The translations under genes and the position numbers were made by a program. Below the pieces are notes generated by a model. It was given only the letters and a program-made list of their open reading frames with translations. It was not told where the DNA came from and did no database searches. Below, in pieces: positions 1-64,000 of a stretch of 64,000 bases of DNA (within the stretch, counting starts at the first letter, position 1; every line of letters begins with the position of its first letter). Origin of the DNA: Burkholderia diffusa (GTDB lineage: Bacteria > Pseudomonadota > Gammaproteobacteria > Burkholderiales > Burkholderiaceae); contig NZ_CP013362.1 in assembly GCF_001718315.1 (NCBI RefSeq), positions 1,488,001-1,552,000 on the forward strand, read 5' to 3'.

Positions 1-390
1 CAGGCCGAGCGTCGCCAGCCGGATCCGATGCAGACGTCGATGGGCTTCATCAGCCGCGAGCCGGTGCTGACCACGCATGGTCAGCTCGATCAGCCGCGTC
101 GCGGTGGCGGTCGACGTGGCGCCCCGGGCCTGCCTGGCCTGAGCGGCTACGGCAGTCTGCCGGTTTCGCCGTCGGGCTACGGCAACCGCTCGGGTGGCGG
201 TCGCGATGTCGATGGCAATCGCGCGTCGTATGGCGCCGGCCCGAAGCGTGAGGGCGCAGGCGGCAAGCGCGGCGGCAAGGGCGGTAACCGCAATCCCAAC
301 GGCAATCGCGCCGAAGGCGCCGGCAATGGCGGCGGCGGTGGCGCGCGCGGCGGCCAGCGTCCGCAGCGCAATCGCTCCCGCGGCCGCTGA
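1..390 (+). CDS. rluB: 23S rRNA pseudouridine synthase RluB, C-terminal end (partial)
   Basis: The reading frame enters from the left edge and ends at TGA 388-390, so only the last 129 residues are present. The visible part is a tail, not the catalytic domain: it starts QAERRQPDPMQTSMG and becomes very rich in Gly, Arg and Asn with several RGG-like triplets. Long basic Gly/Arg tails of this kind are typical of RluB in Burkholderia, and rluB lying just upstream of rimP-nusA-infB supports the call. RluB makes a pseudouridine in helix 89 of 23S rRNA; the tail presumably helps RNA binding. The identification rests on tail composition and gene order because the catalytic core is outside the window. 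Confidence 0.75.
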   Translation, partial: QAERRQPDPMQTSMGFISREPVLTTHGQLDQPRRGGGRRGAPGLPGLSGYGSLPVSPSGYGNRSGGGRDVDGNRASYGAGPKREGAGGKRGGKGGNRNPNGNRAEGAGNGGGGGARGGQRPQRNRSRGR

Positions 391-590
391 GCGTTTCTGG
401 CGGTTGGCGGTGTGAAACCGCCGGTGTGCCGGCAATGTTGGCGCGAATCAGGTTGGGTCGGCACTTCGCCGTGCGTGGCTTGCTTTCGACTGTCTATATC
501 GCGCTGCCGGATTGTGCCGTCTGTTCGGACAGGCCGGTTTCGCATTTTTGGTCGGTAAAGGCGGCCCAGACGCTGCTTTTACCGGCTGGC

Positions 591-619
591 TTGGCGTTTG
601 CGCCAAAAATCGCTATAAT
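591..619 (+). promoter_or_regulatory. Sigma-70 promoter for the rimP-nusA-infB operon
   Basis: TTGGCG at 591-596 and a perfect TATAAT at 614-619 are separated by exactly 17 bp. Transcription should start near 626, giving a leader of roughly 180 nt before rimP. Confidence 0.8.
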
Positions 620-679
620 CGCGGAGTCGCTGGGCGTACGGATTCAATGTGCGGCTCAGGTGCGACCACCAGTAAGAAG

Positions 680-704
680 ATGGGCGTTCCGCCCATTTTT
701 TTTT
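680..704 (+). terminator. Intrinsic terminator / attenuator in the rimP leader
   Basis: ATGGGCG (680-686) and CGCCCAT (690-696) form a 7-bp stem with a 3-nt loop, followed by nine T residues (696-704). It lies downstream of the promoter and upstream of rimP, so it would end most transcripts unless read through. Confidence 0.75.
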
Positions 705-754
705 GCTGAAACGGTTAGGCATCTCGGGTAGCGCTTCCTGCGCCGGCTAAGGCG

Positions 755-788
755 CGCGCCCGCGGGTGAATCGCGAGCGGCGGGCGCG
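755..788 (+). promoter_or_regulatory. Leader hairpin before the rimP ribosome binding site
   Basis: CGCGCCCGC (755-763) pairs perfectly with GCGGGCGCG (780-788). The stem ends a few bases before the GAGAGGAC ribosome binding region of rimP and could influence translation or readthrough. There is no T tract, so it is not a terminator by itself. Confidence 0.5.
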
Positions 789-806
789 AACACCTGAGAG
801 GACACT

Positions 807-1265
807 GTGCAACTGACGGAACTGATAGAAACCACGGTCACCGGGCTCGGCTACGAGCTGGTGGATCTCGAGCGCACCGGGCGCGGCATGCTTTGCATCT
901 ATATCGATCAGCCTGCCGGCATCTCGCTCGAAGATTGCGAAAAGGTCACGCGTCAGCTCCAGCACGTCTTGACGGTCGAAAACATCGATTACGAACGGCT
1001 CGAAGTCTCGTCCCCGGGGCTCGACCGCCCGTTGAAGAAGCTGGCCGACTTCGAGCGCTTCGCCGGCAGCGAAGTTTCCGTGACCTTGAAAAAGCCGCTG
1101 GACGGGCGCAAGACGTACCGGGGCATTCTGCACGCGCCGAATGGCGAAACGATCGGTTTGGAATTTGAGAGGAAGAAGGGCGAGGCAGCCATGCTGGATT
1201 TCACGCTGGCCGATATCGACAAAGCCCGCCTGATTCCGCAAGTTGACTTTAGGAGCCGCAAATAA
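807..1265 (+). CDS. rimP: Ribosome maturation factor RimP
   Basis: A 152-residue protein beginning at GTG 807, preceded by GAGAGGAC. RimP acts in late assembly of the 30S ribosomal subunit. Family hallmarks seen are the N-terminal stretch GYELVDLE, the central segment with [11 protein letters not shown] (around residues 70-80), and a C-terminal SH3-like part ending in [15 protein letters not shown]. Length is normal for the family. The stop codon TAA (1263-1265) shares one base with the nusA start (1265), indicating translational coupling in the rimP-nusA-infB operon. It is the first gene after the structured leader. Confidence 0.97.
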
Positions 1266-2740
1266 TGAGTCGCGAAGTGTTGATGCTGGTGGATGCGCTG
1301 GCGCGCGAGAAAAACGTCGACAAGGATGTGGTGCTGGGCGCCCTCGAGGCTGCGCTCGCGTCCGCTTCCAAGAAGCTGTTCGACGAAGGCGCCGAAATCC
1401 GCGTCCATATCGATCGCGAAAGCGGCGAGCACGAAACCTTCCGTCGCTGGCTCGTCGTGCCCGACGAGGCAGGCTTGCAGGAGCCGGATCGCGAGATCCT
1501 GCTGTTCGAAGCGCGTGAGCAGAAGCCCGACATCGAAGTCGGTGAATTCATCGAGGAGCCGGTGCCGTCGATCGAGTTCGGCCGTATCGGCGCGCAGGCC
1601 GCCAAGCAGGTGATCCTGCAGAAGGTGCGCGATGCCGAGCGCGAGCAGATCCTGAACGACTATCTCGAGCGCGGTGAAAAGATCATGACGGGCACGGTGA
1701 AGCGCCTCGACAAGGGCAACTTCATCGTCGAATCGGGCCGTGTCGAAGCGCTGCTGCGCCGCGATCAGCTGATTCCGAAGGAAAACTTGCGCGTGGGTGA
1801 CCGCGTGCGTGCATACATCGCGAAGGTCGACCGCACCGCGCGTGGCCCGCAGATCGAACTCTCGCGCACGGCGCCAGAGTTCCTGATGAAGTTGTTCGAG
1901 ATGGAAGTGCCGGAAATCGAGCAGGGCCTGCTCGAAATCAAGGCGGCCGCTCGCGATCCGGGCGTACGCGCGAAGATCGGCGTGATCGCCTACGACAAGC
2001 GGATCGATCCGATCGGCACCTGCGTCGGCATCCGCGGTTCGCGTGTGCAGGCTGTGCGCAACGAGCTCGGTGGCGAAAACATCGACATCGTGCTATGGTC
2101 CGAGGATCCCGCCCAGTTCGTGATCGGCGCGCTCGCGCCGGCAGCCGTCCAGTCGATCGTCGTCGATGAAGAAAAGCACTCGATGGACGTCGTCGTCGAC
2201 GAGAACGAGCTGGCTGTCGCGATCGGCCGCAGCGGTCAGAACGTTCGCCTTGCCAGCGAGTTGACCGGCTGGCAGATCAACATCATGACGCCGGACGAAT
2301 CCGCCCTGAAGCAGGGTGAAGAACGCGATCGACTGCGTTCGCTGTTCATGGCGCGTCTCGACGTCGACGAAGAAGTTGCCGACATCCTGATCGACGAAGG
2401 CTTCACGAGCCTCGAAGAGATCGCTTACGTGCCGCTCAACGAAATGCTCGAAATCGAGGCGTTCGACGAGGACACCGTGCACGAGCTGCGCAACCGCGCG
2501 CGCGATGCACTGTTGACGATGGCGATCGCGAACGAAGAAAAGGTCGAAAACGCAGCGCTGGATTTGAAGGGCCTCGACGGCGTCACGCCGGAGTTGCTCG
2601 CGAAGCTGGCCGAACACGGCATGCAGACGCGCGACGATCTCGCCGAGCTGGCCGTGGATGAACTGGTCGACATGACCGGGATGGAAGAGGATGCCGCTAA
2701 GGCGTTGATCATGAAAGCACGTGAACACTGGTTCCAGTGA
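1265..2740 (+). CDS. nusA: Transcription termination/antitermination protein NusA
   Basis: A 491-residue NusA. The order of domains is the standard one: N-terminal RNA-polymerase-binding domain (about 1-125, [18 protein letters not shown] start), S1 domain (about 135-205, [15 protein letters not shown]), two KH domains (about 230-350, including GACAPAA-type and [16 protein letters not shown] motifs), and two acidic repeats at the C-terminus (about 365-491). NusA modulates pausing, Rho-independent termination and antitermination, so it may act on the terminator in its own operon leader. It overlaps rimP by one base and lies 91 bp before infB. Confidence 0.98.
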
Positions 2741-2831
2741 GAAATGACCATGGCGCACTGATTTGATGGCGGCCGTATGGCCTGACCCGATGCTAACCGC
2801 AAGGAATCGGTCCTTGCACTAAGAGGAATGA

Positions 2832-5753
2832 ATGGCGAGTAACAACGTAGCCCAATTTGCCGCGGAACTGAAAATGCCTGCTGGTGTGCTGCTCGAACAG
2901 CTGCAGGCAGCGGGCGTCCAGAAAGCGAGTGAAGACGATGCGCTGTCCGAGGCGGACAAGGCGCGTCTGCTCGATCATTTGCGCAAGTCGCACGGCGCAA
3001 CCGACGGCGACAAGCGCAAGATCACGCTGACCCGCAAGCATACGTCGGAGATCAAGCAGTCTGACGCGACGGGCAAGGCTCGCACCATTCAGGTCGAGGT
3101 CCGCAAGAAGCGTACGTTCGTCAAGCGCGACGACGTGGCCGAGGGTGCGGAACAGGGTCAGGCGCAGGTCGCCGAAGCGGATGACGATGCCGATCTGAAG
3201 CGTCGCGAGGAAGAAGCGCGCCGCGAGGCCGAGCTGCTCGAAAAGCAAGCGCAGGAACTGCGCGAGCGCCAGGAGCGTCTCGAGCGCGAGGAAGCCGAGC
3301 GCCGTGCCCGTGAGGAAGCGGCCGAAGCCGAGCGTCGCCGTGCAGAGGAAGAAGCAGCGGCGAAACGCGCCGCGGCCGAAGCCGCAGCGGCACAGCAGGC
3401 TGCGGCCCAGCAGGCCGCCGAGGCTCAGCAGGAAGCTTCCGGTGCGCAGTCCGCACAGGACGAAGCACGCGCGGCCGCCGAACGCGCGGCCCAGCGCGAA
3501 GCGGCGAAGAAGGCCGAGGACGCTGCCCGCGAAGCGGCCGACAAGGCGCGCGCCGAGCAGGAAGAGATCAGCAAGCGTCGCGCGGCGGCCGAGGCCGAAG
3601 CGCGCGCGATCCGCGAAATGATGAACACGCCGCGCAAGGCCGTGGTCAAGGCAGTCGAGCCGCCGAAGCCGGTTGAACCGCCGAAGCCGGCCGAAGCGAA
3701 GGGCACGTTGCACAAGCCGGCGAAGCCGGCGGGTGCAGCCGCGCAGGCACGTCCGGCCGTGAAGAAGCCGGCCGGCGCAGCCCCGGCGGCGACGCAGGCA
3801 CCGGCAGGCGCGGGCGACCGCAACAAGAAGCCGGGCGGCGGCAAGGGCGGCTGGCAGGACGACGCGGCCAAGCGCCGTGGCATCAAGACGCGCGGCGATT
3901 CGAGCGGTGGCGTCGACCGCGGCTGGCGCGGCGGCCCGAAGGGTCGCGGCCGTCACCAGGACAGCGCATCGACGTTCCAGGCGCCGACCGAGCCGATCGT
4001 GCGTGAAGTGCACGTGCCGGAAACCATCTCGGTTGCCGATCTTGCGCACAAGATGTCGATCAAGGCCTCCGAAGTCATCAAGGTGATGATGAAGATGGGC
4101 CAGATGGTCACGATCAACCAAGTGCTGGACCAGGAAACGGCGATGATCGTCGTCGAGGAACTGGGCCACCGCGCGGTCGCTGCGAAGCTGGACGACCCGG
4201 AAGCGCTGCTGGTCGAAGGCGAGACCGGTACCGATGCCGAGCAACTGCCGCGTCCGCCGGTCGTCACCGTGATGGGTCACGTCGACCACGGCAAGACCTC
4301 GCTGCTCGACCACATCCGCCGCGCGAAGGTTGCAGCGGGCGAAGCGGGCGGCATTACGCAGCACATCGGCGCATACCACGTCGAAACGCCGCGCGGTGTC
4401 ATCACGTTCCTCGATACGCCGGGTCACGAGGCGTTCACGGCAATGCGTGCACGCGGCGCGAAGGCAACCGACATCGTGGTGCTGGTGGTGGCGGCCGATG
4501 ACGGCGTGATGCCGCAGACGAAGGAAGCCATCGCTCACGCGAAGGCGGGTGGTGTGCCGATCGTCGTGGCGATCAACAAGATCGACAAGCCGGAAGCGAA
4601 CCCGGACCGCGTCAAGCAGGAGCTGGTCGCGGAAGGTGTCGTGCCGGAAGAATACGGTGGCGATTCGCCGTTCGTGCCGGTGTCGGCGAAGACGGGTGCC
4701 GGTATCGACGACCTGCTCGAAAACGTGCTGCTGCAGGCCGAAGTGCTGGAACTGAAGGCGCCGGTCGAGGCGCCGGCCAAGGGCATCGTGATCGAAGCGA
4801 AGCTGGACAAGGGCAAGGGCCCGGTCGCCACGATCCTGGTGCAGTCCGGTACGCTCAACCGTGGCGACATCGTGTTGGCAGGCACGGCTTACGGCCGCGT
4901 GCGCGCGATGCTCGACGAGAACGGCAAGCCGACGAAGGAAGCCGGCCCGTCGATTCCGGTCGAAATCCAGGGTCTGTCGGAAGTGCCGGGTGCAGGCGAG
5001 GAAGTGATCGTGCTGCCGGACGAGCGCAAGGCGCGCGAAATCGCGCTGTTCCGCCAGGGCAAGTTCCGCGACGTCAAGCTGGCGAAGCAGCAGGCCGCGA
5101 AGCTGGAAAGCATGCTCGAGCAGATGGGCGAAGGCGAAGTGCAGAACCTGCCGCTCATCATCAAGGCGGACGTGCAGGGCTCGCAGGAAGCGCTCGTTCA
5201 GTCGCTGCTCAAGCTGTCGACCGACGAAGTGCGCGTGCAGATCGTGCACAGCGCGGTGGGCGGCATCAGCGAAAACGACGTCAACCTCGCGACGGCATCG
5301 AAGGCGGTCATCATCGGCTTCAACACGCGCGCGGATGCACAGGCACGCAAGCTGGCCGAAGCGAACGGTATCGACATTCGCTACTACAACATCATCTACG
5401 ATGCAGTGGATGAGGTGAAGGCCGCGATGTCGGGCATGCTGGCGCCGGAGAAGCGCGAAGTCGTGACCGGCATGGTCGAGGTGCGCCAGGTGTTCAAGGT
5501 GCCGAAGGTCGGTACGGTTGCCGGCTGTATGGTCACCGACGGTATCGTCAAGCGCTCGTCGTCGGTTCGCGTGCTGCGCAACAACGTCGTGATCTTCACG
5601 GGCGAACTCGAATCGCTGAAGCGCTTCAAGGACGACGTGAAGGAAGTCAAGCAAGGCTTCGAGTGCGGTATGTCGGTGAAGAACTTCAACGACATCATCG
5701 AAGGCGACCAGTTCGAAGTCTTCGAAGTAACCGAAGTCGCACGTACGCTGTAA
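2832..5753 (+). CDS. infB: Translation initiation factor IF-2
   Basis: A 973-residue IF-2 that delivers fMet-tRNA to the 30S subunit. An IF2_N domain at the start ([21 protein letters not shown]) is followed by a long Ala/Glu/Arg-rich, probably helical charged stretch (about 95-260) and a Gly/Lys/Pro-rich linker (to about 370). A second IF2_N copy precedes the GTPase domain, with GHVDHGKT near residue 481, DTPGH near 528 and NKID near 582. Beta-barrel domains and the fMet-tRNA-binding C2 domain finish the protein. The start ATG has AAGAGGA just upstream. Length is at the long end, as usual in beta-proteobacteria with expanded linkers. Confidence 0.98.
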
Positions 5754-5771
5754 TCGTCGCGTATCGGCTCT

Positions 5772-5806
5772 TGGGCGGGGCAGGCTTGGGCCTGTCCCGC
5801 CCATTT
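5772..5806 (+). terminator. Intrinsic terminator-like hairpin between infB and rbfA
   Basis: A 13-bp stem (5772-5784 with 5791-5803, one G-U pair) with a 6-nt loop is followed by TTTT. It lies inside the operon, so it probably reduces rather than abolishes transcription into rbfA-truB. Confidence 0.6.
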
Positions 5807-5865
5807 TCATGGTGGCGTGCCCGCGGCGCGCCGCTTTATCCTGATAAACGGATCACGGATCGATC

Positions 5866-6264
5866 ATGTCCAGGAAACGTACTTCCCCCAATCGCAACGT
5901 TCAGATCGCCGACCAGATTCAGCGCGATCTGTCCGAACTCATCATGCGCGAGGTCAAAGATCCGCGCATCGGCATCGTGACCATCCAGAGCGTGGAACTC
6001 ACGCCGGATTATGCGCACGCGAAGATCTATTTCACGGCGCTCACCGGCGATCCGGACAAGACGCAGGAAGCGTTGAATCATGCGTCGGGTCACCTGCACA
6101 ACCTGCTGTTCAAGCGCCTGCATATCCATACGGTGCCGACGCTGCATTTCCATTACGATCAGACGATCGAGAAGGCCGTGGAAATGTCGCGCCTGATCAA
6201 GGAAGCCAATTCGACGCGCGCGAAGGACGACGACGAAGCCGACGCGCCCGCGAAGGACGAGTGA
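5866..6264 (+). CDS. rbfA: Ribosome-binding factor A
   Basis: A 132-residue RbfA, a KH-fold protein that binds the 30S subunit during 16S rRNA maturation and cold adaptation. It starts [26 protein letters not shown] and contains [30 protein letters not shown] core and the [18 protein letters not shown] helix near the C-terminus, both standard for the family. The last 20 residues are an acidic/basic extension. It lies between infB and truB, the conserved order; truB begins 14 bp after its stop. Confidence 0.96.
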
Positions 6265-6278
6265 GCGCGCGCCCCGCC

Positions 6279-7211
6279 ATGACGACTGCAGCTCCCCAGC
6301 GTCCACGTGTGCCCCGGCGCGCGCTGGACGGCGTTCTCCTGCTCGACAAACCGGTCGGCCTGTCGAGCAACGACGCCCTGATTCGCGCGAAGCGTCTGCT
6401 TCTCGCGAAGAAAGCCGGCCACACCGGCACGCTCGATCCGCTGGCCTCGGGCCTGTTGCCGCTGTGCTTCGGCGAGGCGACGAAGTTCTCGCAGGACTTG
6501 CTGGAAGCGGACAAGACCTACGAAGCGACGATGCGTCTCGGCGTGCGCACGACCACCGGAGATGCTGAAGGCGAAGTGCTCGACACGCGTGCCGTCGAAT
6601 GCGACCGGACGGCGGTGGAGGCGGCGCTCGCGCGCTTTATCGGCGAGATCGTGCAAGTGCCGCCGATGTATTCGGCGCTCAAGCGCGATGGCAAGCCGCT
6701 GTACGAATATGCGCGCGCGGGCCAGACCGTCGAACGGGAAGGCCGCAACGTGACGATCCATGCGCTCGACCTGTTGGCCTGCGAATTGCCCGACGTGACG
6801 TTTCGCGTGACCTGCAGCAAGGGCACGTATGTGCGCACGCTGGCGGAGGATATCGGCGAAGCGCTCGGTTGCGGTGCGCATCTGACGATGCTGCGTCGCA
6901 CGGGCGTCGGCGCGCTGACGCTCGAGCATGCGGTGACGCTCGACGCGCTGTCCGACGCCGCCGAGGCGGCGCGCGACGCGTGGCTTCAGCCGGTCGACGC
7001 GCTGCTGTCGACGTTTCCGCTGGTGCGTCTCGACGAAGCTTGCGCGAAGCGGTTCCTGCACGGCCAGCGCCTGCCGCTGTCGGCGCTCGCTTCGATCGAC
7101 GCGGCGGAGGGCGAGCGTGTGCGCGTGTACGACGCGGCGCGGCTGCTCGGTGTGGCGCGCAAGGCCAACGGCGTGCTCGCGCCCGAACGTCTCGTCGTGA
7201 CGGCTGCATGA
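6279..7211 (+). CDS. truB: tRNA pseudouridine(55) synthase TruB
   Basis: A 310-residue pseudouridine synthase that makes psi55 in the T loop of tRNAs. The catalytic motif GHTGTLDPLASGLLPL is at about residues 48-63 with Asp53 as the predicted nucleophile; LDKPVGLSSN and YVRTLAEDIGEALG are further family motifs, and a PUA-like C-terminal domain follows. The frame is open upstream to 5817, but that would overlap all of rbfA. The ATG at 6279 gives the usual N-terminus and a 14-bp gap to rbfA, so it was chosen. Confidence 0.96.
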   Translation: MTTAAPQRPRVPRRALDGVLLLDKPVGLSSNDALIRAKRLLLAKKAGHTGTLDPLASGLLPLCFGEATKFSQDLLEADKTYEATMRLGVRTTTGDAEGEVLDTRAVECDRTAVEAALARFIGEIVQVPPMYSALKRDGKPLYEYARAGQTVEREGRNVTIHALDLLACELPDVTFRVTCSKGTYVRTLAEDIGEALGCGAHLTMLRRTGVGALTLEHAVTLDALSDAAEAARDAWLQPVDALLSTFPLVRLDEACAKRFLHGQRLPLSALASIDAAEGERVRVYDAARLLGVARKANGVLAPERLVVTAA

Positions 7212-7243
7212 TGAGCGGCCCGCAAGCGCCGTCGTCGGAATGA

Positions 7244-7273
7244 AAAAAACCGGTCAGGATCGACCGGTTTTTT
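7244..7273. terminator. Bidirectional terminator between truB and the efflux operon
   Basis: A-run plus CCGGTC (7244-7255) pairs with GACCGG plus a T-run (7262-7273). The A and T tracts on the two sides let it serve both the plus-strand truB operon and the minus-strand efflux operon, which converge here. Confidence 0.85.
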
Positions 7274-7301
7274 TGTTGGCGTGCTCGTTTCAGCGCAACG
7301 C

Positions 7302-8861
7302 TCAGTGTGCAGCCGACGCCGCCGCACCCGCATCGCCGCCGCCCGCGCGTTCGGGCTTCGTGATCCAGATCAGTCCGATCAGTAGCACGAAGATTGCTGC
7401 CGAGATGTAGAACAGGTCGTTCACGCCGAGTTGCGCGGCCTGCTGCGTGGCCATGTTGTTGATGAGGCCATGCGCCTGGTCCTGTGTCAGCCCGAGGTTG
7501 CCCATCTGCGTGACGGCCTGGTTGAACGTCGGGTTGTACGGGTTGGTCTGCTCGACCAGCTGCGCATGGTGGAAGTTGTTCCGATGATCCCACGCGGTCT
7601 GGAAGATCGACGTGCCGATGCCGCCGCACATGATCCGCACGAAGTTCGACAGGCCCGATGCCGCGGGAATGCGATGGCCGGGCAGGCCGGACAGCGTGAT
7701 CGACACGAGCGGAATGAAGAAGCCGGCCATTGCGATGCCCTGCACGAGCGTCGGCAGCGTCAGCGACCACTCGTCGACGCCGGTCGTGTAGCGCGAACGC
7801 ATCCAGAAGCACAGGGCGAACGTCAGGAATGCGGCGGTCGCGATGTAGCGCGGGTCGGTGCGCGGCAGGAACTTGCCGGTCAGCGGCGACAGCAGGATCG
7901 CGAACAGCCCGACGGGCGCCATCACGAGGCCGGCATCGGTTGCCGTGTAGCCGATCTGGGTCTGCAGCCACAGCGGCAGCAGCACGAGATTGCCGAAATA
8001 GAGCCCGTAGCCGACCGCGAGCGCGATCGTGCCTCCCGTGAAGTTGCGCATGCGGAACAGCGACAGGTCGACGACCGGATGTTCGGCGGTCAGCTCCCAG
8101 ATCACGAAGAACGCGAACGAGATGACCGCGATCAACGCGAGCGCGATGATCGTCGTCGACGCGAACCAGTCGAGATCCTTGCCCTTGTCGAGCATGATCT
8201 GCAGCGAGCCGACCCATAACACGAGCAGCGCGAGACCGACGCCGTCGATCGGCGCGCGACGCACCGTCGATTCGCGCGTGCGATAGATCGACCACGTGGC
8301 CAGCGCGGCGGCGATGCCGACGGGGATGTTCACATAGAAGATCCACGGCCACGAATAGTTGTCCGAAATCCAGCCACCGAGGATCGGGCCCGCGACCGGT
8401 GCGATCAGTGTCGTCATCGACCACAGCGCGAGTGCCATCGGCGCTTTCGCGCGCGGGTAGCTCGACAGCAGCAGCGATTGCGACAGCGGAATCATCGGCC
8501 CGGCGACCGCGCCCTGGAGCACGCGCGACGCAAGCAGGAACGGCAGGCTCGGCGCCAGTCCGCACATCCACGACGAGATGACGAACAGGATGATCGACGC
8601 GAGGAACAGGCGAACCTGCCCGAAGCGGTCGGTCAGCCAGCCCGTCAGCGGCACGGAGATCGCGTTCGCGACGGCGAACGACGTGATGACCCACGTACCC
8701 TGATCGGACGATACGCCGAGATCGCCCGAGATGGTTGGGATCGCGACGTTCGCGATGGACGTGTCGAGCACGTTCATGAACACCGCGAGCGATACCGCGA
8801 TCGTTCCGAGCACGAGTTGCCCGCCTTGCAGCGGCGGGTGGGAGACAGGAGCCTGTGCCAT
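7302..8861 (-). CDS. emrB: DHA2-family MFS drug exporter (EmrB-like)
   Basis: A 519-residue membrane protein with about 14 hydrophobic segments, the topology of DHA2 (QacA/EmrB) drug:proton antiporters. Motifs seen include LDTSIANVAIPTISGDLG in TM1, the loop motif GWLTDRFGQVRLF between TM2 and TM3, RVLQGAVAGPMIPLSQ in TM4, and WPWIFYVNIPVG in TM6-7. EmrB pumps work with a membrane-fusion adaptor and an outer-membrane channel, and both genes are directly upstream here (27-bp gap to emrA). The substrate cannot be read from sequence; hydrophobic toxicants are typical. The symbol reflects family membership. Confidence 0.92.
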   Translation of the reverse strand: MAQAPVSHPPLQGGQLVLGTIAVSLAVFMNVLDTSIANVAIPTISGDLGVSSDQGTWVITSFAVANAISVPLTGWLTDRFGQVRLFLASIILFVISSWMCGLAPSLPFLLASRVLQGAVAGPMIPLSQSLLLSSYPRAKAPMALALWSMTTLIAPVAGPILGGWISDNYSWPWIFYVNIPVGIAAALATWSIYRTRESTVRRAPIDGVGLALLVLWVGSLQIMLDKGKDLDWFASTTIIALALIAVISFAFFVIWELTAEHPVVDLSLFRMRNFTGGTIALAVGYGLYFGNLVLLPLWLQTQIGYTATDAGLVMAPVGLFAILLSPLTGKFLPRTDPRYIATAAFLTFALCFWMRSRYTTGVDEWSLTLPTLVQGIAMAGFFIPLVSITLSGLPGHRIPAASGLSNFVRIMCGGIGTSIFQTAWDHRNNFHHAQLVEQTNPYNPTFNQAVTQMGNLGLTQDQAHGLINNMATQQAAQLGVNDLFYISAAIFVLLIGLIWITKPERAGGGDAGAAASAAH

Positions 8862-8888
8862 GTCGGTAATTTTTCGGAGTCGGAGCCG

Positions 8889-10106
8889 TTACATCATCTT
8901 TGCGGTGCCGTTCGACTTCGCCGCAACCGACGCCGGCGCGTTGCCGCCGGCGTTCTCGGCGATGATGCGCGCGATTTCGGCGTCGGCTTCGTCGCCATAT
9001 TTTGCGAACACGTTCGTCTCGTAAACCGTGTTCTGCGCATTGGCCAGCTGATCGCCGCGCTCGTCCTTGATGTCGACGTCGACCTGCATCGACAGGCCGA
9101 TGCGCAGCGGATGCTTCTCGAGATCCTTCGGATCGATCTCGATACGCACCGGCAGGCGCTGCACGACCTTGATCCAGTTGCCTGTCGCGTTCTGCGCCGG
9201 CAGCAGCGAGAACGCCGAACCCGTGCCGGCGGAGAAGCCGACCACCTTGCCGTGGTAGACGGCCGACGAGCCGTAGATGTCGGCGGTCAATTCGACCGGC
9301 TGGCCGATACGCATGTGCTTGAGCTGGACTTCCTTGAAGTTCGCGTCGACCCACACCGCGTTCAGCGGCACGACCGACATCAGCGGGTTGCCCGGCGACA
9401 CGCGCTGGCCGACCTGCACCGAGCGCTTCGCGACATAGCCGGTGACCGGCGCGGGCAGGACGTTACGCGCATTCGCGAGGTACGCGTCGCGAACCTTCGC
9501 TGCCGCGGCCATCACGTTCGGGTGCGACGCGATCGTCGTGTTCGCGGTCAGTGCGCGGTTCGATGCGAGCTGCTGTTGCGCCGCGTCGACCGACGCCTGC
9601 GCGGCGCGTACCGCGTCGCGCGCATGGGAGATTTCTTCCTGTGACACGGCGCCCGTCTGCGCGACGGCCATCCGGCGGCGAAGGTCGTCCTGCGCCTTCG
9701 ACAGATCGGACTGGCGCAGCGCGACTTGCGCGCGATACTGATCGTCGTTGACGAACAGGCCGCGCACCTGGCGTACCGTCTGCGCAAGGTTGGCCTCGGC
9801 CTGCTGCAGCGCGACCTGCGAGTCGGCCGGGTCGAGCACGACCAGCGGATCGCCGGCCTTGACCGTCTGCGTATCGTCGGCCTTCACGGCGATCACGGTA
9901 CCCGTGACCTGCGGCGTGATCTGCACGACGTTGCCGTTCACGTATGCGTCGTCGGTTTCTTCATGGAAGCGTGCGACGAGGAAGTAGTACAGACCGTACG
10001 CGATGGCCGCGATCACGATGACCGCGATCAGCAGCGTCATCATCCGTTTGCGCTTCCCGTTGTTCTGCGGCTGTGCGCTGGCGGCGTTTTGTTGAGGGTC
10101 GCTCAT
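8889..10106 (-). CDS. emrA: EmrA-like membrane-fusion (HlyD-family) efflux adaptor
   Basis: A 405-residue periplasmic adaptor anchored by one N-terminal transmembrane helix (about residues 22-45). After it come the biotinyl-lipoyl-like motif DAYVNGNVVQITPQVTGTV, a long helical hairpin (about 110-220), the second lipoyl half ARNVLPAPVTGYVAKRSVQVGQRV, and a beta-barrel domain with VWVDANFKEVQL. This is the standard EmrA arrangement. It would bridge the MFS pump encoded 27 bp downstream and the outer-membrane protein encoded 52 bp upstream. A ribosome binding site (GGAGAAAA) precedes the ATG. Confidence 0.93.
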   Translation of the reverse strand: MSDPQQNAASAQPQNNGKRKRMMTLLIAVIVIAAIAYGLYYFLVARFHEETDDAYVNGNVVQITPQVTGTVIAVKADDTQTVKAGDPLVVLDPADSQVALQQAEANLAQTVRQVRGLFVNDDQYRAQVALRQSDLSKAQDDLRRRMAVAQTGAVSQEEISHARDAVRAAQASVDAAQQQLASNRALTANTTIASHPNVMAAAAKVRDAYLANARNVLPAPVTGYVAKRSVQVGQRVSPGNPLMSVVPLNAVWVDANFKEVQLKHMRIGQPVELTADIYGSSAVYHGKVVGFSAGTGSAFSLLPAQNATGNWIKVVQRLPVRIEIDPKDLEKHPLRIGLSMQVDVDIKDERGDQLANAQNTVYETNVFAKYGDEADAEIARIIAENAGGNAPASVAAKSNGTAKMM

Positions 10107-10158
10107 GGCGATTTTCTCCGTCCGTTATTTCGAGTGTCTGCGTAGTGGTGGCGCCAGA

Positions 10159-11655
10159 TCAGTTGGCGGCCTGTTTCGTCTGCTTGTCGGTGTCGGGCGC
10201 GGCGAGCCGCGTGCCGGTCGCATCGAACCCGCCGCCGAGCGCCTTGATCAGCGCGAGCTGCATGTCGCGCCGGCGCATCTTCAGGTTCGTCACCGTCTGT
10301 TCCGACGCGAGGCGGTTGCTGTCGGCGGTCAGCACCTGGAGCTGCGGCGACAGGCCGGCCTTGTAGCGGATTACGGCAAGGTCGTACGCACGCGTCGACG
10401 CGTCGAGCGCACGCTGCGCGTCGCCCATCTGGCGATCGATCGCGCGGATCGACGCGACCTGCGTCGCGACGTCGTTCAGCGCGCTGATCAGCGTCTGGTT
10501 GTAGTTCGCGACCGAGAGGTCGAAGTCCGCGTAACGGCCCTTGAGCTGCGCGCGCAACGCACCGGCGTCGAAGATCGGCAGGTGGATGGCCGGGCCGAAC
10601 TGCGCCTGGCGGCTCGCGAAATTCAGGAATTTGCCCCAACCGAACGCATCGAAGCCGAAGCCGGCCGCGAGGTTCACGTCGGGGAAGAATTCGGCCTTCG
10701 CTTCCTTCACGTCGTGCATCGCGGCCTCGACCTGCCAGCGCGCGGCGACGATGTCAGGGCGGCGCGACACGAGGTCGGCCGGCAGGTTGCCGGGGAGTGC
10801 GACTTCGCCGGTCGGGTTCATCACGGGTGCGGCGATCTGCAGACCGCGGTCCGGCCCCTTGCCGAGCAGCGCGGCGAGCTGGTAACGCACGGTCGTGATC
10901 TGGCCGTCGAGGTCGGACAGCGACGCCTGGGTCGTCGCGATATTGCCGCGCGCGGTCTGGCGTTCCACATTGGTGTCGAGGCCGGCCGACACTCGGCCGT
11001 CGGTGATCTTGCCGACCGTCTGGCGGTTGGTGATCTCGCGTTGCGCGATGTCGCGCAGCGCATACAGTTGCGCAAGCGAGTTGTAGGTGCGGGCGACCGA
11101 CGATGCGAGCGTGATGCGCGCCTGCTGCATGTCGGCTTCGGCGGCCTTTTCCTGCGACACGGCCGTATGCAGGCGCTCGCGGTTCTTGCCCCAGAGGTCG
11201 AGATCCCACGATGCGCTGGCGAGCGCGTTGTTCTCGCTATACCACTGGCCGCCGTACGGGGGCGGGAACAGCGCATTCGACGAATACAGTTCGCGCGTCC
11301 AGGAATAGCTGGCTTCGGCCTTCGGCATCAGGTTCGAGCGCGACGATTCGATGTACGACGACGCCTTCGCGATGCGCGCCTGTGCCTGCGCGATTGACGG
11401 GTTGCCCTGGAGCGCCTCGTCGATCAGCTTCGGCAACTGCGGATCGCCGAACTGGTTTGCCCAGTCGAGCGCCGGCCACTGCCCGCCCTGGGCGGGCAGG
11501 CTCTGAGCGGTTTCGAATTGCGACGCGGGCGCGATCTGCTTGTCGCTCTTGATGCCGATGTAGTTTGCGCAGCCCGCCAGCGCCAGCGCGGCGACCGCGG
11601 CGGCGACGGCGGCGCGGCACGACCCGGCGCGCACGGACAACGGGGAGGATTTCAT
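10159..11655 (-). CDS. Outer-membrane efflux lipoprotein (NodT/OprM family)
   Basis: A 498-residue TolC-fold channel. The start MKSSPLSVRAGSC is followed by a hydrophobic signal and the lipobox ALAGC, so it is a predicted lipoprotein. Two outer-membrane-efflux-protein repeats follow; SYSWTRELYSSNALFPPPYGGQW and RPDIVAARWQVEAAMHDVKEAKAEFFPDV are typical of the NodT family. A GTG 36 bp further upstream is in frame, but the ATG at 11655 has an AGGGA ribosome binding site and gives a proper signal peptide. It is the first gene of the efflux operon. Confidence 0.92.
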   Translation of the reverse strand: MKSSPLSVRAGSCRAAVAAAVAALALAGCANYIGIKSDKQIAPASQFETAQSLPAQGGQWPALDWANQFGDPQLPKLIDEALQGNPSIAQAQARIAKASSYIESSRSNLMPKAEASYSWTRELYSSNALFPPPYGGQWYSENNALASASWDLDLWGKNRERLHTAVSQEKAAEADMQQARITLASSVARTYNSLAQLYALRDIAQREITNRQTVGKITDGRVSAGLDTNVERQTARGNIATTQASLSDLDGQITTVRYQLAALLGKGPDRGLQIAAPVMNPTGEVALPGNLPADLVSRRPDIVAARWQVEAAMHDVKEAKAEFFPDVNLAAGFGFDAFGWGKFLNFASRQAQFGPAIHLPIFDAGALRAQLKGRYADFDLSVANYNQTLISALNDVATQVASIRAIDRQMGDAQRALDASTRAYDLAVIRYKAGLSPQLQVLTADSNRLASEQTVTNLKMRRRDMQLALIKALGGGFDATGTRLAAPDTDKQTKQAAN

Positions 11656-11715
11656 CGCGCTGTTCCCTGACTCGGAATGAATGATGGACACTGCAAGGAT
11701 TTCCTTACATTAATC

Positions 11716-11746
11716 TGTCAAAAGTAATTGTTATGGCAACTATTAC
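11716..11746 (-). promoter_or_regulatory. Promoter element and MarR-type operator of the efflux operon
   Basis: An inverted repeat spans 11724-11746: GTAAT-T-GTT and AAC-T-ATTAC arms (8 of 9 positions complementary) around ATGGC. On the minus strand a TTGACA hexamer (11716-11721 in plus coordinates) follows directly, suggesting a -35 box next to the operator; no clear -10 box was identified. The right arm overlaps the marR stop codon. AATAGTTG inside it recurs at 12251-12258. Confidence 0.6.
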
Positions 11747-12234
11747 GTGACGCTACCGCCGGCGGTCTCGCAATAGTTGCTGAGAATGCGACGCAGCATG
11801 CTCTTCAGGAACCCGACCTCTTCCGGCGTAAAACCGTCCAGCAATTCGTCGAGCACGCTGCGGAACACCGGCGGCAGCCGCTCGGCGAGCGCGCGACCTT
11901 CGTCGGTCAATTCGAGGCGCACGACCCGCCGATCCTCGATGCTGCGCACCCGGGACAGCAGGCCGCGCTTCTCGACGCGATCGAGCAGGCGCGTGACCGC
12001 GCTCGCGTCGATCCCGTATTCCCGCGCGAGCTCGGCGGCCGTCGAGCATTTGCCGACCGCGATCATGAACAGCATGCTCGCCTGAGTGCCCGTGATGCCG
12101 AGCTCCTCCTGCGTGCGCTGCGTGACGAGGTTGGTCATCACTGATTTCACGCGCGACATCAGATAACCGACGCTGTCGTTCATCTGATACGAGGACAGCG
12201 GCGAAACAGGCGGTTGGGAAGGAGAATCCGACAT
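11743..12234 (-). CDS. MarR-family transcriptional regulator
   Basis: A 163-residue winged-helix regulator. The DNA-binding part includes GITGTQASMLFMIAVGKCSTAAELAREYGIDASAVTRLLDRVEKRGLLSR followed by the wing SIEDRRVVRLELTDEGRAL, the MarR signature. It lies immediately upstream of, and on the same strand as, the efflux operon, so it most likely represses that operon and itself until a ligand binds. The ATG at 12234 has CAGGG upstream and yields a normal N-terminus; an in-frame upstream ATG at 12297 lies inside the promoter and is rejected. Confidence 0.93.
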   Translation of the reverse strand: MSDSPSQPPVSPLSSYQMNDSVGYLMSRVKSVMTNLVTQRTQEELGITGTQASMLFMIAVGKCSTAAELAREYGIDASAVTRLLDRVEKRGLLSRVRSIEDRRVVRLELTDEGRALAERLPPVFRSVLDELLDGFTPEEVGFLKSMLRRILSNYCETAGGSVT

Positions 12235-12250
12235 AAAACCCTGAAGCTGC

Positions 12251-12297
12251 AATAGTTGACTAGGCAGCAGTATAGGCACAATTGCTTGCCGCGGCAA
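12251..12297 (-). promoter_or_regulatory. marR promoter with operator-like site
   Basis: On the minus strand TTGCCG (plus 12292-12297) and TATACT (plus 12269-12274) are spaced 17 bp apart. Just downstream, AATAGTTG (plus 12251-12258), flanked by CTGC and GCAG, repeats the motif in the efflux-operon operator. The position fits autorepression. Confidence 0.7.
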
Positions 12298-12471
12298 ATG
12301 TTAATCGAACGGACGAGGGCGCGCTCCGCGAGCCGAAATCTCCTTGTCGGCGTCAGGGTCTTCGGCTTGCCGTCGGCGGTGCCGCCAGAGTGGTTTGCCC
12401 ATTTGCGGCGAGGGTGGGGAGGCGCCGTTTGCTGCGTTGCAAACGCTGGTCCGGCTTTCGACATCCTCACG

Positions 12472-12480
12472 TGCTATAAT
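12472..12480 (+). promoter_or_regulatory. Extended -10 promoter of typA
   Basis: TGCTATAAT (12472-12480) combines a perfect -10 box with the TGn extension. No good -35 hexamer lies 17 bp upstream, as is common for extended -10 promoters. Confidence 0.6.
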
Positions 12481-12569
12481 TTGAGGCTTTCCAAGCTGCA
12501 ACGCGCGCGCACGTGTCCCGGTGACTGACGAGCGTGCGCGTTTGCGCGTTCAACGATTTCCAGGTTTCT

Positions 12570-14396
<1,827 letters not shown>

Positions 14397-14420
14397 GCAT
14401 CGACTGTTCCCGTGCATGAT

Positions 14421-14452
14421 GCAAAAAGGCTGCCTTCGGGCAGCCTTTTTGC
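14421..14452 (+). terminator. Intrinsic terminator of typA
   Basis: A 14-bp perfect stem (14421-14434 with 14439-14452) with a TTCG tetraloop; A-run and T-run lie within the stem ends. It closes the typA unit and could act in both directions. Confidence 0.9.
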
Positions 14453-14579
14453 ATCTGCGCGGTATGCAATCGGGCGGGTTGCAAAACACTGTTCCCGCAG
14501 GTCGCGGCAATCCGGCGAAACCGCGCCGCGCGGTGCTTTCGGGCGCATTTCGCCGTGAACTTCGGTATCGGTTCTGTGA

Positions 14580-14713
14580 TATGCTGCGCGCACGCAAGTT
14601 TTAGGTCCTTCCAAGCAAGACTTGATTCGCAATCCGCTAAACGGTCAGGCCGTGTCGCGGAAGGTTGAGTAACCCGCTATTTCTCGAGAAGCTCGAAGAA
14701 AGGTGAGCGTAAA
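14580..14713 (+). promoter_or_regulatory. Structured 5' leader of sucA (candidate sucA RNA motif)
   Basis: A weak -10-like TATGCT (14580-14585) is followed by a leader that can fold: CCTT (14607-14610) with AAGG (14661-14664), CCGC (14634-14637) with GCGG (14657-14660), and an inner hairpin ACGG/CCGT (14641-14653). A second hairpin, TTCTCGAG with CTCGAAGAA (about 14681-14700), abuts the AAAGGTGAG ribosome binding site. A cis-regulatory 'sucA' RNA motif upstream of sucA has been described in Burkholderiales; assignment to it is from position and structure, not from a model search. Confidence 0.55.
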
Positions 14714-17578
14714 ATGTCAGATGTAATGAAGCAGTTTCAGCTGAACTCCTATCTGTTCGGCGGCAATGCTTCGTACGTTGAAGAACTGTACGATGCATAC
14801 CTCAACAATCCGGCATCGGTGCCGGAGAACTGGCGAGAGTATTTCGACGCGCTGCAGAACGTGCCTGCAACCGACGGCTCGAACGCCAACGACGTTGCTC
14901 ACTTCCCGATCGTCGAATCGTTTGCCGAGCGTGCGAAGGCCAATGCCTTCATCCCGCGCGAAAGCACGAGCAATCTGGCGACCGCCCGCAAGCAGGTCCA
15001 CGTCCAGTCCCTCATCAGTGCATATCGCTTCCTCGGCTCGCAATGGGCCAATCTGGATCCGCTGAAGCGTCGCGAACGTCCCGCCATTCCCGAACTCGAA
15101 CCCGCTTTCTACGACTTCTCCGAAGGCGACCTCGACCAGACGTACAGCGCAAGCAACCTGTATTTCGGTTTCGACCAGGCTTCGCTGCGCGACATCGTCA
15201 AGGGCCTGCGTGACACGTACTGCGGCACGATCGGCGCCGAATACATGTACATCAGCGATCCGGAGCAGAAGCGCTGGTGGCAGGAGCGCCTGGAATCGAT
15301 CCGCGCGACGCCGTCCTTCTCGGTCGACAAGAAGAAGCACATCCTGAATCGCCTGACGGCAGCGGAAGGCCTCGAGCGCTATCTGCACACCAAGTACGTC
15401 GGCCAGAAGCGCTTCTCGCTCGAAGGCGGCGAAAGCTTCATCGCGGCGATGGACGAAGTCGTCCAGCACGCAGGCAAGCGCGGCGTGCAGGAAATCATCA
15501 TCGGCATGGCGCACCGCGGCCGTCTGAACGTGCTGGTCAACACGCTGGGCAAGATGCCGGCCGACCTGTTCGCCGAATTCGAAGGCAAGCACGTCGACGA
15601 CCTGCCGGCCGGTGACGTGAAGTACCACAAGGGCTTCTCGTCGGACGTGTCGACCGAAGGCGGCCCGGTCCACCTGTCGCTCGCGTTCAACCCGTCGCAC
15701 CTCGAAATCGTGAACCCGGTGGTCGAAGGTTCCGCGAAGGCACGGATGGACCGCCGCGGCGACGAAGACGGCCTGCAAGTGCTGCCGGTGCAGATCCACG
15801 GTGACGCGGCCTTCGCTGGCCAGGGCGTCGTGATGGAAACGCTGAACCTCGCACAGACGCGCGGTTACGGCACGCATGGCACGCTGCACATCGTCATCAA
15901 CAACCAGATCGGCTTCACGACGTCCGACCCGCGCGACGCGCGCTCGACGCTGTACTGTACCGACGTGGTCAAGATGATCGAAGCGCCGGTGCTGCACGTG
16001 AACGGCGACGATCCGGAAGCCGTCGTGCTCGCGATCCAGATCGCGATCGACTACCGGATGCAGTTCCACAAGGATGTCGTGATCGACATCGTCTGCTTCC
16101 GCAAGCTGGGTCACAACGAGCAGGACACGCCGGCGGTCACGCAGCCGCTGATGTACAAGAAGATCGCGCAGCACCCGGGCACCCGTGCGCTGTACGCAGA
16201 GAAGCTCGTGCAGCAGGGCGTGATCACCGCGGAAGACGCCGACAGCTACGTGAAGGCGTACCGCAAGGCGATGGACGACGGCCACCACACCGTCGATCCG
16301 GTCCTGTCGAACTACAAGAGCAAGTACGCGGTCGACTGGGTTCCGTTCCTGAACCGCAAGTGGACGGACGCTGCCGATACGGCCGTGCCGCTCGCCGAAC
16401 TGAAGCGCCTCGGCGAACGCATCACGACGGTTCCGGAAAACTTCAAGGTCCACCCGCTCGTCGAGCGCGTGATCAACGACCGCCGCAACATGGCGCGCGG
16501 CGACCAGCCGCTCGACTGGGGCATGGGCGAACACCTCGCATTCGCGTCGCTCGTCGCATCGGGCTACTCGGTGCGCCTGACCGGTCAGGACTCGGGCCGC
16601 GGCACGTTCACGCACCGTCATGCGGTGCTGCACGACCAGAACCGCGAGCGCTGGAACGACGGCACGTACGTGCCGCTGCAGAACATCGCCGACGGTCAGG
16701 CGAAGTTCACGGTGATCGACTCGGTGCTGTCGGAAGAAGCGGTGCTGGGCTTCGAATACGGTTACTCGACCGCCGAGCCGAACACGCTCGTGCTGTGGGA
16801 AGCGCAGTTCGGCGACTTCGTCAACGGCGCGCAGGTCGTGATCGACCAGTTCATCTCGTCGGGCGAAGTGAAGTGGGGCCGTGTGTCGGGTCTCACGATG
16901 CTGCTGCCGCACGGCTACGAAGGCCAGGGTCCGGAACACTCGTCGACGCGTATCGAGCGTTTCCTGCAGCTGTGCGCCGATCACAACATGCAGGTCGTTC
17001 AGCCGACGACGCCGGCGCAGATTTTCCACCTGCTGCGCCGTCAGATGATCCGTCTGTTCCGCAAGCCGCTGATCGTCGCAACGCCGAAGTCGCTGCTGCG
17101 CCACAAGGAAGCGGTGTCGGACCTGTCGGAACTCGCGAAGGGTTCGTTCCAGCCGGTGCTGGGCGAAACCGACGGCGGCATCGACGCGAAGAAGGTCAAG
17201 CGCGTGCTGGTGTGCTCGGGCCGCGTGTACTACGACCTCGTCGCGCATCGCCGCGAAGCGAAGGCGAACGACGTCGCGATCATCCGTATCGAGCAGCTGT
17301 ATCCGTTCGCGCACAAGCAGTTCGAAGCCGAAATGAAGAAGTACGAGAACGCGACTGAAGTGGTCTGGGTGCAGGACGAGCCGCAGAACCAGGGCCCCTG
17401 GTTCTACGTCGAGCACCACCTGAAGGAAGGCATGAAGGAAGGGCAGAAGCTGGCATACAGCGGTCGTCCGGCTTCGGCCTCGCCGGCGGTTGGCTACTAC
17501 GCGAAGCACTACGAGCAGCAGAAGGCCCTCATCGAAGGTGCGTTCGGCCGCCTGAAGAGCGCATCGATCGCGAAATAA
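14714..17578 (+). CDS. sucA: 2-oxoglutarate dehydrogenase E1 component
   Basis: A 954-residue thiamin-diphosphate-dependent E1 that decarboxylates 2-oxoglutarate and transfers the succinyl group to the lipoyl arm of SucB. Family features visible are the N-terminal [22 protein letters not shown], the [13 protein letters not shown] motif, the ThDP-binding [19 protein letters not shown] region with [16 protein letters not shown], and the pyrimidine-binding domain with [23 protein letters not shown]. Length matches the SucA/OdhA family. It has a GGTGAG ribosome binding site and is followed 136 bp later by sucB and then lpdA, forming the complete complex locus. Confidence 0.98.
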
Positions 17579-17714
17579 CCGACGTCAAGCGAAACGGGAA
17601 GGCGCGCCGCGCTTTCCCGTGTCTTTTGGCCCGCCGGGCGCGTTGCGCGCCGCACCGGCCGAAGGAATCGCACGAACCTCGTCATTACCCAGATTAAGCA
17701 TCCAGGAAAATCAC

Positions 17715-18992
17715 ATGGCTATCGTAGAAGTCAAAGTCCCCCAGCTTTCGGAGTCGGTTTCGGAAGCCACCATGCTGCAGTGGAAGAAGAAGCCGGGCGA
17801 AGCAGTCGCACAGGACGAAATCCTGATCGAACTCGAGACCGACAAGGTCGTGCTCGAAGTGCCGGCGCCGGCCGCGGGCGTGCTCGCGCAAGTGCTGCAG
17901 AACGACGGTGACACGGTCGTCGCCGACCAGGTCATCGCGACGATCGACACCGAAGCGAAGGCAGGGGCTGCCGAAGCGGCAGCGGGCGCCGCCGAAGTGA
18001 AGCCGGCGGCAGCACCCGCCGCAGCCGCACCGGCAGCACAGCCGGCCGCCGCGGTCGCATCGAGCTCGGCCGCCGCATCGCCGGCCGCAGCGAAGCTGCT
18101 GGCCGAGAAGGGCCTGTCGGCAGGCGACGTCGCAGGTTCGGGCCGCGACGGCCGCGTCACGAAGGGCGACGCGCTCGCCGCAGGCAGCGCACCGAAGGCT
18201 GCTCCGGCCGCCGCACCGGCGAAGACCGCCGCTGCGAAGCCGTCGCTGCCGGAAGTGAAGGTGCCGGCGTCGGCCACGACGTGGCTCAACGATCGTCCGG
18301 AACAGCGCGTGCCGATGTCGCGTCTGCGTGCGCGTATCGCCGAGCGTCTGCTCGAGTCGCAGCAGACCAACGCGATCCTGACGACGTTCAACGAAGTCAA
18401 CATGGCTCCGGTCATGGAGCTGCGCAACAAGTACAAGGACAAGTTCGAGAAGGAACATGGCGTGAAGCTCGGCTTCATGTCGTTCTTCGTGAAGGCGGCC
18501 GTGCACGCGCTGAAGAAGTTCCCGCTCGTGAACGCGTCGATCGACGGCAACGATATCGTCTACCACGGCTACTTCGACATCGGTATCGCCGTCGGCTCGC
18601 CGCGCGGCCTCGTGGTGCCGATCCTGCGCAATGCCGATCAAATGAGCCTCGCCGACATCGAGAAGAAGATCGCCGAATTCGGCCAGAAGGCGAAGGACGG
18701 CAAGCTGTCGATCGAGGAAATGACGGGTGGTACGTTCTCGATCTCGAACGGCGGCGTGTTCGGCTCGATGCTGTCGACGCCGATCATCAACCCGCCGCAG
18801 TCGGCCATCCTCGGCGTGCACGCGACGAAGGAGCGCCCGGTCGTCGAAAACGGCCAGATCGTGATCCGTCCGATCAACTACCTGGCACTGTCGTACGACC
18901 ACCGGATCATCGACGGCCGCGAAGCCGTCCTGTCGCTCGTCGCGATGAAGGATGCGCTGGAAGATCCGGCACGCCTGCTGCTCGACCTGTAA
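17715..18992 (+). CDS. sucB: Dihydrolipoyllysine-residue succinyltransferase (E2 of 2-oxoglutarate dehydrogenase)
   Basis: A 425-residue E2. The N-terminal lipoyl domain carries the lipoylation motif [12 protein letters not shown] with Lys44. An Ala/Pro-rich linker follows, then the E1/E3-binding domain (about 117-155, [31 protein letters not shown] region), another linker, and the catalytic domain with DHRIIDG (His396 and Asp400). The start at 17715 has AGGAAAA upstream and gives the usual [15 protein letters not shown]; the frame is open to 17619 without merit. It lies between the E1 and E3 genes. Confidence 0.98.
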
Positions 18993-19073
18993 GCCGAGTC
19001 TCACTGCATTGACCCGTTCCGCACGCTCGCGCCCACGCGCGACCGTGCGGGCGTACAAGTAGAAAGGATTGTC

Positions 19074-20504
19074 ATGTCCAAGGAATTTGACGTCGTCGTG
19101 ATCGGCGCCGGCCCCGGCGGCTACATCGCCGCGATTCGCGCCGCGCAGCTCGGCAAGACCGTTGCCTGTATCGAAAAGTGGAAGAACCCGGCCGGCGCGC
19201 TGAAGCTCGGCGGCACCTGCCTGAACGTCGGCTGCATCCCGTCGAAGGCGCTGCTCGCCTCGTCGGAAGAGTTCGAGAATGCATCGCATCACCTGGCCGA
19301 CCACGGCATCACGGTCGACGGCGTGAAGATCGACGTCGCGAAGATGCTCGGCCGCAAGGATGCGATCGTCGAGAAGATGACGAGCGGGATCGAGTTCCTG
19401 TTCAAGAAGAACAAGATCACCTGGCTGAAGGGCCATGGCAAGTTCACCGGCAAGACCGACGCCGGCGTGCAGATCGAAGTGAGCGGCGAGGGTGAGACGG
19501 AAGTCGTCACCGCGAAGAACGTGATCATCGCGACGGGCTCGAAGGCGCGTCATCTGCCGAACATCCCGGTCGACAACAAGATCGTGTCGGACAACGAAGG
19601 TGCGCTGACGTTCGACTCGGTGCCGAAGAAGCTCGCCGTGATTGGCGCAGGCGTGATCGGCCTCGAGCTCGGCTCGGTGTGGCGCCGCCTGGGCGCCGAA
19701 GTGACGGTGCTCGAAGCGCTGCCGGCGTTCCTCGGCGCAGCCGACGAAGCGCTCGCGAAGGAAGCAGCCAAGCTGTTCAAGAAGCAGGGCCTCGACATCC
19801 ATCTCGGCGTGAAGATCGGCGACGTGAAGACGACGGCGAACGGCGTGTCGATCGCTTACACGGACAAGGACGGCAACGCGCAGACGCTCGACGCCGACCG
19901 CCTGATCGTGTCGGTCGGCCGCGTGCCGAACACCGACAATCTCGGCCTCGAGGCGATCGGCCTGAAGGCGAACGAGCGCGGCTTCATCGACGTGGACGAC
20001 CACTGCCGTACCGCGGTGCCGAACGTCTATGCGATCGGCGACGTGGTGCGCGGCCCGATGCTCGCGCACAAGGCGGAAGACGAAGGCGTGCTGGTCGCGG
20101 AAGTGATCGACGGCCAGAAGCCGCACATCGACTACAACTGCATTCCGTGGGTGATCTACACGTACCCGGAAATCGCATGGGTCGGCAAGACGGAGCAGCA
20201 GCTGAAGGCGGAAGGCCGCGAGATCAAGTCGGGCAAGTTCCCGTTCTCGATCAACGGCCGCGCGCTCGGCATGAACGCGCCGGACGGCTTCGTGAAGATG
20301 ATCGCGGACGCGAAGACCGACGAACTGCTCGGCGTGCACGTGATCGCCGCGAACGCGTCGGACCTGATCGCGGAAGCCGTGGTGGCGATGGAGTTCAAGG
20401 CGGCGTCGGAAGATATCGCCCGCATCTGCCATCCGCACCCGTCGATGTCGGAAGTGATGCGCGAAGCGGCGCTCGCCGTCGACAAGCGCTCGCTGAACAG
20501 CTGA
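19074..20504 (+). CDS. lpdA: Dihydrolipoyl dehydrogenase (E3)
   Basis: A 476-residue FAD-dependent disulfide oxidoreductase that reoxidises the lipoyl group of SucB. FAD-binding [10 protein letters not shown] is near residues 11-20, the redox-active disulfide GGTCLNVGC has Cys49 and Cys54, the NAD-binding motif [17 protein letters not shown] is near 190, and the catalytic His-Glu pair lies in HPHPSMSE (about His455 and Glu460). It sits 81 bp after sucB with an AGAAAGGA ribosome binding site. A GC hairpin with CCGCACG and CGTGCGG arms lies in the sucB-lpdA gap. It may also serve other 2-oxoacid dehydrogenases. Confidence 0.97.
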
Positions 20505-20551
20505 GCACGGTGTAGCGCCTGCCGGCCATCGGCCGGCGCAAGCGTCTCATG

Positions 20552-20590
20552 ACGAAGGCGGGCGGGGTTTCCCCGCTCGCCTTCGTTCTT
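20552..20590 (+). terminator. Intrinsic terminator after lpdA
   Basis: A 16-bp stem with one G-U pair (20552-20567 with 20571-20586) and a TTT loop, followed by TTCTTT. It separates the sucAB-lpdA unit from zapE, although zapE begins only 14 bp later and may still be reached by readthrough. Confidence 0.75.
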
Positions 20591-20603
20591 TCCGGTTTGC
20601 CCG

Positions 20604-21701
20604 ATGAACGTCACCGAATACTACACGCGCGAACTGACCACGCGCGGCTATCAGTCCGATCCCGCACAGCGCGCGGCCGTCGATCGCCTGCAGCGCTGCT
20701 TCGACGAATGGGTCGACTACAAGGCGCGTCGCTCGAACGCGTTCAAGAAGCTCATCAATCATCCGGACCTCCCGCGCGGCGTCTACATGTGGGGCGGCGT
20801 CGGCCGCGGCAAGAGCTTCCTGATGGACAGCTTCTACGCGGTGGTGCCCGTGCAGCGCAAGACGCGCCTGCACTTCCACGAATTCATGCGTGAGGTGCAT
20901 CGCGAGCTCGAGGAACTGAAAGGGCAGGCCGATCCGCTCGACGAACTCGCGCGGCGCATCGCGAAGCGCTACCGGTTGATCTGCTTCGACGAATTCCACG
21001 TGTCGGATATCGCGGACGCGATGATCCTGTACCGGCTTCTCGATCGCCTGTTCAACAACGGCGTGCAGTTCGTGATGACGTCCAATTACGATCCCGACGA
21101 TCTGTATCCCGACGGCCTGCATCGTGACCGCATGCTGCCGGCGATCGCGTTGATCAAGCAAAAGCTCGACGTGTTGAACGTCGACGCGGGCGTCGACTAT
21201 CGTCAGCGCACGCTCGCGCAGGTGCAGATGTATCACACGCCGCTGGGCGCGGATGCCGATCGCGAACTGCGTCATGCATTCGCGAAGCTCGCCGCGGTGC
21301 CGGACGAAAGCCCGATCCTGCATATCGAGAAGCGCGAACTGAAGGCGCTGCGCAAGGCCGACGGGGTCGTCTGGTTCGATTTCGCGACGCTGTGCGGCGG
21401 CCCGCGTTCGCAGAACGACTATCTCGAGCTTGCCAGCCGCTTCCATGCGATCGTGCTGTCGGAAGTGCCCCAGATGTCGCCGCGGATGGCGTCCGAGGCA
21501 CGGCGCTTCACCTGGCTCATCGACGTGCTGTACGACCACAAGGTCAAGCTGCTGATGTCCGCGGCGGTGCCGGCGGAGCAACTGTACGTCGAAGGGCCGA
21601 TGGCGAACGAATTCGCGCGCACTGTATCGCGGATCGTCGAGATGCAGTCGAAGGAGTATCTCGAAACGCCGCGCCGCATCGTCGATACTTCGCTGACCTG
21701 A
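20604..21701 (+). CDS. zapE: Cell division protein ZapE (AFG1-like ATPase)
   Basis: A 365-residue AFG1-family P-loop ATPase. The Walker A motif GGVGRGKS is at residues 64-71, the Walker B region is RLICFDEFHVSDIADAMIL, and a sensor-like MTSNYDPDDLYPDGLHRDRMLPAI follows, all strongly conserved in the family. In E. coli ZapE associates with FtsZ late in constriction and modulates the ring in an ATP-dependent way. It follows lpdA closely, the order usual in Burkholderia. Its N-terminal MNVTEYYTRELTTRGYQSDPAQ is typical, supporting the start at 20604. Confidence 0.92.
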   Translation: MNVTEYYTRELTTRGYQSDPAQRAAVDRLQRCFDEWVDYKARRSNAFKKLINHPDLPRGVYMWGGVGRGKSFLMDSFYAVVPVQRKTRLHFHEFMREVHRELEELKGQADPLDELARRIAKRYRLICFDEFHVSDIADAMILYRLLDRLFNNGVQFVMTSNYDPDDLYPDGLHRDRMLPAIALIKQKLDVLNVDAGVDYRQRTLAQVQMYHTPLGADADRELRHAFAKLAAVPDESPILHIEKRELKALRKADGVVWFDFATLCGGPRSQNDYLELASRFHAIVLSEVPQMSPRMASEARRFTWLIDVLYDHKVKLLMSAAVPAEQLYVEGPMANEFARTVSRIVEMQSKEYLETPRRIVDTSLT

Positions 21702-21846
21702 TCGTGGTTTTCCGGCAAACGGCGCCCTTCAAACGTCAATTCCGGTCAAATTCTCGCGATCTCAGGGTATTTTCGGATTTGTCTTATGTTCATGGTTGAG
21801 GGCAATCGATATCGTTGAGTCATGGTTCCTAAGGCTGGAGATGTCC

Positions 21847-22257
21847 ATGACACCGTATCGCGATCTGACCGACCATGAGTGGCGCTGCGTCGTGCCGCTT
21901 CTGCCCGAAATGCAGCCGCGCACCGAGTTGCGCGGCCGTCCGTTGGCCAACACACGCGCCGTTCTGAACGGCGTGCTCTGGGTGATTTATAGCGGCGCGA
22001 CCTGGTCTGCGATGCCGCGTCGCTACCCTTCGTACCAGACATGCCATCGCCGCTTCAAGGCCTGGCACGAGACCGGCACGTTGATGCGGGTGATGCGCGA
22101 GCTGTATGGCGACGCCGGCGCGAATCTGTGCAAGGAATTGTCCACGCGGATGCGAAAGCATGCGCAGTCGAAGGCGGCGGAGATGCGAAGTGCCGCGGCG
22201 CCCGCGTATCGCCAGCAGGGCGGTCGTGCACCGGAATCGCTGAAGCACGCAGCATGA
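21847..22257 (+). CDS. Orphan IS5/IS402-type transposase N-domain protein (DUF4096-like)
   Basis: A 136-residue protein whose first ~75 residues match the N-terminal domain of IS5-family (IS402 group) transposases: YRDLTDHEWRCVVPLLPE, GRPLANTRAVLNGVLWVIYSGATWSAMPRRYPSYQTCHRRFKAW. The catalytic DDE domain is absent; the C-terminal half is Ala/Arg/Gln-rich and unlike transposase. No second reading frame with a DDE domain, terminal inverted repeats or target duplication was seen. ATG 21847 has GGAG six bases upstream and is preferred over 21841 and 21796. It is either a remnant or a domesticated DNA-binding protein; its intact frame and ribosome binding site favour the latter. Confidence 0.7.
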   Translation: MTPYRDLTDHEWRCVVPLLPEMQPRTELRGRPLANTRAVLNGVLWVIYSGATWSAMPRRYPSYQTCHRRFKAWHETGTLMRVMRELYGDAGANLCKELSTRMRKHAQSKAAEMRSAAAPAYRQQGGRAPESLKHAA

Positions 22258-22291
22258 CGTCGATTGATTTCACGCACGCTCGGCTCCAAAC

Positions 22292-22327
22292 AAAATCGGC
22301 CTGACGACGCCGTCGCAGGCCGATTTT
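22292..22327. terminator. Bidirectional terminator between the DUF4096 gene and the DUF2147 gene
   Basis: AAAATCGGCCTG (22292-22303) pairs perfectly with CAGGCCGATTTT (22316-22327), with A and T tracts on either side suiting both converging genes. Confidence 0.85.
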
Positions 22328-22359
22328 TCATTGCATCACGCGTATCGACGCGCGTCGCG

Positions 22360-22821
22360 TTATTGCGCGCGAACCCAGGTCTGCGACCGGCCGAGCAGCG
22401 ACACGCCGATGTAGCCGCGCACGACGAGCTTCTGACCACCGTCTTCCAGCGACATCTTGCACTTGTAGACCTTGCCGTTTTCCGGGTCGAGGATATTGCC
22501 GCCGTCCCAGTGGTCGCCATCCTTCTTCATCGCCTTGATGATCGTCATGCCCTTGATGAGCTGATCCTTGCGCTCGTCCGTGCATGCGGTGCAGCGGCGA
22601 TCGGGCGTGTCGTTGGCACCGAGGCCCTTGACGACCTTGCCCGACAGCGACCCTTCGCCGTCGTCGGCAATCTGCACGAGCGCCTTCGGCTGATGCGTGT
22701 TGTCGTCGATCGTCTGCCACATGCCGATGGGGCTGTCGGTTTGGGCGAACGAAGGTGCGGCGCAAGCGAGCAGCGCGCTTGCAATTGCAAGTGTGCGCAA
22801 CGGGCGGGTCAGTTGAATCAT
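22360..22821 (-). CDS. Secreted DUF2147-family protein
   Basis: A 153-residue exported protein. A signal peptide ends around PSFAQ (residue 25). The mature part has the DUF2147 pattern: PIGMWQTIDDNTHQPKALVQI, GSLSGKVVKGL, a paired-cysteine segment RRCTACT, GGNILDPENGKVYKCKMSLE and LVVRGYIGVSLLGRSQTW. The family is predicted to form a small beta-barrel in the periplasm; its function is not established. ATG 22821 is preceded by AGGAGGAAG, an excellent ribosome binding site, so the in-frame upstream ATG at 22875 is rejected. It is probably transcribed alone. Confidence 0.9.
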   Translation of the reverse strand: MIQLTRPLRTLAIASALLACAAPSFAQTDSPIGMWQTIDDNTHQPKALVQIADDGEGSLSGKVVKGLGANDTPDRRCTACTDERKDQLIKGMTIIKAMKKDGDHWDGGNILDPENGKVYKCKMSLEDGGQKLVVRGYIGVSLLGRSQTWVRAQ

Positions 22822-22987
22822 CGTCTTCCTCCTTGTTTCATGTCGTATTCGATGCGCCCGCACGACCGTCTGCATGGGGCGGTGGCATGTTGCGAGCTTT
22901 GCCAGAATACGTGAAACCGCGCGCTGCGTTTGATAGAGGGGACTCTAATCCAAACAGCCCGCGAGATGCGGGCTGTCTGAGGATCGA

Positions 22988-24673
22988 TCAGTTGAGCTGA
23001 TACGAGAACGCGGCATTCACGCGCGGGCTGCGTGATGCGCTTTCAACGGGTGCATCGCCGACCGGCTTCGCGATATTCAGGTCGAGGCTGTAGTAACGGC
23101 TGTCCGTAAACCGCACGCCGATGCCGACCGACGACAGGCGGCTCGGTGACGGCGTGCCGGTATGCAGATACACGCGCGCCATGTCGTACGCGATGTACGG
23201 TGTGACGGATTTCATGTACGTCCAGCCCGGCGTGAATCCGCGGTTGACCTCCAGCGACATCCCCCAGCCCGAGTCGCCCGACGTTTCGCCCGGCTGGTAG
23301 CCGAGCGCATAGCGCGTCGAACCGAACGAGATCTGTTCCGACGTCGGCAGCGAGTCGGGGCTGTACTGGCCGGTCAGCGAAACCGACGTGCCGATCTTGA
23401 ATGGCCATTCGTTGGTCTGCGTGAAGGTTGCGCCGGTGCGCACGAACGTCAGCGAAACGGGGCTGTCCACCGAGGTCGTGTTTGAGCCGATCGTGGTGTC
23501 CTGCGATTTCGACGCGCCGAGAATGTTGAAGCCCTTGGCGACGTTCACACTGAGCTTCTGCACTTGCTTGGCCGACACGCTCGTGTAGTCGAGCTGCATT
23601 TGCAGCACGCGGACCTGCGAGCGCGTGTCGATGCTGTTGCCGTTGAGCTTGCTCTGATAGCGGTCTTCGTTGTGCGACGCATAGCCCGACACGGTACCGA
23701 GCAGGCTGCGCTGGTTGTTCAGCAATAACGGATAGGATGCCGAAAGACCGAGCTTCTCGTTCTTGACGGTGCGCTCGACGGACGATGGCAGGCCCGGGTT
23801 GTCGGTCGGCTTGCCGCGATACGTACTGGCATCGAGGCGCGTGACCAGGCCGCTGCTGCCGACCGGCACCGAGCCGCTGAACGCGACGTACGTTTGCTTG
23901 TCGCGCCCGGGCGGCACCAGCGCGGAAATGCTCAGTTGCTCGCCGAACGACGTGAGGCCGTTCTCCGTCGCGGTGATGAGGCCCTGCACGCCCGGGTGAT
24001 TGAAGTCGATGCCGGTGCTGATGTTGAACGCCTTGCGGTCGACGGCCAACTCGAGCGTCGTCGCGCCGTCCGTCGTTTGCGGCGGCGGAACATTGGCCTT
24101 CACCGTCACGCCGGGCAGGAGGCCGAACGTGTTGACGTAGCGTTCGAACGTTGCGCGGCGCAGCGGACGATCGGCCGTGATGTGCGCGGCGATCGCGCGG
24201 ATTTTCGATTCCATCGCGCCGGGCTTGCCGGTCACCTTGACGTCCGACACGTAGCCTTCGACGACGGTCACGCGTACGACGCCGTTCTCGAACGTCTGCG
24301 CGGGAATGAACGCGAACGACAGCGCATAGCCGCGATCCTGGTACAGCTTGGTCACGCCGTTCGCGGTTTCGATCAGCTCGCCGATCGTGATGTCCTTGCC
24401 GACGAGGGGCGTGAAGCGACGGGAGATTTCGTCGAACGGCACCGACTTCACGCCTTCGACCTGGAACGTCGTCGGCGTCAGGTGGCGCGACAGCAGCTCC
24501 TGCAGTTGCGGTGCCTGCGGCGCGACCTGCACGGTGACGCTCGGGCCTTTCTGTGGTGCGTTGATCTGAGGGAGCGAATCGAGCGGGTTACCCGCCGCGC
24601 GCGTTTGTGCATGTGCCGTGCCGGCTGCCGCGATGGCGAGCAGCATCATCCATCTGTCGAGTCTGGATTTCAT
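22988..24673 (-). CDS. ShlB/FhaC-type outer-membrane transporter (TpsB, Omp85 superfamily)
   Basis: A 561-residue TpsB-type transporter. A signal peptide (MMLLAIAAAGTAHAQ) is followed by a Pro/Gln-rich linker, POTRA domains (about 70-230; FQVEGVKSVPFDEISRRFTPLVGKDITIGELIETANGVTKLYQDRGY and VRVTVVEGYVSDVKV are characteristic) and a C-terminal beta-barrel ending YSLDLNIAKPVGD. TpsB proteins secrete a TpsA exoprotein across the outer membrane. No TpsA-like gene with a haemagglutination/TPS domain is nearby; instead the two genes directly upstream on the same strand encode repeat-rich lipoproteins, the obvious candidate partners. The start has GAGGAAG upstream. Confidence 0.9.
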   Translation of the reverse strand: MKSRLDRWMMLLAIAAAGTAHAQTRAAGNPLDSLPQINAPQKGPSVTVQVAPQAPQLQELLSRHLTPTTFQVEGVKSVPFDEISRRFTPLVGKDITIGELIETANGVTKLYQDRGYALSFAFIPAQTFENGVVRVTVVEGYVSDVKVTGKPGAMESKIRAIAAHITADRPLRRATFERYVNTFGLLPGVTVKANVPPPQTTDGATTLELAVDRKAFNISTGIDFNHPGVQGLITATENGLTSFGEQLSISALVPPGRDKQTYVAFSGSVPVGSSGLVTRLDASTYRGKPTDNPGLPSSVERTVKNEKLGLSASYPLLLNNQRSLLGTVSGYASHNEDRYQSKLNGNSIDTRSQVRVLQMQLDYTSVSAKQVQKLSVNVAKGFNILGASKSQDTTIGSNTTSVDSPVSLTFVRTGATFTQTNEWPFKIGTSVSLTGQYSPDSLPTSEQISFGSTRYALGYQPGETSGDSGWGMSLEVNRGFTPGWTYMKSVTPYIAYDMARVYLHTGTPSPSRLSSVGIGVRFTDSRYYSLDLNIAKPVGDAPVESASRSPRVNAAFSYQLN

Positions 24674-24817
24674 TGTTCTTCCTCGTAGGCCTTGCTTTTC
24701 ATCTTCTTTCTAATGCGGGCGCGCGACACCAGGGTGTCGCGCGCCGCGTGCCGCATTGCCGGTTGTGTTTGTACGGCCGCGCCTCCTGCTCCGGCTGCAA
24801 GGGCGCGACCGTCCTCC

Positions 24818-26176
24818 TTACTTGCCAACGCTGCCCAGCGTACCCAGCAACCCCGTTACCGGCGCGAGGAGCCCCGTCGAGCTGCCCGACGACGCCGTCC
24901 CCGTCACACCGCCGACGAGCGACGTGACCGGTGCGAGCGGATTCGACGAAGCCCCGGATCCTGCTGCACCGCCGACTGCCCCGGTGACAGTATTCAGCAA
25001 ACCGGTGACGGGCGCGAGAGGGTTTGCACCGCCTGCGCCACCCGTTGCGCCGCCGAGCGCACCCGTCACCGTCGACACGAGACCGGTGACCGGCGCGAGC
25101 GGGTTGCTGCCCGAGCTGCCCGTTGCGCCACCGACTGCGCCGGTGAGCGAACCGAGCGGCGTCGAACCGAGACCGGACAACAGGCCGCCGAGCGGGTTGG
25201 TCGAGCTGGAGCCTGACGACGGGCCATTCTGGACGGTAGCCGTCGAGCCGCCGACGAGGCTCGTGATCAGGCCGGGGATCGGCGCCGCGCCGTTCGGGCC
25301 GTTCGGATTCACGAGGCCACCCGCGTTGGTCACGGTATTGCCGACCGCAGTGACGAGCTGGCCCACGTCGCCGACGAGCGGCTGATTCGACGTGCTGCCG
25401 ACTTGCTTGCCCGCCGAGCTGATCGCGCCGCCGATCTGGCCCAGCAGGCCCGACACGGGTTGTCCCAGGCCGGTGGTCGTGCCGACTTGTTGCGTGACCT
25501 GACCGGCGGTGATCACCAGCGGCGTGATTGCCGAACTGAGCGGCTGCGTCACTTGCTGCACGGCGCCCGACGACAGCGTCGAGCCGATCGTCGTCCCGGC
25601 GGCCGACAGACCGTTGGCGACAGTGTCGAGCACGGTGCCGACCGGCGACGTGACAGGGGCGAGCGGCGCGAGCGGGCCCGTGCCGAGGGCCTTGACCGTC
25701 GAGCTCAGGCCCGACACGGTGTTGCTGGTCGCGCCAACGACATTGCCGAGGCCAGCGACGGTCGTGCCGACGGGATCCTTGATCGAGCCCGTCTGCCCGA
25801 GCCCGTTGCTCAATGCATCGGCAGCCGCGTTGATGATCGTGCCGGTGCTCGAGACGGTGCTGCCGACGCCCTTCGTCACGCCGTCGCCGAGACCCGGCAC
25901 GCTGACGTTGCCGATCGTGCTGCCGAGATCGGTTGCAGTCTGGCCGAGCGTGCTGACAGCGCCCTTGGTGCCGGTGGACGAGCCGCTGGTGCCGCTGGTG
26001 CCACTCGTGCCGCTGGTACCGCTCGTGCCGCTGGAACTGCCGCCGTTGTTGCTGGACGGCGGCGCGCTGACGCTGTTGCCGCCGCAGGCAGCCAGCAGGC
26101 ACGCTGCCGCGAAGGCGGTGAGGGGCACGCGCCACTGGCGCAGGACGCTCGCGGTGATGGAACGTTGCTGGGACAT
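24818..26176 (-). CDS. Repeat-rich lipoprotein A (low-complexity Gly/Ser/Thr/Val surface protein)
   Basis: A 452-residue predicted lipoprotein: an Arg-containing N-terminus, hydrophobic stretch and lipobox LLAACGG at about residue 31. After it comes a linker with five Gly-Thr-Ser triplets, then a region rich in G, T, S, V and L with amphipathic blocks such as STLGQTATDLGSTIG. From about residue 330 there are roughly 26-residue repeats of the type NPLAPVTGLVSTVTGALGG. The triplet run is short and proline-free, so a collagen fold is not supported. It lies 144 bp before the TpsB gene and 40 bp after lipoprotein B, same strand. Function unknown; surface exposure or secretion is inferred. Confidence 0.75.
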   Translation of the reverse strand: MSQQRSITASVLRQWRVPLTAFAAACLLAACGGNSVSAPPSSNNGGSSSGTSGTSGTSGTSGTSGSSTGTKGAVSTLGQTATDLGSTIGNVSVPGLGDGVTKGVGSTVSSTGTIINAAADALSNGLGQTGSIKDPVGTTVAGLGNVVGATSNTVSGLSSTVKALGTGPLAPLAPVTSPVGTVLDTVANGLSAAGTTIGSTLSSGAVQQVTQPLSSAITPLVITAGQVTQQVGTTTGLGQPVSGLLGQIGGAISSAGKQVGSTSNQPLVGDVGQLVTAVGNTVTNAGGLVNPNGPNGAAPIPGLITSLVGGSTATVQNGPSSGSSSTNPLGGLLSGLGSTPLGSLTGAVGGATGSSGSNPLAPVTGLVSTVTGALGGATGGAGGANPLAPVTGLLNTVTGAVGGAAGSGASSNPLAPVTSLVGGVTGTASSGSSTGLLAPVTGLLGTLGSVGK

Positions 26177-26216
26177 GATGGACTCCTCGCTGTCTTGTCG
26201 ATGAATGGGTGTTCGA

Positions 26217-27905
26217 TTACTTGCCGTGCGTGCCGCCGAGCAGGCCGCCGATCAGCGACGTGACAGGCGCGAGCAGATTCGAGCCCGAGCCCGAATTCGT
26301 GACACCGCCCGTGGTGCCGCTCAGTGCGGGTACGCCGACCGTGCTGGTGACGGTGGACACCGCGCCCGTCACGGGGGCGAGCGGGTTGCCGCCGCCTGCG
26401 CCGCCCGTTACGCTGCCGAGCGCGCCGGTGACCGCGGAGACCAGGCCCGTAACCGGGGAGAGCGGGCCGCTGCTGCCGCCGGCTACGCCGCCGAGCGCAC
26501 CGGTGACGGTGGAGACGAGGCCGGTAACCGGGGCGAGTGGGCTGCCGCTGGTGCCGCCGGCTGCGCCGCCGAGTGCGCCGGTGACGGTCGAGAGGAGGCC
26601 GGTCACCGGGGCGAGCGGACCGCCGCTGGTGCCGCCTGCTGCGCCGCCGAGTGCGCCGGTGACGGTCGAGACGAGGCCGGTAACCGGAGCGAGTGGGCCG
26701 CCGCTGGTGCCGCCCGCTGCACCGCCGAGCGTGCCGGTGAGGCCGGAGACGAGGCCGGTGACCGGGGCGAGCGGGCCGCCGCTCGCGCCGCCCGTTGCGC
26801 CGCCGAGCGTGCCGGTGACCGTCGTGAGGAGACCCGTGAGCGGCGCGAGCGGGTTGGTCGTGCCGCCGGTGCCGCCCGTGAGCAGGCCGCCGACAGACTT
26901 CACGGTATTGCCGGCCGACGAGACGGTGTTGCCGAGGCCGGTCGTGACGGGGTTGCCGCCCGTCGATGCGATCAGCGCGCCGCCCTGGTTGAGGCCGTTG
27001 CCGATCGTGCCGAGCAGCATGTTGACCGGGGCGCCGAGGCCGGTGGCTGTCCCGATCGTCTGCGTGGTCTGACCGACCATCGTCGTGATCGGCGTGATCG
27101 CCGAGCTGACCGTCTGCGTGACCTGCTGGATCGGACCGGTCGACAACACGTTGGTCAGCGTGGTGCCGCCGTTCGATACGGCATTGCCGACTTGCGAGAC
27201 GAGGCCGCCGACGGCACCGGTGACCGGAGCGAGCGGCGACAGCGGGCCGCTGCCGAGACTCGTGACCAGATTGCCGGTCTGCGTGACTGCGCCGCCGAGC
27301 TCGTTCACCACGCCGCCGGTGCTGGCGACCGTGACGCCGACCGGGTCCTTCGTCGCGCCGAGCTGGCCGAGGCCGCTGCCGAGGCCACTGCCGAGCGCCG
27401 TTACCGCACCGCCGACGTTCTGCACGATGCCGCCTGCTGCTTGCGTCGTCGCCGGGTTGACGCCGGGCAACGACTGGCCGGCGACCATGGAGCCGAGGCC
27501 GGATACGGTGCCGCCGAGATTCGTGATGACATTGCTGCTGCTTGCGAGGACGGTTCCCACCGCATTCGACGACACACCGGAGGTGCCGCTCGTGCCGCTG
27601 CTCGTTCCGCTCGTCGTTCCGCTGGTGCTGCCGCTCGTCGAACCACTCGTCGAGCCGCTCGTGCTGCCGCTGGTCGAGCCGCTGGTGCTACCGGACGTGC
27701 CGCCGCTCGTCGAACCGGACGTGCCGCCCGAGGTGCCGCCGCCCGACGTGGAGATCGAATCGCCACCCCCGGAGCTGGAGCCGCCGCTGAGCCCCTTGCT
27801 GATGGAACCGGAACCGCCGCACGCGGAGAGGGAAAGCATGGCTGCCACGGTGGCCGCGATCATAGTCGTCCGGAGCATGCCATGAGGGATAACCTGAATG
27901 TCCAT
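26217..27905 (-). CDS. Repeat-rich lipoprotein B with 26-residue tandem repeats
   Basis: A 562-residue predicted lipoprotein paralogous to lipoprotein A. The signal has lipobox SLSACGG near residue 29. A Gly/Ser region follows, then a tetrapeptide run (G-S-T-S type, about residues 50-105). A middle domain resembling lipoprotein A comes next (VGTVLASSSNVITNLGG, TGPIQQVTQTVSSAITPITTM). Seven tandem copies of a ~26-residue unit (PLAPVTGLVSTVTGALGGAAGG) then lead to a short tail. The start ATG has GAGGACGAA upstream. It is first in a probable three-gene operon with lipoprotein A and the TpsB transporter. The function is unknown; an exposed structural or adhesive role is a guess from composition. 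Confidence 0.75.
   Translation of the reverse strand: MDIQVIPHGMLRTTMIAATVAAMLSLSACGGSGSISKGLSGGSSSGGGDSISTSGGGTSGGTSGSTSGGTSGSTSGSTSGSTSGSTSGSTSGSTSGTTSGTSSGTSGTSGVSSNAVGTVLASSSNVITNLGGTVSGLGSMVAGQSLPGVNPATTQAAGGIVQNVGGAVTALGSGLGSGLGQLGATKDPVGVTVASTGGVVNELGGAVTQTGNLVTSLGSGPLSPLAPVTGAVGGLVSQVGNAVSNGGTTLTNVLSTGPIQQVTQTVSSAITPITTMVGQTTQTIGTATGLGAPVNMLLGTIGNGLNQGGALIASTGGNPVTTGLGNTVSSAGNTVKSVGGLLTGGTGGTTNPLAPLTGLLTTVTGTLGGATGGASGGPLAPVTGLVSGLTGTLGGAAGGTSGGPLAPVTGLVSTVTGALGGAAGGTSGGPLAPVTGLLSTVTGALGGAAGGTSGSPLAPVTGLVSTVTGALGGVAGGSSGPLSPVTGLVSAVTGALGSVTGGAGGGNPLAPVTGAVSTVTSTVGVPALSGTTGGVTNSGSGSNLLAPVTSLIGGLLGGTHGK
26330..26860 (-). repeat. Seven coding tandem repeats of about 78 bp
   Basis: This DNA encodes the PLAPVTG-type units of lipoprotein B. 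Central copies are nearly identical at protein level (AGGTSGG spacers recur), outer ones are degenerate, a pattern expected from slippage or unequal recombination. All copies keep the frame. Confidence 0.8.
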
Positions 27906-28101
27906 TTCGTCCTCGCATTGAAGCTGATGTTGTGTTGAGTGATGCGGGGATTACTCTGCAACTGTCGTGCCATTTCGATGGCCGACGGTTCGACAATTGG
28001 TTTTAAACGAGGCAATTCCTTGTCGGAAAAGGGATTTAGGCAAATTGAAAGATTGTTGAATCTGTTTAAGAACAGTCGAATGAGAACGGTTCCTGCCGTT
28101 T

Positions 28102-28146
28102 CGTAACGTAACGTCACAACATTGGCGTTACGCGTGCGGCGTAACG
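28102..28146. promoter_or_regulatory. CGTTACG inverted/direct repeat, candidate operator
   Basis: CGTTACGC (28126-28133) and GCGTAACG (28139-28146) form a perfect 8-bp inverted repeat with a 5-bp spacer. Direct copies CGTAACGTAACGT lie just upstream (28102-28114). A dimeric DNA-binding protein is the likely reader; its identity is unknown. Confidence 0.5.
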
Positions 28147-28421
28147 TAAGGGGGGGCGAAGGGCTGGCGGGTGGTCTGATTGTTTTACTGGTGGATTAGG
28201 TGTGCACATCTAACCTATCGTAAATCCTATGTGTAAGTCGTACCGAAACGCCGTACAAATACTTGGCGCGCCCGGAAAGTTTTTCGACCCGATCTTAAAA
28301 GAAGTTGGAAGTTAAATAGGATCGGATATAGAATCGGGAGCAGGTGTAAGGAAATGTACGATTCGGTACACAACGTTCGAGGAGGGTGACTATCGCGAAT
28401 GTTAACTTGCATCAAATTTTG

Positions 28422-28481
28422 TTCGATGCCCCTCGGGGTGACATATAAAGAAAGCGCACTCGGCTGTCGTACACATGTGTA
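28422..28481 (+). promoter_or_regulatory. Candidate flp/tad promoter and adjacent palindrome
   Basis: TTCGAT (28422-28427), 16 bp, then TATAAA (28444-28449) is the best sigma-70-like match upstream of flp but the -35 box is weak. The palindrome TACACATGTGTA (28470-28481) lies where the transcript start would be. No good sigma-54 (-24/-12) element was found. Confidence 0.35.
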
Positions 28482-28571
28482 ACGAACGGCGCGAGGCAAG
28501 GGCCAGATATACGGGGACACACAACGTATAAAAGGCCAAAGAACGTACATACAGGCACGAGGAATTAAAAA

Positions 28572-28736
28572 ATGAAAGCACTCATCAAGCGCTTCCTCAA
28601 GGAAGAAGACGGGGTTACCGCGATCGAGTATGGTCTGATTGCGGGGTTGATTGCAGCCTTGATCATTACCAGCGTGACGACCATCGGCACGAAGATCGCG
28701 GCTCTGTTCTCCACGATTGCCAGTTCGCTGCCCTGA
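28572..28736 (+). CDS. flp: Flp-type pilin (major tad pilus subunit)
   Basis: A 54-residue type IVb prepilin, too short for many gene finders. The leader MKALIKRFLKEEDG is followed by the processing site and the Flp motif VTAIEYGLIAGLIAALI, with the conserved Glu and Tyr just after the cleaved Gly; the rest is a hydrophobic helix ending TKIAALFSTIASSLP. Cleavage would follow Gly14, by the prepilin peptidase encoded 81 bp downstream. It opens the tad locus, as usual, and polymerises into adhesive bundled pili for surface colonisation and biofilm in other bacteria. Confidence 0.95.
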   Translation: MKALIKRFLKEEDGVTAIEYGLIAGLIAALIITSVTTIGTKIAALFSTIASSLP

Positions 28737-28816
28737 CCCTTGCAGTGCGTTGGGGGCGAGCGAGCCGCGGTTGCGGCTCGCTCGCCGTTACATGGGCATG
28801 CGCAGTCGATCGCGAT

Positions 28817-29317
28817 ATGGCACATCTCATCAGCACCAGCATTTTTCTTGCTTGGGCCGCCCTTGTTGCTGCCGGTGATATTCGATTTCGGCTTGTCCGG
28901 AATTCGCTTGTCATCTGCGGAGGTATTGCTGCACTCGTCAGTTCACTGATAAACGCAAATCCATTCGGTATCTCAATCGAGCAGGCATTGATCGGCGCGC
29001 TGGTTGGTTTGGTCAGCTTCTTTCCGCTTTTTGCGATGCGCGTCATGGGGGCGGCAGACGTCAAGGTATTCGCGGTTCTCGGCGCGTGGTGCGGTTTACC
29101 GATATTGCTGCGGTTGTGGGTCATTGCCAGCCTTGTCGCCGGATTACACGTCCTTGGACTGATGTTGTTCACGCACACGTCGCTCGGTGCGTTATGGGGG
29201 CGTGGAGTCCCGACAATGATGCTCGGCGGCCGGCGCTCGACACCGTACGCGGCGTGTCTCGTCGTTCCCGCGGCAATTTGGCTGTGCTATCTGGTCGTTA
29301 CCTGGAGCGGGAGATGA
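28817..29317 (+). CDS. tadV: Flp prepilin peptidase (TadV/CpaA, A24 family)
   Basis: A 166-residue integral membrane aspartic peptidase. The two catalytic aspartates expected in A24 enzymes are visible in GDIRFRLVRNSL (first loop) and GAADVKVFAVLGAW (second loop). Five to six hydrophobic helices are seen. The short form without a methylase domain is typical of tad loci. It would cleave Flp and the TadE/TadG pseudopilins. The ATG at 28817 gives the standard N-terminus although its ribosome binding site is weak; the frame is open to 28745. Its stop overlaps the tadE start (ATGA at 29314-29317). Confidence 0.9.
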   Translation: MAHLISTSIFLAWAALVAAGDIRFRLVRNSLVICGGIAALVSSLINANPFGISIEQALIGALVGLVSFFPLFAMRVMGAADVKVFAVLGAWCGLPILLRLWVIASLVAGLHVLGLMLFTHTSLGALWGRGVPTMMLGGRRSTPYAACLVVPAAIWLCYLVVTWSGR

Positions 29318-29784
29318 AACGACAGTATCGACCGGGCGCGCGCGTCCAGGAGCGTGGGGCGACTGCCGTCGAGTTCGCGCTGGTATTCCCGCTATTTTTC
29401 CTGATTCTGTATGCGATCGTGACGTTCGGGCTGATCTTCGCGGTTCAGCAAAGCCTGACGCTGGCCGCGACCGAGGGGGCGCGTTCGGCGCTCAACTATG
29501 TTTACGAGGCCAACGGTTCGGGTACGCAGGCACTGTCGGACCGGGCGAGCGCGGCAAAGGCGACGGCTGTCGGCCTTACTTCATGGCTGACCAATGTCCA
29601 GATCCCGACACCGGCGTCAGGAACATGCAGTTACGACCCAACCATGTATTGTGTGACGGTCACGGTTACCTATCCGTATCAGGCGCATCCGCTGGTTCCG
29701 TCTCTCCCATTGCTGGGTCTTGTCACGCCGACGAAGCTTACCGGCACGGCCACCGTCCAGATCAATCCGGCGACTATCCTATGA
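29314..29784 (+). CDS. tadE: TadE-like pseudopilin
   Basis: A 156-residue TadE-family protein. The N-terminus ERGATAVEFALVFPLFFLILYAIVTFGLIF is the TadE signature: a prepilin-like cleavage region with the conserved Glu followed by a hydrophobic helix. The remainder is a small periplasmic domain with two cysteines (GTCSYDPTMYCVTVTV) that may form a disulfide. TadE-type pseudopilins are needed for Flp pilus assembly, probably as minor subunits. It overlaps the prepilin peptidase gene by 4 bp, showing translational coupling. Confidence 0.93.
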   Translation: MKRQYRPGARVQERGATAVEFALVFPLFFLILYAIVTFGLIFAVQQSLTLAATEGARSALNYVYEANGSGTQALSDRASAAKATAVGLTSWLTNVQIPTPASGTCSYDPTMYCVTVTVTYPYQAHPLVPSLPLLGLVTPTKLTGTATVQINPATIL

Positions 29785-29872
29785 GCCGGGCAGTACGCAT
29801 AGCGGGGCACATGCACGCGGCGGTGTCTACGCTCGAACATAACTACATCAATCTACGGCACCGACATTCACC

Positions 29873-30781
29873 ATGGCCAACAACTTGACGAAGATCATCG
29901 CCGGGCTGCTGATCGCAATCGCTGTTCTGCTTGGGGTTTATGCCTGGACGCTTGGTCGCGCGCCGGCCCATCCGCCGGTTGTGGCAATGCCGACTGCGGC
30001 AGCGCAATCGGTGTCGATCGTCGTTGCGGCGCGTCTGCTTCCGGCCGGCCAGCCAATTCCGCCCGATGCATTGAAGCTCGCACAGGTACCTACGATGCCG
30101 ACGGGAGGGTTCAGTGATCCGACGGCCCTGGTCGGCCGCGTTCCGGCGAACGACATACTTGCTGCAGCGCCCGTGCTCGAAGGTGGATTGACCTCAGGAC
30201 TGGCGGATCAGGTGGCGCTCGGTGAGCGTGCCGTCGCCGTGAAGGTCGACGAAACGAATGCAGTCGGCAATCGGTTGCGGCCGGGCAACTTCGTGGACGT
30301 GTTTCTGAATCTGCGGCGTGACGGCTCCGGCGGCGCGCAGGCGAGCTCGGAGATTCCCGGTACGCAAGCGCGCCTGCTGTTGTCGAAGGTCCGTGTGCTG
30401 TCGTTCGGCGACGCGACCTCGGATCGGGACGGCGGCGGCGGACCGAGCGGGGCGGTGCGGACCGCGGTGCTCGCCGTACCGACGGCACAGGTCGATGCGC
30501 TCACGCTTGCCGAAGCAAGCGGCCGTCTGACGCTCGCGCTGCGCAATCCGCGCGACACCGAAGTCGCGACGCAAACTGTCGCGATTCGTACGGCGCTCGG
30601 TGATGCGACGCCGTCGACGCAGGCCGCAAGCGGCGTATGGCTGGATGATCTGTCGGGCGGACGAACGCGCGGTACGTCCCGTGCACCGGTTGCCCCGCGC
30701 ACTTCTGCTGTCATGGCCCGGGGAGGCGGTAGCAGTATTGAAGTCATTCGTGGCGGGCGTGCCGAAACGGTCGCCTATTGA
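29873..30781 (+). CDS. cpaB: Flp pilus assembly protein CpaB/RcpC
   Basis: A 302-residue CpaB/RcpC protein. One N-terminal membrane helix (KIIAGLLIAIAVLLGVYAW) anchors a periplasmic part with an SAF domain (about 45-110; SIVVAARLLPAGQPIPPDALKLAQVP) and the RcpC-type region ERAVAVKVDETNAVGNRLRPGNFVDVFLNLR. CpaB is an outer-membrane-channel-associated factor of the tad system. It follows tadE after 88 bp with no gene between and precedes the secretin gene, the standard order. Confidence 0.93.
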   Translation: MANNLTKIIAGLLIAIAVLLGVYAWTLGRAPAHPPVVAMPTAAAQSVSIVVAARLLPAGQPIPPDALKLAQVPTMPTGGFSDPTALVGRVPANDILAAAPVLEGGLTSGLADQVALGERAVAVKVDETNAVGNRLRPGNFVDVFLNLRRDGSGGAQASSEIPGTQARLLLSKVRVLSFGDATSDRDGGGGPSGAVRTAVLAVPTAQVDALTLAEASGRLTLALRNPRDTEVATQTVAIRTALGDATPSTQAASGVWLDDLSGGRTRGTSRAPVAPRTSAVMARGGGSSIEVIRGGRAETVAY

Positions 30782-30846
30782 CATCAACGTACGATCATCG
30801 ACAGCAGCTACGGAAGAGAGAAGGCCGCGCGACGGCCTCCGACACA

Positions 30847-32181
30847 ATGACAAACAAACTGATTGCATACGCGATTGCTATTTGCGCCATGGCCTTTGCC
30901 GTCCTGGCGGAGGCTGCCGGCACAAACGGGTCGATTGATCTTGCGGTCGGCTCGCAACGTCAGGTTGCTGCAGGCCGCACGCTGCAACGGATTGCGGTTG
31001 GCGATCCAGCCGTCGTCGACGTACTGGTCATGAAGGGGAGCCGTGCGGGTTCGGTGCTGCTGGTTGCGAAGGCGCCTGGTTCGACGAACGTTTTGTTGTG
31101 GGAACGTGGCCGTGACGAGCCGACGGTGTGGAACGTCAATGTCGTCGATGCGGCTGCTCAGGCGGTGCTTGATGGGACCGGGCCAAAGGTCAAGGCATAC
31201 GGCGGAGCCGCGGTCTTGTCGGGATCCGCGGCGTCGCTCGATGCGCATGACCGCGCCGTGACCGTGGGCAAGCGGATGGGGGGCAAGGACGGTGCAGTGA
31301 TCGATGCATCGACGGTAGGTAACCGGAGCGTGGTGCAGGTCGATGTGCGTGTCGTCGAATTCAGTCGCTCGGTGTTGAAGGAAGCAGGACTGAACTTCTT
31401 CAAGCAGAGCAACGGGTTCGCGTTCGGTGCATTTTCGCCGGGTGGACTGCAGTCCGTGACGGGCGGCGCGACCTCGGGCTTCCAGGCGACGGCCGGCATC
31501 CCGATCGCGTCGGCGTTCAACCTGGTCGTGAATTCGGCCGGCCGCGGCATCTTCGGCAATATTTCGATTCTCGAAGCGAACAACCTGGCCCGCGTGCTCG
31601 CGCAGCCAACGCTAGTTGCGCTGTCGGGGCAAAGCGCGAGCTTTCTCGCCGGTGGCGAGATTCCGGTGCCGGTGCCGCAGGCGTTGGGCTCGACGGCGAT
31701 CGACTGGAAGCAGTACGGCGTTGGTCTGACGCTGACACCGACCGTGCTGAACCAGCATCGGATTGCGCTGAAGGTCGCGCCCGAATCGAGCCAGCTCGAC
31801 TTTCAGCACGGCGTTACGATCAACAGCGTGTCGGTGCCGGCCATCACGACGCGGCGCGCGGATACGACGGTCGAATTGGGCGATGGCGAGAGCTTCGTGA
31901 TCGGCGGTCTGATCGACCGCGAAACGATGTCGAACATCAGCAAGGTACCGGTCCTGGGCGATCTACCGATCATCGGTGCGTTCTTCAAGTCTTTGAACTA
32001 TCAGCAGAACGACAAGGAACTGGTGATCATCGTGACGCCGCATCTGGTTGCGCCGATCGCGAAGGGTGCACCGCTACCGGCGACGCCAGGCGAATTGTCC
32101 GAGCAGCGTGACGGGCCTGTGTGGCGCTCGTATCTTGGCGGTATCGCGTCTCCCGACGCCGCGCCGGGATTTTCGAAATGA
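30847..32181 (+). CDS. cpaC: Tad outer-membrane secretin (CpaC/RcpA)
   Basis: A 444-residue secretin that would form the pilus exit channel. A signal peptide (to about AEAAG) is followed by the pilus N-domain (SIDLAVGSQRQVAAGRTLQRIAVGDPAVVDV), then the secretin core with VVQVDVRVVEFSRSVLKEAGL, LEANNLARVLAQPTLVALSGQSASFLAGGEIPVP, and the C-terminal signature VPVLGDLPIIGAFFKSLNYQQNDKELVIIVTPHLV. The ATG at 30847 begins the signal peptide; the longer frame to 30778 overlaps cpaB and is rejected. Confidence 0.95.
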   Translation: MTNKLIAYAIAICAMAFAVLAEAAGTNGSIDLAVGSQRQVAAGRTLQRIAVGDPAVVDVLVMKGSRAGSVLLVAKAPGSTNVLLWERGRDEPTVWNVNVVDAAAQAVLDGTGPKVKAYGGAAVLSGSAASLDAHDRAVTVGKRMGGKDGAVIDASTVGNRSVVQVDVRVVEFSRSVLKEAGLNFFKQSNGFAFGAFSPGGLQSVTGGATSGFQATAGIPIASAFNLVVNSAGRGIFGNISILEANNLARVLAQPTLVALSGQSASFLAGGEIPVPVPQALGSTAIDWKQYGVGLTLTPTVLNQHRIALKVAPESSQLDFQHGVTINSVSVPAITTRRADTTVELGDGESFVIGGLIDRETMSNISKVPVLGDLPIIGAFFKSLNYQQNDKELVIIVTPHLVAPIAKGAPLPATPGELSEQRDGPVWRSYLGGIASPDAAPGFSK

Positions 32182-32226
32182 CCGCACGGCGCGGCGTCGC
32201 GCGATATCGATTCGGGGGTATTCAAC

Positions 32227-33507
32227 ATGAACGCGAGAACCCTTTCATTGGCTGAGCCCGCCGTGAGCGACTATTTTGTATGCGCCTCGCACCGGGACGA
32301 GCATCTCCGCTGGCTGGGGGACACGCTTGTCTCGACCGGTACGGTGGAAGCGGTGCCGCTGGAGCCCGGCCTGCTGGCTCAGCGTATCCTGGGGCTCAAC
32401 CCGGCGATCGTGTTCATCGATTTTTCCCGCGCGCAGGCCGAAGCCAGTGCTGCCGCCGCGGCGGTGCGTCTCGCGCACCCGAGCCTGCCGGTCGTCGCGC
32501 TCGGCACATTGGCGGAGCCGGAAAGCGCACTCGCAGCGCTACGGGCCGGTGTGCGCGATTTCATCGACGTTTCCGGCAGTGCGGACGATGCTTTGCGTAT
32601 CACGCGCGGGCTGCTCGAGCATGCCGGCACGGAACCGACCAATCGCCACGGCAAGCTCGTCGCGCTGCTCGGCGCGCGCGCCGGGATGGGCGTGAGTACA
32701 CTCGCGTCGAACCTGGCCGTGTGGCTGCACAAGCGCGGGGCCACCAGCAACGTCGCTGGCGACGCGTCCGCGTTCGGGGTTGCAACGTCGCACGCGCGGC
32801 AAACTGCGCTCGTCGATCTCGGTCTGCCGGCGGGTGATAGTGCGCTATTCCTCAACACGCGTTGTGAATTCCACTTTGTCGAAGCCGTGCGCAATCTGCG
32901 CCGCATCGACCGGACGTTCGTCAACACGGCCCTCGCGCGACATGCGAGCGGCGTTGCGCTGACGACACTGCCGCCGAACCTTGCCGATTTGCGCGACGTG
33001 TCGTATGCGGCGTGCGTCGGTCTGCTGAACCGGCTGCGCGCATTCTTCGATCAGCAGATCGTCGATCTGGGGGGCTTTACCAACCTGGATTTCGTCGCGC
33101 AGATCTCGGCGGTTGCCGATGAGGCGTGGCTTGTCTGCGACCAGGGCGTCGCGTCGATCGTCTCTGCCGTCGATTTGCTCGAAGGGCTCCGCGATGCAGG
33201 TGTCGACCTCGGCAAGATGCGTCTGGTCGTCAACCAGTACGACGCGGCGCTGAGCCTAACGCCGGCGCAGATCGCAGACCGGCTCGGCATTGCGTTGCTG
33301 ACGACGCTGCCCGCGCGGCGTGTGTCGATCGGGCAGGCGGCGAACCAAGGGCGACTCATCGTCGACATGGCCGAGCGCGATCCGTATGTGCGGGCGCTGG
33401 AGCCGCTAGTGGAGCGACTGACAGGCACGGTGGCCGCCGGAAAGAGCACCGCTTCGGGCCTGTCCGTACTCAAGCGATTCATTCAACCTTCGTCCAAGCG
33501 TTCGTAA
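32227..33507 (+). CDS. tadZ: Pilus assembly ATPase-like protein TadZ/CpaE
   Basis: A 426-residue TadZ/CpaE protein with an N-terminal receiver-like domain (about 15-130) and a C-terminal ParA/MinD-like domain. The deviant Walker A motif is LLGARAGMGVSTLASNLAVWL, where the canonical lysine pattern of MinD (KGGVGKT) is altered: the position of the P-loop lysine is Val. TadZ proteins localise the machinery to a pole or site and several have atypical P loops. It starts 45 bp after the secretin, with GGGGGTA upstream of the ATG. Confidence 0.9.
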   Translation: MNARTLSLAEPAVSDYFVCASHRDEHLRWLGDTLVSTGTVEAVPLEPGLLAQRILGLNPAIVFIDFSRAQAEASAAAAAVRLAHPSLPVVALGTLAEPESALAALRAGVRDFIDVSGSADDALRITRGLLEHAGTEPTNRHGKLVALLGARAGMGVSTLASNLAVWLHKRGATSNVAGDASAFGVATSHARQTALVDLGLPAGDSALFLNTRCEFHFVEAVRNLRRIDRTFVNTALARHASGVALTTLPPNLADLRDVSYAACVGLLNRLRAFFDQQIVDLGGFTNLDFVAQISAVADEAWLVCDQGVASIVSAVDLLEGLRDAGVDLGKMRLVVNQYDAALSLTPAQIADRLGIALLTTLPARRVSIGQAANQGRLIVDMAERDPYVRALEPLVERLTGTVAAGKSTASGLSVLKRFIQPSSKRS

Positions 33508-33510
33508 GCG

Positions 33511-34869
33511 ATGGCACACGACATTCAATTTGCCGACGGCGCCGCGCCGTTCTCCCAGTCGCAACAGTTCCATGACATCAAGAATGCCGCGCACGAACAC
33601 TTGCTGACGCGCATCGAGGAACTGGGGGCCGAATTCGGTCGTTGGTCGCGCCAGGCGATCAACCAGTTTGTCGATCTTGAAATCGACAGCTTCGTGCGTT
33701 TGCGGCGCATTCCGCTCAACGAGAACGAGGTCAGGACGATTGCCGAGGCGTTGACCAAGGAGTTGGCCGGGTTCGGGCCGATCGAGGATCTGCTTGCCGA
33801 CCCGAATGTGGAGGACATCCTGATCAACGGCTACAACGATATTTACGTGTCGCGCCACGGGATCCTGGTCAAGTTGCCGATTCGCTTTACGGACAACGCG
33901 CACCTGTTGCGCATCGTGCGACGCATCCTTGCGCCGATTGGCCGGCGCCTCGACGAATCGAATCCGATGGTCGACGCGCGGCTACCGGACGGCGGGCGCG
34001 TCAACGTGGTGATCGAGCCGCTGTCGATCGACGGGCCGGTCGTGTCGATCCGGAAATTTCGCAAGGATCCGCTGAAGCCGGCCGATCTGCTCGGCAACGG
34101 CACGTTCAATGCGGAGATCGGCGCGTTGCTCGAGGCGGCGGTCGAGGCACGCTGCAACATCCTGGTGTCGGGTGGCACGAGTTCCGGCAAGACGTCGCTG
34201 CTCAATGCGCTCGCGTTCCACATTCCCGAGCCGGAACGCGTCGTGACGATCGAGGATACGGCCGAACTGTCGCTGAATCACCCACATGTCGTGCGCCTCG
34301 AAAGCCGGCCCGGCGGTTTCGACGGGACCGGTGTCGTGTCGATTCGCGACTTGCTGCGCAATACGTTGCGGATGCGTCCGGACCGGATCATCGTCGGCGA
34401 AGTGCGCGGCGGCGAGGTGCTCGAGATGCTGCAGGCGATGAACACGGGTCACGACGGCTCGATGGGGACCGTGCATGCGAGTTCGCCGCGCGAGTGCCTC
34501 TATCGACTCGAGATGCTGGCCGGTTTCGCCGGCTTCCAAGGTACGGAATCGAGTCTGCGCCGGCAGATCGCGAATGCGATCGACTTCATCGTGCAGATCG
34601 GCCGCCTGTCGAACGGACGGCGCCGGATCATGTCGATCACGGAAGTCACCGGATTGTCGGACAACATTATTGCTACGCAGGAACTGTATCGCTACGAGGC
34701 GCGCGTCACGCCCGAGGGCGAAGAGGTCGACAACTGGGAGTCGCTCGGCATTCATCCGCATTCGCCTAAGCTTGCACGCTTCCGTCAGACGCTGCAGGGC
34801 GGCTTCGGAGGGAATGGCGGCGGGTTCGGAGGTGGATTCGGCCGCGGAGGCGGGGGTTTCAATGTATAG
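33511..34869 (+). CDS. tadA: Secretion/pilus ATPase TadA (CpaF, GspE/VirB11 family)
   Basis: A 452-residue hexameric ATPase powering Flp pilus extension. The Walker A motif is [18 protein letters not shown] (about 223-235), with the Asp box [24 protein letters not shown], Walker B region [37 protein letters not shown] and His box, all intact. The C-terminus is a glycine/phenylalanine-rich tail ([20 protein letters not shown]), unusual for CpaF and perhaps flexible. It begins 3 bp after tadZ and overlaps tadB by 8 bp. Confidence 0.96.
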
Positions 34870-35845
34870 CGTGCTGGCAATGGCGCTTCTGCTCGCCGCC
34901 GCCGCGCTGCTGTTGTGGCGGCACGGCGAGATGAAGCGCGATCGCGCGGATGTGCAGCGATTCATCGACAGCCGTATCGAACCCGGTGCGCGTGCAGGGG
35001 GGGTGCCGCAGCGGGATGCCCGAGCGGCATCTGCTGCTGCCGCCGCGCCTGTAGCGGCACGCGTTGCGCCGGCGATACCAGCTTCGCAGTGGGGCCGGTG
35101 GCGCGTGATCGCAACCGAGTATTTCGTCAACGTGGCAAGCCGAGCAGGAATCGAGGACGCACGTGGCAAGGCGCTGTTTGCGCTGCTGGCGCTGGCAGGG
35201 GCCGGGGTCGCTGCGGGCAATCGGGGCGGCTGGCTCGGCGGGATTGCCGCACTCGTCTGCGGGGCTGCGCTGATCGTGTTCTGGCTGGTGTCGCGCATTC
35301 ATCGGCGGCGCCTGATGATCGTTCGTCAACTGCCATCGTTTCTTGACGGGATCGTGCGGCTGGTGACGCTGGGCAATAGCGTGCCGGCTGCGTTCCAGGC
35401 CGCGCTGCAGACGACCGAGGCGCCGTTGCGTGGCTGCCTGGACCACGTATCGAGGATGCTGCGTTCGGGTATCGAGATCGACCGCGCGATGATGCATATC
35501 GCGAACGTGTACCACACGAAGGAGTTCGAACTGGTCGGGTCGGTGTTGCGATTGTCGGTGCGATACGGCGGACGAGCGGACATCATGCTCGACCGGATGT
35601 CGACGTTCATGCGCGACCTCGAACAGGCCGAGAGAGAACTGGAAGCGATGTCGTCGGAAACGCGCCTGTCGGCATGGGTGCTCGTCATGCTGCCGATCGC
35701 GATCGGCAGTTTCGTGATCGCGACCAATCCGCTCTATCTCCAGTCGATGTGGAACGACTACACCGGTCGCCAGTTGCTGATCCTCGCTTTCATGCTGCAG
35801 ATCGCGGGCGGGATCTGGCTTTACCACATGGCCAAACTCAGGTGA
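34862..35845 (+). CDS. tadB: Tad inner-membrane platform protein TadB
   Basis: A 327-residue GspF-type membrane protein. An N-terminal helix ([19 protein letters not shown]), an Ala/Pro-rich linker, two mid-protein helices (about 100-145) and the T2SSF domain (RQLPSFLDGIVRLVTLGNSVPAAFQAALQTTEAPL, RYGGRADIMLDRMSTFMRDLEQAERELEAMSSE) with a C-terminal membrane segment follow. It starts at ATG 34862, inside the end of tadA (8-bp overlap). TadB and TadC together form the base on which TadA acts. Confidence 0.93.
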   Translation: MYSVLAMALLLAAAALLLWRHGEMKRDRADVQRFIDSRIEPGARAGGVPQRDARAASAAAAAPVAARVAPAIPASQWGRWRVIATEYFVNVASRAGIEDARGKALFALLALAGAGVAAGNRGGWLGGIAALVCGAALIVFWLVSRIHRRRLMIVRQLPSFLDGIVRLVTLGNSVPAAFQAALQTTEAPLRGCLDHVSRMLRSGIEIDRAMMHIANVYHTKEFELVGSVLRLSVRYGGRADIMLDRMSTFMRDLEQAERELEAMSSETRLSAWVLVMLPIAIGSFVIATNPLYLQSMWNDYTGRQLLILAFMLQIAGGIWLYHMAKLR

Positions 35846-35849
35846 CGGC

Positions 35850-36863
35850 ATGACAGCCAATCAACTTGGTTCGATCGCGCTGGTGCTTGGGGCGCTGGGC
35901 ATTCTGTTGCTTGCGCTGCTCGCGATCCGCAGTGCGAATGCGCAATCGCGCAGCGACCGGACGCTGAGCGATGCACTCGAACGGCGACTCGCCACGCTGG
36001 CGGCCGCAAGCGGGCGGGCAGGCCAGGATCCGGACGATTCGTTGCGGAAAGAACCGGACGCGCGGCAGGCAACCGATCAACCGTCGCCCTTGGCGAAAGT
36101 GCAGGCGCGTCTGTCTGCGCTCGGGATGCGCTGGCTGGATAGCGGAATCGGCCGCCTTGCCGTTGCCGAAGAGGACCGGCTGCTGCTCGAGCAGTGCGGC
36201 TTTGTCGATACGCGCACGCGCGGCTTCTTCCTTAGTGCACGACTCGCGTGTTCGATCATCGTTCCGCTGGCCTACATCGCCATGGTCGGGCGGCATGTGA
36301 GCGGCACGCAGTGGTGGCTCGGCGTGGGTATTGCGTTCATCGTCGGATTCATGGTGCCGAAGCTCTACCTGAGGCGCCGTGCCGCGAAGCGCAAGCAATC
36401 CGTCGTCGACGAACTGCCGCTGCTGGTCGACATGCTGCGTCTGCTTCAAGGGGTCGGCCTGTCGCTCGATCAGAGTATCCAGGTCGTCACGAACGACTTC
36501 AAAGGCATGATGCCGGTGCTGTCGTCCGAGATGGAGATCGCCCAGCGGCAGTTTGCGGCGGGACGCACGCGGGAGCAATCGTTGCAGCGGTTGTCATCGG
36601 GCTTTGAAAATGAGGATCTGCGCGCCATCGTGCGATTGCTGATTCAGGTCGACAAGCACGGCGGCGCGGTCCAGGAGCCGCTCAAGCAGTTCGGCGAACG
36701 CCTGCGGGAGGCTCGTCGCGCGATGCTGCGCGAGCGCATCGGCCGACTGACGGTGAAGATGACGGGCGTGATGATCGTGACGCTTCTGCCCGCACTGCTG
36801 ATCGTGACGGCCGGGCCGGGGATGATTTCGGTGTTGAGGGCGCTGAGCCAGGCGCAGCACTGA
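35850..36863 (+). CDS. tadC: Tad inner-membrane platform protein TadC
   Basis: A 337-residue GspF-family protein paired with TadB. Membrane segments are at about 8-28, 125-165 and 300-325; the T2SSF domain includes DELPLLVDMLRLLQGVGLSLDQSIQVV and RAIVRLLIQVDKHGGAVQEPLKQFGERLREARRAMLRERIGRLTVKMTGVM. It starts 4 bp after tadB with AGGTGA upstream of the ATG, showing coupling. The residue 30-110 linker is charged and of low conservation. Confidence 0.93.
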   Translation: MTANQLGSIALVLGALGILLLALLAIRSANAQSRSDRTLSDALERRLATLAAASGRAGQDPDDSLRKEPDARQATDQPSPLAKVQARLSALGMRWLDSGIGRLAVAEEDRLLLEQCGFVDTRTRGFFLSARLACSIIVPLAYIAMVGRHVSGTQWWLGVGIAFIVGFMVPKLYLRRRAAKRKQSVVDELPLLVDMLRLLQGVGLSLDQSIQVVTNDFKGMMPVLSSEMEIAQRQFAAGRTREQSLQRLSSGFENEDLRAIVRLLIQVDKHGGAVQEPLKQFGERLREARRAMLRERIGRLTVKMTGVMIVTLLPALLIVTAGPGMISVLRALSQAQH

Positions 36864-36888
36864 TGCAGGGAAGAGAAAGGACGGGAAG

Positions 36889-37779
36889 ATGAAACGCATC
36901 GATGAAATCGCGAAAGTGGCCGGAATGGTGGCCATGGCGAGCCTGCTCTGCGCGTGTTCGGCGTTTAAGGAAAGCGGGTACGGCGTGGGTCCGCAGGCCG
37001 AGCGTGCAGCATTGATGGACGCGGCGGCGCAGAAACAGGCGGCACCCGACACGCCCGGCATGTACCTGGGCCTGATCGAGCGGATGCAGTCGCAAGGACT
37101 GTATTACGCGTCGCTCGCGCATATCGACGCGTACGAAAAGCAATATGGTGCGTCACCGCAGACCATCCTGCTGCGCGCCGACGCGTTGCGCATGACCGAT
37201 CAGCCGGCTGCGAGCACGGCCGTATACACGCAACTGCTCAACACGCCGCTGGCAGCGCGCGGGTATCGTGGGCTGGGGCTGATCGCGGGTGCGGCAGGCG
37301 ATTTTCCGCGCGCTGCACAGGCGTTGTCGCAGGCGACGGTGCTGGCACCGACCGATGCCGCGACGCTGTCGGATCTCGCCTACGCCAAGCTGCGCAGCGG
37401 CGATGTCGACGGTGCGCGAATCCCGCTGATGAAGGCGGCCGAACTCGATCAGAACAATCCGAAGATCATCAGCAACCTGGTGCTGTATCTGCTCGCGTCC
37501 GGGCGTACACACGATGCACAGCGGCTGATGGCGCAGCAGAAGCTGTCGATTGAAATTCGCAACGATATCCGCGGCGACGCGATGAAAATCACGACGGCCG
37601 CACGCGCGTGGCGCCGCACGGCACCGTCGCCGGGCTCGATCGCGACGGCGACGCCGCTGGTCGGCTCTGGCAGTGTGGTCAACGTGTCGGGTGCCGATGT
37701 CGCACGGCGGCCGTCGCCGGTCGCAAACATTCAGGGATTCGATCCCACCGCGCCGCTGCTGCAGCGGTTCGCACAATGA
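36889..37779 (+). CDS. tadD: TPR lipoprotein of the tad locus (TadD-like)
   Basis: A 296-residue predicted lipoprotein: signal peptide VAGMVAMASLLCACSAF with the lipobox LCAC. The mature protein contains tetratricopeptide-type helices (GMYLGLIERMQSQGLYYASLAHIDAYEKQYG, ARGYRGLGLIAGAAGDFPRAAQALSQATVLAPTDA, ATLSDLAYAKLRSGDVDGARIPLMKAAELDQNNPKIISNLVLYLL). TPR lipoproteins called TadD help secretin assembly in tad systems. Position after tadC fits. Its C-terminal 70 residues are disordered-looking. Confidence 0.85.
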   Translation: MKRIDEIAKVAGMVAMASLLCACSAFKESGYGVGPQAERAALMDAAAQKQAAPDTPGMYLGLIERMQSQGLYYASLAHIDAYEKQYGASPQTILLRADALRMTDQPAASTAVYTQLLNTPLAARGYRGLGLIAGAAGDFPRAAQALSQATVLAPTDAATLSDLAYAKLRSGDVDGARIPLMKAAELDQNNPKIISNLVLYLLASGRTHDAQRLMAQQKLSIEIRNDIRGDAMKITTAARAWRRTAPSPGSIATATPLVGSGSVVNVSGADVARRPSPVANIQGFDPTAPLLQRFAQ

Positions 37780-37805
37780 TGACAAGGCATTCGGGGGGAA
37801 GTGAC

Positions 37806-38138
37806 ATGACGAACAACAAAGGTTTGATTCGCCGTCTCGCAGGGCTGCACCGCGTTATCACACTGGTTGCCTTGATGGGGGCCGCGACGGCAGCGCATTG
37901 CGAGGAATCGATGCCTTCGGCATCGGAAGTCGGCCATTCGACCAATGCGCTGCTCGCGCTGCAGCGCGACAGCCGTGCGGCCGGGCCGGGATTGCCGATG
38001 CTCGGCGACACAGCGTCGCTCAGCTACCAGCGCTATCTCGATTCGTTCAAGCACAAGATTCCGGAGTCGATGGGATCGCCGGTCAACTCGAACGGCAATG
38101 GCGGGTCGGGTGGGCAGCAGTCCATGAAATCGTATTGA
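37806..38138 (+). CDS. Small exported tad-locus protein (DUF3613-like)
   Basis: A 110-residue protein with an N-terminal signal (LHRVITLVALMGAATAAHC) and a short mature part: TNALLALQRDSRAAGPGLPMLGDTASLSYQRYLDSFKHKIPE, ending in a Gly/Asn/Ser tail. The pattern matches the DUF3613 family found in tad loci of beta-proteobacteria; its role is unknown. ATG 37806 has GGGGGAAG upstream, so the longer frame (to 37608, inside the tadD-like gene) is rejected. It lies 26 bp after the tadD-like gene and 11 bp before the TadG-like gene, so it belongs to the operon. Confidence 0.8.
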   Translation: MTNNKGLIRRLAGLHRVITLVALMGAATAAHCEESMPSASEVGHSTNALLALQRDSRAAGPGLPMLGDTASLSYQRYLDSFKHKIPESMGSPVNSNGNGGSGGQQSMKSY

Positions 38139-38149
38139 GCGAGGCGGCA

Positions 38150-41424
<3,275 letters not shown>

Positions 41425-41479
41425 TTAATGAGATAAAATCGCGCTGAATTACAACGACACGGGCGGGGAATTGAAATTC

Positions 41480-42187
41480 ATGAGCCATATGACGGGGTTG
41501 GGGCGGGCGTGTGTGTTGCTCGCCATGATGGGAGGCATGCAGGGCGCGTTCGCGCAGGGGTTGGCCGGCAATGCATCGCCGGCGGTGCAGCAGGCGTCGG
41601 CACCGGTGGCGGCGATTCCGGTGATCGATCAGCAGGTTCAGACCTCGGTGCAGCCGCAGGCGGGCGAGACCACCGGGCAGAGCACGGTCGACGAACTGCA
41701 GCGCCAGATCCAGGCGCACTCGCTGACGGAAATGCGCACCAGCTATAACGGCAGCTATGGCGCGAGCCTGCTGTTCAGCGTGAAGGACGGTTCCTATTTC
41801 GTCGCGCTGTTCCAGCAGAAGGCGTTCTGGCGTGTGATCAAGACGTACGACGAGACGCGGGCGGAAGCGATCTATCGCGATTTTTCGCGTCAGGCGGAAC
41901 GGCTGGCCGTCAATGAGCTGCGTGCGGCGAAGCTGGAATCGCAGAAGGCGCAGATGGACCGGCAGATCGAAGTGACGCAGGAACGCGCGCGGCGTCTGCA
42001 GGCGGACATCTCGATCGCACGCGAGCAGCAGGCAGCGGTCGCGGATCGCCAGAAGAGCGTTCGTACCGAAACGGCGGCGTTGCAGGCGCAACAGGCGCAG
42101 CTTCAGTCGCAACTGCGCGCATTGCAGCAGCAGGTGCGTTCGCTGCAGCGCGAGGCCGACGCAGGCTTGCCGACGACGGCACGCTGA
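41480..42187 (+). CDS. Exported DUF2968-family protein with C-terminal coiled coil
   Basis: A 235-residue protein with a signal peptide ending near GAFAQ. The middle part, MRTSYNGSYGASLLFSVKDGSYFVALFQQKAFWRVIKTYDE, matches the DUF2968 family known mainly from Burkholderia. From about residue 150 it is a continuous coiled coil rich in Gln, Arg, Ala and Glu (QMDRQIEVTQERARRLQADI). It starts 55 bp after the regulator; GGGGAA lies nine bases before ATG 41480, so this start is preferred over TTG 41471. Function unknown; an envelope scaffold is possible from the coiled coil. Confidence 0.8.
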   Translation: MSHMTGLGRACVLLAMMGGMQGAFAQGLAGNASPAVQQASAPVAAIPVIDQQVQTSVQPQAGETTGQSTVDELQRQIQAHSLTEMRTSYNGSYGASLLFSVKDGSYFVALFQQKAFWRVIKTYDETRAEAIYRDFSRQAERLAVNELRAAKLESQKAQMDRQIEVTQERARRLQADISIAREQQAAVADRQKSVRTETAALQAQQAQLQSQLRALQQQVRSLQREADAGLPTTAR

Positions 42188-42237
42188 GCGATCACGGCAC
42201 GGCCGGTGCGGCGACATGCCGCGCCGACCCACCAGAA

Positions 42238-42266
42238 AAAAGGGCAAGCCACTTGGCTTGCCCTTT
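42238..42266. terminator. Bidirectional terminator between the DUF2968 gene and hfq2
   Basis: AAAGGGCAAGCC and GGCTTGCCCTTT form a stem of about 12 bp around a 4-nt loop, flanked by A and T tracts, suiting both converging genes. Confidence 0.85.
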
Positions 42267-42270
42267 CGTT

Positions 42271-42864
42271 TTACTGGCCGTCCGGCACGATTCGCCGACG
42301 CCGCGTGACGATCACCGGCCCGTTGCCGCCGCGCGTGTCGGACGGCGACGTGTTGCCCGATGCGTCGCCGGCATCACGCGGTGCACCGTAGCTCTCACGC
42401 GGGGCGCCATAGCCTTCGCGGGGCTCGCGCGGCGCGCCGTAACCCTCGCGTGGTTCACGCGAGCCATAACCTTCGCGCGGTTCACGCGAACCGTAACCTT
42501 CACGCGGTTCGCGCGAGCCGTAGCCGCCGCCGTCGCCGCGCGCTTCGCGGGCGCCGCCGTGCGAGCCGTACGGGCTGTGGCCGCCGCCTTCGCGGCCGCC
42601 CGGCCGGCCGCCGGTACGCGGCCCGCGGGGGCCGCCGCCGCCCGGGCGCGAACCGCCGGTGTCGAGCTGGATCGTGGAAATCGCACGCTTGTAGATGCCT
42701 TGCAGACCCACGGGGGTGCGCAGCATCACCAGGTACTGGTCGAACGACTCGATACACCCCGTCAGACGAATGCCGTTGACGAGATAGATTTCAACACGCT
42801 TACGTTCCTTGCGCGCCGAATTGATGAAGTCGTTTTGCGGATGGGATTCTGCGGGATTGGCCAT
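42271..42864 (-). CDS. hfq2: Second RNA chaperone Hfq (Hfq2) with Gly/Arg repeat tail
   Basis: A 197-residue Hfq. The Sm core occupies about residues 8-72: [56 protein letters not shown], with the Sm2 motif YKRAIST. The following 120 residues are Gly-rich with six repeats of YGSREPREG or YGAPRE type. Two Hfq proteins, one with a long tail, are known in Burkholderia cenocepacia, where the second supports stress survival and virulence. ATG 42864 gives the usual [13 protein letters not shown]; the frame open to 43017 is rejected. Confidence 0.92.
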
Positions 42865-43157
42865 TGAGGTGCGGCAGGAGCCTGCGTCAGAGAATATGTT
42901 GTGCGTGTGTGGCGTGGTTGCCCACCAAGTATTGGGCGGGATTTTACCCTGTTCGTTCCACCAGTGCGCAGTCGTGATTGTGTCGAACCGTAACCCACTA
43001 TAGACGTTCCCGTGCATTTTCGCGATTCGGTCGAATGGCTAGTGCCGTTTCGTTACGTCGCGTTACGACTCTCGCAACGGCGTAGCACCTGGCGATGCGT
43101 GATGCGATTACATTCGACGCGCATGCCGGGCTGGCCGGCGGATCCGGGAAGGGGAAC

Positions 43158-43439
43158 ATGAACAAGAGGGGATTGGCGGTGTGGGTCGGGAGTGTGGCAT
43201 TGCTCGCTTCCGGCAGTGCTGTGGCGGGACACGTCGACCTGTCGGTGGGCATCGGCGTGCCGGTCGCGCCGGTCTATGTCGAGCCGGCGCCGGTCTATGT
43301 GGCGCCGCAGCCGGCAGTGGTCGCCTATCCGGGTTACGGGTACGGCTACTACGGCGACGAGGACGACGACGGTTACCGGAGATGGCGCAAGCACTATTAC
43401 AAGCATTGGCGCAAGCATCACGACGATGACGACGACTGA
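43158..43439 (+). CDS. Small secreted PXPV-repeat-like protein with His/Asp tail
   Basis: A 93-residue protein with a signal peptide (to about AVAG, residue 24). The mature part has proline/valine repeats (VGIGVPVAPVYVEPAPVYVAPQPAV) like PXPV-repeat proteins, a Tyr/Gly segment, then a strongly charged end with HYYKHWRKHH followed by five Asp. The His/Asp tail could bind metal or be simply charged; this is inference. ATG 43158 is preceded by GAAGGGGAAC. No partner gene is evident. CGTTACG words occur in its upstream region (near 43053-43068). Confidence 0.7.
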   Translation: MNKRGLAVWVGSVALLASGSAVAGHVDLSVGIGVPVAPVYVEPAPVYVAPQPAVVAYPGYGYGYYGDEDDDGYRRWRKHYYKHWRKHHDDDDD

Positions 43440-43466
43440 GCGCGACGCGCGCGGCGCCGGTGACGA

Positions 43467-44378
43467 TCAGAACGCGTAATCCGGATTCTTCGGGTCGAAC
43501 GCGGATTCGTCGAGCGTCGCCGGCGCGATTTTCTCGATGATGATCCGTTCGAAGATCTTGCCGTCGTTGTCATAGGATTCGACGGTCCTGAAGTACGGCG
43601 CGTGCAGGTCGAGCCCAAGGATTTCCTTCTTCGCGTAGAACTGCGGGCGGCCGGTCGGCGTCTCGTAGGTGAGCGCGACGACGCGTACGCCGCCGATCGT
43701 CTTCGCTTCCACCTGCGTCGGCCGCTGCACGCCGGCTTCCTGGTATTTCTTTCCTTCGGTCAGGTACAGGTTCGTGATGAACTCGGTGCCGAGATCCTTC
43801 ACCTGGTGATTCGACTGTGCGCGTGCAAGTGCGCCGTCGAGCGCCGTCCATAGCGGAATCTTGCCGAGCAGGCCGCCGAGATGGCCGTACATCTCGTCCT
43901 TGCGCTGGGTCGTGTCGTAGATCGTTTCCTGTCCCGCGTGCGCGCCGCCCGGCAGCCATTTCGCATAGACCCGCAACGGTTCGCGGGTCGTCTTCACGAG
44001 CATGCGGTCGGGCGTGTCGGACCATTTCCCGCTGATGCGCTCCTGGCGCACCATCGTGAATTGATAGGACGGATAGCCGTTGGGTCCATTGCGGATATAG
44101 AGCGGGACGGCAAGCGGATCGAGTGCCTTGAACAGCGCCGTGAGCGTCGCGTCGTCGAGTTGAGCGAGCGTGCCGCGCTGGGCGGCCGCGCGCAGCCAGC
44201 GCGCCTGCTGCGCGATCGGCTCGCGCGTGATCTTCGAGAGGTCGGCCGGCAGCGCGGCCTCCTGTACCGCACTCGCGGCGGCGGTTTCCTGCGCATGCAG
44301 GCCGGCTTGCGCGAGCGACAGCATGCACGCGACGGCCGCGGCGGCGTGCCGCGTGCGGCGCTTCATTCCTTCGTTCAT
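43467..44378 (-). CDS. Exported DUF1571-family protein
   Basis: A 303-residue protein with a signal peptide (AAAAVACMLSLAQAGLHAQ). The mature part carries the DUF1571 pattern: DRMLVKTTREPLRVYAKWLPGGAHAGQETIYDTTQRKDEMYGHLGG and a C-terminal VVALTYETPTGRPQFYAKKEILGLDLHAPYFRTVESYDNDGKIFE resembling outer-membrane lipoprotein-sorting folds. Function not established. It starts 29 bp after the fadD stop on the same strand, with GGGAG upstream of ATG 44378, so it is likely in the fadD operon; a link to lipid metabolism is only contextual. Confidence 0.8.
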   Translation of the reverse strand: MNEGMKRRTRHAAAAVACMLSLAQAGLHAQETAAASAVQEAALPADLSKITREPIAQQARWLRAAAQRGTLAQLDDATLTALFKALDPLAVPLYIRNGPNGYPSYQFTMVRQERISGKWSDTPDRMLVKTTREPLRVYAKWLPGGAHAGQETIYDTTQRKDEMYGHLGGLLGKIPLWTALDGALARAQSNHQVKDLGTEFITNLYLTEGKKYQEAGVQRPTQVEAKTIGGVRVVALTYETPTGRPQFYAKKEILGLDLHAPYFRTVESYDNDGKIFERIIIEKIAPATLDESAFDPKNPDYAF

Positions 44379-44407
44379 CGACAGCGTCTCCCGGGGGCGA
44401 TGGATCG

Positions 44408-46162
44408 TCAGCCTTGCTTCGCGGCCTTGAGCCTGGCGAGTTCCTCGTCGCGCAGCGCGCGGCGCAGGATCTTGCCGACGTTCGTCTGCGGCAGCGCGTC
44501 GCGGAACTCGACGAGCTTCGGCATCTTGTAGCCGGTCAGGTTCTTGCGGCAATGCGCGAGCACGTCATCGACCGTCAGCGTCGGGTCGCGGCGCACGACG
44601 AAGACCTTGATCCGTTCACCCTGCACTTCGTCCGGAATGCCGATCGCGGCGGCTTCGCTGATGCCCGGATGCATGACCAGCACTTCCTCGATCTCGTTTG
44701 GATATACGTTGAAGCCCGAGACGAGGATCATGTCCTTCTTGCGGTCGATGAGGCGGATGAAACCGCGCTCGTCCATCACGCCGATGTCGCCGGTGCCGAG
44801 CCAGCCGTCGGCGTCGATCACCTTCGCGGTCTCGTCGGGCCGCTGCCAGTAGCCGCGCATCACCTGCGGGCCATGCACGCACAGCTCGCCCGGCTCGCCG
44901 ACGGCGGCCCAGGTGCCGTCCTCGCGCCGGAAGCGCACGAGCGTCGACGGGGCCGGCAGGCCGATCGAACCGCTGAACGCCGCCATGTCGTTCAGGTCGA
45001 CCGGATTCATCGTGACGATCGGCGAGCATTCGGTGAGCCCGTAGCCTTCGACGACCGGCCGCCCCGTGACCTCCTGAAAGCGCTCCGCGACCGCGCGCTG
45101 CATCGCCATGCCGCCGGCCATCGCGAGCTTGAGCTTCGAGAAGTCGCGTTTGCGGAATTCCTCGTTGTCGAGGAACGCGTTGTACAGCGTGTTGATCCCG
45201 GTGATTCCGGTGAACGTTTCGTTGCGGATGATCTTCATCACCATCTTCATGTCGCGCGGGTTCGCGATCAGGATGTTGCGCCCGCCGAGTCCCATGAAGA
45301 TGAACGCATTCACGGTCAGCGAATAGATGTGATAGAGCGGCAGCGGCGTCAGCACGGTTTCGACTTCGCCCGAGACCTGGTCGGCGATCCACGCCTTGGC
45401 CTGAAGCAGGTTCGCGATCAGATTGCCGTGCGTGAGCATCGCGCCTTTCGCGACGCCGGTCGTGCCGCCGGTGTATTGCAGGAACGCGAGATCGTCGCGC
45501 GTCGTCTGCACCGGTTGCGGTTTGCCGCGCGCGCCCAGCGCGAGGGCGGAGCGCAGCCGGATCGCCTGCGGCAGGCTGTAGGCCGGCACGAGCTTCTTCA
45601 CGTGCTTCAGCACGAAATTGATCAGGCGTCCCTTCGCATTGAAACCGTCGGCGAGCAGATCGCCGAGCGCGGTGACGACGATGTTCTTCACCTGCGTTTC
45701 GGGCAACGCGTCCTGCAGCGTGCGTGCGAAGTTCTCGAACACGACGATCGTCTGCGCGCCGCTGTCCTTCAACTGGTGCGCGAGTTCGCGCGCGGTATAG
45801 AGCGGGTTGACGTTGACGACGATTGCACCGGCCTTCAGCGTTCCGAACAGTGCGACCGGGTACTGGAACGTATTCGGCAGCATGATCGCGACGCGGTCGC
45901 CCGGCTTCACGCCGATGCTTTGCAGATACGACGCGAACGCATCGACTTTCTGCGCGAGCGTGCGGTAGGTCATCGATGCGCCGGCGCTCACGTAGGCGAC
46001 GCGCTCGGCGAAGCGCGTCGTGCATTCGTCGAAGAACTGCACGAGCGATGCGTACTGCGTGACGTCGATCTCGTGCGGCACGCCGGGCGGATACGACGCG
46101 TACCAGATGCCGTCGGTGTTCGGCGGGAGCTGGGCCGCTGCGGTTGCTGCGGATGAGGACAT
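44408..46162 (-). CDS. fadD: Long-chain fatty-acid--CoA ligase
   Basis: A 584-residue acyl-CoA synthetase of the ANL superfamily, activating fatty acids to acyl-CoA at the inner membrane. Motifs seen: AMP-binding P-loop LQYTGGTTGVAKGAMLTHGN, EGYGLTECSPIV, the hinge GWLGTGDIGVMDERGFIRLIDRKKDMILVSGFNVYPNEIE and the C-terminal catalytic Lys in LPQTNVGKILRRAL. Length and motifs match FadD of proteobacteria. GGAGACA precedes the ATG. A PsrA-like TetR regulator lies upstream on the same strand, with three tandem hairpin repeats in between. Confidence 0.95.
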   Translation of the reverse strand: MSSSAATAAAQLPPNTDGIWYASYPPGVPHEIDVTQYASLVQFFDECTTRFAERVAYVSAGASMTYRTLAQKVDAFASYLQSIGVKPGDRVAIMLPNTFQYPVALFGTLKAGAIVVNVNPLYTARELAHQLKDSGAQTIVVFENFARTLQDALPETQVKNIVVTALGDLLADGFNAKGRLINFVLKHVKKLVPAYSLPQAIRLRSALALGARGKPQPVQTTRDDLAFLQYTGGTTGVAKGAMLTHGNLIANLLQAKAWIADQVSGEVETVLTPLPLYHIYSLTVNAFIFMGLGGRNILIANPRDMKMVMKIIRNETFTGITGINTLYNAFLDNEEFRKRDFSKLKLAMAGGMAMQRAVAERFQEVTGRPVVEGYGLTECSPIVTMNPVDLNDMAAFSGSIGLPAPSTLVRFRREDGTWAAVGEPGELCVHGPQVMRGYWQRPDETAKVIDADGWLGTGDIGVMDERGFIRLIDRKKDMILVSGFNVYPNEIEEVLVMHPGISEAAAIGIPDEVQGERIKVFVVRRDPTLTVDDVLAHCRKNLTGYKMPKLVEFRDALPQTNVGKILRRALRDEELARLKAAKQG

Positions 46163-46181
46163 GATGTGTCTCCGGTGTCGG

Positions 46182-46310
46182 CGAGAGTTAGCGCTTCAGC
46201 GCTTACTCTCGTCCCATGCTTTGCGGTCGACGAGAATTAGCGCGTCAACGCCTACTCTCGCCCATGCTTCGCGGACGGTGAGAGCCGCCACTTCAGCGCG
46301 CTATTCTCGC
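46182..46310. repeat. Three imperfect tandem repeats (period about 49 bp), each a hairpin
   Basis: Each copy has a GAGA-starting left arm, a TCA-containing 4-nt loop and a right arm ending CTCTC or TTCTC: 46183-46210, 46232-46259 and 46280-46308. Copy 1 is best, a 12-bp stem (GAGAGTTAGCGC with GCGCTTACTCTC) with one mismatch. CATGCTT(T/C)GCGG separates the copies. The third is followed by a T-run. They lie between the TetR gene and fadD; roles as operators, a processed RNA or a terminator are all possible. Confidence 0.75.
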
Positions 46311-46442
46311 CATGTTTTTTCGTCGTCGAGCGCAAGCCAGCCCTGGCTTTCGCCGCATGACATTCGTTCGGCCCGGCCCGGCGCATCAACGCCGGCCCGG
46401 GCCGCCAGAATCGTGAATCGCTGCCTGCACGGCCATGCGCGA

Positions 46443-47261
46443 TCAGCTCGCCGAATGCATCGCCGCCGGATCGGCAGCCGGCGCGCTCGACGGCAGCCCG
46501 AACGCCTCGCTTGCACCCGCATCGTCGAGTACGGCCGCGAAGATCGACAACTGCGCGCTGTCGGGCATCGGCGCCTTCAGCGCGGCGACGATCAGCGACG
46601 ACAACCGCGCGATCATCTGAACGTCGTTCATCGTGCGGCCTTGCGAGAATTCATCGATGAGGCTTTCGGTCTCGGCACCGGCCAGTGCGCCGGACAGCGC
46701 GCCGATCGCGAAGTGCAGCCGCCAGCCGAGCTCCGTGCGCGGCAGGTGCGGCAGCGCGCGCTGGAAGGCGTCGAAGAAGCGGCCTGCGACGCTCGCGTAG
46801 TGCGCGGTCAGGAAGTTGCGCACGAACGGCGATGGGTCGGTGTACGCGCGGCCGATCAGCCGCAGGAACGCGGGGCCGCCGCGCTCGGGGTCGCGTGACG
46901 CCTTCAGCGCGGGAATGAACATCGCACCGAGCACGTGCTCGCAGGTGATGTGCGCACCGAGCTGCGCATCGAAGCGGTCGAGGATGCCGAGGCGCTCCTG
47001 GTTGAGCTGGTCGAGCCGGCGCGACAGCATCGCGTGGATCAGCGCTTCCTTGCTGCCGAAGTGATAGTTGACCGCGGCGAGATTCACCGCCGCGCGCGAC
47101 GTGATCTGCCGCATCGACATCGCTTCGAAGCCATGTTCGATGAACAGGTCCTCGGCCGCATCGAGAATGCGCGCCTTCGTCCCGCCGGTCTGCCGGTTGC
47201 CGGATGACCGCGTCCCGGACGGCCGTCCGGCCGACGGTCGCCCCTCCTGACTTACTGCCAT
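46443..47261 (-). CDS. TetR-family regulator (PsrA-like)
   Basis: A 272-residue TetR/AcrR regulator. The DNA-binding domain is TKARILDAAEDLFIEHGFEAMSMRQITSRAAVNLAAVNYHFGSKEALIHAM, near-identical in pattern to PsrA, which senses long-chain fatty acids and controls beta-oxidation genes in pseudomonads; the following RRLDQLNQERLGILD also fits. The long ligand-binding region and Ala/Pro-rich tail follow. Its place upstream of fadD supports regulation of fatty-acid use. ATG 47261 has GGGAGG six bases upstream; the frame open to 47468 is rejected. Confidence 0.88.
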   Translation of the reverse strand: MAVSQEGRPSAGRPSGTRSSGNRQTGGTKARILDAAEDLFIEHGFEAMSMRQITSRAAVNLAAVNYHFGSKEALIHAMLSRRLDQLNQERLGILDRFDAQLGAHITCEHVLGAMFIPALKASRDPERGGPAFLRLIGRAYTDPSPFVRNFLTAHYASVAGRFFDAFQRALPHLPRTELGWRLHFAIGALSGALAGAETESLIDEFSQGRTMNDVQMIARLSSLIVAALKAPMPDSAQLSIFAAVLDDAGASEAFGLPSSAPAADPAAMHSAS

Positions 47262-47303
47262 GTCCCGCCTCCCAATGCCGGTCGCCCGGCCGCGAACAGG
47301 TGA

Positions 47304-47322
47304 TTTGATTATCTGATTCAAA
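47304..47322 (-). promoter_or_regulatory. Candidate promoter/operator of the PsrA-like gene
   Basis: TTTGA and TCAAA (47304-47308 and 47318-47322) form an inverted repeat; on the minus strand GATAAT inside it could be a -10 box. Position upstream of the TetR start fits autoregulation. The match is short. Confidence 0.4.
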
Positions 47323-47477
47323 CAGCCGTTTTTATTAAGATAAAAAAACGCGGGCGGCGCGGGCAAGCGAGGAATCTGGACAAATTCCTCTAGTCCGATG
47401 TGCGAATGCGGAAAGTATGTCGCGCGGCCCCGGCGGGACGGGGCGCGCGTGATGGTGCGATGCGGCAATACGCGGGC

Positions 47478-48698
47478 TCAGCCGACGGTGGTACGCGTAT
47501 TGACCGATTGCGTCATGTCGATGCCGCGCCGTTCGCGGCTGAACAGGATCAGCACGGCGATCGCGACGGCCACGATGCCGGCCACGAGCGCGAGCGCGAA
47601 ACCGTAGTCGTTGCCCTGGGAAACCGCGAGCGACGCCTGCATCGTCGCATTGCCGGAAGCGAGCAGGTTGCCGAGCTGGTAGACGACCCCGGGGAAGGTC
47701 GCGCGAATCTCGTCGGGCGAGATCTCGTTCAGGTGGACGGGGATTACGCCCCACGCACCCTGTACCGAGATCTGCATCAGGAACGCGCCGGCGGCGAGCG
47801 CGACCGGGCCGCTCGAGAACGCCCACAGCGGCAGCACCGGCAGCGCGATAAGCGCGGCGACGAAGATCGCGCGACGGCGGCCGATCTTCTCCGAGATCGC
47901 GCCGAACGACAGGCCGCCGACGATCGCGCCGATGTTCAGCACGATCGTGATCCACGACACGGTATGCGGATCGAAGTGATGCTGTTCGCGCAGGAAGGTC
48001 GGATAGAGGTCCTGCGTGCCGTGCGAGAAGAAGTTGAACGCGGTCATCAGCACGATCGCGTAGATCGTGAGTTTCCAGTTCTGCTGAATCGTGGTCGCGA
48101 GACTCGGCCGCGGACGCTTTTCCATCTGCTTCCAGGCCGGCGATTCGGGCACGTGCGTGCGCACGTACAGCACGAGCAGCGCGGGCAGTACGCCGACCAT
48201 GAACATTCCGCGCCAGCCGATGTACTGGTAGAAGAGGCCGAACACGATGGATGCGAGCAGGTAGCCGCTCGGATAGCCGGCCTGCAGCAAGCCGGACACG
48301 AAGCCGCGCGCATGGGTCGGCACGGTTTCCATCGTCAATGCGGAGCCGACGCCCCATTCACCGCCCATCGCGATGCCGAACAGCGCGCGCAGCGCCAGCA
48401 GCGCGGCGAGACTCGGCGCGAAGCCGGACGCGAGTTCGAGCAGCGAATAGCACGCGATGTTGACCATCAGCGTCGGACGGCGGCCGAAGCGGTCGGCGAG
48501 CCGGCCGAAGACCAGCGCGCCGATCGGGCGCATCGCGAGCGTGAGCGTCAGCGCAAACGCGACGGCGGGGATCGTCGACGCGAATTCGGCGGCGATGTCC
48601 TTCAGCACGAAGACCATCAGGAAAAAATCGAATGCGTCGAGTGTCCAGCCGAGGTAGGCGGCGATCGTGACGTTGCGTTGTTCGCGGGTCCAGCTCAT
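47478..48698 (-). CDS. MFS transporter (SHS/sialate-lactate-type organic acid permease)
   Basis: A 406-residue major-facilitator protein with 12 predicted helices. The start MSWTREQRNVTIAAYLGWTLDAFDFFLMVFVLKDIAAEF and the loop motif GRLADRFGRRPTLM resemble SHS-family lactate or organic-acid permeases; GGEWGVGSALTMETVPTHARGFVSGLLQAGYPSGYLLAS is the central motif of metabolite:proton symporters. The substrate is unknown; a carboxylate is a reasonable inference. ATG 48698 has GAGGAG upstream; the frame open to 48911 is rejected. It is apparently monocistronic. Confidence 0.85.
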   Translation of the reverse strand: MSWTREQRNVTIAAYLGWTLDAFDFFLMVFVLKDIAAEFASTIPAVAFALTLTLAMRPIGALVFGRLADRFGRRPTLMVNIACYSLLELASGFAPSLAALLALRALFGIAMGGEWGVGSALTMETVPTHARGFVSGLLQAGYPSGYLLASIVFGLFYQYIGWRGMFMVGVLPALLVLYVRTHVPESPAWKQMEKRPRPSLATTIQQNWKLTIYAIVLMTAFNFFSHGTQDLYPTFLREQHHFDPHTVSWITIVLNIGAIVGGLSFGAISEKIGRRRAIFVAALIALPVLPLWAFSSGPVALAAGAFLMQISVQGAWGVIPVHLNEISPDEIRATFPGVVYQLGNLLASGNATMQASLAVSQGNDYGFALALVAGIVAVAIAVLILFSRERRGIDMTQSVNTRTTVG

Positions 48699-48985
48699 GT
48701 CCGAAGTCTCCTCGCAGGCTTGCGCGCTCACGATCTTCAGGTGGATGCCGGCCCGGGTGGCGCGCGGCGCGGGGGCATGGATCGAGTGTAGGCCGCAGCG
48801 CCGTACGATGTGGGGTGCGATAGCCGCGAATCGGGAATAATCCCTACGAAATGAACTGTTGAGAAAACGGAAATGCGTGTGCGCGAGACAGGCGACAGGC
48901 GTCTGTATCATTCCGGAAGGCTTTTTGTATCAGTTATGTAATGCGCGCGATGCGCATCGCTACCGTCACCGCATCAGGAGTCCCG

Positions 48986-49528
48986 ATGACCGAACCATCC
49001 ATTGCCGCGTTGCCCGTCCTGGAAACCGGGCGGCTGTGGCTGCGCCCGCGCGTGCTGGCCGATCTCGACGCGAGCATCGAGACGGATCGCGACCCCGAAG
49101 TCACGCGCTACATCGCGGGTCCGTGGCACGACCCTGACGAACATCGTCGCTTCGTCACGCACCGGATCACGCGCGCGTACCCGCCGGGCCTCGGCTATTG
49201 GTCGATCTTCGAGAAGACCGCGCCCGACGCGTTCATCGGCTGGATCCTGCTGATTCCCGACTACGCGGGCGGCGCGCGCGACGTCGAGATCGGCTGGCGG
49301 CTCGTGCGCGCGGCATGGGGGCGCGGCATCGCATGCGAGGCCGCCGCGGCCGTCGTGCGCCATGCGTTCGACACCGTGCGGCTGCCGCGCGTGATCGCCG
49401 ATATCGCCGAGGCAAATACGGGTTCGCTGAACGTTGCACGCAAGCTCGGGATGCGGCGCGTGAGCGTCGTTCACGACGGAATTCCGTACGTGCGTCATCG
49501 TCTCGAGCGCGACGACCTGCGTGCATAG
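48986..49528 (+). CDS. GNAT-family N-acetyltransferase
   Basis: A 180-residue acetyltransferase of the RimJ/RimL-like (Acetyltransf_3) type. Features: LETGRLWLRPRVLADLD start, WSIFEKTAPDAFIGWILL, the acetyl-CoA-binding region EIGWRLVRAAWGRGIACEAAAAVVRHAF and NTGSLNVARKLGMRRV. ATG 48986 has AGGAG ten bases upstream; the frame is open to 48941 without a ribosome binding site. The substrate is not predictable; neighbours give no clue. Confidence 0.88.
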   Translation: MTEPSIAALPVLETGRLWLRPRVLADLDASIETDRDPEVTRYIAGPWHDPDEHRRFVTHRITRAYPPGLGYWSIFEKTAPDAFIGWILLIPDYAGGARDVEIGWRLVRAAWGRGIACEAAAAVVRHAFDTVRLPRVIADIAEANTGSLNVARKLGMRRVSVVHDGIPYVRHRLERDDLRA

Positions 49529-49658
49529 TGTTGCGTCGCGTCGACGCGCGGCCGGTTGTCAGAGATGGTCAAGCGCATGCGCATCGAGGCCGCGACGTAT
49601 TAACGGCTCGCGAGATCAGGAGTATCGTTGCCGGAAATTCGCAACATGGGGTACGACC

Positions 49659-50285
49659 ATGGCACTCGGCAACGACGTTCATCTCATTCCCGTCCGGCTC
49701 GACGCACTGCGTCCGACGCAAATGACGGTCGGCTATCGCGAAGTGAAAGCGAAGCGCAAGCACTGGAAGACGCTCGACAAGCGCGCACGCAAGGCCGCGA
49801 TCGAGTCGCACTGGTTTCCGGCCGTCCTCGGCCCGGGCGGGCTGCACTACATCACCGATCATCATCACCTCGGCCTCGCGCTGATCGAGGAAGGGGAGAC
49901 GCGCGTAAACGCGATGCTGCTGAAGGATTTGTCCTGGCTCGACGACACGATCTTCTGGCGGATGATGGAACACAACCAGTGGGTCCACCCGTTCGGCGCG
50001 GATGGTTCGCGTCGCGACTATGCACATCTGCCGAAGGCGCTTACGGGGCTCGAGGACGATCCGTACCGGAGCCTTGCGGGCGAGCTGCGCACGGCCGGCG
50101 GCTACGCGAAGGATGCGACGCCGTTCAGCGAATTCCTGTGGGCCGACTATCTGCGCCAGCACGTGACGCTCGACCAGATCCGCAAGAGCTTCTCGAAGGC
50201 GCTCGACGTCGCGCTGCACCGTGCACACGAGCAGGACGCGCGCTATCTGCCCGGCTGGTCCGGTGTCATCGCCGTCAAACCCTGA
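49659..50285 (+). CDS. ParB-like nuclease-fold protein (ParBc_2 type)
   Basis: A 208-residue protein. The N-terminal VHLIPVRLDALRPTQMTVGYREVKAKRKHWKTL and the motif PAVLGPGGLHYITDHHHLGLALIEEG fit the putative ParB-like nuclease family (PF08857), in which the His/Asp cluster ITDHHH is conserved. It lacks a helix-turn-helix and a partner parA, so a plasmid-partition role is unlikely. It stands alone between the GNAT gene and the SulP transporter (24 bp to the latter, perhaps co-transcribed). ATG 49659 is preceded by a GGGGT sequence; the frame is open further upstream. Confidence 0.75.
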   Translation: MALGNDVHLIPVRLDALRPTQMTVGYREVKAKRKHWKTLDKRARKAAIESHWFPAVLGPGGLHYITDHHHLGLALIEEGETRVNAMLLKDLSWLDDTIFWRMMEHNQWVHPFGADGSRRDYAHLPKALTGLEDDPYRSLAGELRTAGGYAKDATPFSEFLWADYLRQHVTLDQIRKSFSKALDVALHRAHEQDARYLPGWSGVIAVKP

Positions 50286-50309
50286 TATGCGCCCGGCGCC
50301 TACCGCCTC

Positions 50310-52037
50310 ATGACGACTGCCCCGACCCGTCCGGATGCCGGCCCTCAGCATCCCGAGCATTTCGCCGCACTCGGTGCGGCAACGCCGCCGCCCACGCAGC
50401 GCATCGGCCTCGATGCGCTGGCCGGCCTGTCGATTGCCGGGCTGCTGATTCCCGAGGCGGTCGCGTACGCGGGTCTCGCCAATCTGCCGCCGCAGGCCGG
50501 TCTCATCGCGTTGCTGTCCGGGCTCGTCGTCTATGCGCTGAGCGGCAGCAGTCGCTTTGCGATCGTGTCGTCGACGTCGTCGTCGGCGGCGGTGCTCGCC
50601 GCGACCGTGCTGGCCGAGTCCGGGATCGCGCTTGCCGCGCAGCTCGCACTGGCGGCCGCGCTCGTCGCGATGACCGGCGTGCTGTTCATCCTGGCGGGCG
50701 TCGCGCGCCTGGGCGGCATGTCGGATTTCGTCGCGCGTCCGGTCCTGCGCGGCTTCACGTTCGGCCTGGCGCTGACGATCGTCATCAAGCAACTGCCGAA
50801 GATTCTCGCGATTTCCGTGCAGCACAGCGATGCGCCGCGCGTCGCGCTCGACCTCGTCACCGGCGCGCCGCATGCGAACCTCGCGAGCGTCGCACTCGGC
50901 GCGACCGCGCTCGCGCTGTTGTTCGTGCTCGGCCGGCGCTCGCGCGTGCCCGCGACACTGGTGGTGATCGTGCTGTCGATCGCGGCCGGGTATATGGTCG
51001 ACTGGCAGCACTACGGAATAGCGATCGTCGGACACATCGATTTCCGGCACCTCGAGTTCGGGCTGCCGCATCTCGACCGCAACGCATGGATGCAGACGGT
51101 CGAGCTCGCATTCGCGCTGATGCTGATCCTGTATGCGGAATCGTACGGATCGATTCGCAACTTCGCGCTGAAGCACGGCGACAGCGTGTCGCCGAACCGC
51201 GACCTCGTCGCGCTCGGCTGCGCGAATCTCGTGTCGGGGCTGCTGCACGGGATGCCGGTCGGCGCCGGCTATTCGGCGACGTCCGCGAACGAGGCGGCCG
51301 GTGCGCGATCGCGTTTCGCGGGCTTGTGGGCGGCCGGCGTGGTCGCGCTGATCGTGTGGCTACTGCTGCCGCAACTCGCGCGCACGCCCGAGCCGGTGCT
51401 CGCGGCGATCGTGATCTTCGCGGTCAGCCATTCGCTTCATCCGTCGGTATTCCGGCCATACTGGGTCTGGCATCGCGACCGGCTCGTCGTGATCGCCGCG
51501 CTGCTCGCGGTGCTCGTGCTCGGCGTGCTGCACGGACTGCTCGCGGCCATCGGCGTGAGCCTGCTCCTGACGCTGCGCAAGTTGTCGGAGCCGAACGTGA
51601 GCGTGCTCGGCAGGCTGCGTGACGGGCACGACTTCGTCGATGTCGCGAATCATGCCGATGCGAAGCCGGTGCCCGGTGTGCTGATCGTCCGGCCCGAGGC
51701 GCAGTTGTTCTTCGCGAACGCGGACCGGATGCTCAATCGCGTGCGTGCGCTGATGAAGGCCGCGCCCGATACGCGTACCGTGCTGCTGAGTCTCGAGGAA
51801 ACGCCGGACGTGGACGGCACGACGATCGAGTCGTTGCGCACATTCGCGGCTGAATGCGCGGCCCGCGGGCTGCAGTTCGCGATCGTGCGGCTCAAGGAGC
51901 ACGCGCTGCATGCGCTGCGCCGTGCGGCAGATGACACGCTGCGCGACGACGCGATGTCCGAACTGAGTGTCGACGAGAGCCTGCAATTGCTGCAGGCGCG
52001 CGGTAATGGCGGGAAGGGCGCGCAAGGCGGTGCGTGA
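50310..52037 (+). CDS. SulP-family inorganic anion transporter with STAS domain
   Basis: A 575-residue transporter of the SLC26/SulP family. The membrane part (about 30-420) opens with LDALAGLSIAGLLIPEAVAYAGLANLPPQAGLIALLSGLVVYALSGSS, the family signature, and contains SYGSIRNFALKHGDSVSPNRDLVALGCANLVSGLLHGMPVGAGYSATSANEAAGAR. A cytosolic STAS domain (about 450-560) is at the C-terminus. Substrates in the family include sulfate, bicarbonate and dicarboxylates; the sequence alone does not decide. A GC hairpin (52049-52070) follows the gene, without a T tract. Confidence 0.9.
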   Translation: MTTAPTRPDAGPQHPEHFAALGAATPPPTQRIGLDALAGLSIAGLLIPEAVAYAGLANLPPQAGLIALLSGLVVYALSGSSRFAIVSSTSSSAAVLAATVLAESGIALAAQLALAAALVAMTGVLFILAGVARLGGMSDFVARPVLRGFTFGLALTIVIKQLPKILAISVQHSDAPRVALDLVTGAPHANLASVALGATALALLFVLGRRSRVPATLVVIVLSIAAGYMVDWQHYGIAIVGHIDFRHLEFGLPHLDRNAWMQTVELAFALMLILYAESYGSIRNFALKHGDSVSPNRDLVALGCANLVSGLLHGMPVGAGYSATSANEAAGARSRFAGLWAAGVVALIVWLLLPQLARTPEPVLAAIVIFAVSHSLHPSVFRPYWVWHRDRLVVIAALLAVLVLGVLHGLLAAIGVSLLLTLRKLSEPNVSVLGRLRDGHDFVDVANHADAKPVPGVLIVRPEAQLFFANADRMLNRVRALMKAAPDTRTVLLSLEETPDVDGTTIESLRTFAAECAARGLQFAIVRLKEHALHALRRAADDTLRDDAMSELSVDESLQLLQARGNGGKGAQGGA

Positions 52038-52079
52038 AGACGTGGGGCGAACGCGCCGTCCGGCGCGTTCCGGCGCCGC

Positions 52080-53030
52080 CTAGTGCGATAGCGCGGCGTC
52101 TGCCGATTCGGTGGTCGCGGAATTCGCCATGACCTCTGCCACCTCGGCAGCCGTCGGCGCATACGCACCCGCATGCGCACAGGCGACCGCCGCGCAGGCT
52201 GCCGCGTAGCGCAAATGATCGGCGGCCGTGGCGCCAGGGCGAGCGAGCTGGCTGGCGAGCCAGCCACCGATGCTGGCGTCGCCGCAGCCGACGGTATCGG
52301 CGACCTCGGTCGCGAACGCCGGCTGGAACAGCGTGGTGTCGCGGTGCAGGAGCTGCATGCCGGTCGCACCGCGCGTGACGAGAATGCTCGCGTCGGGCGC
52401 CCACGCGCGCAATTGCGCGAGCGCGGCGGCTTCGTCGAGTTCGGGGAACAGGCCGCGCAGATCTTCGTCGGAGACCTTGATCCAGTCGGCGAGACTTGCC
52501 AGCTGGCGCAGCGTGCCGCGATACGATGGTGTGGCCATCGGCGCGCGATAGTTCGGATCGAACGAGATCCGCTTGCCGCCGGCACGTGCAGCCTGCACGA
52601 CCTCGATCAGGCGCGACGCAAGCGGCTCGCGCACGACGCCGAGCGAGCCGACGTGCACGACCTCGGCCGCGTCGAGCGCGCCGTCGGGCAAGTCGGCCGG
52701 ATCGAACGCGAGATCGGCGCTGTTTTCACCGATGAAGAAGTAGTCGGGCGGCTGCTTCGACACCACCATCGCGAGCAGCGGCGCGCGATCGACTTGCCGG
52801 ATGAAGCGCAGGTCGAGCCCGGCATCGGCGCTCCCGCGCATCAGTTCGTCGCCGAAGATATCGCGGCTGACCGTGCCGGCGAAGGCGGTCGGCACGCCGA
52901 GCCGCGCACCGACGCGCGCCACGTTCCAGCACGAGCCGCCAGCGACGCTGCGCCAGTGCTGCGCGTCGTCGCGGATGAAATCGGTCAGTGCTTCGCCGAA
53001 TACGATCAGGCGAGGGAACGTCGTCGTCAT
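52080..53030 (-). CDS. frk: PfkB-family sugar kinase (probable fructokinase)
   Basis: A 316-residue ribokinase-family enzyme. The N-terminal LIVFGEALTDFI and GGSCWNVARVGARLG motifs bind sugar; the C-terminal signature DTVGCGDAS near residue 245 holds the catalytic Asp (about 251). The usual GAGD is here GCGD, a Cys replacing the anion-hole-loop Ala. It is the last gene of a five-gene set with the ROK regulator and ABC importer, matching the frc operon plan of Sinorhizobium (regulator, binding protein, permease, ATPase, kinase), so fructose is the likely substrate. Confidence 0.85.
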   Translation of the reverse strand: MTTTFPRLIVFGEALTDFIRDDAQHWRSVAGGSCWNVARVGARLGVPTAFAGTVSRDIFGDELMRGSADAGLDLRFIRQVDRAPLLAMVVSKQPPDYFFIGENSADLAFDPADLPDGALDAAEVVHVGSLGVVREPLASRLIEVVQAARAGGKRISFDPNYRAPMATPSYRGTLRQLASLADWIKVSDEDLRGLFPELDEAAALAQLRAWAPDASILVTRGATGMQLLHRDTTLFQPAFATEVADTVGCGDASIGGWLASQLARPGATAADHLRYAAACAAVACAHAGAYAPTAAEVAEVMANSATTESADAALSH

Positions 53031-53161
53031 GTCGAAACCTTGTGCCGTCGCGTGTCGCTCGGCGGTGCAGCGGTTGAGGGGGGCGGACGGGCGGGGCCGG
53101 TGCCGCGCGCGGCGACGCGGCCCGGCGCCGCCCGGGATCGCGGGTCGGTAGCGTCGCGCGA

Positions 53162-54106
53162 TCAGCGCGGGCTGCTCCAGCCCTTGTAGCCCTTCACGTT
53201 GTCGCGTGTGACGAGCGACGGCTCGATCAGGATCATCGGGTTGGCCGGCTTCTGGCCGTTCATGATCCCGTAGCCGACGTTGACGGCTTGCTGCGCCATC
53301 GCCCACGGGTCCTGGCTCGACGACGCCTGCACGAGCGTGTTCGACTTCAGCGCCACTTCGATGTCGGGTGCACCGTCGACCGACGTGATCACGATATTCG
53401 GGCGATTCAGCTGTTTCGCCGCGAGATCGCTGCCGATTGCCTGCGGATCGTTGATCGTGAACACGCCGTCGAGCTTCGGAAAGCGCGTCAGATAGCCCTG
53501 CATCGCGTTCATCCCGCCTTCGCGCGAGCCCTTGCCATCCTGGTCGCTCGACAGCAGCTTGATGCCCGGGTTTTTCGCGAGCACGGCCTTGCAGCCGTTC
53601 ACGCGATCGATCACGGCCGACACCTGCGGGCCGTTCTCGATGATCACGTTGCCCTTGCCGTTGAGCTTCTTCGCGAGGTAGTCGCACGCGAGTTCGCCGG
53701 CCTTCACGTTGTTGGTCTGCACGGTCGCGTTCGCGCCGGCCGCAGCCACGTCAACCGCGACGACCGTGATGCCGGCCGCCTGCGCCTTCTTCACCGCCGG
53801 CTCGATCGCCTTCGGATCGGTCGCGTTCAGCAGGATCATGTCGACGTGCGCGGAGATGAAGTTGTCGATCTGCGTGAACTGCTTGTTCAGATCGTAGTCG
53901 GCCGATACCGCCGTGACCTTCGCGTTCGGGTTGAGCTGTTTCGCGCGCGCTTCGGCGCCTTTCACGATCGTGACGAAGTACGGGTTGCCGAGCGATCCAA
54001 CCGTGACGCCGATCGATTTCAGTGGCTTGTCGGCCGCGTGGGCGGCGGTGGCGCTGAAGGCGAGCGCGCAGGCGATGGCGGTCAGGGCGGCTTTGTGCTT
54101 GAACAT
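53162..54106 (-). CDS. frcB: Sugar ABC transporter periplasmic binding protein (RbsB/FrcB type)
   Basis: A 314-residue type-I periplasmic binding protein (Peripla_BP_4). A signal peptide (ALTAIACALAFSATAAHAA) is followed by KSIGVTVGSLGNPYFVTIVKGAEARAKQLN, the sugar-binding core with DLNKQFTQIDNFISAHVDMILLNATDPKAI and GKGNVIIENGPQVSAVIDRVNGCKAVLAKNPGIKLLSSDQDGKGSREGGM. Family members bind ribose, galactose or fructose; the linked kinase and ROK regulator favour fructose. GGAGACA precedes the ATG. Gaps to permease (100 bp) and kinase (131 bp) are consistent with one operon. Confidence 0.92.
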   Translation of the reverse strand: MFKHKAALTAIACALAFSATAAHAADKPLKSIGVTVGSLGNPYFVTIVKGAEARAKQLNPNAKVTAVSADYDLNKQFTQIDNFISAHVDMILLNATDPKAIEPAVKKAQAAGITVVAVDVAAAGANATVQTNNVKAGELACDYLAKKLNGKGNVIIENGPQVSAVIDRVNGCKAVLAKNPGIKLLSSDQDGKGSREGGMNAMQGYLTRFPKLDGVFTINDPQAIGSDLAAKQLNRPNIVITSVDGAPDIEVALKSNTLVQASSSQDPWAMAQQAVNVGYGIMNGQKPANPMILIEPSLVTRDNVKGYKGWSSPR

Positions 54107-54206
54107 GTCGTTGTGTCTCCGAAAGGTCCGTTGGCGGACGGGCGCAGGAGGACCTGCCTGCGCCCTGATGGTTGGATGGTGAGAAATGCGCGGTGAGGAA
54201 TGCGCG

Positions 54207-55244
54207 TCAGGTGCGGGCCGAGTCGCGCTGGCGATAGCGGTCGAGCGCGACTGCGCCGATGATCACGAGCCCCTTGATGATGTATTGCCAGATGTCGGAC
54301 ACGCCGAGCAGCACGAGGCCGTTGGTCAGCACCGCGATGATCAGCGCGCCGATCAGCGTGCCGACGATCGAGCCGACGCCGCCGACGAAGCTCGTGCCGC
54401 CGAGGATCACCGCCGCAATGGCATCGAGTTCGTACGACTGGCCGAGTTGCAGGCCGTTGGCCGCATAGAGCCGCGCGGCCGACATCACCGCGCCGAGGCC
54501 GGCGAGCAGGCCCGACGCCGCATACACGAACAGCTGGATCGCCCGCACGTTGATGCCTGACAGCCGTGCGGCTTCCGGGTTGCCGCCGACCGAGTAGATT
54601 CGCATCCCGAGCACGGTGCGGCGCAGGATGAACCACGACAGCGCGATCACCGCGACCGCGATCACGACGAGCCACGGCACCCCGAGGATCGTGCCGTTGC
54701 CGATGAACGCGAACGGCAATTGCGGGTTGAAGACGGTCGTGTCGTTGCCGATCAGGCGGGCGACGCCGCGCACGGCCGTCATCGCGCCGAGCGTGACGAT
54801 GAACGGCGGCAGGCGCAGGAACGAGATCAGGCCGCCGTTGAGCGCGCCGAACACGAGGCCGACCGCGAGCGCGATCGGCACGCCGAGCCAGCCCCAGCCG
54901 GGAATGGTCGACGCGAGCAGCGCGGCGACGGCTGAAGCGGCGAGCACCGAACCGACCGACAGGTCGATGCCGCCCGTCAGGATCACGAAGGTCATGCCGG
55001 CGGCGAGCACGATGTTGATCGAGGCCTGCTGCGTGACGATCGACAGGTTCTGCAGCGTGAAGAAGCCGTCGGTCAGGAAGCCGAAGCCGATGCACAGAAC
55101 CAGCAGCACCGGCAGCATGCCGGCGGTGCGCATCAGCGATTGCATGCGAGCGCGATGATCGGCGCCGCGCATCAGGGGCGTACGGTTGGCCACCGGATGG
55201 GCCGTCGCGGAAGCGAGGTTCCGCTGCTTGGTCGGGTTGATCAT
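54207..55244 (-). CDS. frcC: Sugar ABC transporter permease (RbsC/FrcC type)
   Basis: A 345-residue BPD_transp_2 family permease with about ten hydrophobic segments. Characteristic parts are NIVLAAGMTFVILTGGIDLSVGSVLAASAV and YELDAIAAVILGGTSFVGGVGSIVGTLIGALIIAVLTNGLVLLGVSDIWQYIIKGLVII, strongly conserved in ribose-type importers. It would form the channel with the binding protein and ATPase encoded on either side. It starts 40 bp after the ATPase gene. Confidence 0.93.
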   Translation of the reverse strand: MINPTKQRNLASATAHPVANRTPLMRGADHRARMQSLMRTAGMLPVLLVLCIGFGFLTDGFFTLQNLSIVTQQASINIVLAAGMTFVILTGGIDLSVGSVLAASAVAALLASTIPGWGWLGVPIALAVGLVFGALNGGLISFLRLPPFIVTLGAMTAVRGVARLIGNDTTVFNPQLPFAFIGNGTILGVPWLVVIAVAVIALSWFILRRTVLGMRIYSVGGNPEAARLSGINVRAIQLFVYAASGLLAGLGAVMSAARLYAANGLQLGQSYELDAIAAVILGGTSFVGGVGSIVGTLIGALIIAVLTNGLVLLGVSDIWQYIIKGLVIIGAVALDRYRQRDSART

Positions 55245-55284
55245 GTCGGTACCTGGACGTAAGAGGGGGATGAAGGGGCCGTGG

Positions 55285-56838
55285 TCAGTGCGCGTCGGCG
55301 AGTTCGGCCTGCGAGCCGGTGGCGAGCGCGATGATCGCCTCCTGCGTGATGGGCGTGTGCATGTGGCCGCCGAGTTGGCCGGCGATCTCGCCTTCGCGCA
55401 TCACGAGCACGCGATCGGCGACGCCGATGATTTCCGGCAGCTCGCTCGAGATCACGATCACGCCGACGCCCGCACGGGCCAGTTCGTTGATGATCCGGTA
55501 GATCTCGGATTTCGCGCCGATGTCGACGCCGCGGGTCGGTTCGTCGAGGATCAGCACGCGTGGCTTCGTCTCGAGCAGGCGCGACAGCAGCACTTTCTGC
55601 TGGTTGCCGCCCGACAGCGCGCCGACGTTCACGTTCGCGTTCGGCACGCGGATCGACAGCGAGGCGATCGCGTCGCGCGCGCGTTCGGCGCCGCGTGCGA
55701 GATCGAGCGCGCCGAGCCGAGCGTCGCGGTTGCATACCGAGATGTTGATGTTGTCGCGCACGCTCATGTCCAGGAACAGGCCCTGGCGCTTGCGGTCTTC
55801 CGTCAGGTAGACGAGGCCGGCGTCGATCGCATCGCGTGGCGAATGCGCGCCGAACGTACGATCGCCCAGCTTCACTTCGCCGCGCGTGCGCGGCTCCGCG
55901 CCGAAGATCAGGCGCGCGAGCTCGGTGCGGCCCGCGCCGACGAGCCCGGCGATGCCGAGCACCTCGCCCGCATGCAGGTCGAGGCTGCAGCCGCGCACGC
56001 GGTCGCCGTCGGCGATGTCGCGTACCGACAGCAGCAGGTGGCCGGGGTCGTACGGCGCATGTTCCTTCTTGTAGAAGCCCGAGATGTCGCGGCCCACCAT
56101 CATTGCGACGAGCCGCTCGGCCGACAGCGATTCGCGCTCGAGCGTGCCGACGTACGATCCGTCGCGCAGCACCGACACGCGGTCGGACAGTTCGTAGATC
56201 TCGGCCATCCGGTGGCTGATGTAGATGATCGCCAGACCTTCCTCGCGCAGCTGGCGGATCAGGCCGAACAGGTGCTCGGTCTCGCGCGACGACAGCGGGG
56301 TCGTCGGTTCGTCCATCACGAGGATGCGTGCGCGGGTGTGCACGGCGCGCGCGATCTCGACGAGTTGCTGCTCGGCGATCGACAGCGTGCCGACGAGCGT
56401 GTCGGGTCCGAACGGGGCGCCCAGCCGCGTGAGCACGTCCTGGCAGCCGCGCGCCATCGCCGCGCGGTCGATGGTGCCCCAGCGGCGGTTGCCGCGCCGC
56501 AGTTCGCGACCGACGTAGATGTTTTCCGCCACGGTCAGGTTCGGCGCGAGGCACAGCTCCTGGTAGATCACCGCGACGCCCGCATCGCGCGCGGCGAGCG
56601 GGCCGTCGACGTCGATGCGCTCGCCGTCGATCAGGATTTCGCCGCCGGCGTCGGCGCGGTATGCACCTGACAGGATCTTCATCAGCGTCGATTTGCCCGC
56701 GCCGTTCTCGCCCATCAGCGAGTGGATCTCGCCCGGATAGACGGTCAGGCTGACGTTGTCGAGCGCGCGCACGGCCGGGAACGTCTTGCTGATCCGGCGC
56801 ATCTCGAGCAGCGGCCGGGGCGACTCAGAACGCGACAT
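55285..56838 (-). CDS. frcA: Sugar ABC transporter ATP-binding protein (RbsA/FrcA type)
   Basis: A 517-residue double ATPase typical of carbohydrate CUT2 importers. The first domain has Walker [10 protein letters not shown], signature [13 protein letters not shown] and Walker B ILVMDEPT; the second has a degenerate P-loop ([17 protein letters not shown]) and signature [28 protein letters not shown]. Only the first site is expected to be fully competent, as in RbsA. The start ATG 56838 lies inside the end of the ROK gene (14-bp overlap), implying coupling. Confidence 0.94.
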
Positions 56839-58072
56839 GGTTGACCTCCTGCGATTCGGTGCGGGCGCCCTTGAGAATGCCGGCCCGCGGGGAGAAGTTG
56901 AAGAACATCGGCAGCGTCGCGGCGCCGATCGCACCGGCGTCGGCGCCGAACGTGCCGCGCACGAGCGTCGGCGTGCCGCGCGCTTCCGGCGCGGTGGCGA
57001 CGAGCGCCGCGCGCAGGCGGGTCGTCAGCGCATCGAGCAGGCCGGCGTCGGTATCGGCGTCGAGTACGACCACCGGCGCATCGACGACGCACAGCACTGC
57101 GCGCAATGCCGGGGCGAGTGCGTCGACGCAGTCGTCGATCCATTCGTCGACCGCCGGCAGGCCGCGCGCAATGCAGGTCTCGAGGTCGGCGCGGTTCTCG
57201 ACCGTCTCGCCGTGATGACGCAGGTGGCGCACGAGCGCATGCAGCGATGCGCGGGCGAGCAGGATGTCCCATGGGCCGCGCGGCGGCGGCGCGGAGGCCA
57301 GCCGGCTCGGCGGGACAGGAATCACGGCGATGTCGCCGGCATTGCCGGTCACGCCGCGCAGGCAGTCGCCGTCGATCGCGATGCCGCCGCCTATCGCGGG
57401 ACCGATGAACAGGTACACGAAGTCGTCGCACTGCCGACCGTAGCCGTAGAACAGTTCGGCGATCGCGGCCGCGTTGCCGTCGTTTTCGCCGAACACGGGC
57501 AGCGACAGCGTGCGCCCGAGGTCGCTCGCGAAGTCGACGTCTTCCCATGCGCGGAACGTGTCGGGCGCGAGGCCGAGCTCGCGCATCCAGGCGCCGAGGT
57601 TGTACGGCTGCGCGACGCCGACGCCCGTCAGGCGCGCGCGCTCATGTGCGGGAAGCAGATCCTGCATCGCATCGATGTCGTGCCGCACGATTTCGAGCAC
57701 GTCCGCGGGCGGGGGGAGCAGCGTGTCGTGGGAGCGGCGGCCGAGCACGTCGCCCGCGAAATTGACGAGCGCCGTCTCGATGCGCATCCGGTCGAGATGG
57801 ACGCCGATGCCGAACGCGCCGCGCGGATCGAGGCGGATCAGCGACGCCGGCTGGCCGCGCTGGCCTTCGGTGCGGCCGGCGAATGCGATCAGCTTCGCAT
57901 CGGCGAGCGATGCGATGATGCTGCCGACCGCCGTGCCCGTCATGTTCGCGAGACGGGCGAGATCGGCCTTCGAGGCGCTACCCGCACGGCGCAGCGTCTT
58001 CAACAGCAGGCGCTCGTTGTAACGGCGCACGTTGGCCGAGTTGCTTCCCTGGCCGATGTGCGGGCTTCTCAT
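56825..58072 (-). CDS. frcR: ROK-family transcriptional regulator of the sugar operon
   Basis: A 415-residue ROK repressor. An N-terminal winged helix-turn-helix ([54 protein letters not shown]) precedes a sugar-kinase-like ROK domain with [42 protein letters not shown], where the ROK zinc-binding cluster is not evident. The usual ROK CXCGXXGC motif is missing, as in several regulators. ATG 58072 has GGAGA five bases upstream; a second ATG 15 bp earlier is possible. It overlaps the ATPase gene and has a perfect palindromic operator upstream. Confidence 0.9.
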
Positions 58073-58108
58073 GGCGTCTCCTTCCATGGGCGCGTCGGCT
58101 GCGACGCA

Positions 58109-58135
58109 TTAAATAAATCACGTTGATTTATTTAA
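58109..58135. promoter_or_regulatory. Perfect 12-bp inverted-repeat operator of the ROK/ABC operon
   Basis: TTAAATAAATCA (58109-58120) and TGATTTATTTAA (58124-58135) are exact reverse complements with a 3-bp spacer, in an AT-rich island 37-63 bp upstream of the ROK start. It is the obvious binding site for the ROK protein. Confidence 0.8.
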
Positions 58136-58329
58136 CCGCGTGGGCGGCGGCGTGTCAGCCTAGGGAAATCCCGGTTTTGCCCCGAGGCGAGGAAGACGTA
58201 GAGGGGCGAAGCGATGCGCGTGCAGAACGGCGGGCGTGGAGCCCGCATGCGGTGCTTGTTGAGAGATCGGTGCAAGCCGCGTTGCAGCTGGATCGGCAAG
58301 CGCGCGCAGTGATTCCGGAGCCGGAAATG

Positions 58330-58359
58330 AAAAAAGGCCGGCATAAAGCCGACCTTTTC
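58330..58359 (-). terminator. Terminator of tRNA-Leu copy 1
   Basis: GGCCGGC and GCCGACC arms around a 5-nt loop (one G-U pair), with a T-run on the minus strand after the stem (A-run 58330-58335 in plus). Confidence 0.85.
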
Positions 58360-58369
58360 AAGAAACAGA

Positions 58370-58456
58370 TGGTGCCCAGGAGAGGACTCGAACCTCCACG
58401 ATGTTGCCACCGCTAGGACCTGAACCTAGTGCGTCTACCAATTCCGCCACCTGGGC
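58370..58456 (-). tRNA. leuT: tRNA-Leu (anticodon CAG), copy 1
   Basis: An 87-nt tRNA with encoded CCA. On the minus strand the acceptor GCCCAGG pairs with CCTGGGC; the anticodon stem CTAGG/CCTAG holds a loop with anticodon CAG; a long variable arm and the T arm GGTTCGAGTCC are present. It is a class II tRNA as expected for leucine, decoding the very frequent CUG codon of this GC-rich genome. Promoter and terminator are its own. The symbol follows E. coli style and is only indicative. Confidence 0.95.
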
Positions 58457-58886
58457 ACGTTTCGCTTTGCTGCATCGCGAAAGACCGCAATTATAGCGTG
58501 ATGAAAGGACGTGTCAACAGATTTTTGCGCGATCGGCCGGATATGTGAAAAAGCGTGCGCCTGGTTCGTCGCGTTTGAATGCGGTTGCTGGTCGATGCGG
58601 GGCGAGGAATCAACGTCGGGACGATCGAGCCGATTTCCGGAATGCACATTCACGTTTGTCGCTGGAGAAATTGTTGTCGATGGCGTTCTGTCTTGCGCGT
58701 TGCCCGCGGCTATGAGGTGCAATTGGCGGCGATCGTCCGTCCGTCGCGCGGACCGTGTGTGCGCGCCGACGAGGGCGCGTAATGACACGTGCGGCGCATG
58801 TGGGGAGAAATCGATAGTGACCCGACTATGTCTGTTACCATTGCGGTTACGTTTATTGCGGGACGGTCCGCCTCAAGGAGTGTGTC
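58457..58886. other. Intergenic region between tRNA-Leu copy 1 and the flavodoxin gene
   Basis: This holds the divergent promoter of the tRNA at its left end and presumably the flavodoxin gene promoter at its right end, where no consensus was recognised. No credible gene otherwise. Confidence 0.6.
58490..58517 (-). promoter_or_regulatory. Promoter of tRNA-Leu copy 1
   Basis: On the minus strand TTGACA (plus 58512-58517), a 16-bp spacer and TATAAT (plus 58490-58495): a consensus sigma-70 promoter. Confidence 0.85.
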
Positions 58887-59450
58887 ATGTCTGAAATCGC
58901 GGTGGTTTTTCATAGCGGCTACGGCCACGCAGCCGTTATTGCGGACGCCGTTGCTCGCGGCGTGGAGAAAGTCGACGGCGCGTCGGTCAAGCTGATTCCC
59001 GTCGACGCGATCGACGAACACTGGGAGTACCTGGAGCGCGATGCGAAGGCGATCATCTTTGGCTCGCCGACCTACATGGGCAGTGCGTCCGCTCAGTTCA
59101 AGGGCTTCATGGATGCATCGTCGAAGTACTGGGGCAAGTGGCGTGACAAGCTGGCGGCCGGTTTCACCGTGTCTGCTTCGCAAAGCGGCGACAAACTGTC
59201 GACGTTGCAACAACTCGCGGTCTTCGCTGCCCAGCATCAGATGCTGTGGGTCAGCCTCGGTCTGATGCCCGGCAACAACAGCAGTGCGGGTTCGGTCAAC
59301 GATCTGAATCGGCTCGGGTCGTTCCTTGGTGCGATGGCGCAGGCAAATGCGGACGAGGGTGGCGACGCGATTCTCGAGAGTGACCGCAAGACGGCCGAAG
59401 TGCTGGGCGAGCGTGTCGCGATTGCTGCGAAACGCTGGAACGGCGCCTGA
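58887..59450 (+). CDS. Flavodoxin-family NAD(P)H-dependent oxidoreductase (WrbA-like)
   Basis: A 187-residue flavodoxin-fold protein. FMN-binding loop HSGYGHAAVIADAVARG near residues 9-25 and the central AIIFGSPTYMGSASAQFKGFMD correspond to the flavin-binding signatures of WrbA- and NAD(P)H-quinone-oxidoreductase-like proteins; PGNNSSAG is a further loop. Length matches short flavodoxins. AAGGAG lies before the ATG. It lies on the strand opposite to the tRNA genes around it. The donor/acceptor are not decided by sequence. Confidence 0.85.
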   Translation: MSEIAVVFHSGYGHAAVIADAVARGVEKVDGASVKLIPVDAIDEHWEYLERDAKAIIFGSPTYMGSASAQFKGFMDASSKYWGKWRDKLAAGFTVSASQSGDKLSTLQQLAVFAAQHQMLWVSLGLMPGNNSSAGSVNDLNRLGSFLGAMAQANADEGGDAILESDRKTAEVLGERVAIAAKRWNGA

Positions 59451-59560
59451 GGTTGGTGGCCGGGCGGGTCTCGGTGGCCGTTCGGCTGCAGGAAGGGTGA
59501 TGTGCTTGTCGCGTGTCCGCCGAGTTCGCTTCGTTACTCGCGTTCCTGCGCGTGAAAAAG

Positions 59561-59589
59561 AAAAAGGCCGGCTAAAAGCCGGCCTTTCT
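59561..59589 (-). terminator. Terminator of tRNA-Leu copy 2
   Basis: GGCCGGC (59566-59572) and GCCGGCC (59578-59584) form a perfect stem with A and T tracts. It may also stop transcripts of the flavodoxin gene coming from the left. Confidence 0.85.
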
Positions 59590-59596
59590 AAATAAG

Positions 59597-59683
59597 TGGT
59601 GCCCAGGAGAGGACTCGAACCTCCACGGTGTTGCCACCGCTAGGACCTGAACCTAGTGCGTCTACCAATTCCGCCACCTGGGC
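59597..59683 (-). tRNA. leuT: tRNA-Leu (anticodon CAG), copy 2
   Basis: An 87-nt copy with the same acceptor, anticodon and T-arm sequences as copy 1. It differs from it in the variable arm region only (CACGGTG versus CACGATG in plus-strand reading). CCA is encoded. It has its own promoter. Confidence 0.95.
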
Positions 59684-59714
59684 ACGTTTCGCTTGCTGCG
59701 ATGCGAAGACCGCT

Positions 59715-59742
59715 ATTTTAGCGTGTCTCGGCAGTCTGTCAA
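59715..59742 (-). promoter_or_regulatory. Promoter of tRNA-Leu copy 2
   Basis: Minus strand: TTGACA (plus 59737-59742), a 16-bp spacer and TAAAAT (plus 59715-59720). Confidence 0.85.
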
Positions 59743-60124
59743 TACAAATTGAGCGATGACGATAAAAATTTTGTACGTCGCATATCGTGGCATCACGCGC
59801 TCGGTCGTTTTCACGTCGAATCTCCAGAGCGGCGCCGTGTTCGGGCGGTCTCCGAGTGCTCGCGCAGCCATCCCGTCTGCGCCAGTCAGGTCGGACACGA
59901 TCCGAGGGCGTCGGAGCTGCCGCGTTTGGGGATGATGGACCTGCCTTTCGTTGACGACACTTCCCGCGCGGTGTGCGCGAAGAGCGCATGCGCGGCCTGA
60001 GCATGTCGTGGCATGGCGCCTGGTACCAACGAGGAGGGCAATCGATAACGGACTCACTCTGCTATCGGCCGGCGGGGGGGGGGCATATGGCGCGGCCGGC
60101 ACGCGTAATGTAGCGCTTGAAATG

Positions 60125-60154
60125 AAAAAAGGCCGGCATGAAGCCGACCTTTTC
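60125..60154 (-). terminator. Terminator of tRNA-Leu copy 3
   Basis: GGCCGGC (60131-60137) and GCCGACC (60143-60149) form a stem flanked by A and T runs, essentially the same as that of copy 1. Confidence 0.85.
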
Positions 60155-60163
60155 AAAAACAGA

Positions 60164-60250
60164 TGGTGCCCAGGAGAGGACTCGAACCTCCACGATGTTG
60201 CCACCGCTAGGACCTGAACCTAGTGCGTCTACCAATTCCGCCACCTGGGC
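60164..60250 (-). tRNA. leuT: tRNA-Leu (anticodon CAG), copy 3
   Basis: An 87-nt copy, same sequence as copy 1 over the gene as far as compared by eye, with encoded CCA and anticodon CAG. It has its own promoter, on the opposite strand to rnr, which starts 249 bp away. Confidence 0.95.
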
Positions 60251-60286
60251 ACGTTTTGCAGTAGTTGCTTGCTGCAAAGAAGCGAA

Positions 60287-60314
60287 ATTATAGCGCCCCA
60301 ATTTATCGTGTCAA
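60287..60314 (-). promoter_or_regulatory. Promoter of tRNA-Leu copy 3
   Basis: Minus strand: TTGACA (plus 60309-60314), a 16-bp spacer and TATAAT (plus 60287-60292). Confidence 0.85.
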
Positions 60315-60499
60315 CACTTTTTTGCAATGCACCGCAAACCGGCCGCTGCGGCGCCTGCACGCGCCATTCGCGTCATTTGGCAACACAGGCGGGTGATAGA
60401 ATGATCCGCCGCCGTCACTATAGAACTGTCTGACGGACACTTCTATGTTGATGCCGTGCACCATCAGTCAACGCAACGAGAACAATCATCGACAAACCC

Positions 60500-62965
60500 T
60501 TGAGCAAATATCCGTACCCCATTCCGAGCCGTGAAGAAATTCTCGGCGTGCTGCGTACGAGCGACGCGCCGCTGGCAGCCAACGACATCGCCGAAGCGTT
60601 GTCGATCAAGCGCCAGGAGCGCGAAGGGTTCTTCCGGCGTGTCGCCGCGATGGAACGCGACGGTCAGATCCGCCTCGACAAGCGCGGCCACTACCAACTC
60701 ACCCACCCGTCGAACTTCGTCGCTGGCCGCGTGCAGGGGCATCGCGACGGCTACGGGTTCGTGATCCGCGACGACGGCCAGGACGACCTGTTCTTGCCGA
60801 ACGGCGAAATGCAGAAGGTCATGCACAACGACCGCGTGCTTGCGCGGATCGTCGGCTACGATCGCCGCGGCCGCCCGGAAGGCCATGTCGTCGAAGTCAC
60901 CGAGCGCGCGAACAAGCGCGTGATCGGCCGCCTGCTCAACGAGAACGGCGCGTTGATCGTGGCTCCCGAAGACAAGCGCATCGGCCACGACATCCTGATC
61001 ACGCAGAACGTGAAGAAGGCGAAGGTCGGGCAGGTCGTCGTCGTCGAGCTGACCGACTTCCCGAGTCGCCATTCGCAACCGCTCGGCCGCGTCGTCGAAG
61101 TGCTCGGCGACATCGACGATCCGGGCATGGAAATCGAGATCGCGGTGCGCAAGTACGGCGTGCCGCACGAATTCAGCCAGCCGGCGCTCGATGAAGCCGC
61201 CGCGCTGCCCGACAAGGTGCGGCCGGCCGACCTGCGCTTCCGCGTCGATCTGCGCGACGTGCCGCTCGTGACGATCGACGGCGAGGATGCCCGCGATTTC
61301 GACGACGCCGTTTACTGCGAGCCGACCAAGGTCGGTCGCGGCGACGGCTTCCGCCTGATCGTCGCGATCGCCGACGTGTCGCACTACGTGCAGCCGGGCA
61401 ACGGCCTCGATGCCGACGCACTGGAGCGCAGTACGTCGGTCTATTTCCCGCGCCGCGTGATCCCGATGCTGCCGGAGAAGCTGTCGAACGGGCTGTGCTC
61501 GCTGAATCCGCAGGTCGACCGCTGCGTGCTCGCGTGCGACATGGTGATTACCGCGCGCGGCGAGATCAAGGCTTACCAGTTCTATCCGGCCGTGATCCAT
61601 TCGGCCGCGCGCCTGACGTACACCGAAGTCGCCGCCGTGTTGTCGAACACGAAGGGGCCGGAGGCGGCGCGCCGCGCGGATCTCCTGCCGCACCTGCAGG
61701 ATCTGTACGGCGTCTACAAGTCGCTGTTCGCCGCACGCCAGAAGCGCGGCGCGATCGATTTCGACACGACCGAGACGTACATCGTCTGCAACTCGCAGGG
61801 CAAGATCGAGCAGATCGTGCCGCGCCAGCGCAACGATGCGCACAAGCTGATCGAGGAGTGCATGCTGGCCGCGAACGTCTGCGCGGCCGACCTCCTGAAG
61901 CGCAACAAGCATCCGGGGCTGTACCGCGTGCACGCGGGCCCGACGCCGGAGAAGCTCGAGAACCTGCGCGCGTTCCTGCGCGGCATGGGTCTGTCGCTCG
62001 GCGGCGGCGACAAGCCGCACGCGAGCGACTACGCGGCGCTGATGGCACAGATCCGCGACCGGCCCGACGCGCAGATGCTGCAGCCGATGCTGCTGCGCTC
62101 GATGCAGCAGGCCGTCTACAGTCCGGACAACATCGGTCACTTCGGTCTCGCGTATGAAGCGTACGCGCACTTCACGAGCCCGATCCGCCGCTATCCCGAT
62201 CTGCTCACGCACCGCGCGATCTACTCGATCCTGTCGGGCAAGAAATACGTGCCGAAGGCGCCGGAAGGCTTCGAGCTGAACACCGCGCTGTCGCCGCGCG
62301 CCCGCGCGATGCAGCAGGCCGACGACGAAGCACGCGGCCGTTCGCGCTCGAACACGGCGATCTGGGAGGAACTCGGCCTGCACTGCTCGGCGAACGAGCG
62401 CCGCGCGGACGAAGCGTCGCGCGACGTCGAGGCCTGGCTCAAGTGCTACTTCATGCGCGACAAGCTCGGCGAGGAGTACGGCGGGATGGTGAACGGCGTC
62501 ACGTCGTTCGGCATCTTCGTGCAGCTCGATACGCTGTTCATCGAAGGGCTCGTGCACGTCACGGAACTCGGCTCGGACTACTTCCAGTACGACGAGATCA
62601 AGAACGAGCTGCGCGGTGAGCGCACCGGCATCCGCTATCGGCTGTCCGATCGCGTGCGCGTGCAGGTGAGCCGCGTCGATCTCGACGCGCGCAAGATCGA
62701 CTTCCGCCTCGTGCGCGACACGCCGGTGAAGGCGCCGCGTCCGGCACCGGCGCCGGCTGCCACAGGCAACGGTAACGGAAACGATCGCGGCCCGCGCGTG
62801 CGATCGTTGCCGCCGGTGGAAGAGGCCGCGCCGCGTCGCAAGAAGGCAGCGAGCGCGCCGACCGCCGCGGTGAAGGAGGCGCGTGCCGCGCGTGCCGCGA
62901 AGAAGAAGGGCGGCGTGGCGGCGAAGACGGCCGCGAAGAAGACGCACGCCCGCAAGAAGTATTGA
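60500..62965 (+). CDS. rnr: Ribonuclease R
   Basis: An 821-residue RNase R, a processive 3'-5' exoribonuclease that digests structured RNA. The N-terminal winged-helix (PSREEILGVLRTSDAPLAANDIAEAL), cold-shock-like domains (to about 240), the RNB catalytic domain with VTIDGEDARDFDDAVYC (Asp cluster near 258-268), an S1 domain (about 655-735, GVTSFGIFVQLDTLFIEGLVHV) and a Lys/Ala-rich basic tail follow the standard order. The start is TTG at 60500 (no ATG gives the expected N-terminus); its ribosome binding site is weak. It is followed by rlmB, as in many bacteria. Confidence 0.95.
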   Translation: MSKYPYPIPSREEILGVLRTSDAPLAANDIAEALSIKRQEREGFFRRVAAMERDGQIRLDKRGHYQLTHPSNFVAGRVQGHRDGYGFVIRDDGQDDLFLPNGEMQKVMHNDRVLARIVGYDRRGRPEGHVVEVTERANKRVIGRLLNENGALIVAPEDKRIGHDILITQNVKKAKVGQVVVVELTDFPSRHSQPLGRVVEVLGDIDDPGMEIEIAVRKYGVPHEFSQPALDEAAALPDKVRPADLRFRVDLRDVPLVTIDGEDARDFDDAVYCEPTKVGRGDGFRLIVAIADVSHYVQPGNGLDADALERSTSVYFPRRVIPMLPEKLSNGLCSLNPQVDRCVLACDMVITARGEIKAYQFYPAVIHSAARLTYTEVAAVLSNTKGPEAARRADLLPHLQDLYGVYKSLFAARQKRGAIDFDTTETYIVCNSQGKIEQIVPRQRNDAHKLIEECMLAANVCAADLLKRNKHPGLYRVHAGPTPEKLENLRAFLRGMGLSLGGGDKPHASDYAALMAQIRDRPDAQMLQPMLLRSMQQAVYSPDNIGHFGLAYEAYAHFTSPIRRYPDLLTHRAIYSILSGKKYVPKAPEGFELNTALSPRARAMQQADDEARGRSRSNTAIWEELGLHCSANERRADEASRDVEAWLKCYFMRDKLGEEYGGMVNGVTSFGIFVQLDTLFIEGLVHVTELGSDYFQYDEIKNELRGERTGIRYRLSDRVRVQVSRVDLDARKIDFRLVRDTPVKAPRPAPAPAATGNGNGNDRGPRVRSLPPVEEAAPRRKKAASAPTAAVKEARAARAAKKKGGVAAKTAAKKTHARKKY

Positions 62966-63011
62966 GCGTTCGGGGCAGCGCACATGCGCGCGCCCTTGCA
63001 GTATCGAGAGA

Positions 63012-63057
63012 CGCCGCGTTCTCCCGGTCACCGGCCGGTAACGCGGCGCTTTCCTTT
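63012..63057 (+). terminator. Terminator-like hairpin between rnr and rlmB
   Basis: CGCCGCGTT (63012-63020) pairs with AACGCGGCG (63040-63048), with an inner CCGG/CCGG pairing, followed by CTTTCCTTTT. It may attenuate transcription into rlmB. Confidence 0.6.
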
Positions 63058-63118
63058 TCCATGGATCGCGGCTGCGCCCATCGCGCGGCCGCACGTTTGA
63101 TCGAAGGTTGTTCCAGTC

Positions 63119-63862
63119 ATGTCACGTCTGAAGGTTCTTTACGGTTTTCATGCGGTGACCGCACGTTTGCGGCACGATGCGTCGACGGTTGCGGAGGTGC
63201 TGTACGACCAGACGCGCCGCGACCGCCGCATGCAGGACTTCCTGCACGCCGCGAAGGAAGCGGGCGTGCGGCTGATCGCAGCCGATGAAACCCGCCTGTG
63301 GGGCCTCGCGCATACCGAGCGCCACCAGGGCGTCGTCGCGCGTGTCGAGGACGTTCCGCTTGCGCAGAACCTGTCCGAACTGCTCGATGGCATCCAGGGC
63401 CCGGCGCTGCTGCTGGTGCTCGACGGCGTCACCGATCCGCACAACCTCGGCGCATGCCTGCGTGTCGCCGATTCGGCCGGCGCGCATGCGGTGATCGCCC
63501 CGCGTGACCGCGCGGTCGGCCTGAACGCGACCGCGGCGAAGGTCGCGAGCGGCGCGGCCGACACGGTGCCGTACATCACGGTCACGAACCTCGCCCGCGC
63601 GCTGCGCGAGTTGAAGGAGGCCGGCGTGTGGATCATCGGCACGTCGGACGAGGCGCCGGGGACGCTGTACGACACGAAGCTCGACGGCCCCGTCGCAATC
63701 GTCATGGGCGCGGAAGGCGAAGGCATGCGCCGGCTCACGCGCGACACCTGCGACGAAGTGATGAGCATCCCGATGGCCGGCAGCGTCGAAAGCCTGAACG
63801 TGTCGGTCGCGAGCGGCGTGTGCCTGTACGAAGCGGTGCGACAGCGGCGCGTGAAGGGCTGA
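63119..63862 (+). CDS. rlmB: 23S rRNA 2'-O-ribose G2251 methyltransferase RlmB
   Basis: A 247-residue SpoU-family (trefoil-knot) methyltransferase. An N-terminal substrate-binding domain ([17 protein letters not shown]) precedes the catalytic part with motif 1 [20 protein letters not shown], motif 2 [18 protein letters not shown] and motif 3 [18 protein letters not shown]. Length is normal. It methylates G2251 of the ribosomal P loop (E. coli numbering). It lies 153 bp after rnr, a common pairing. Confidence 0.95.
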
Positions 63863-63965
63863 TACGCGGGCTGACGCACGCGGCCTCGCGCGACGCGCGG
63901 GCCGTCACGACCCGAACGACGCGTGCCGCGACCATGCGCGGCACGCGGCTCCCGGAACTCGGACC

Positions 63966-64000
63966 ATGATCCTGTTTCGCCTCGGCGCATCGTGCGCCAT
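63966..64000 (+). CDS. Possible start of a downstream gene, cut by the window end
   Basis: An open frame from ATG 63966 reads MILFRLGASCA to the edge. A perfect 10-bp hairpin (63921-63930 with 63937-63946) lies just upstream. Too little is present to identify it. Confidence 0.3.
   Translation, partial: MILFRLGASCA

Follow-up and report, generated by a model that had tools for sequence, protein, structure and literature searches.

In Burkholderia diffusa, a TpsB-type transporter of the Omp85 superfamily is encoded directly after two Collagen_mid lipoproteins, and we consider it probable, at roughly 65%, that they form a system resembling two-partner secretion, with a dedicated clade of such transporters serving Collagen_mid lipoproteins in place of a TpsA protein. 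This reading is drawn from gene order, protein families, co-occurrence, the clade that the transporters form and predicted folds. The pairing of transporter and lipoprotein is well supported; the transporter presumably exports the lipoproteins.

The genes lie on the minus strand of the window, the whole 64,000-nucleotide stretch of DNA that was analyzed. The operon would be transcribed in the order lipoprotein B (562 residues, positions 26217..27905), lipoprotein A (452 residues, 24818..26176), the TpsB/FhaC-type transporter (561 residues, 22988..24673) and, as a likely fourth member, a DUF2147 protein identified by its Pfam match (171 residues, 22360..22875). The open reading frames agree with the earlier note, which had placed the transporter and both lipoproteins on one strand with gaps of 144 bp (lipoprotein A to transporter) and 40 bp (lipoprotein B to A). 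Among 80 named loci, 76 have a DUF2147 reading frame after the transporter gene (counted by script rather than by individual inspection), although these loci are not independent, as all belong to Burkholderia, Paraburkholderia, Caballeronia or unassigned Burkholderiales. The operon has already been published in B. cenocepacia, where BCAL1524, 1523, 1522 and 1520 occur in the same order (PMC10224339, section 3.2 and Table 1); lipoprotein B is BCAL1524-type by order and length, and lipoprotein A is BCAL1523-type by order. The table in that paper names BCAL1522 a ‘Putative Exported Heme Utilization-Related Protein’, and its passages on the operon do not discuss it as a lipoprotein transporter. 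Relative to the Bcc-CLP literature, as far as these passages represent it, the conservation of the pairing across families is new. The locus adjoins a Flp pilus cluster.

Domain content and fold make the transporter TpsB-type, but we do not call it canonical, because its L6 motif is altered. It matches POTRA_2 (3.5e-20) and ShlB (PF03865, 7.8e-20; 72 bits against a cut-off of 22.7), and its predicted structure contains the two POTRA-like units and 16 main barrel strands that characterize TpsB proteins, following a signal peptide recognized by eye. The best fold match of the model is FhaC (VIA-align). Its N-terminus, the region of plug helix H1, is modeled solely as short helices (residues 1-56, pLDDT < 50). 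In L6, the (V/I)RG(Y/F) motif reads ALGY (residues 456-459), and alignment places Leu457 (codon 23303..23305, minus strand) at the site of the lid-lock arginine. All 38 gammaproteobacterial members of the clade keep this arginine, as do 30 of 34 other TpsBs, but it is missing from 124 of the 125 beta-type members. The aspartate of the strand-13 (F/G)xDxG motif is present (AYDMA), as it is in 160 of 163 clade members. Transporters of this kind form one tree branch (100/100) when compared with the 34 other TpsBs, whose TpsA-like neighbors were judged solely by length, Gly/Ser/Thr content and N-terminus. Passages of PMC5422565 term the L6 motif containing the arginine essential for activity, and since this residue is replaced here, the barrel may not act as a canonical translocase.

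Both lipoproteins carry the features of the Bcc-CLP collagen-like lipoproteins, namely a PF15984 (Collagen_mid) domain and a lipobox. The domain spans residues 146-344 of lipoprotein B (26874..27470, 2.4e-66) and residues 93-290 of lipoprotein A (25307..25900, 2.6e-64), and no other Pfam family matches either protein at E <= 0.1, so neither has a TPS domain (PF05860). This confirms the earlier note, which saw no TPS-domain gene here. The lipobox of each protein is clear on inspection, reading LLAAC-GG in lipoprotein A and LSLSAC-GG in lipoprotein B. Five upstream lipoproteins from other genomes likewise gave no TPS-domain match at E <= 1. Among 140 Collagen_mid reading frames of the named loci, a script flagged a lipobox in 111; of the 29 that it missed, 28 have an A-C-G lipobox by eye and one begins at a contig end. 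In lipoprotein B, Gly/Ser/Thr-rich linker repeats follow the lipobox (27593..27742), and the C-terminal part consists of 6.7 copies of a 78-bp unit encoding PLAPVTGLVSTVTGALGG-like repeats (26333..26853). The model of lipoprotein A predicts a helical bundle with disordered arms, entirely helical across residues 73-289 and containing neither strand nor beta-helix. A 3.65-residue periodicity in both Collagen_mid domains exceeds that of 300 shuffles, which were scored on a coarser period grid. By prediction, then, the lipoproteins do not appear to be beta-helical partners, and their repeat part is of low charge, free of cysteine and predicted to be disordered. A collagen triple helix was rejected as the key to the two proteins, with a single G-x-y run of six in A and none of at least six in B. 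Another Collagen_mid lipoprotein of the same genome (L089) has long GTS runs, and its matches to collagen-like adhesin models fall below the cut-offs of those models.

Gene order was compared across genomes, and 58 of 66 transporters are positioned directly downstream of a Collagen_mid lipoprotein (64 genomes with Collagen_mid). The other eight, all from one genus, are unlinked to Collagen_mid genes yet co-occur with them (neighborhoods read for three of the eight); a further genome of this genus lacks a Collagen_mid match, and its transporter contains an inner stop. This genus counts against the proposed system, as does the fact that three of the five Collagen_mid genes in the source genome are far from the transporter. 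All 12 genomes with Collagen_mid over the cut-off in a phylum sample of 398 also carry the transporter. Where it is positive, this agreement is to some extent circular, because the A1 transporter profile was built from loci picked for Collagen_mid neighbors. In a class sample of 369, all three such genomes carry the transporter too. Fisher tests are not counted as evidence, since relatedness among the genomes pushes their p-values too low. A single genome in the two samples (G358) has the transporter without Collagen_mid, and it carries another lipoprotein with LAPVT repeats (repeat positions taken up to 627, plus periodicity). Plain vertical descent would equally make distances agree. The arrangement exceeds chance, because the pair turns up in beta- and gammaproteobacteria belonging to several families. 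The unit is also carried by the megaplasmid of Cupriavidus metallidurans CH34 and by Paraburkholderia xenovorans LB400, in which a DUF2147-like gene may come next. These results strongly favor the earlier proposal that the lipoproteins are non-canonical partners, on the strength of conserved order and co-occurrence; their roles as cargo or surface anchors are what we infer from it.

A different reading of the same locus is that the lipoproteins are periplasmic accessory partners and that the true cargo is an unlinked, unrecognized protein. BcpO offers a precedent from Burkholderia CDI, as passages of PMC5422565 describe it as required for BcpA function and, depending on the species, as either cytoplasmic or predicted to be a lipoprotein of the periplasm, and a lipobox is compatible with an anchor facing the periplasm. 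The earlier note had named a dedicated TpsA elsewhere as the finding that would overturn its proposal, and we rejected this candidate in the source genome, whose three TPS-domain matches are all on the other two contigs (C2 and C3) and within 26 kb of another TpsB. That TpsB is adjacent to the match at C3:410449, about 14 kb from the one at C3:161860 with a truncated ShlB piece in between, and about 25 kb from the one at C2:1643425, where other genes intervene and the pairing is thereby not proven. Moreover, BCAL1524 acts on aggregation, and the number of Collagen_mid matches per genome ranges from one to five, a spread that suits cargo better than it suits an accessory component. We therefore regard an accessory role as unlikely.

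The transporter could instead be an insertase or flippase variant that places lipoproteins in the outer leaflet, or that threads the linker alone, so that the chain is not wholly secreted, a role somewhat like that of BamA toward the surface lipoprotein RcsF. Against this, the transporter has just two POTRA-like units, its closest fold is FhaC and the gammaproteobacterial members uniformly retain the arginine. Sequence separates this possibility from the preferred reading poorly; we find it similarly improbable. Common regulation for surface life, next to the pilus genes and with no shared mechanism, might also account for the neighborhood. Passages of PMC2753556 and PMC7970998 report that in B. 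cenocepacia, quorum-sensing mutations affect several genes of these two adjacent operons and that lipoprotein and pilus genes are co-induced. This explanation is very unlikely, as the pair persists in a number of families, including in Cupriavidus metallidurans CH34 and Pseudomonas-like genomes, two genomes (G442 and G450) have two transporter copies that each adjoin a partner lipoprotein, and co-occurrence holds even where the genes are unlinked.

In the two-partner-like mechanism that we infer, which covers recognition, threading direction, surface exposure and the final lipid leaflet, the lipoproteins would pass the inner membrane, be lipidated at the lipobox cysteine and arrive at the outer membrane. 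There, the POTRA domains may recognize the helical Collagen_mid domain, which the flexible Gly/Ser/Thr linker would set apart, and the low-charge, cysteine-free, disordered repeat part would thread through the barrel to the surface. The N-terminal lipid would hold the protein on the cell, where the surface material may aid cell aggregation, as the BCAL1524 lipoprotein does in B. cenocepacia; presence in vesicles would not prove surface exposure. One transporter may serve several Collagen_mid lipoproteins per genome (five here).

Compared with type Vb systems (FhaB-FhaC and CdiA-CdiB), the partner here has no TPS domain and is a lipoprotein predicted to be helical and disordered, the L6 motif differs and a DUF2147 gene often follows the transporter. 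The lipidated autotransporters NalP and SphB1 carry their lipobox on a single chain with its own barrel, whereas here it sits on a separate partner protein. BamA (with RcsF) and Slam are outer-membrane barrels thought to help lipoproteins to the surface; in contrast, the barrel here is TpsB-type, with two POTRA-like units, and is co-inherited with its lipoproteins. NalP and SphB1 are likewise type V proteins with a lipobox, and the final location of their lipid anchor is described as open in passages of PMC8151025. A bolder reading, for and against which the case seems to us evenly balanced, is that a ‘lipoprotein two-partner system’ constitutes a distinct type V branch, in which a beta- and gammaproteobacterial TpsB-type clade exports repeat proteins that are helical and disordered and carry a lipid anchor. 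Its beta-type members would have dropped the Omp85 lid-lock arginine, so that translocation would need neither beta-helix folding nor the canonical L6 salt bridge.

TpsA proteins, as described, are beta-helices that fold at the surface in the course of secretion. If the proposal is true, a TpsB-type clade whose partners are helical, disordered and anchored by lipid would depart from the rule of the beta-helical TpsA. It would also offer a natural experiment on the driving force of Omp85 translocation and on the need for the lid-lock arginine, and explain the route to the surface of lipoproteins annotated as ‘collagen-like’. The pairing in many bacteria suggests an unusual surface cargo, and two-partner secretion may be wider than assumed.

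The operon lies on contig 1 of the 6.86-Mb, three-contig Burkholderia diffusa genome and is transcribed from the minus strand. Its first gene encodes lipoprotein B (26217-27905, 562 aa); after a gap of 40 bp comes lipoprotein A (24818-26176, 452 aa), 144 bp further on the TpsB/FhaC-type transporter (22988-24673, 561 aa), and 112 bp beyond that a DUF2147 gene (22360-22875) for a protein of 171 aa. These ORF coordinates bear out the earlier note, which had placed the transporter gene and both lipoproteins on one strand with gaps of 144 and 40 bp. The sole Pfam domain in A and in B is Collagen_mid (PF15984), one each, and both proteins are laid out as a lipobox, a Gly/Ser/Thr-rich linker, Collagen_mid and terminal PLAPVTGLVSTVTGALGG-like repeats. 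Their precursors are very poor in charged and aromatic residues (15 and 2 per 452 residues in A, 9 and 0 per 562 in B), and the lipobox Cys is the only Cys past the signal peptide. Three more Collagen_mid lipoproteins are encoded in this genome, all far from the transporter. A Collagen_mid lipoprotein of the genome (L089:4450-6636) has long (GTS)n runs and matches collagen-like adhesin models below their cut-offs, and the third contig holds a truncated ShlB-type gene (L094; 171556-172629) between a 3051-aa TpsA-like ORF and a full TpsB. In protein searches, the closest named matches to the transporter (97-98%) come from B. territorii, B. ambifaria, B. latens and further Burkholderia. Near the operon, a 153-aa ORF on the plus strand (21796-22257) resembles the N-terminal region of IS5-type transposases. 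A gene cluster on the opposite strand (28745-34869) begins next to the operon and is presumably a Flp/Tad pilus cluster encoding a prepilin peptidase, TadE-like, CpaB, secretin, and CpaE- and CpaF-like proteins.

The B. cenocepacia counterpart of the operon is BCAL1524-1520, which in strain J2315 is adjoined by bcal1519, a putative transposase (PMC10224339). In the passages cited from that paper, BCAL1523/1524 are described as collagen-like lipoproteins possibly encoded in one operon with BCAL1522, annotated 'Putative Exported Heme Utilization-Related Protein', and with BCAL1520. Several genes of BCAL1524-1520 and of the adjoining Flp pilus operon are altered in quorum-sensing mutants (PMC2753556); contact with host-derived membrane vesicles induces BCAL1520, 1523 and 1524 together with pilus genes (PMC7970998); and BCAL1524, present in outer-membrane vesicles, has a role in auto-aggregation and Galleria infection (PMC10303873). 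The passages cited from these four papers make no mention of BCAL1522 as the transporter of BCAL1523/1524, and no transporter-lipoprotein link appears in the titles and abstract openings of open-licence literature among the matches listed. As an operon, the arrangement is already published and known; its likely logic is absent from the passages cited.

Collagen_mid scored over its cut-off in 58 of 120 family-sample and 12 of 398 phylum-sample genomes, giving 65 different genomes including that of B. diffusa. Searches of the remaining 64, using Pfam ShlB for 17 (confirmed by profile) and the window protein for 47, located the transporter in all 64, at 66 places, two genomes having two. By the match list as scripted, 56 of the 66 places have a Collagen_mid match no more than 6 kb upstream, the same-strand neighbour in three of them being another Collagen_mid match 830-925 bp upstream; at two more (G408 and G441), reading of the DNA places the transporter adjacent to a Collagen_mid gene. 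The remaining eight, all with unlinked transporters, belong to a single genus (g5), and the three neighbourhoods read there contain neither a Collagen_mid gene nor DUF2147. DUF2147 genes do occur near Collagen_mid genes of this genus (L086:2851-3420, L095:11231-12393). G442 (C32, C128) and G450 (C57, C66) have two transporter copies apiece, with a separate Collagen_mid gene close to each copy, which looks like duplication of the entire unit. The transporter of G456 (C10:2992-4646), a genome that keeps two Collagen_mid matches, is split over two frames, either a genuine break or an assembly error.

The pairing was also examined in the opposite direction. With A1, a profile built from 23 transporters, and at most three candidates scored per genome, scores of at least 628 bits were obtained in exactly the 12 Collagen_mid genomes of the phylum sample, an agreement that is partly circular because most of these genomes supplied rows to A1. 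G358 scored 497 bits, and all others of the 398 at most 236. In the class sample, independent of A1 for its two new genomes (G658 and G853), Collagen_mid exceeded its cut-off in 3 of 369 genomes, B. diffusa and these two, which alone had transporter scores of at least 370 bits, the next being 275. In both new genomes the transporter and Collagen_mid genes adjoin on the same strand; the transporter of G658 is followed by a second Gly/Ser/Thr-rich protein (L211:2442-3419, 325 aa), with no NCBIfam match. The family sample contains the transporter (E <= 1e-40) in 59 of 120 genomes versus Collagen_mid in 58; the extra genome, G505, has no Collagen_mid match and an in-frame stop in the transporter (C6:92234-93853), as if it were decaying without its partner. 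Among the 80 named loci retrieved by the transporter search, a DUF2147 ORF lies downstream in 76 and a same-strand Collagen_mid ORF upstream in 79, the remaining one being at a contig end. Together with 58 of the 66 places, these loci show the lipoprotein-transporter order kept across genomes; the earlier note had proposed a search for conservation of the three-gene order. G358 is a telling exception: it lacks Pfam Collagen_mid, but 40 bp separate the first possible start of its transporter from the end of a 626-aa lipoprotein (lipobox LIGC), which has LAPVT repeats and a strong periodicity of 3.6 residues. As a comparison set, we took the neighbourhoods of 13 other TpsBs scoring 177-275 bits with A1; eight are flanked by a long TpsA-like ORF (L184-L188, L192, L214, L215), and none was found among the listed ORFs of the other five (L189, L190, L191, L213, L216).

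A maximum-likelihood tree built from 60 proteins places the 26 transporters of the type described here on one side of a branch with support 100/100, recovered in every one of 200 bootstrap trees; on the other side are 34 TpsBs, of which 22 come from genomes with Collagen_mid. A second tree (short search, mixture model, 14 added members) gave a 40 versus 34 split with support 100, long branches among the other TpsBs being flagged in both trees. Named relatives from protein searches include Pseudomonas and Enterobacterales such as Rahnella, Yersinia, Erwinia, Cedecea and Kluyvera, known as proteins only, gene neighbours having been read in the query genomes G146 and G372. At 24 loci, distances between transporters correlate with those between the nearest Collagen_mid domains (Spearman 0.70, a value reached in 0 of 2000 permutations), a correlation that vertical descent by itself could produce. 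In FhaC, as described in the passages cited, a bond links the L6 Arg of the (V/I)RG(Y/F) motif with the Asp of (F/G)xDxG (PMC4490367), and the motif is termed essential for activity (PMC5422565). The window transporter reads ALGY at this site (Leu457, codon 23303-23305). Of the 125 beta-type members, many of which are closely related, 124 carry Leu, Gln, Ala or Met in place of the Arg, the single member with Arg being G358. The Arg is kept in 38/38 gammaproteobacterial members and in 30 of the 34 other TpsBs; the partner Asp is conserved in 160 of 163 members, and gamma-type members retain both. By parsimony, the Arg loss probably arose inside the clade, later than the pairing with lipoproteins, and would not define the clade.

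We consider it highly probable (about 0.85) that the transporter and the lipoproteins form a dedicated pair; that this transporter exports them is a putative but reasonably likely step. The pairing, the lipobox, the position of Collagen_mid adjoining the linker and a composition suited to threading together suggest a model in which the transporter would recognize the helical Collagen_mid domain in the periplasm and pass the disordered repeats to the outside, with the lipid anchoring the lipoprotein to the cell. Three other readings remain beside outward threading, namely that the lipoproteins are accessory, that the transporter is an insertase, or that the genes are mere neighbours. Given the three further Collagen_mid lipoproteins far from the transporter, a single transporter may serve all five. 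As far as gene pairing goes, the system is a real, conserved variant of two-partner secretion, with export putative.
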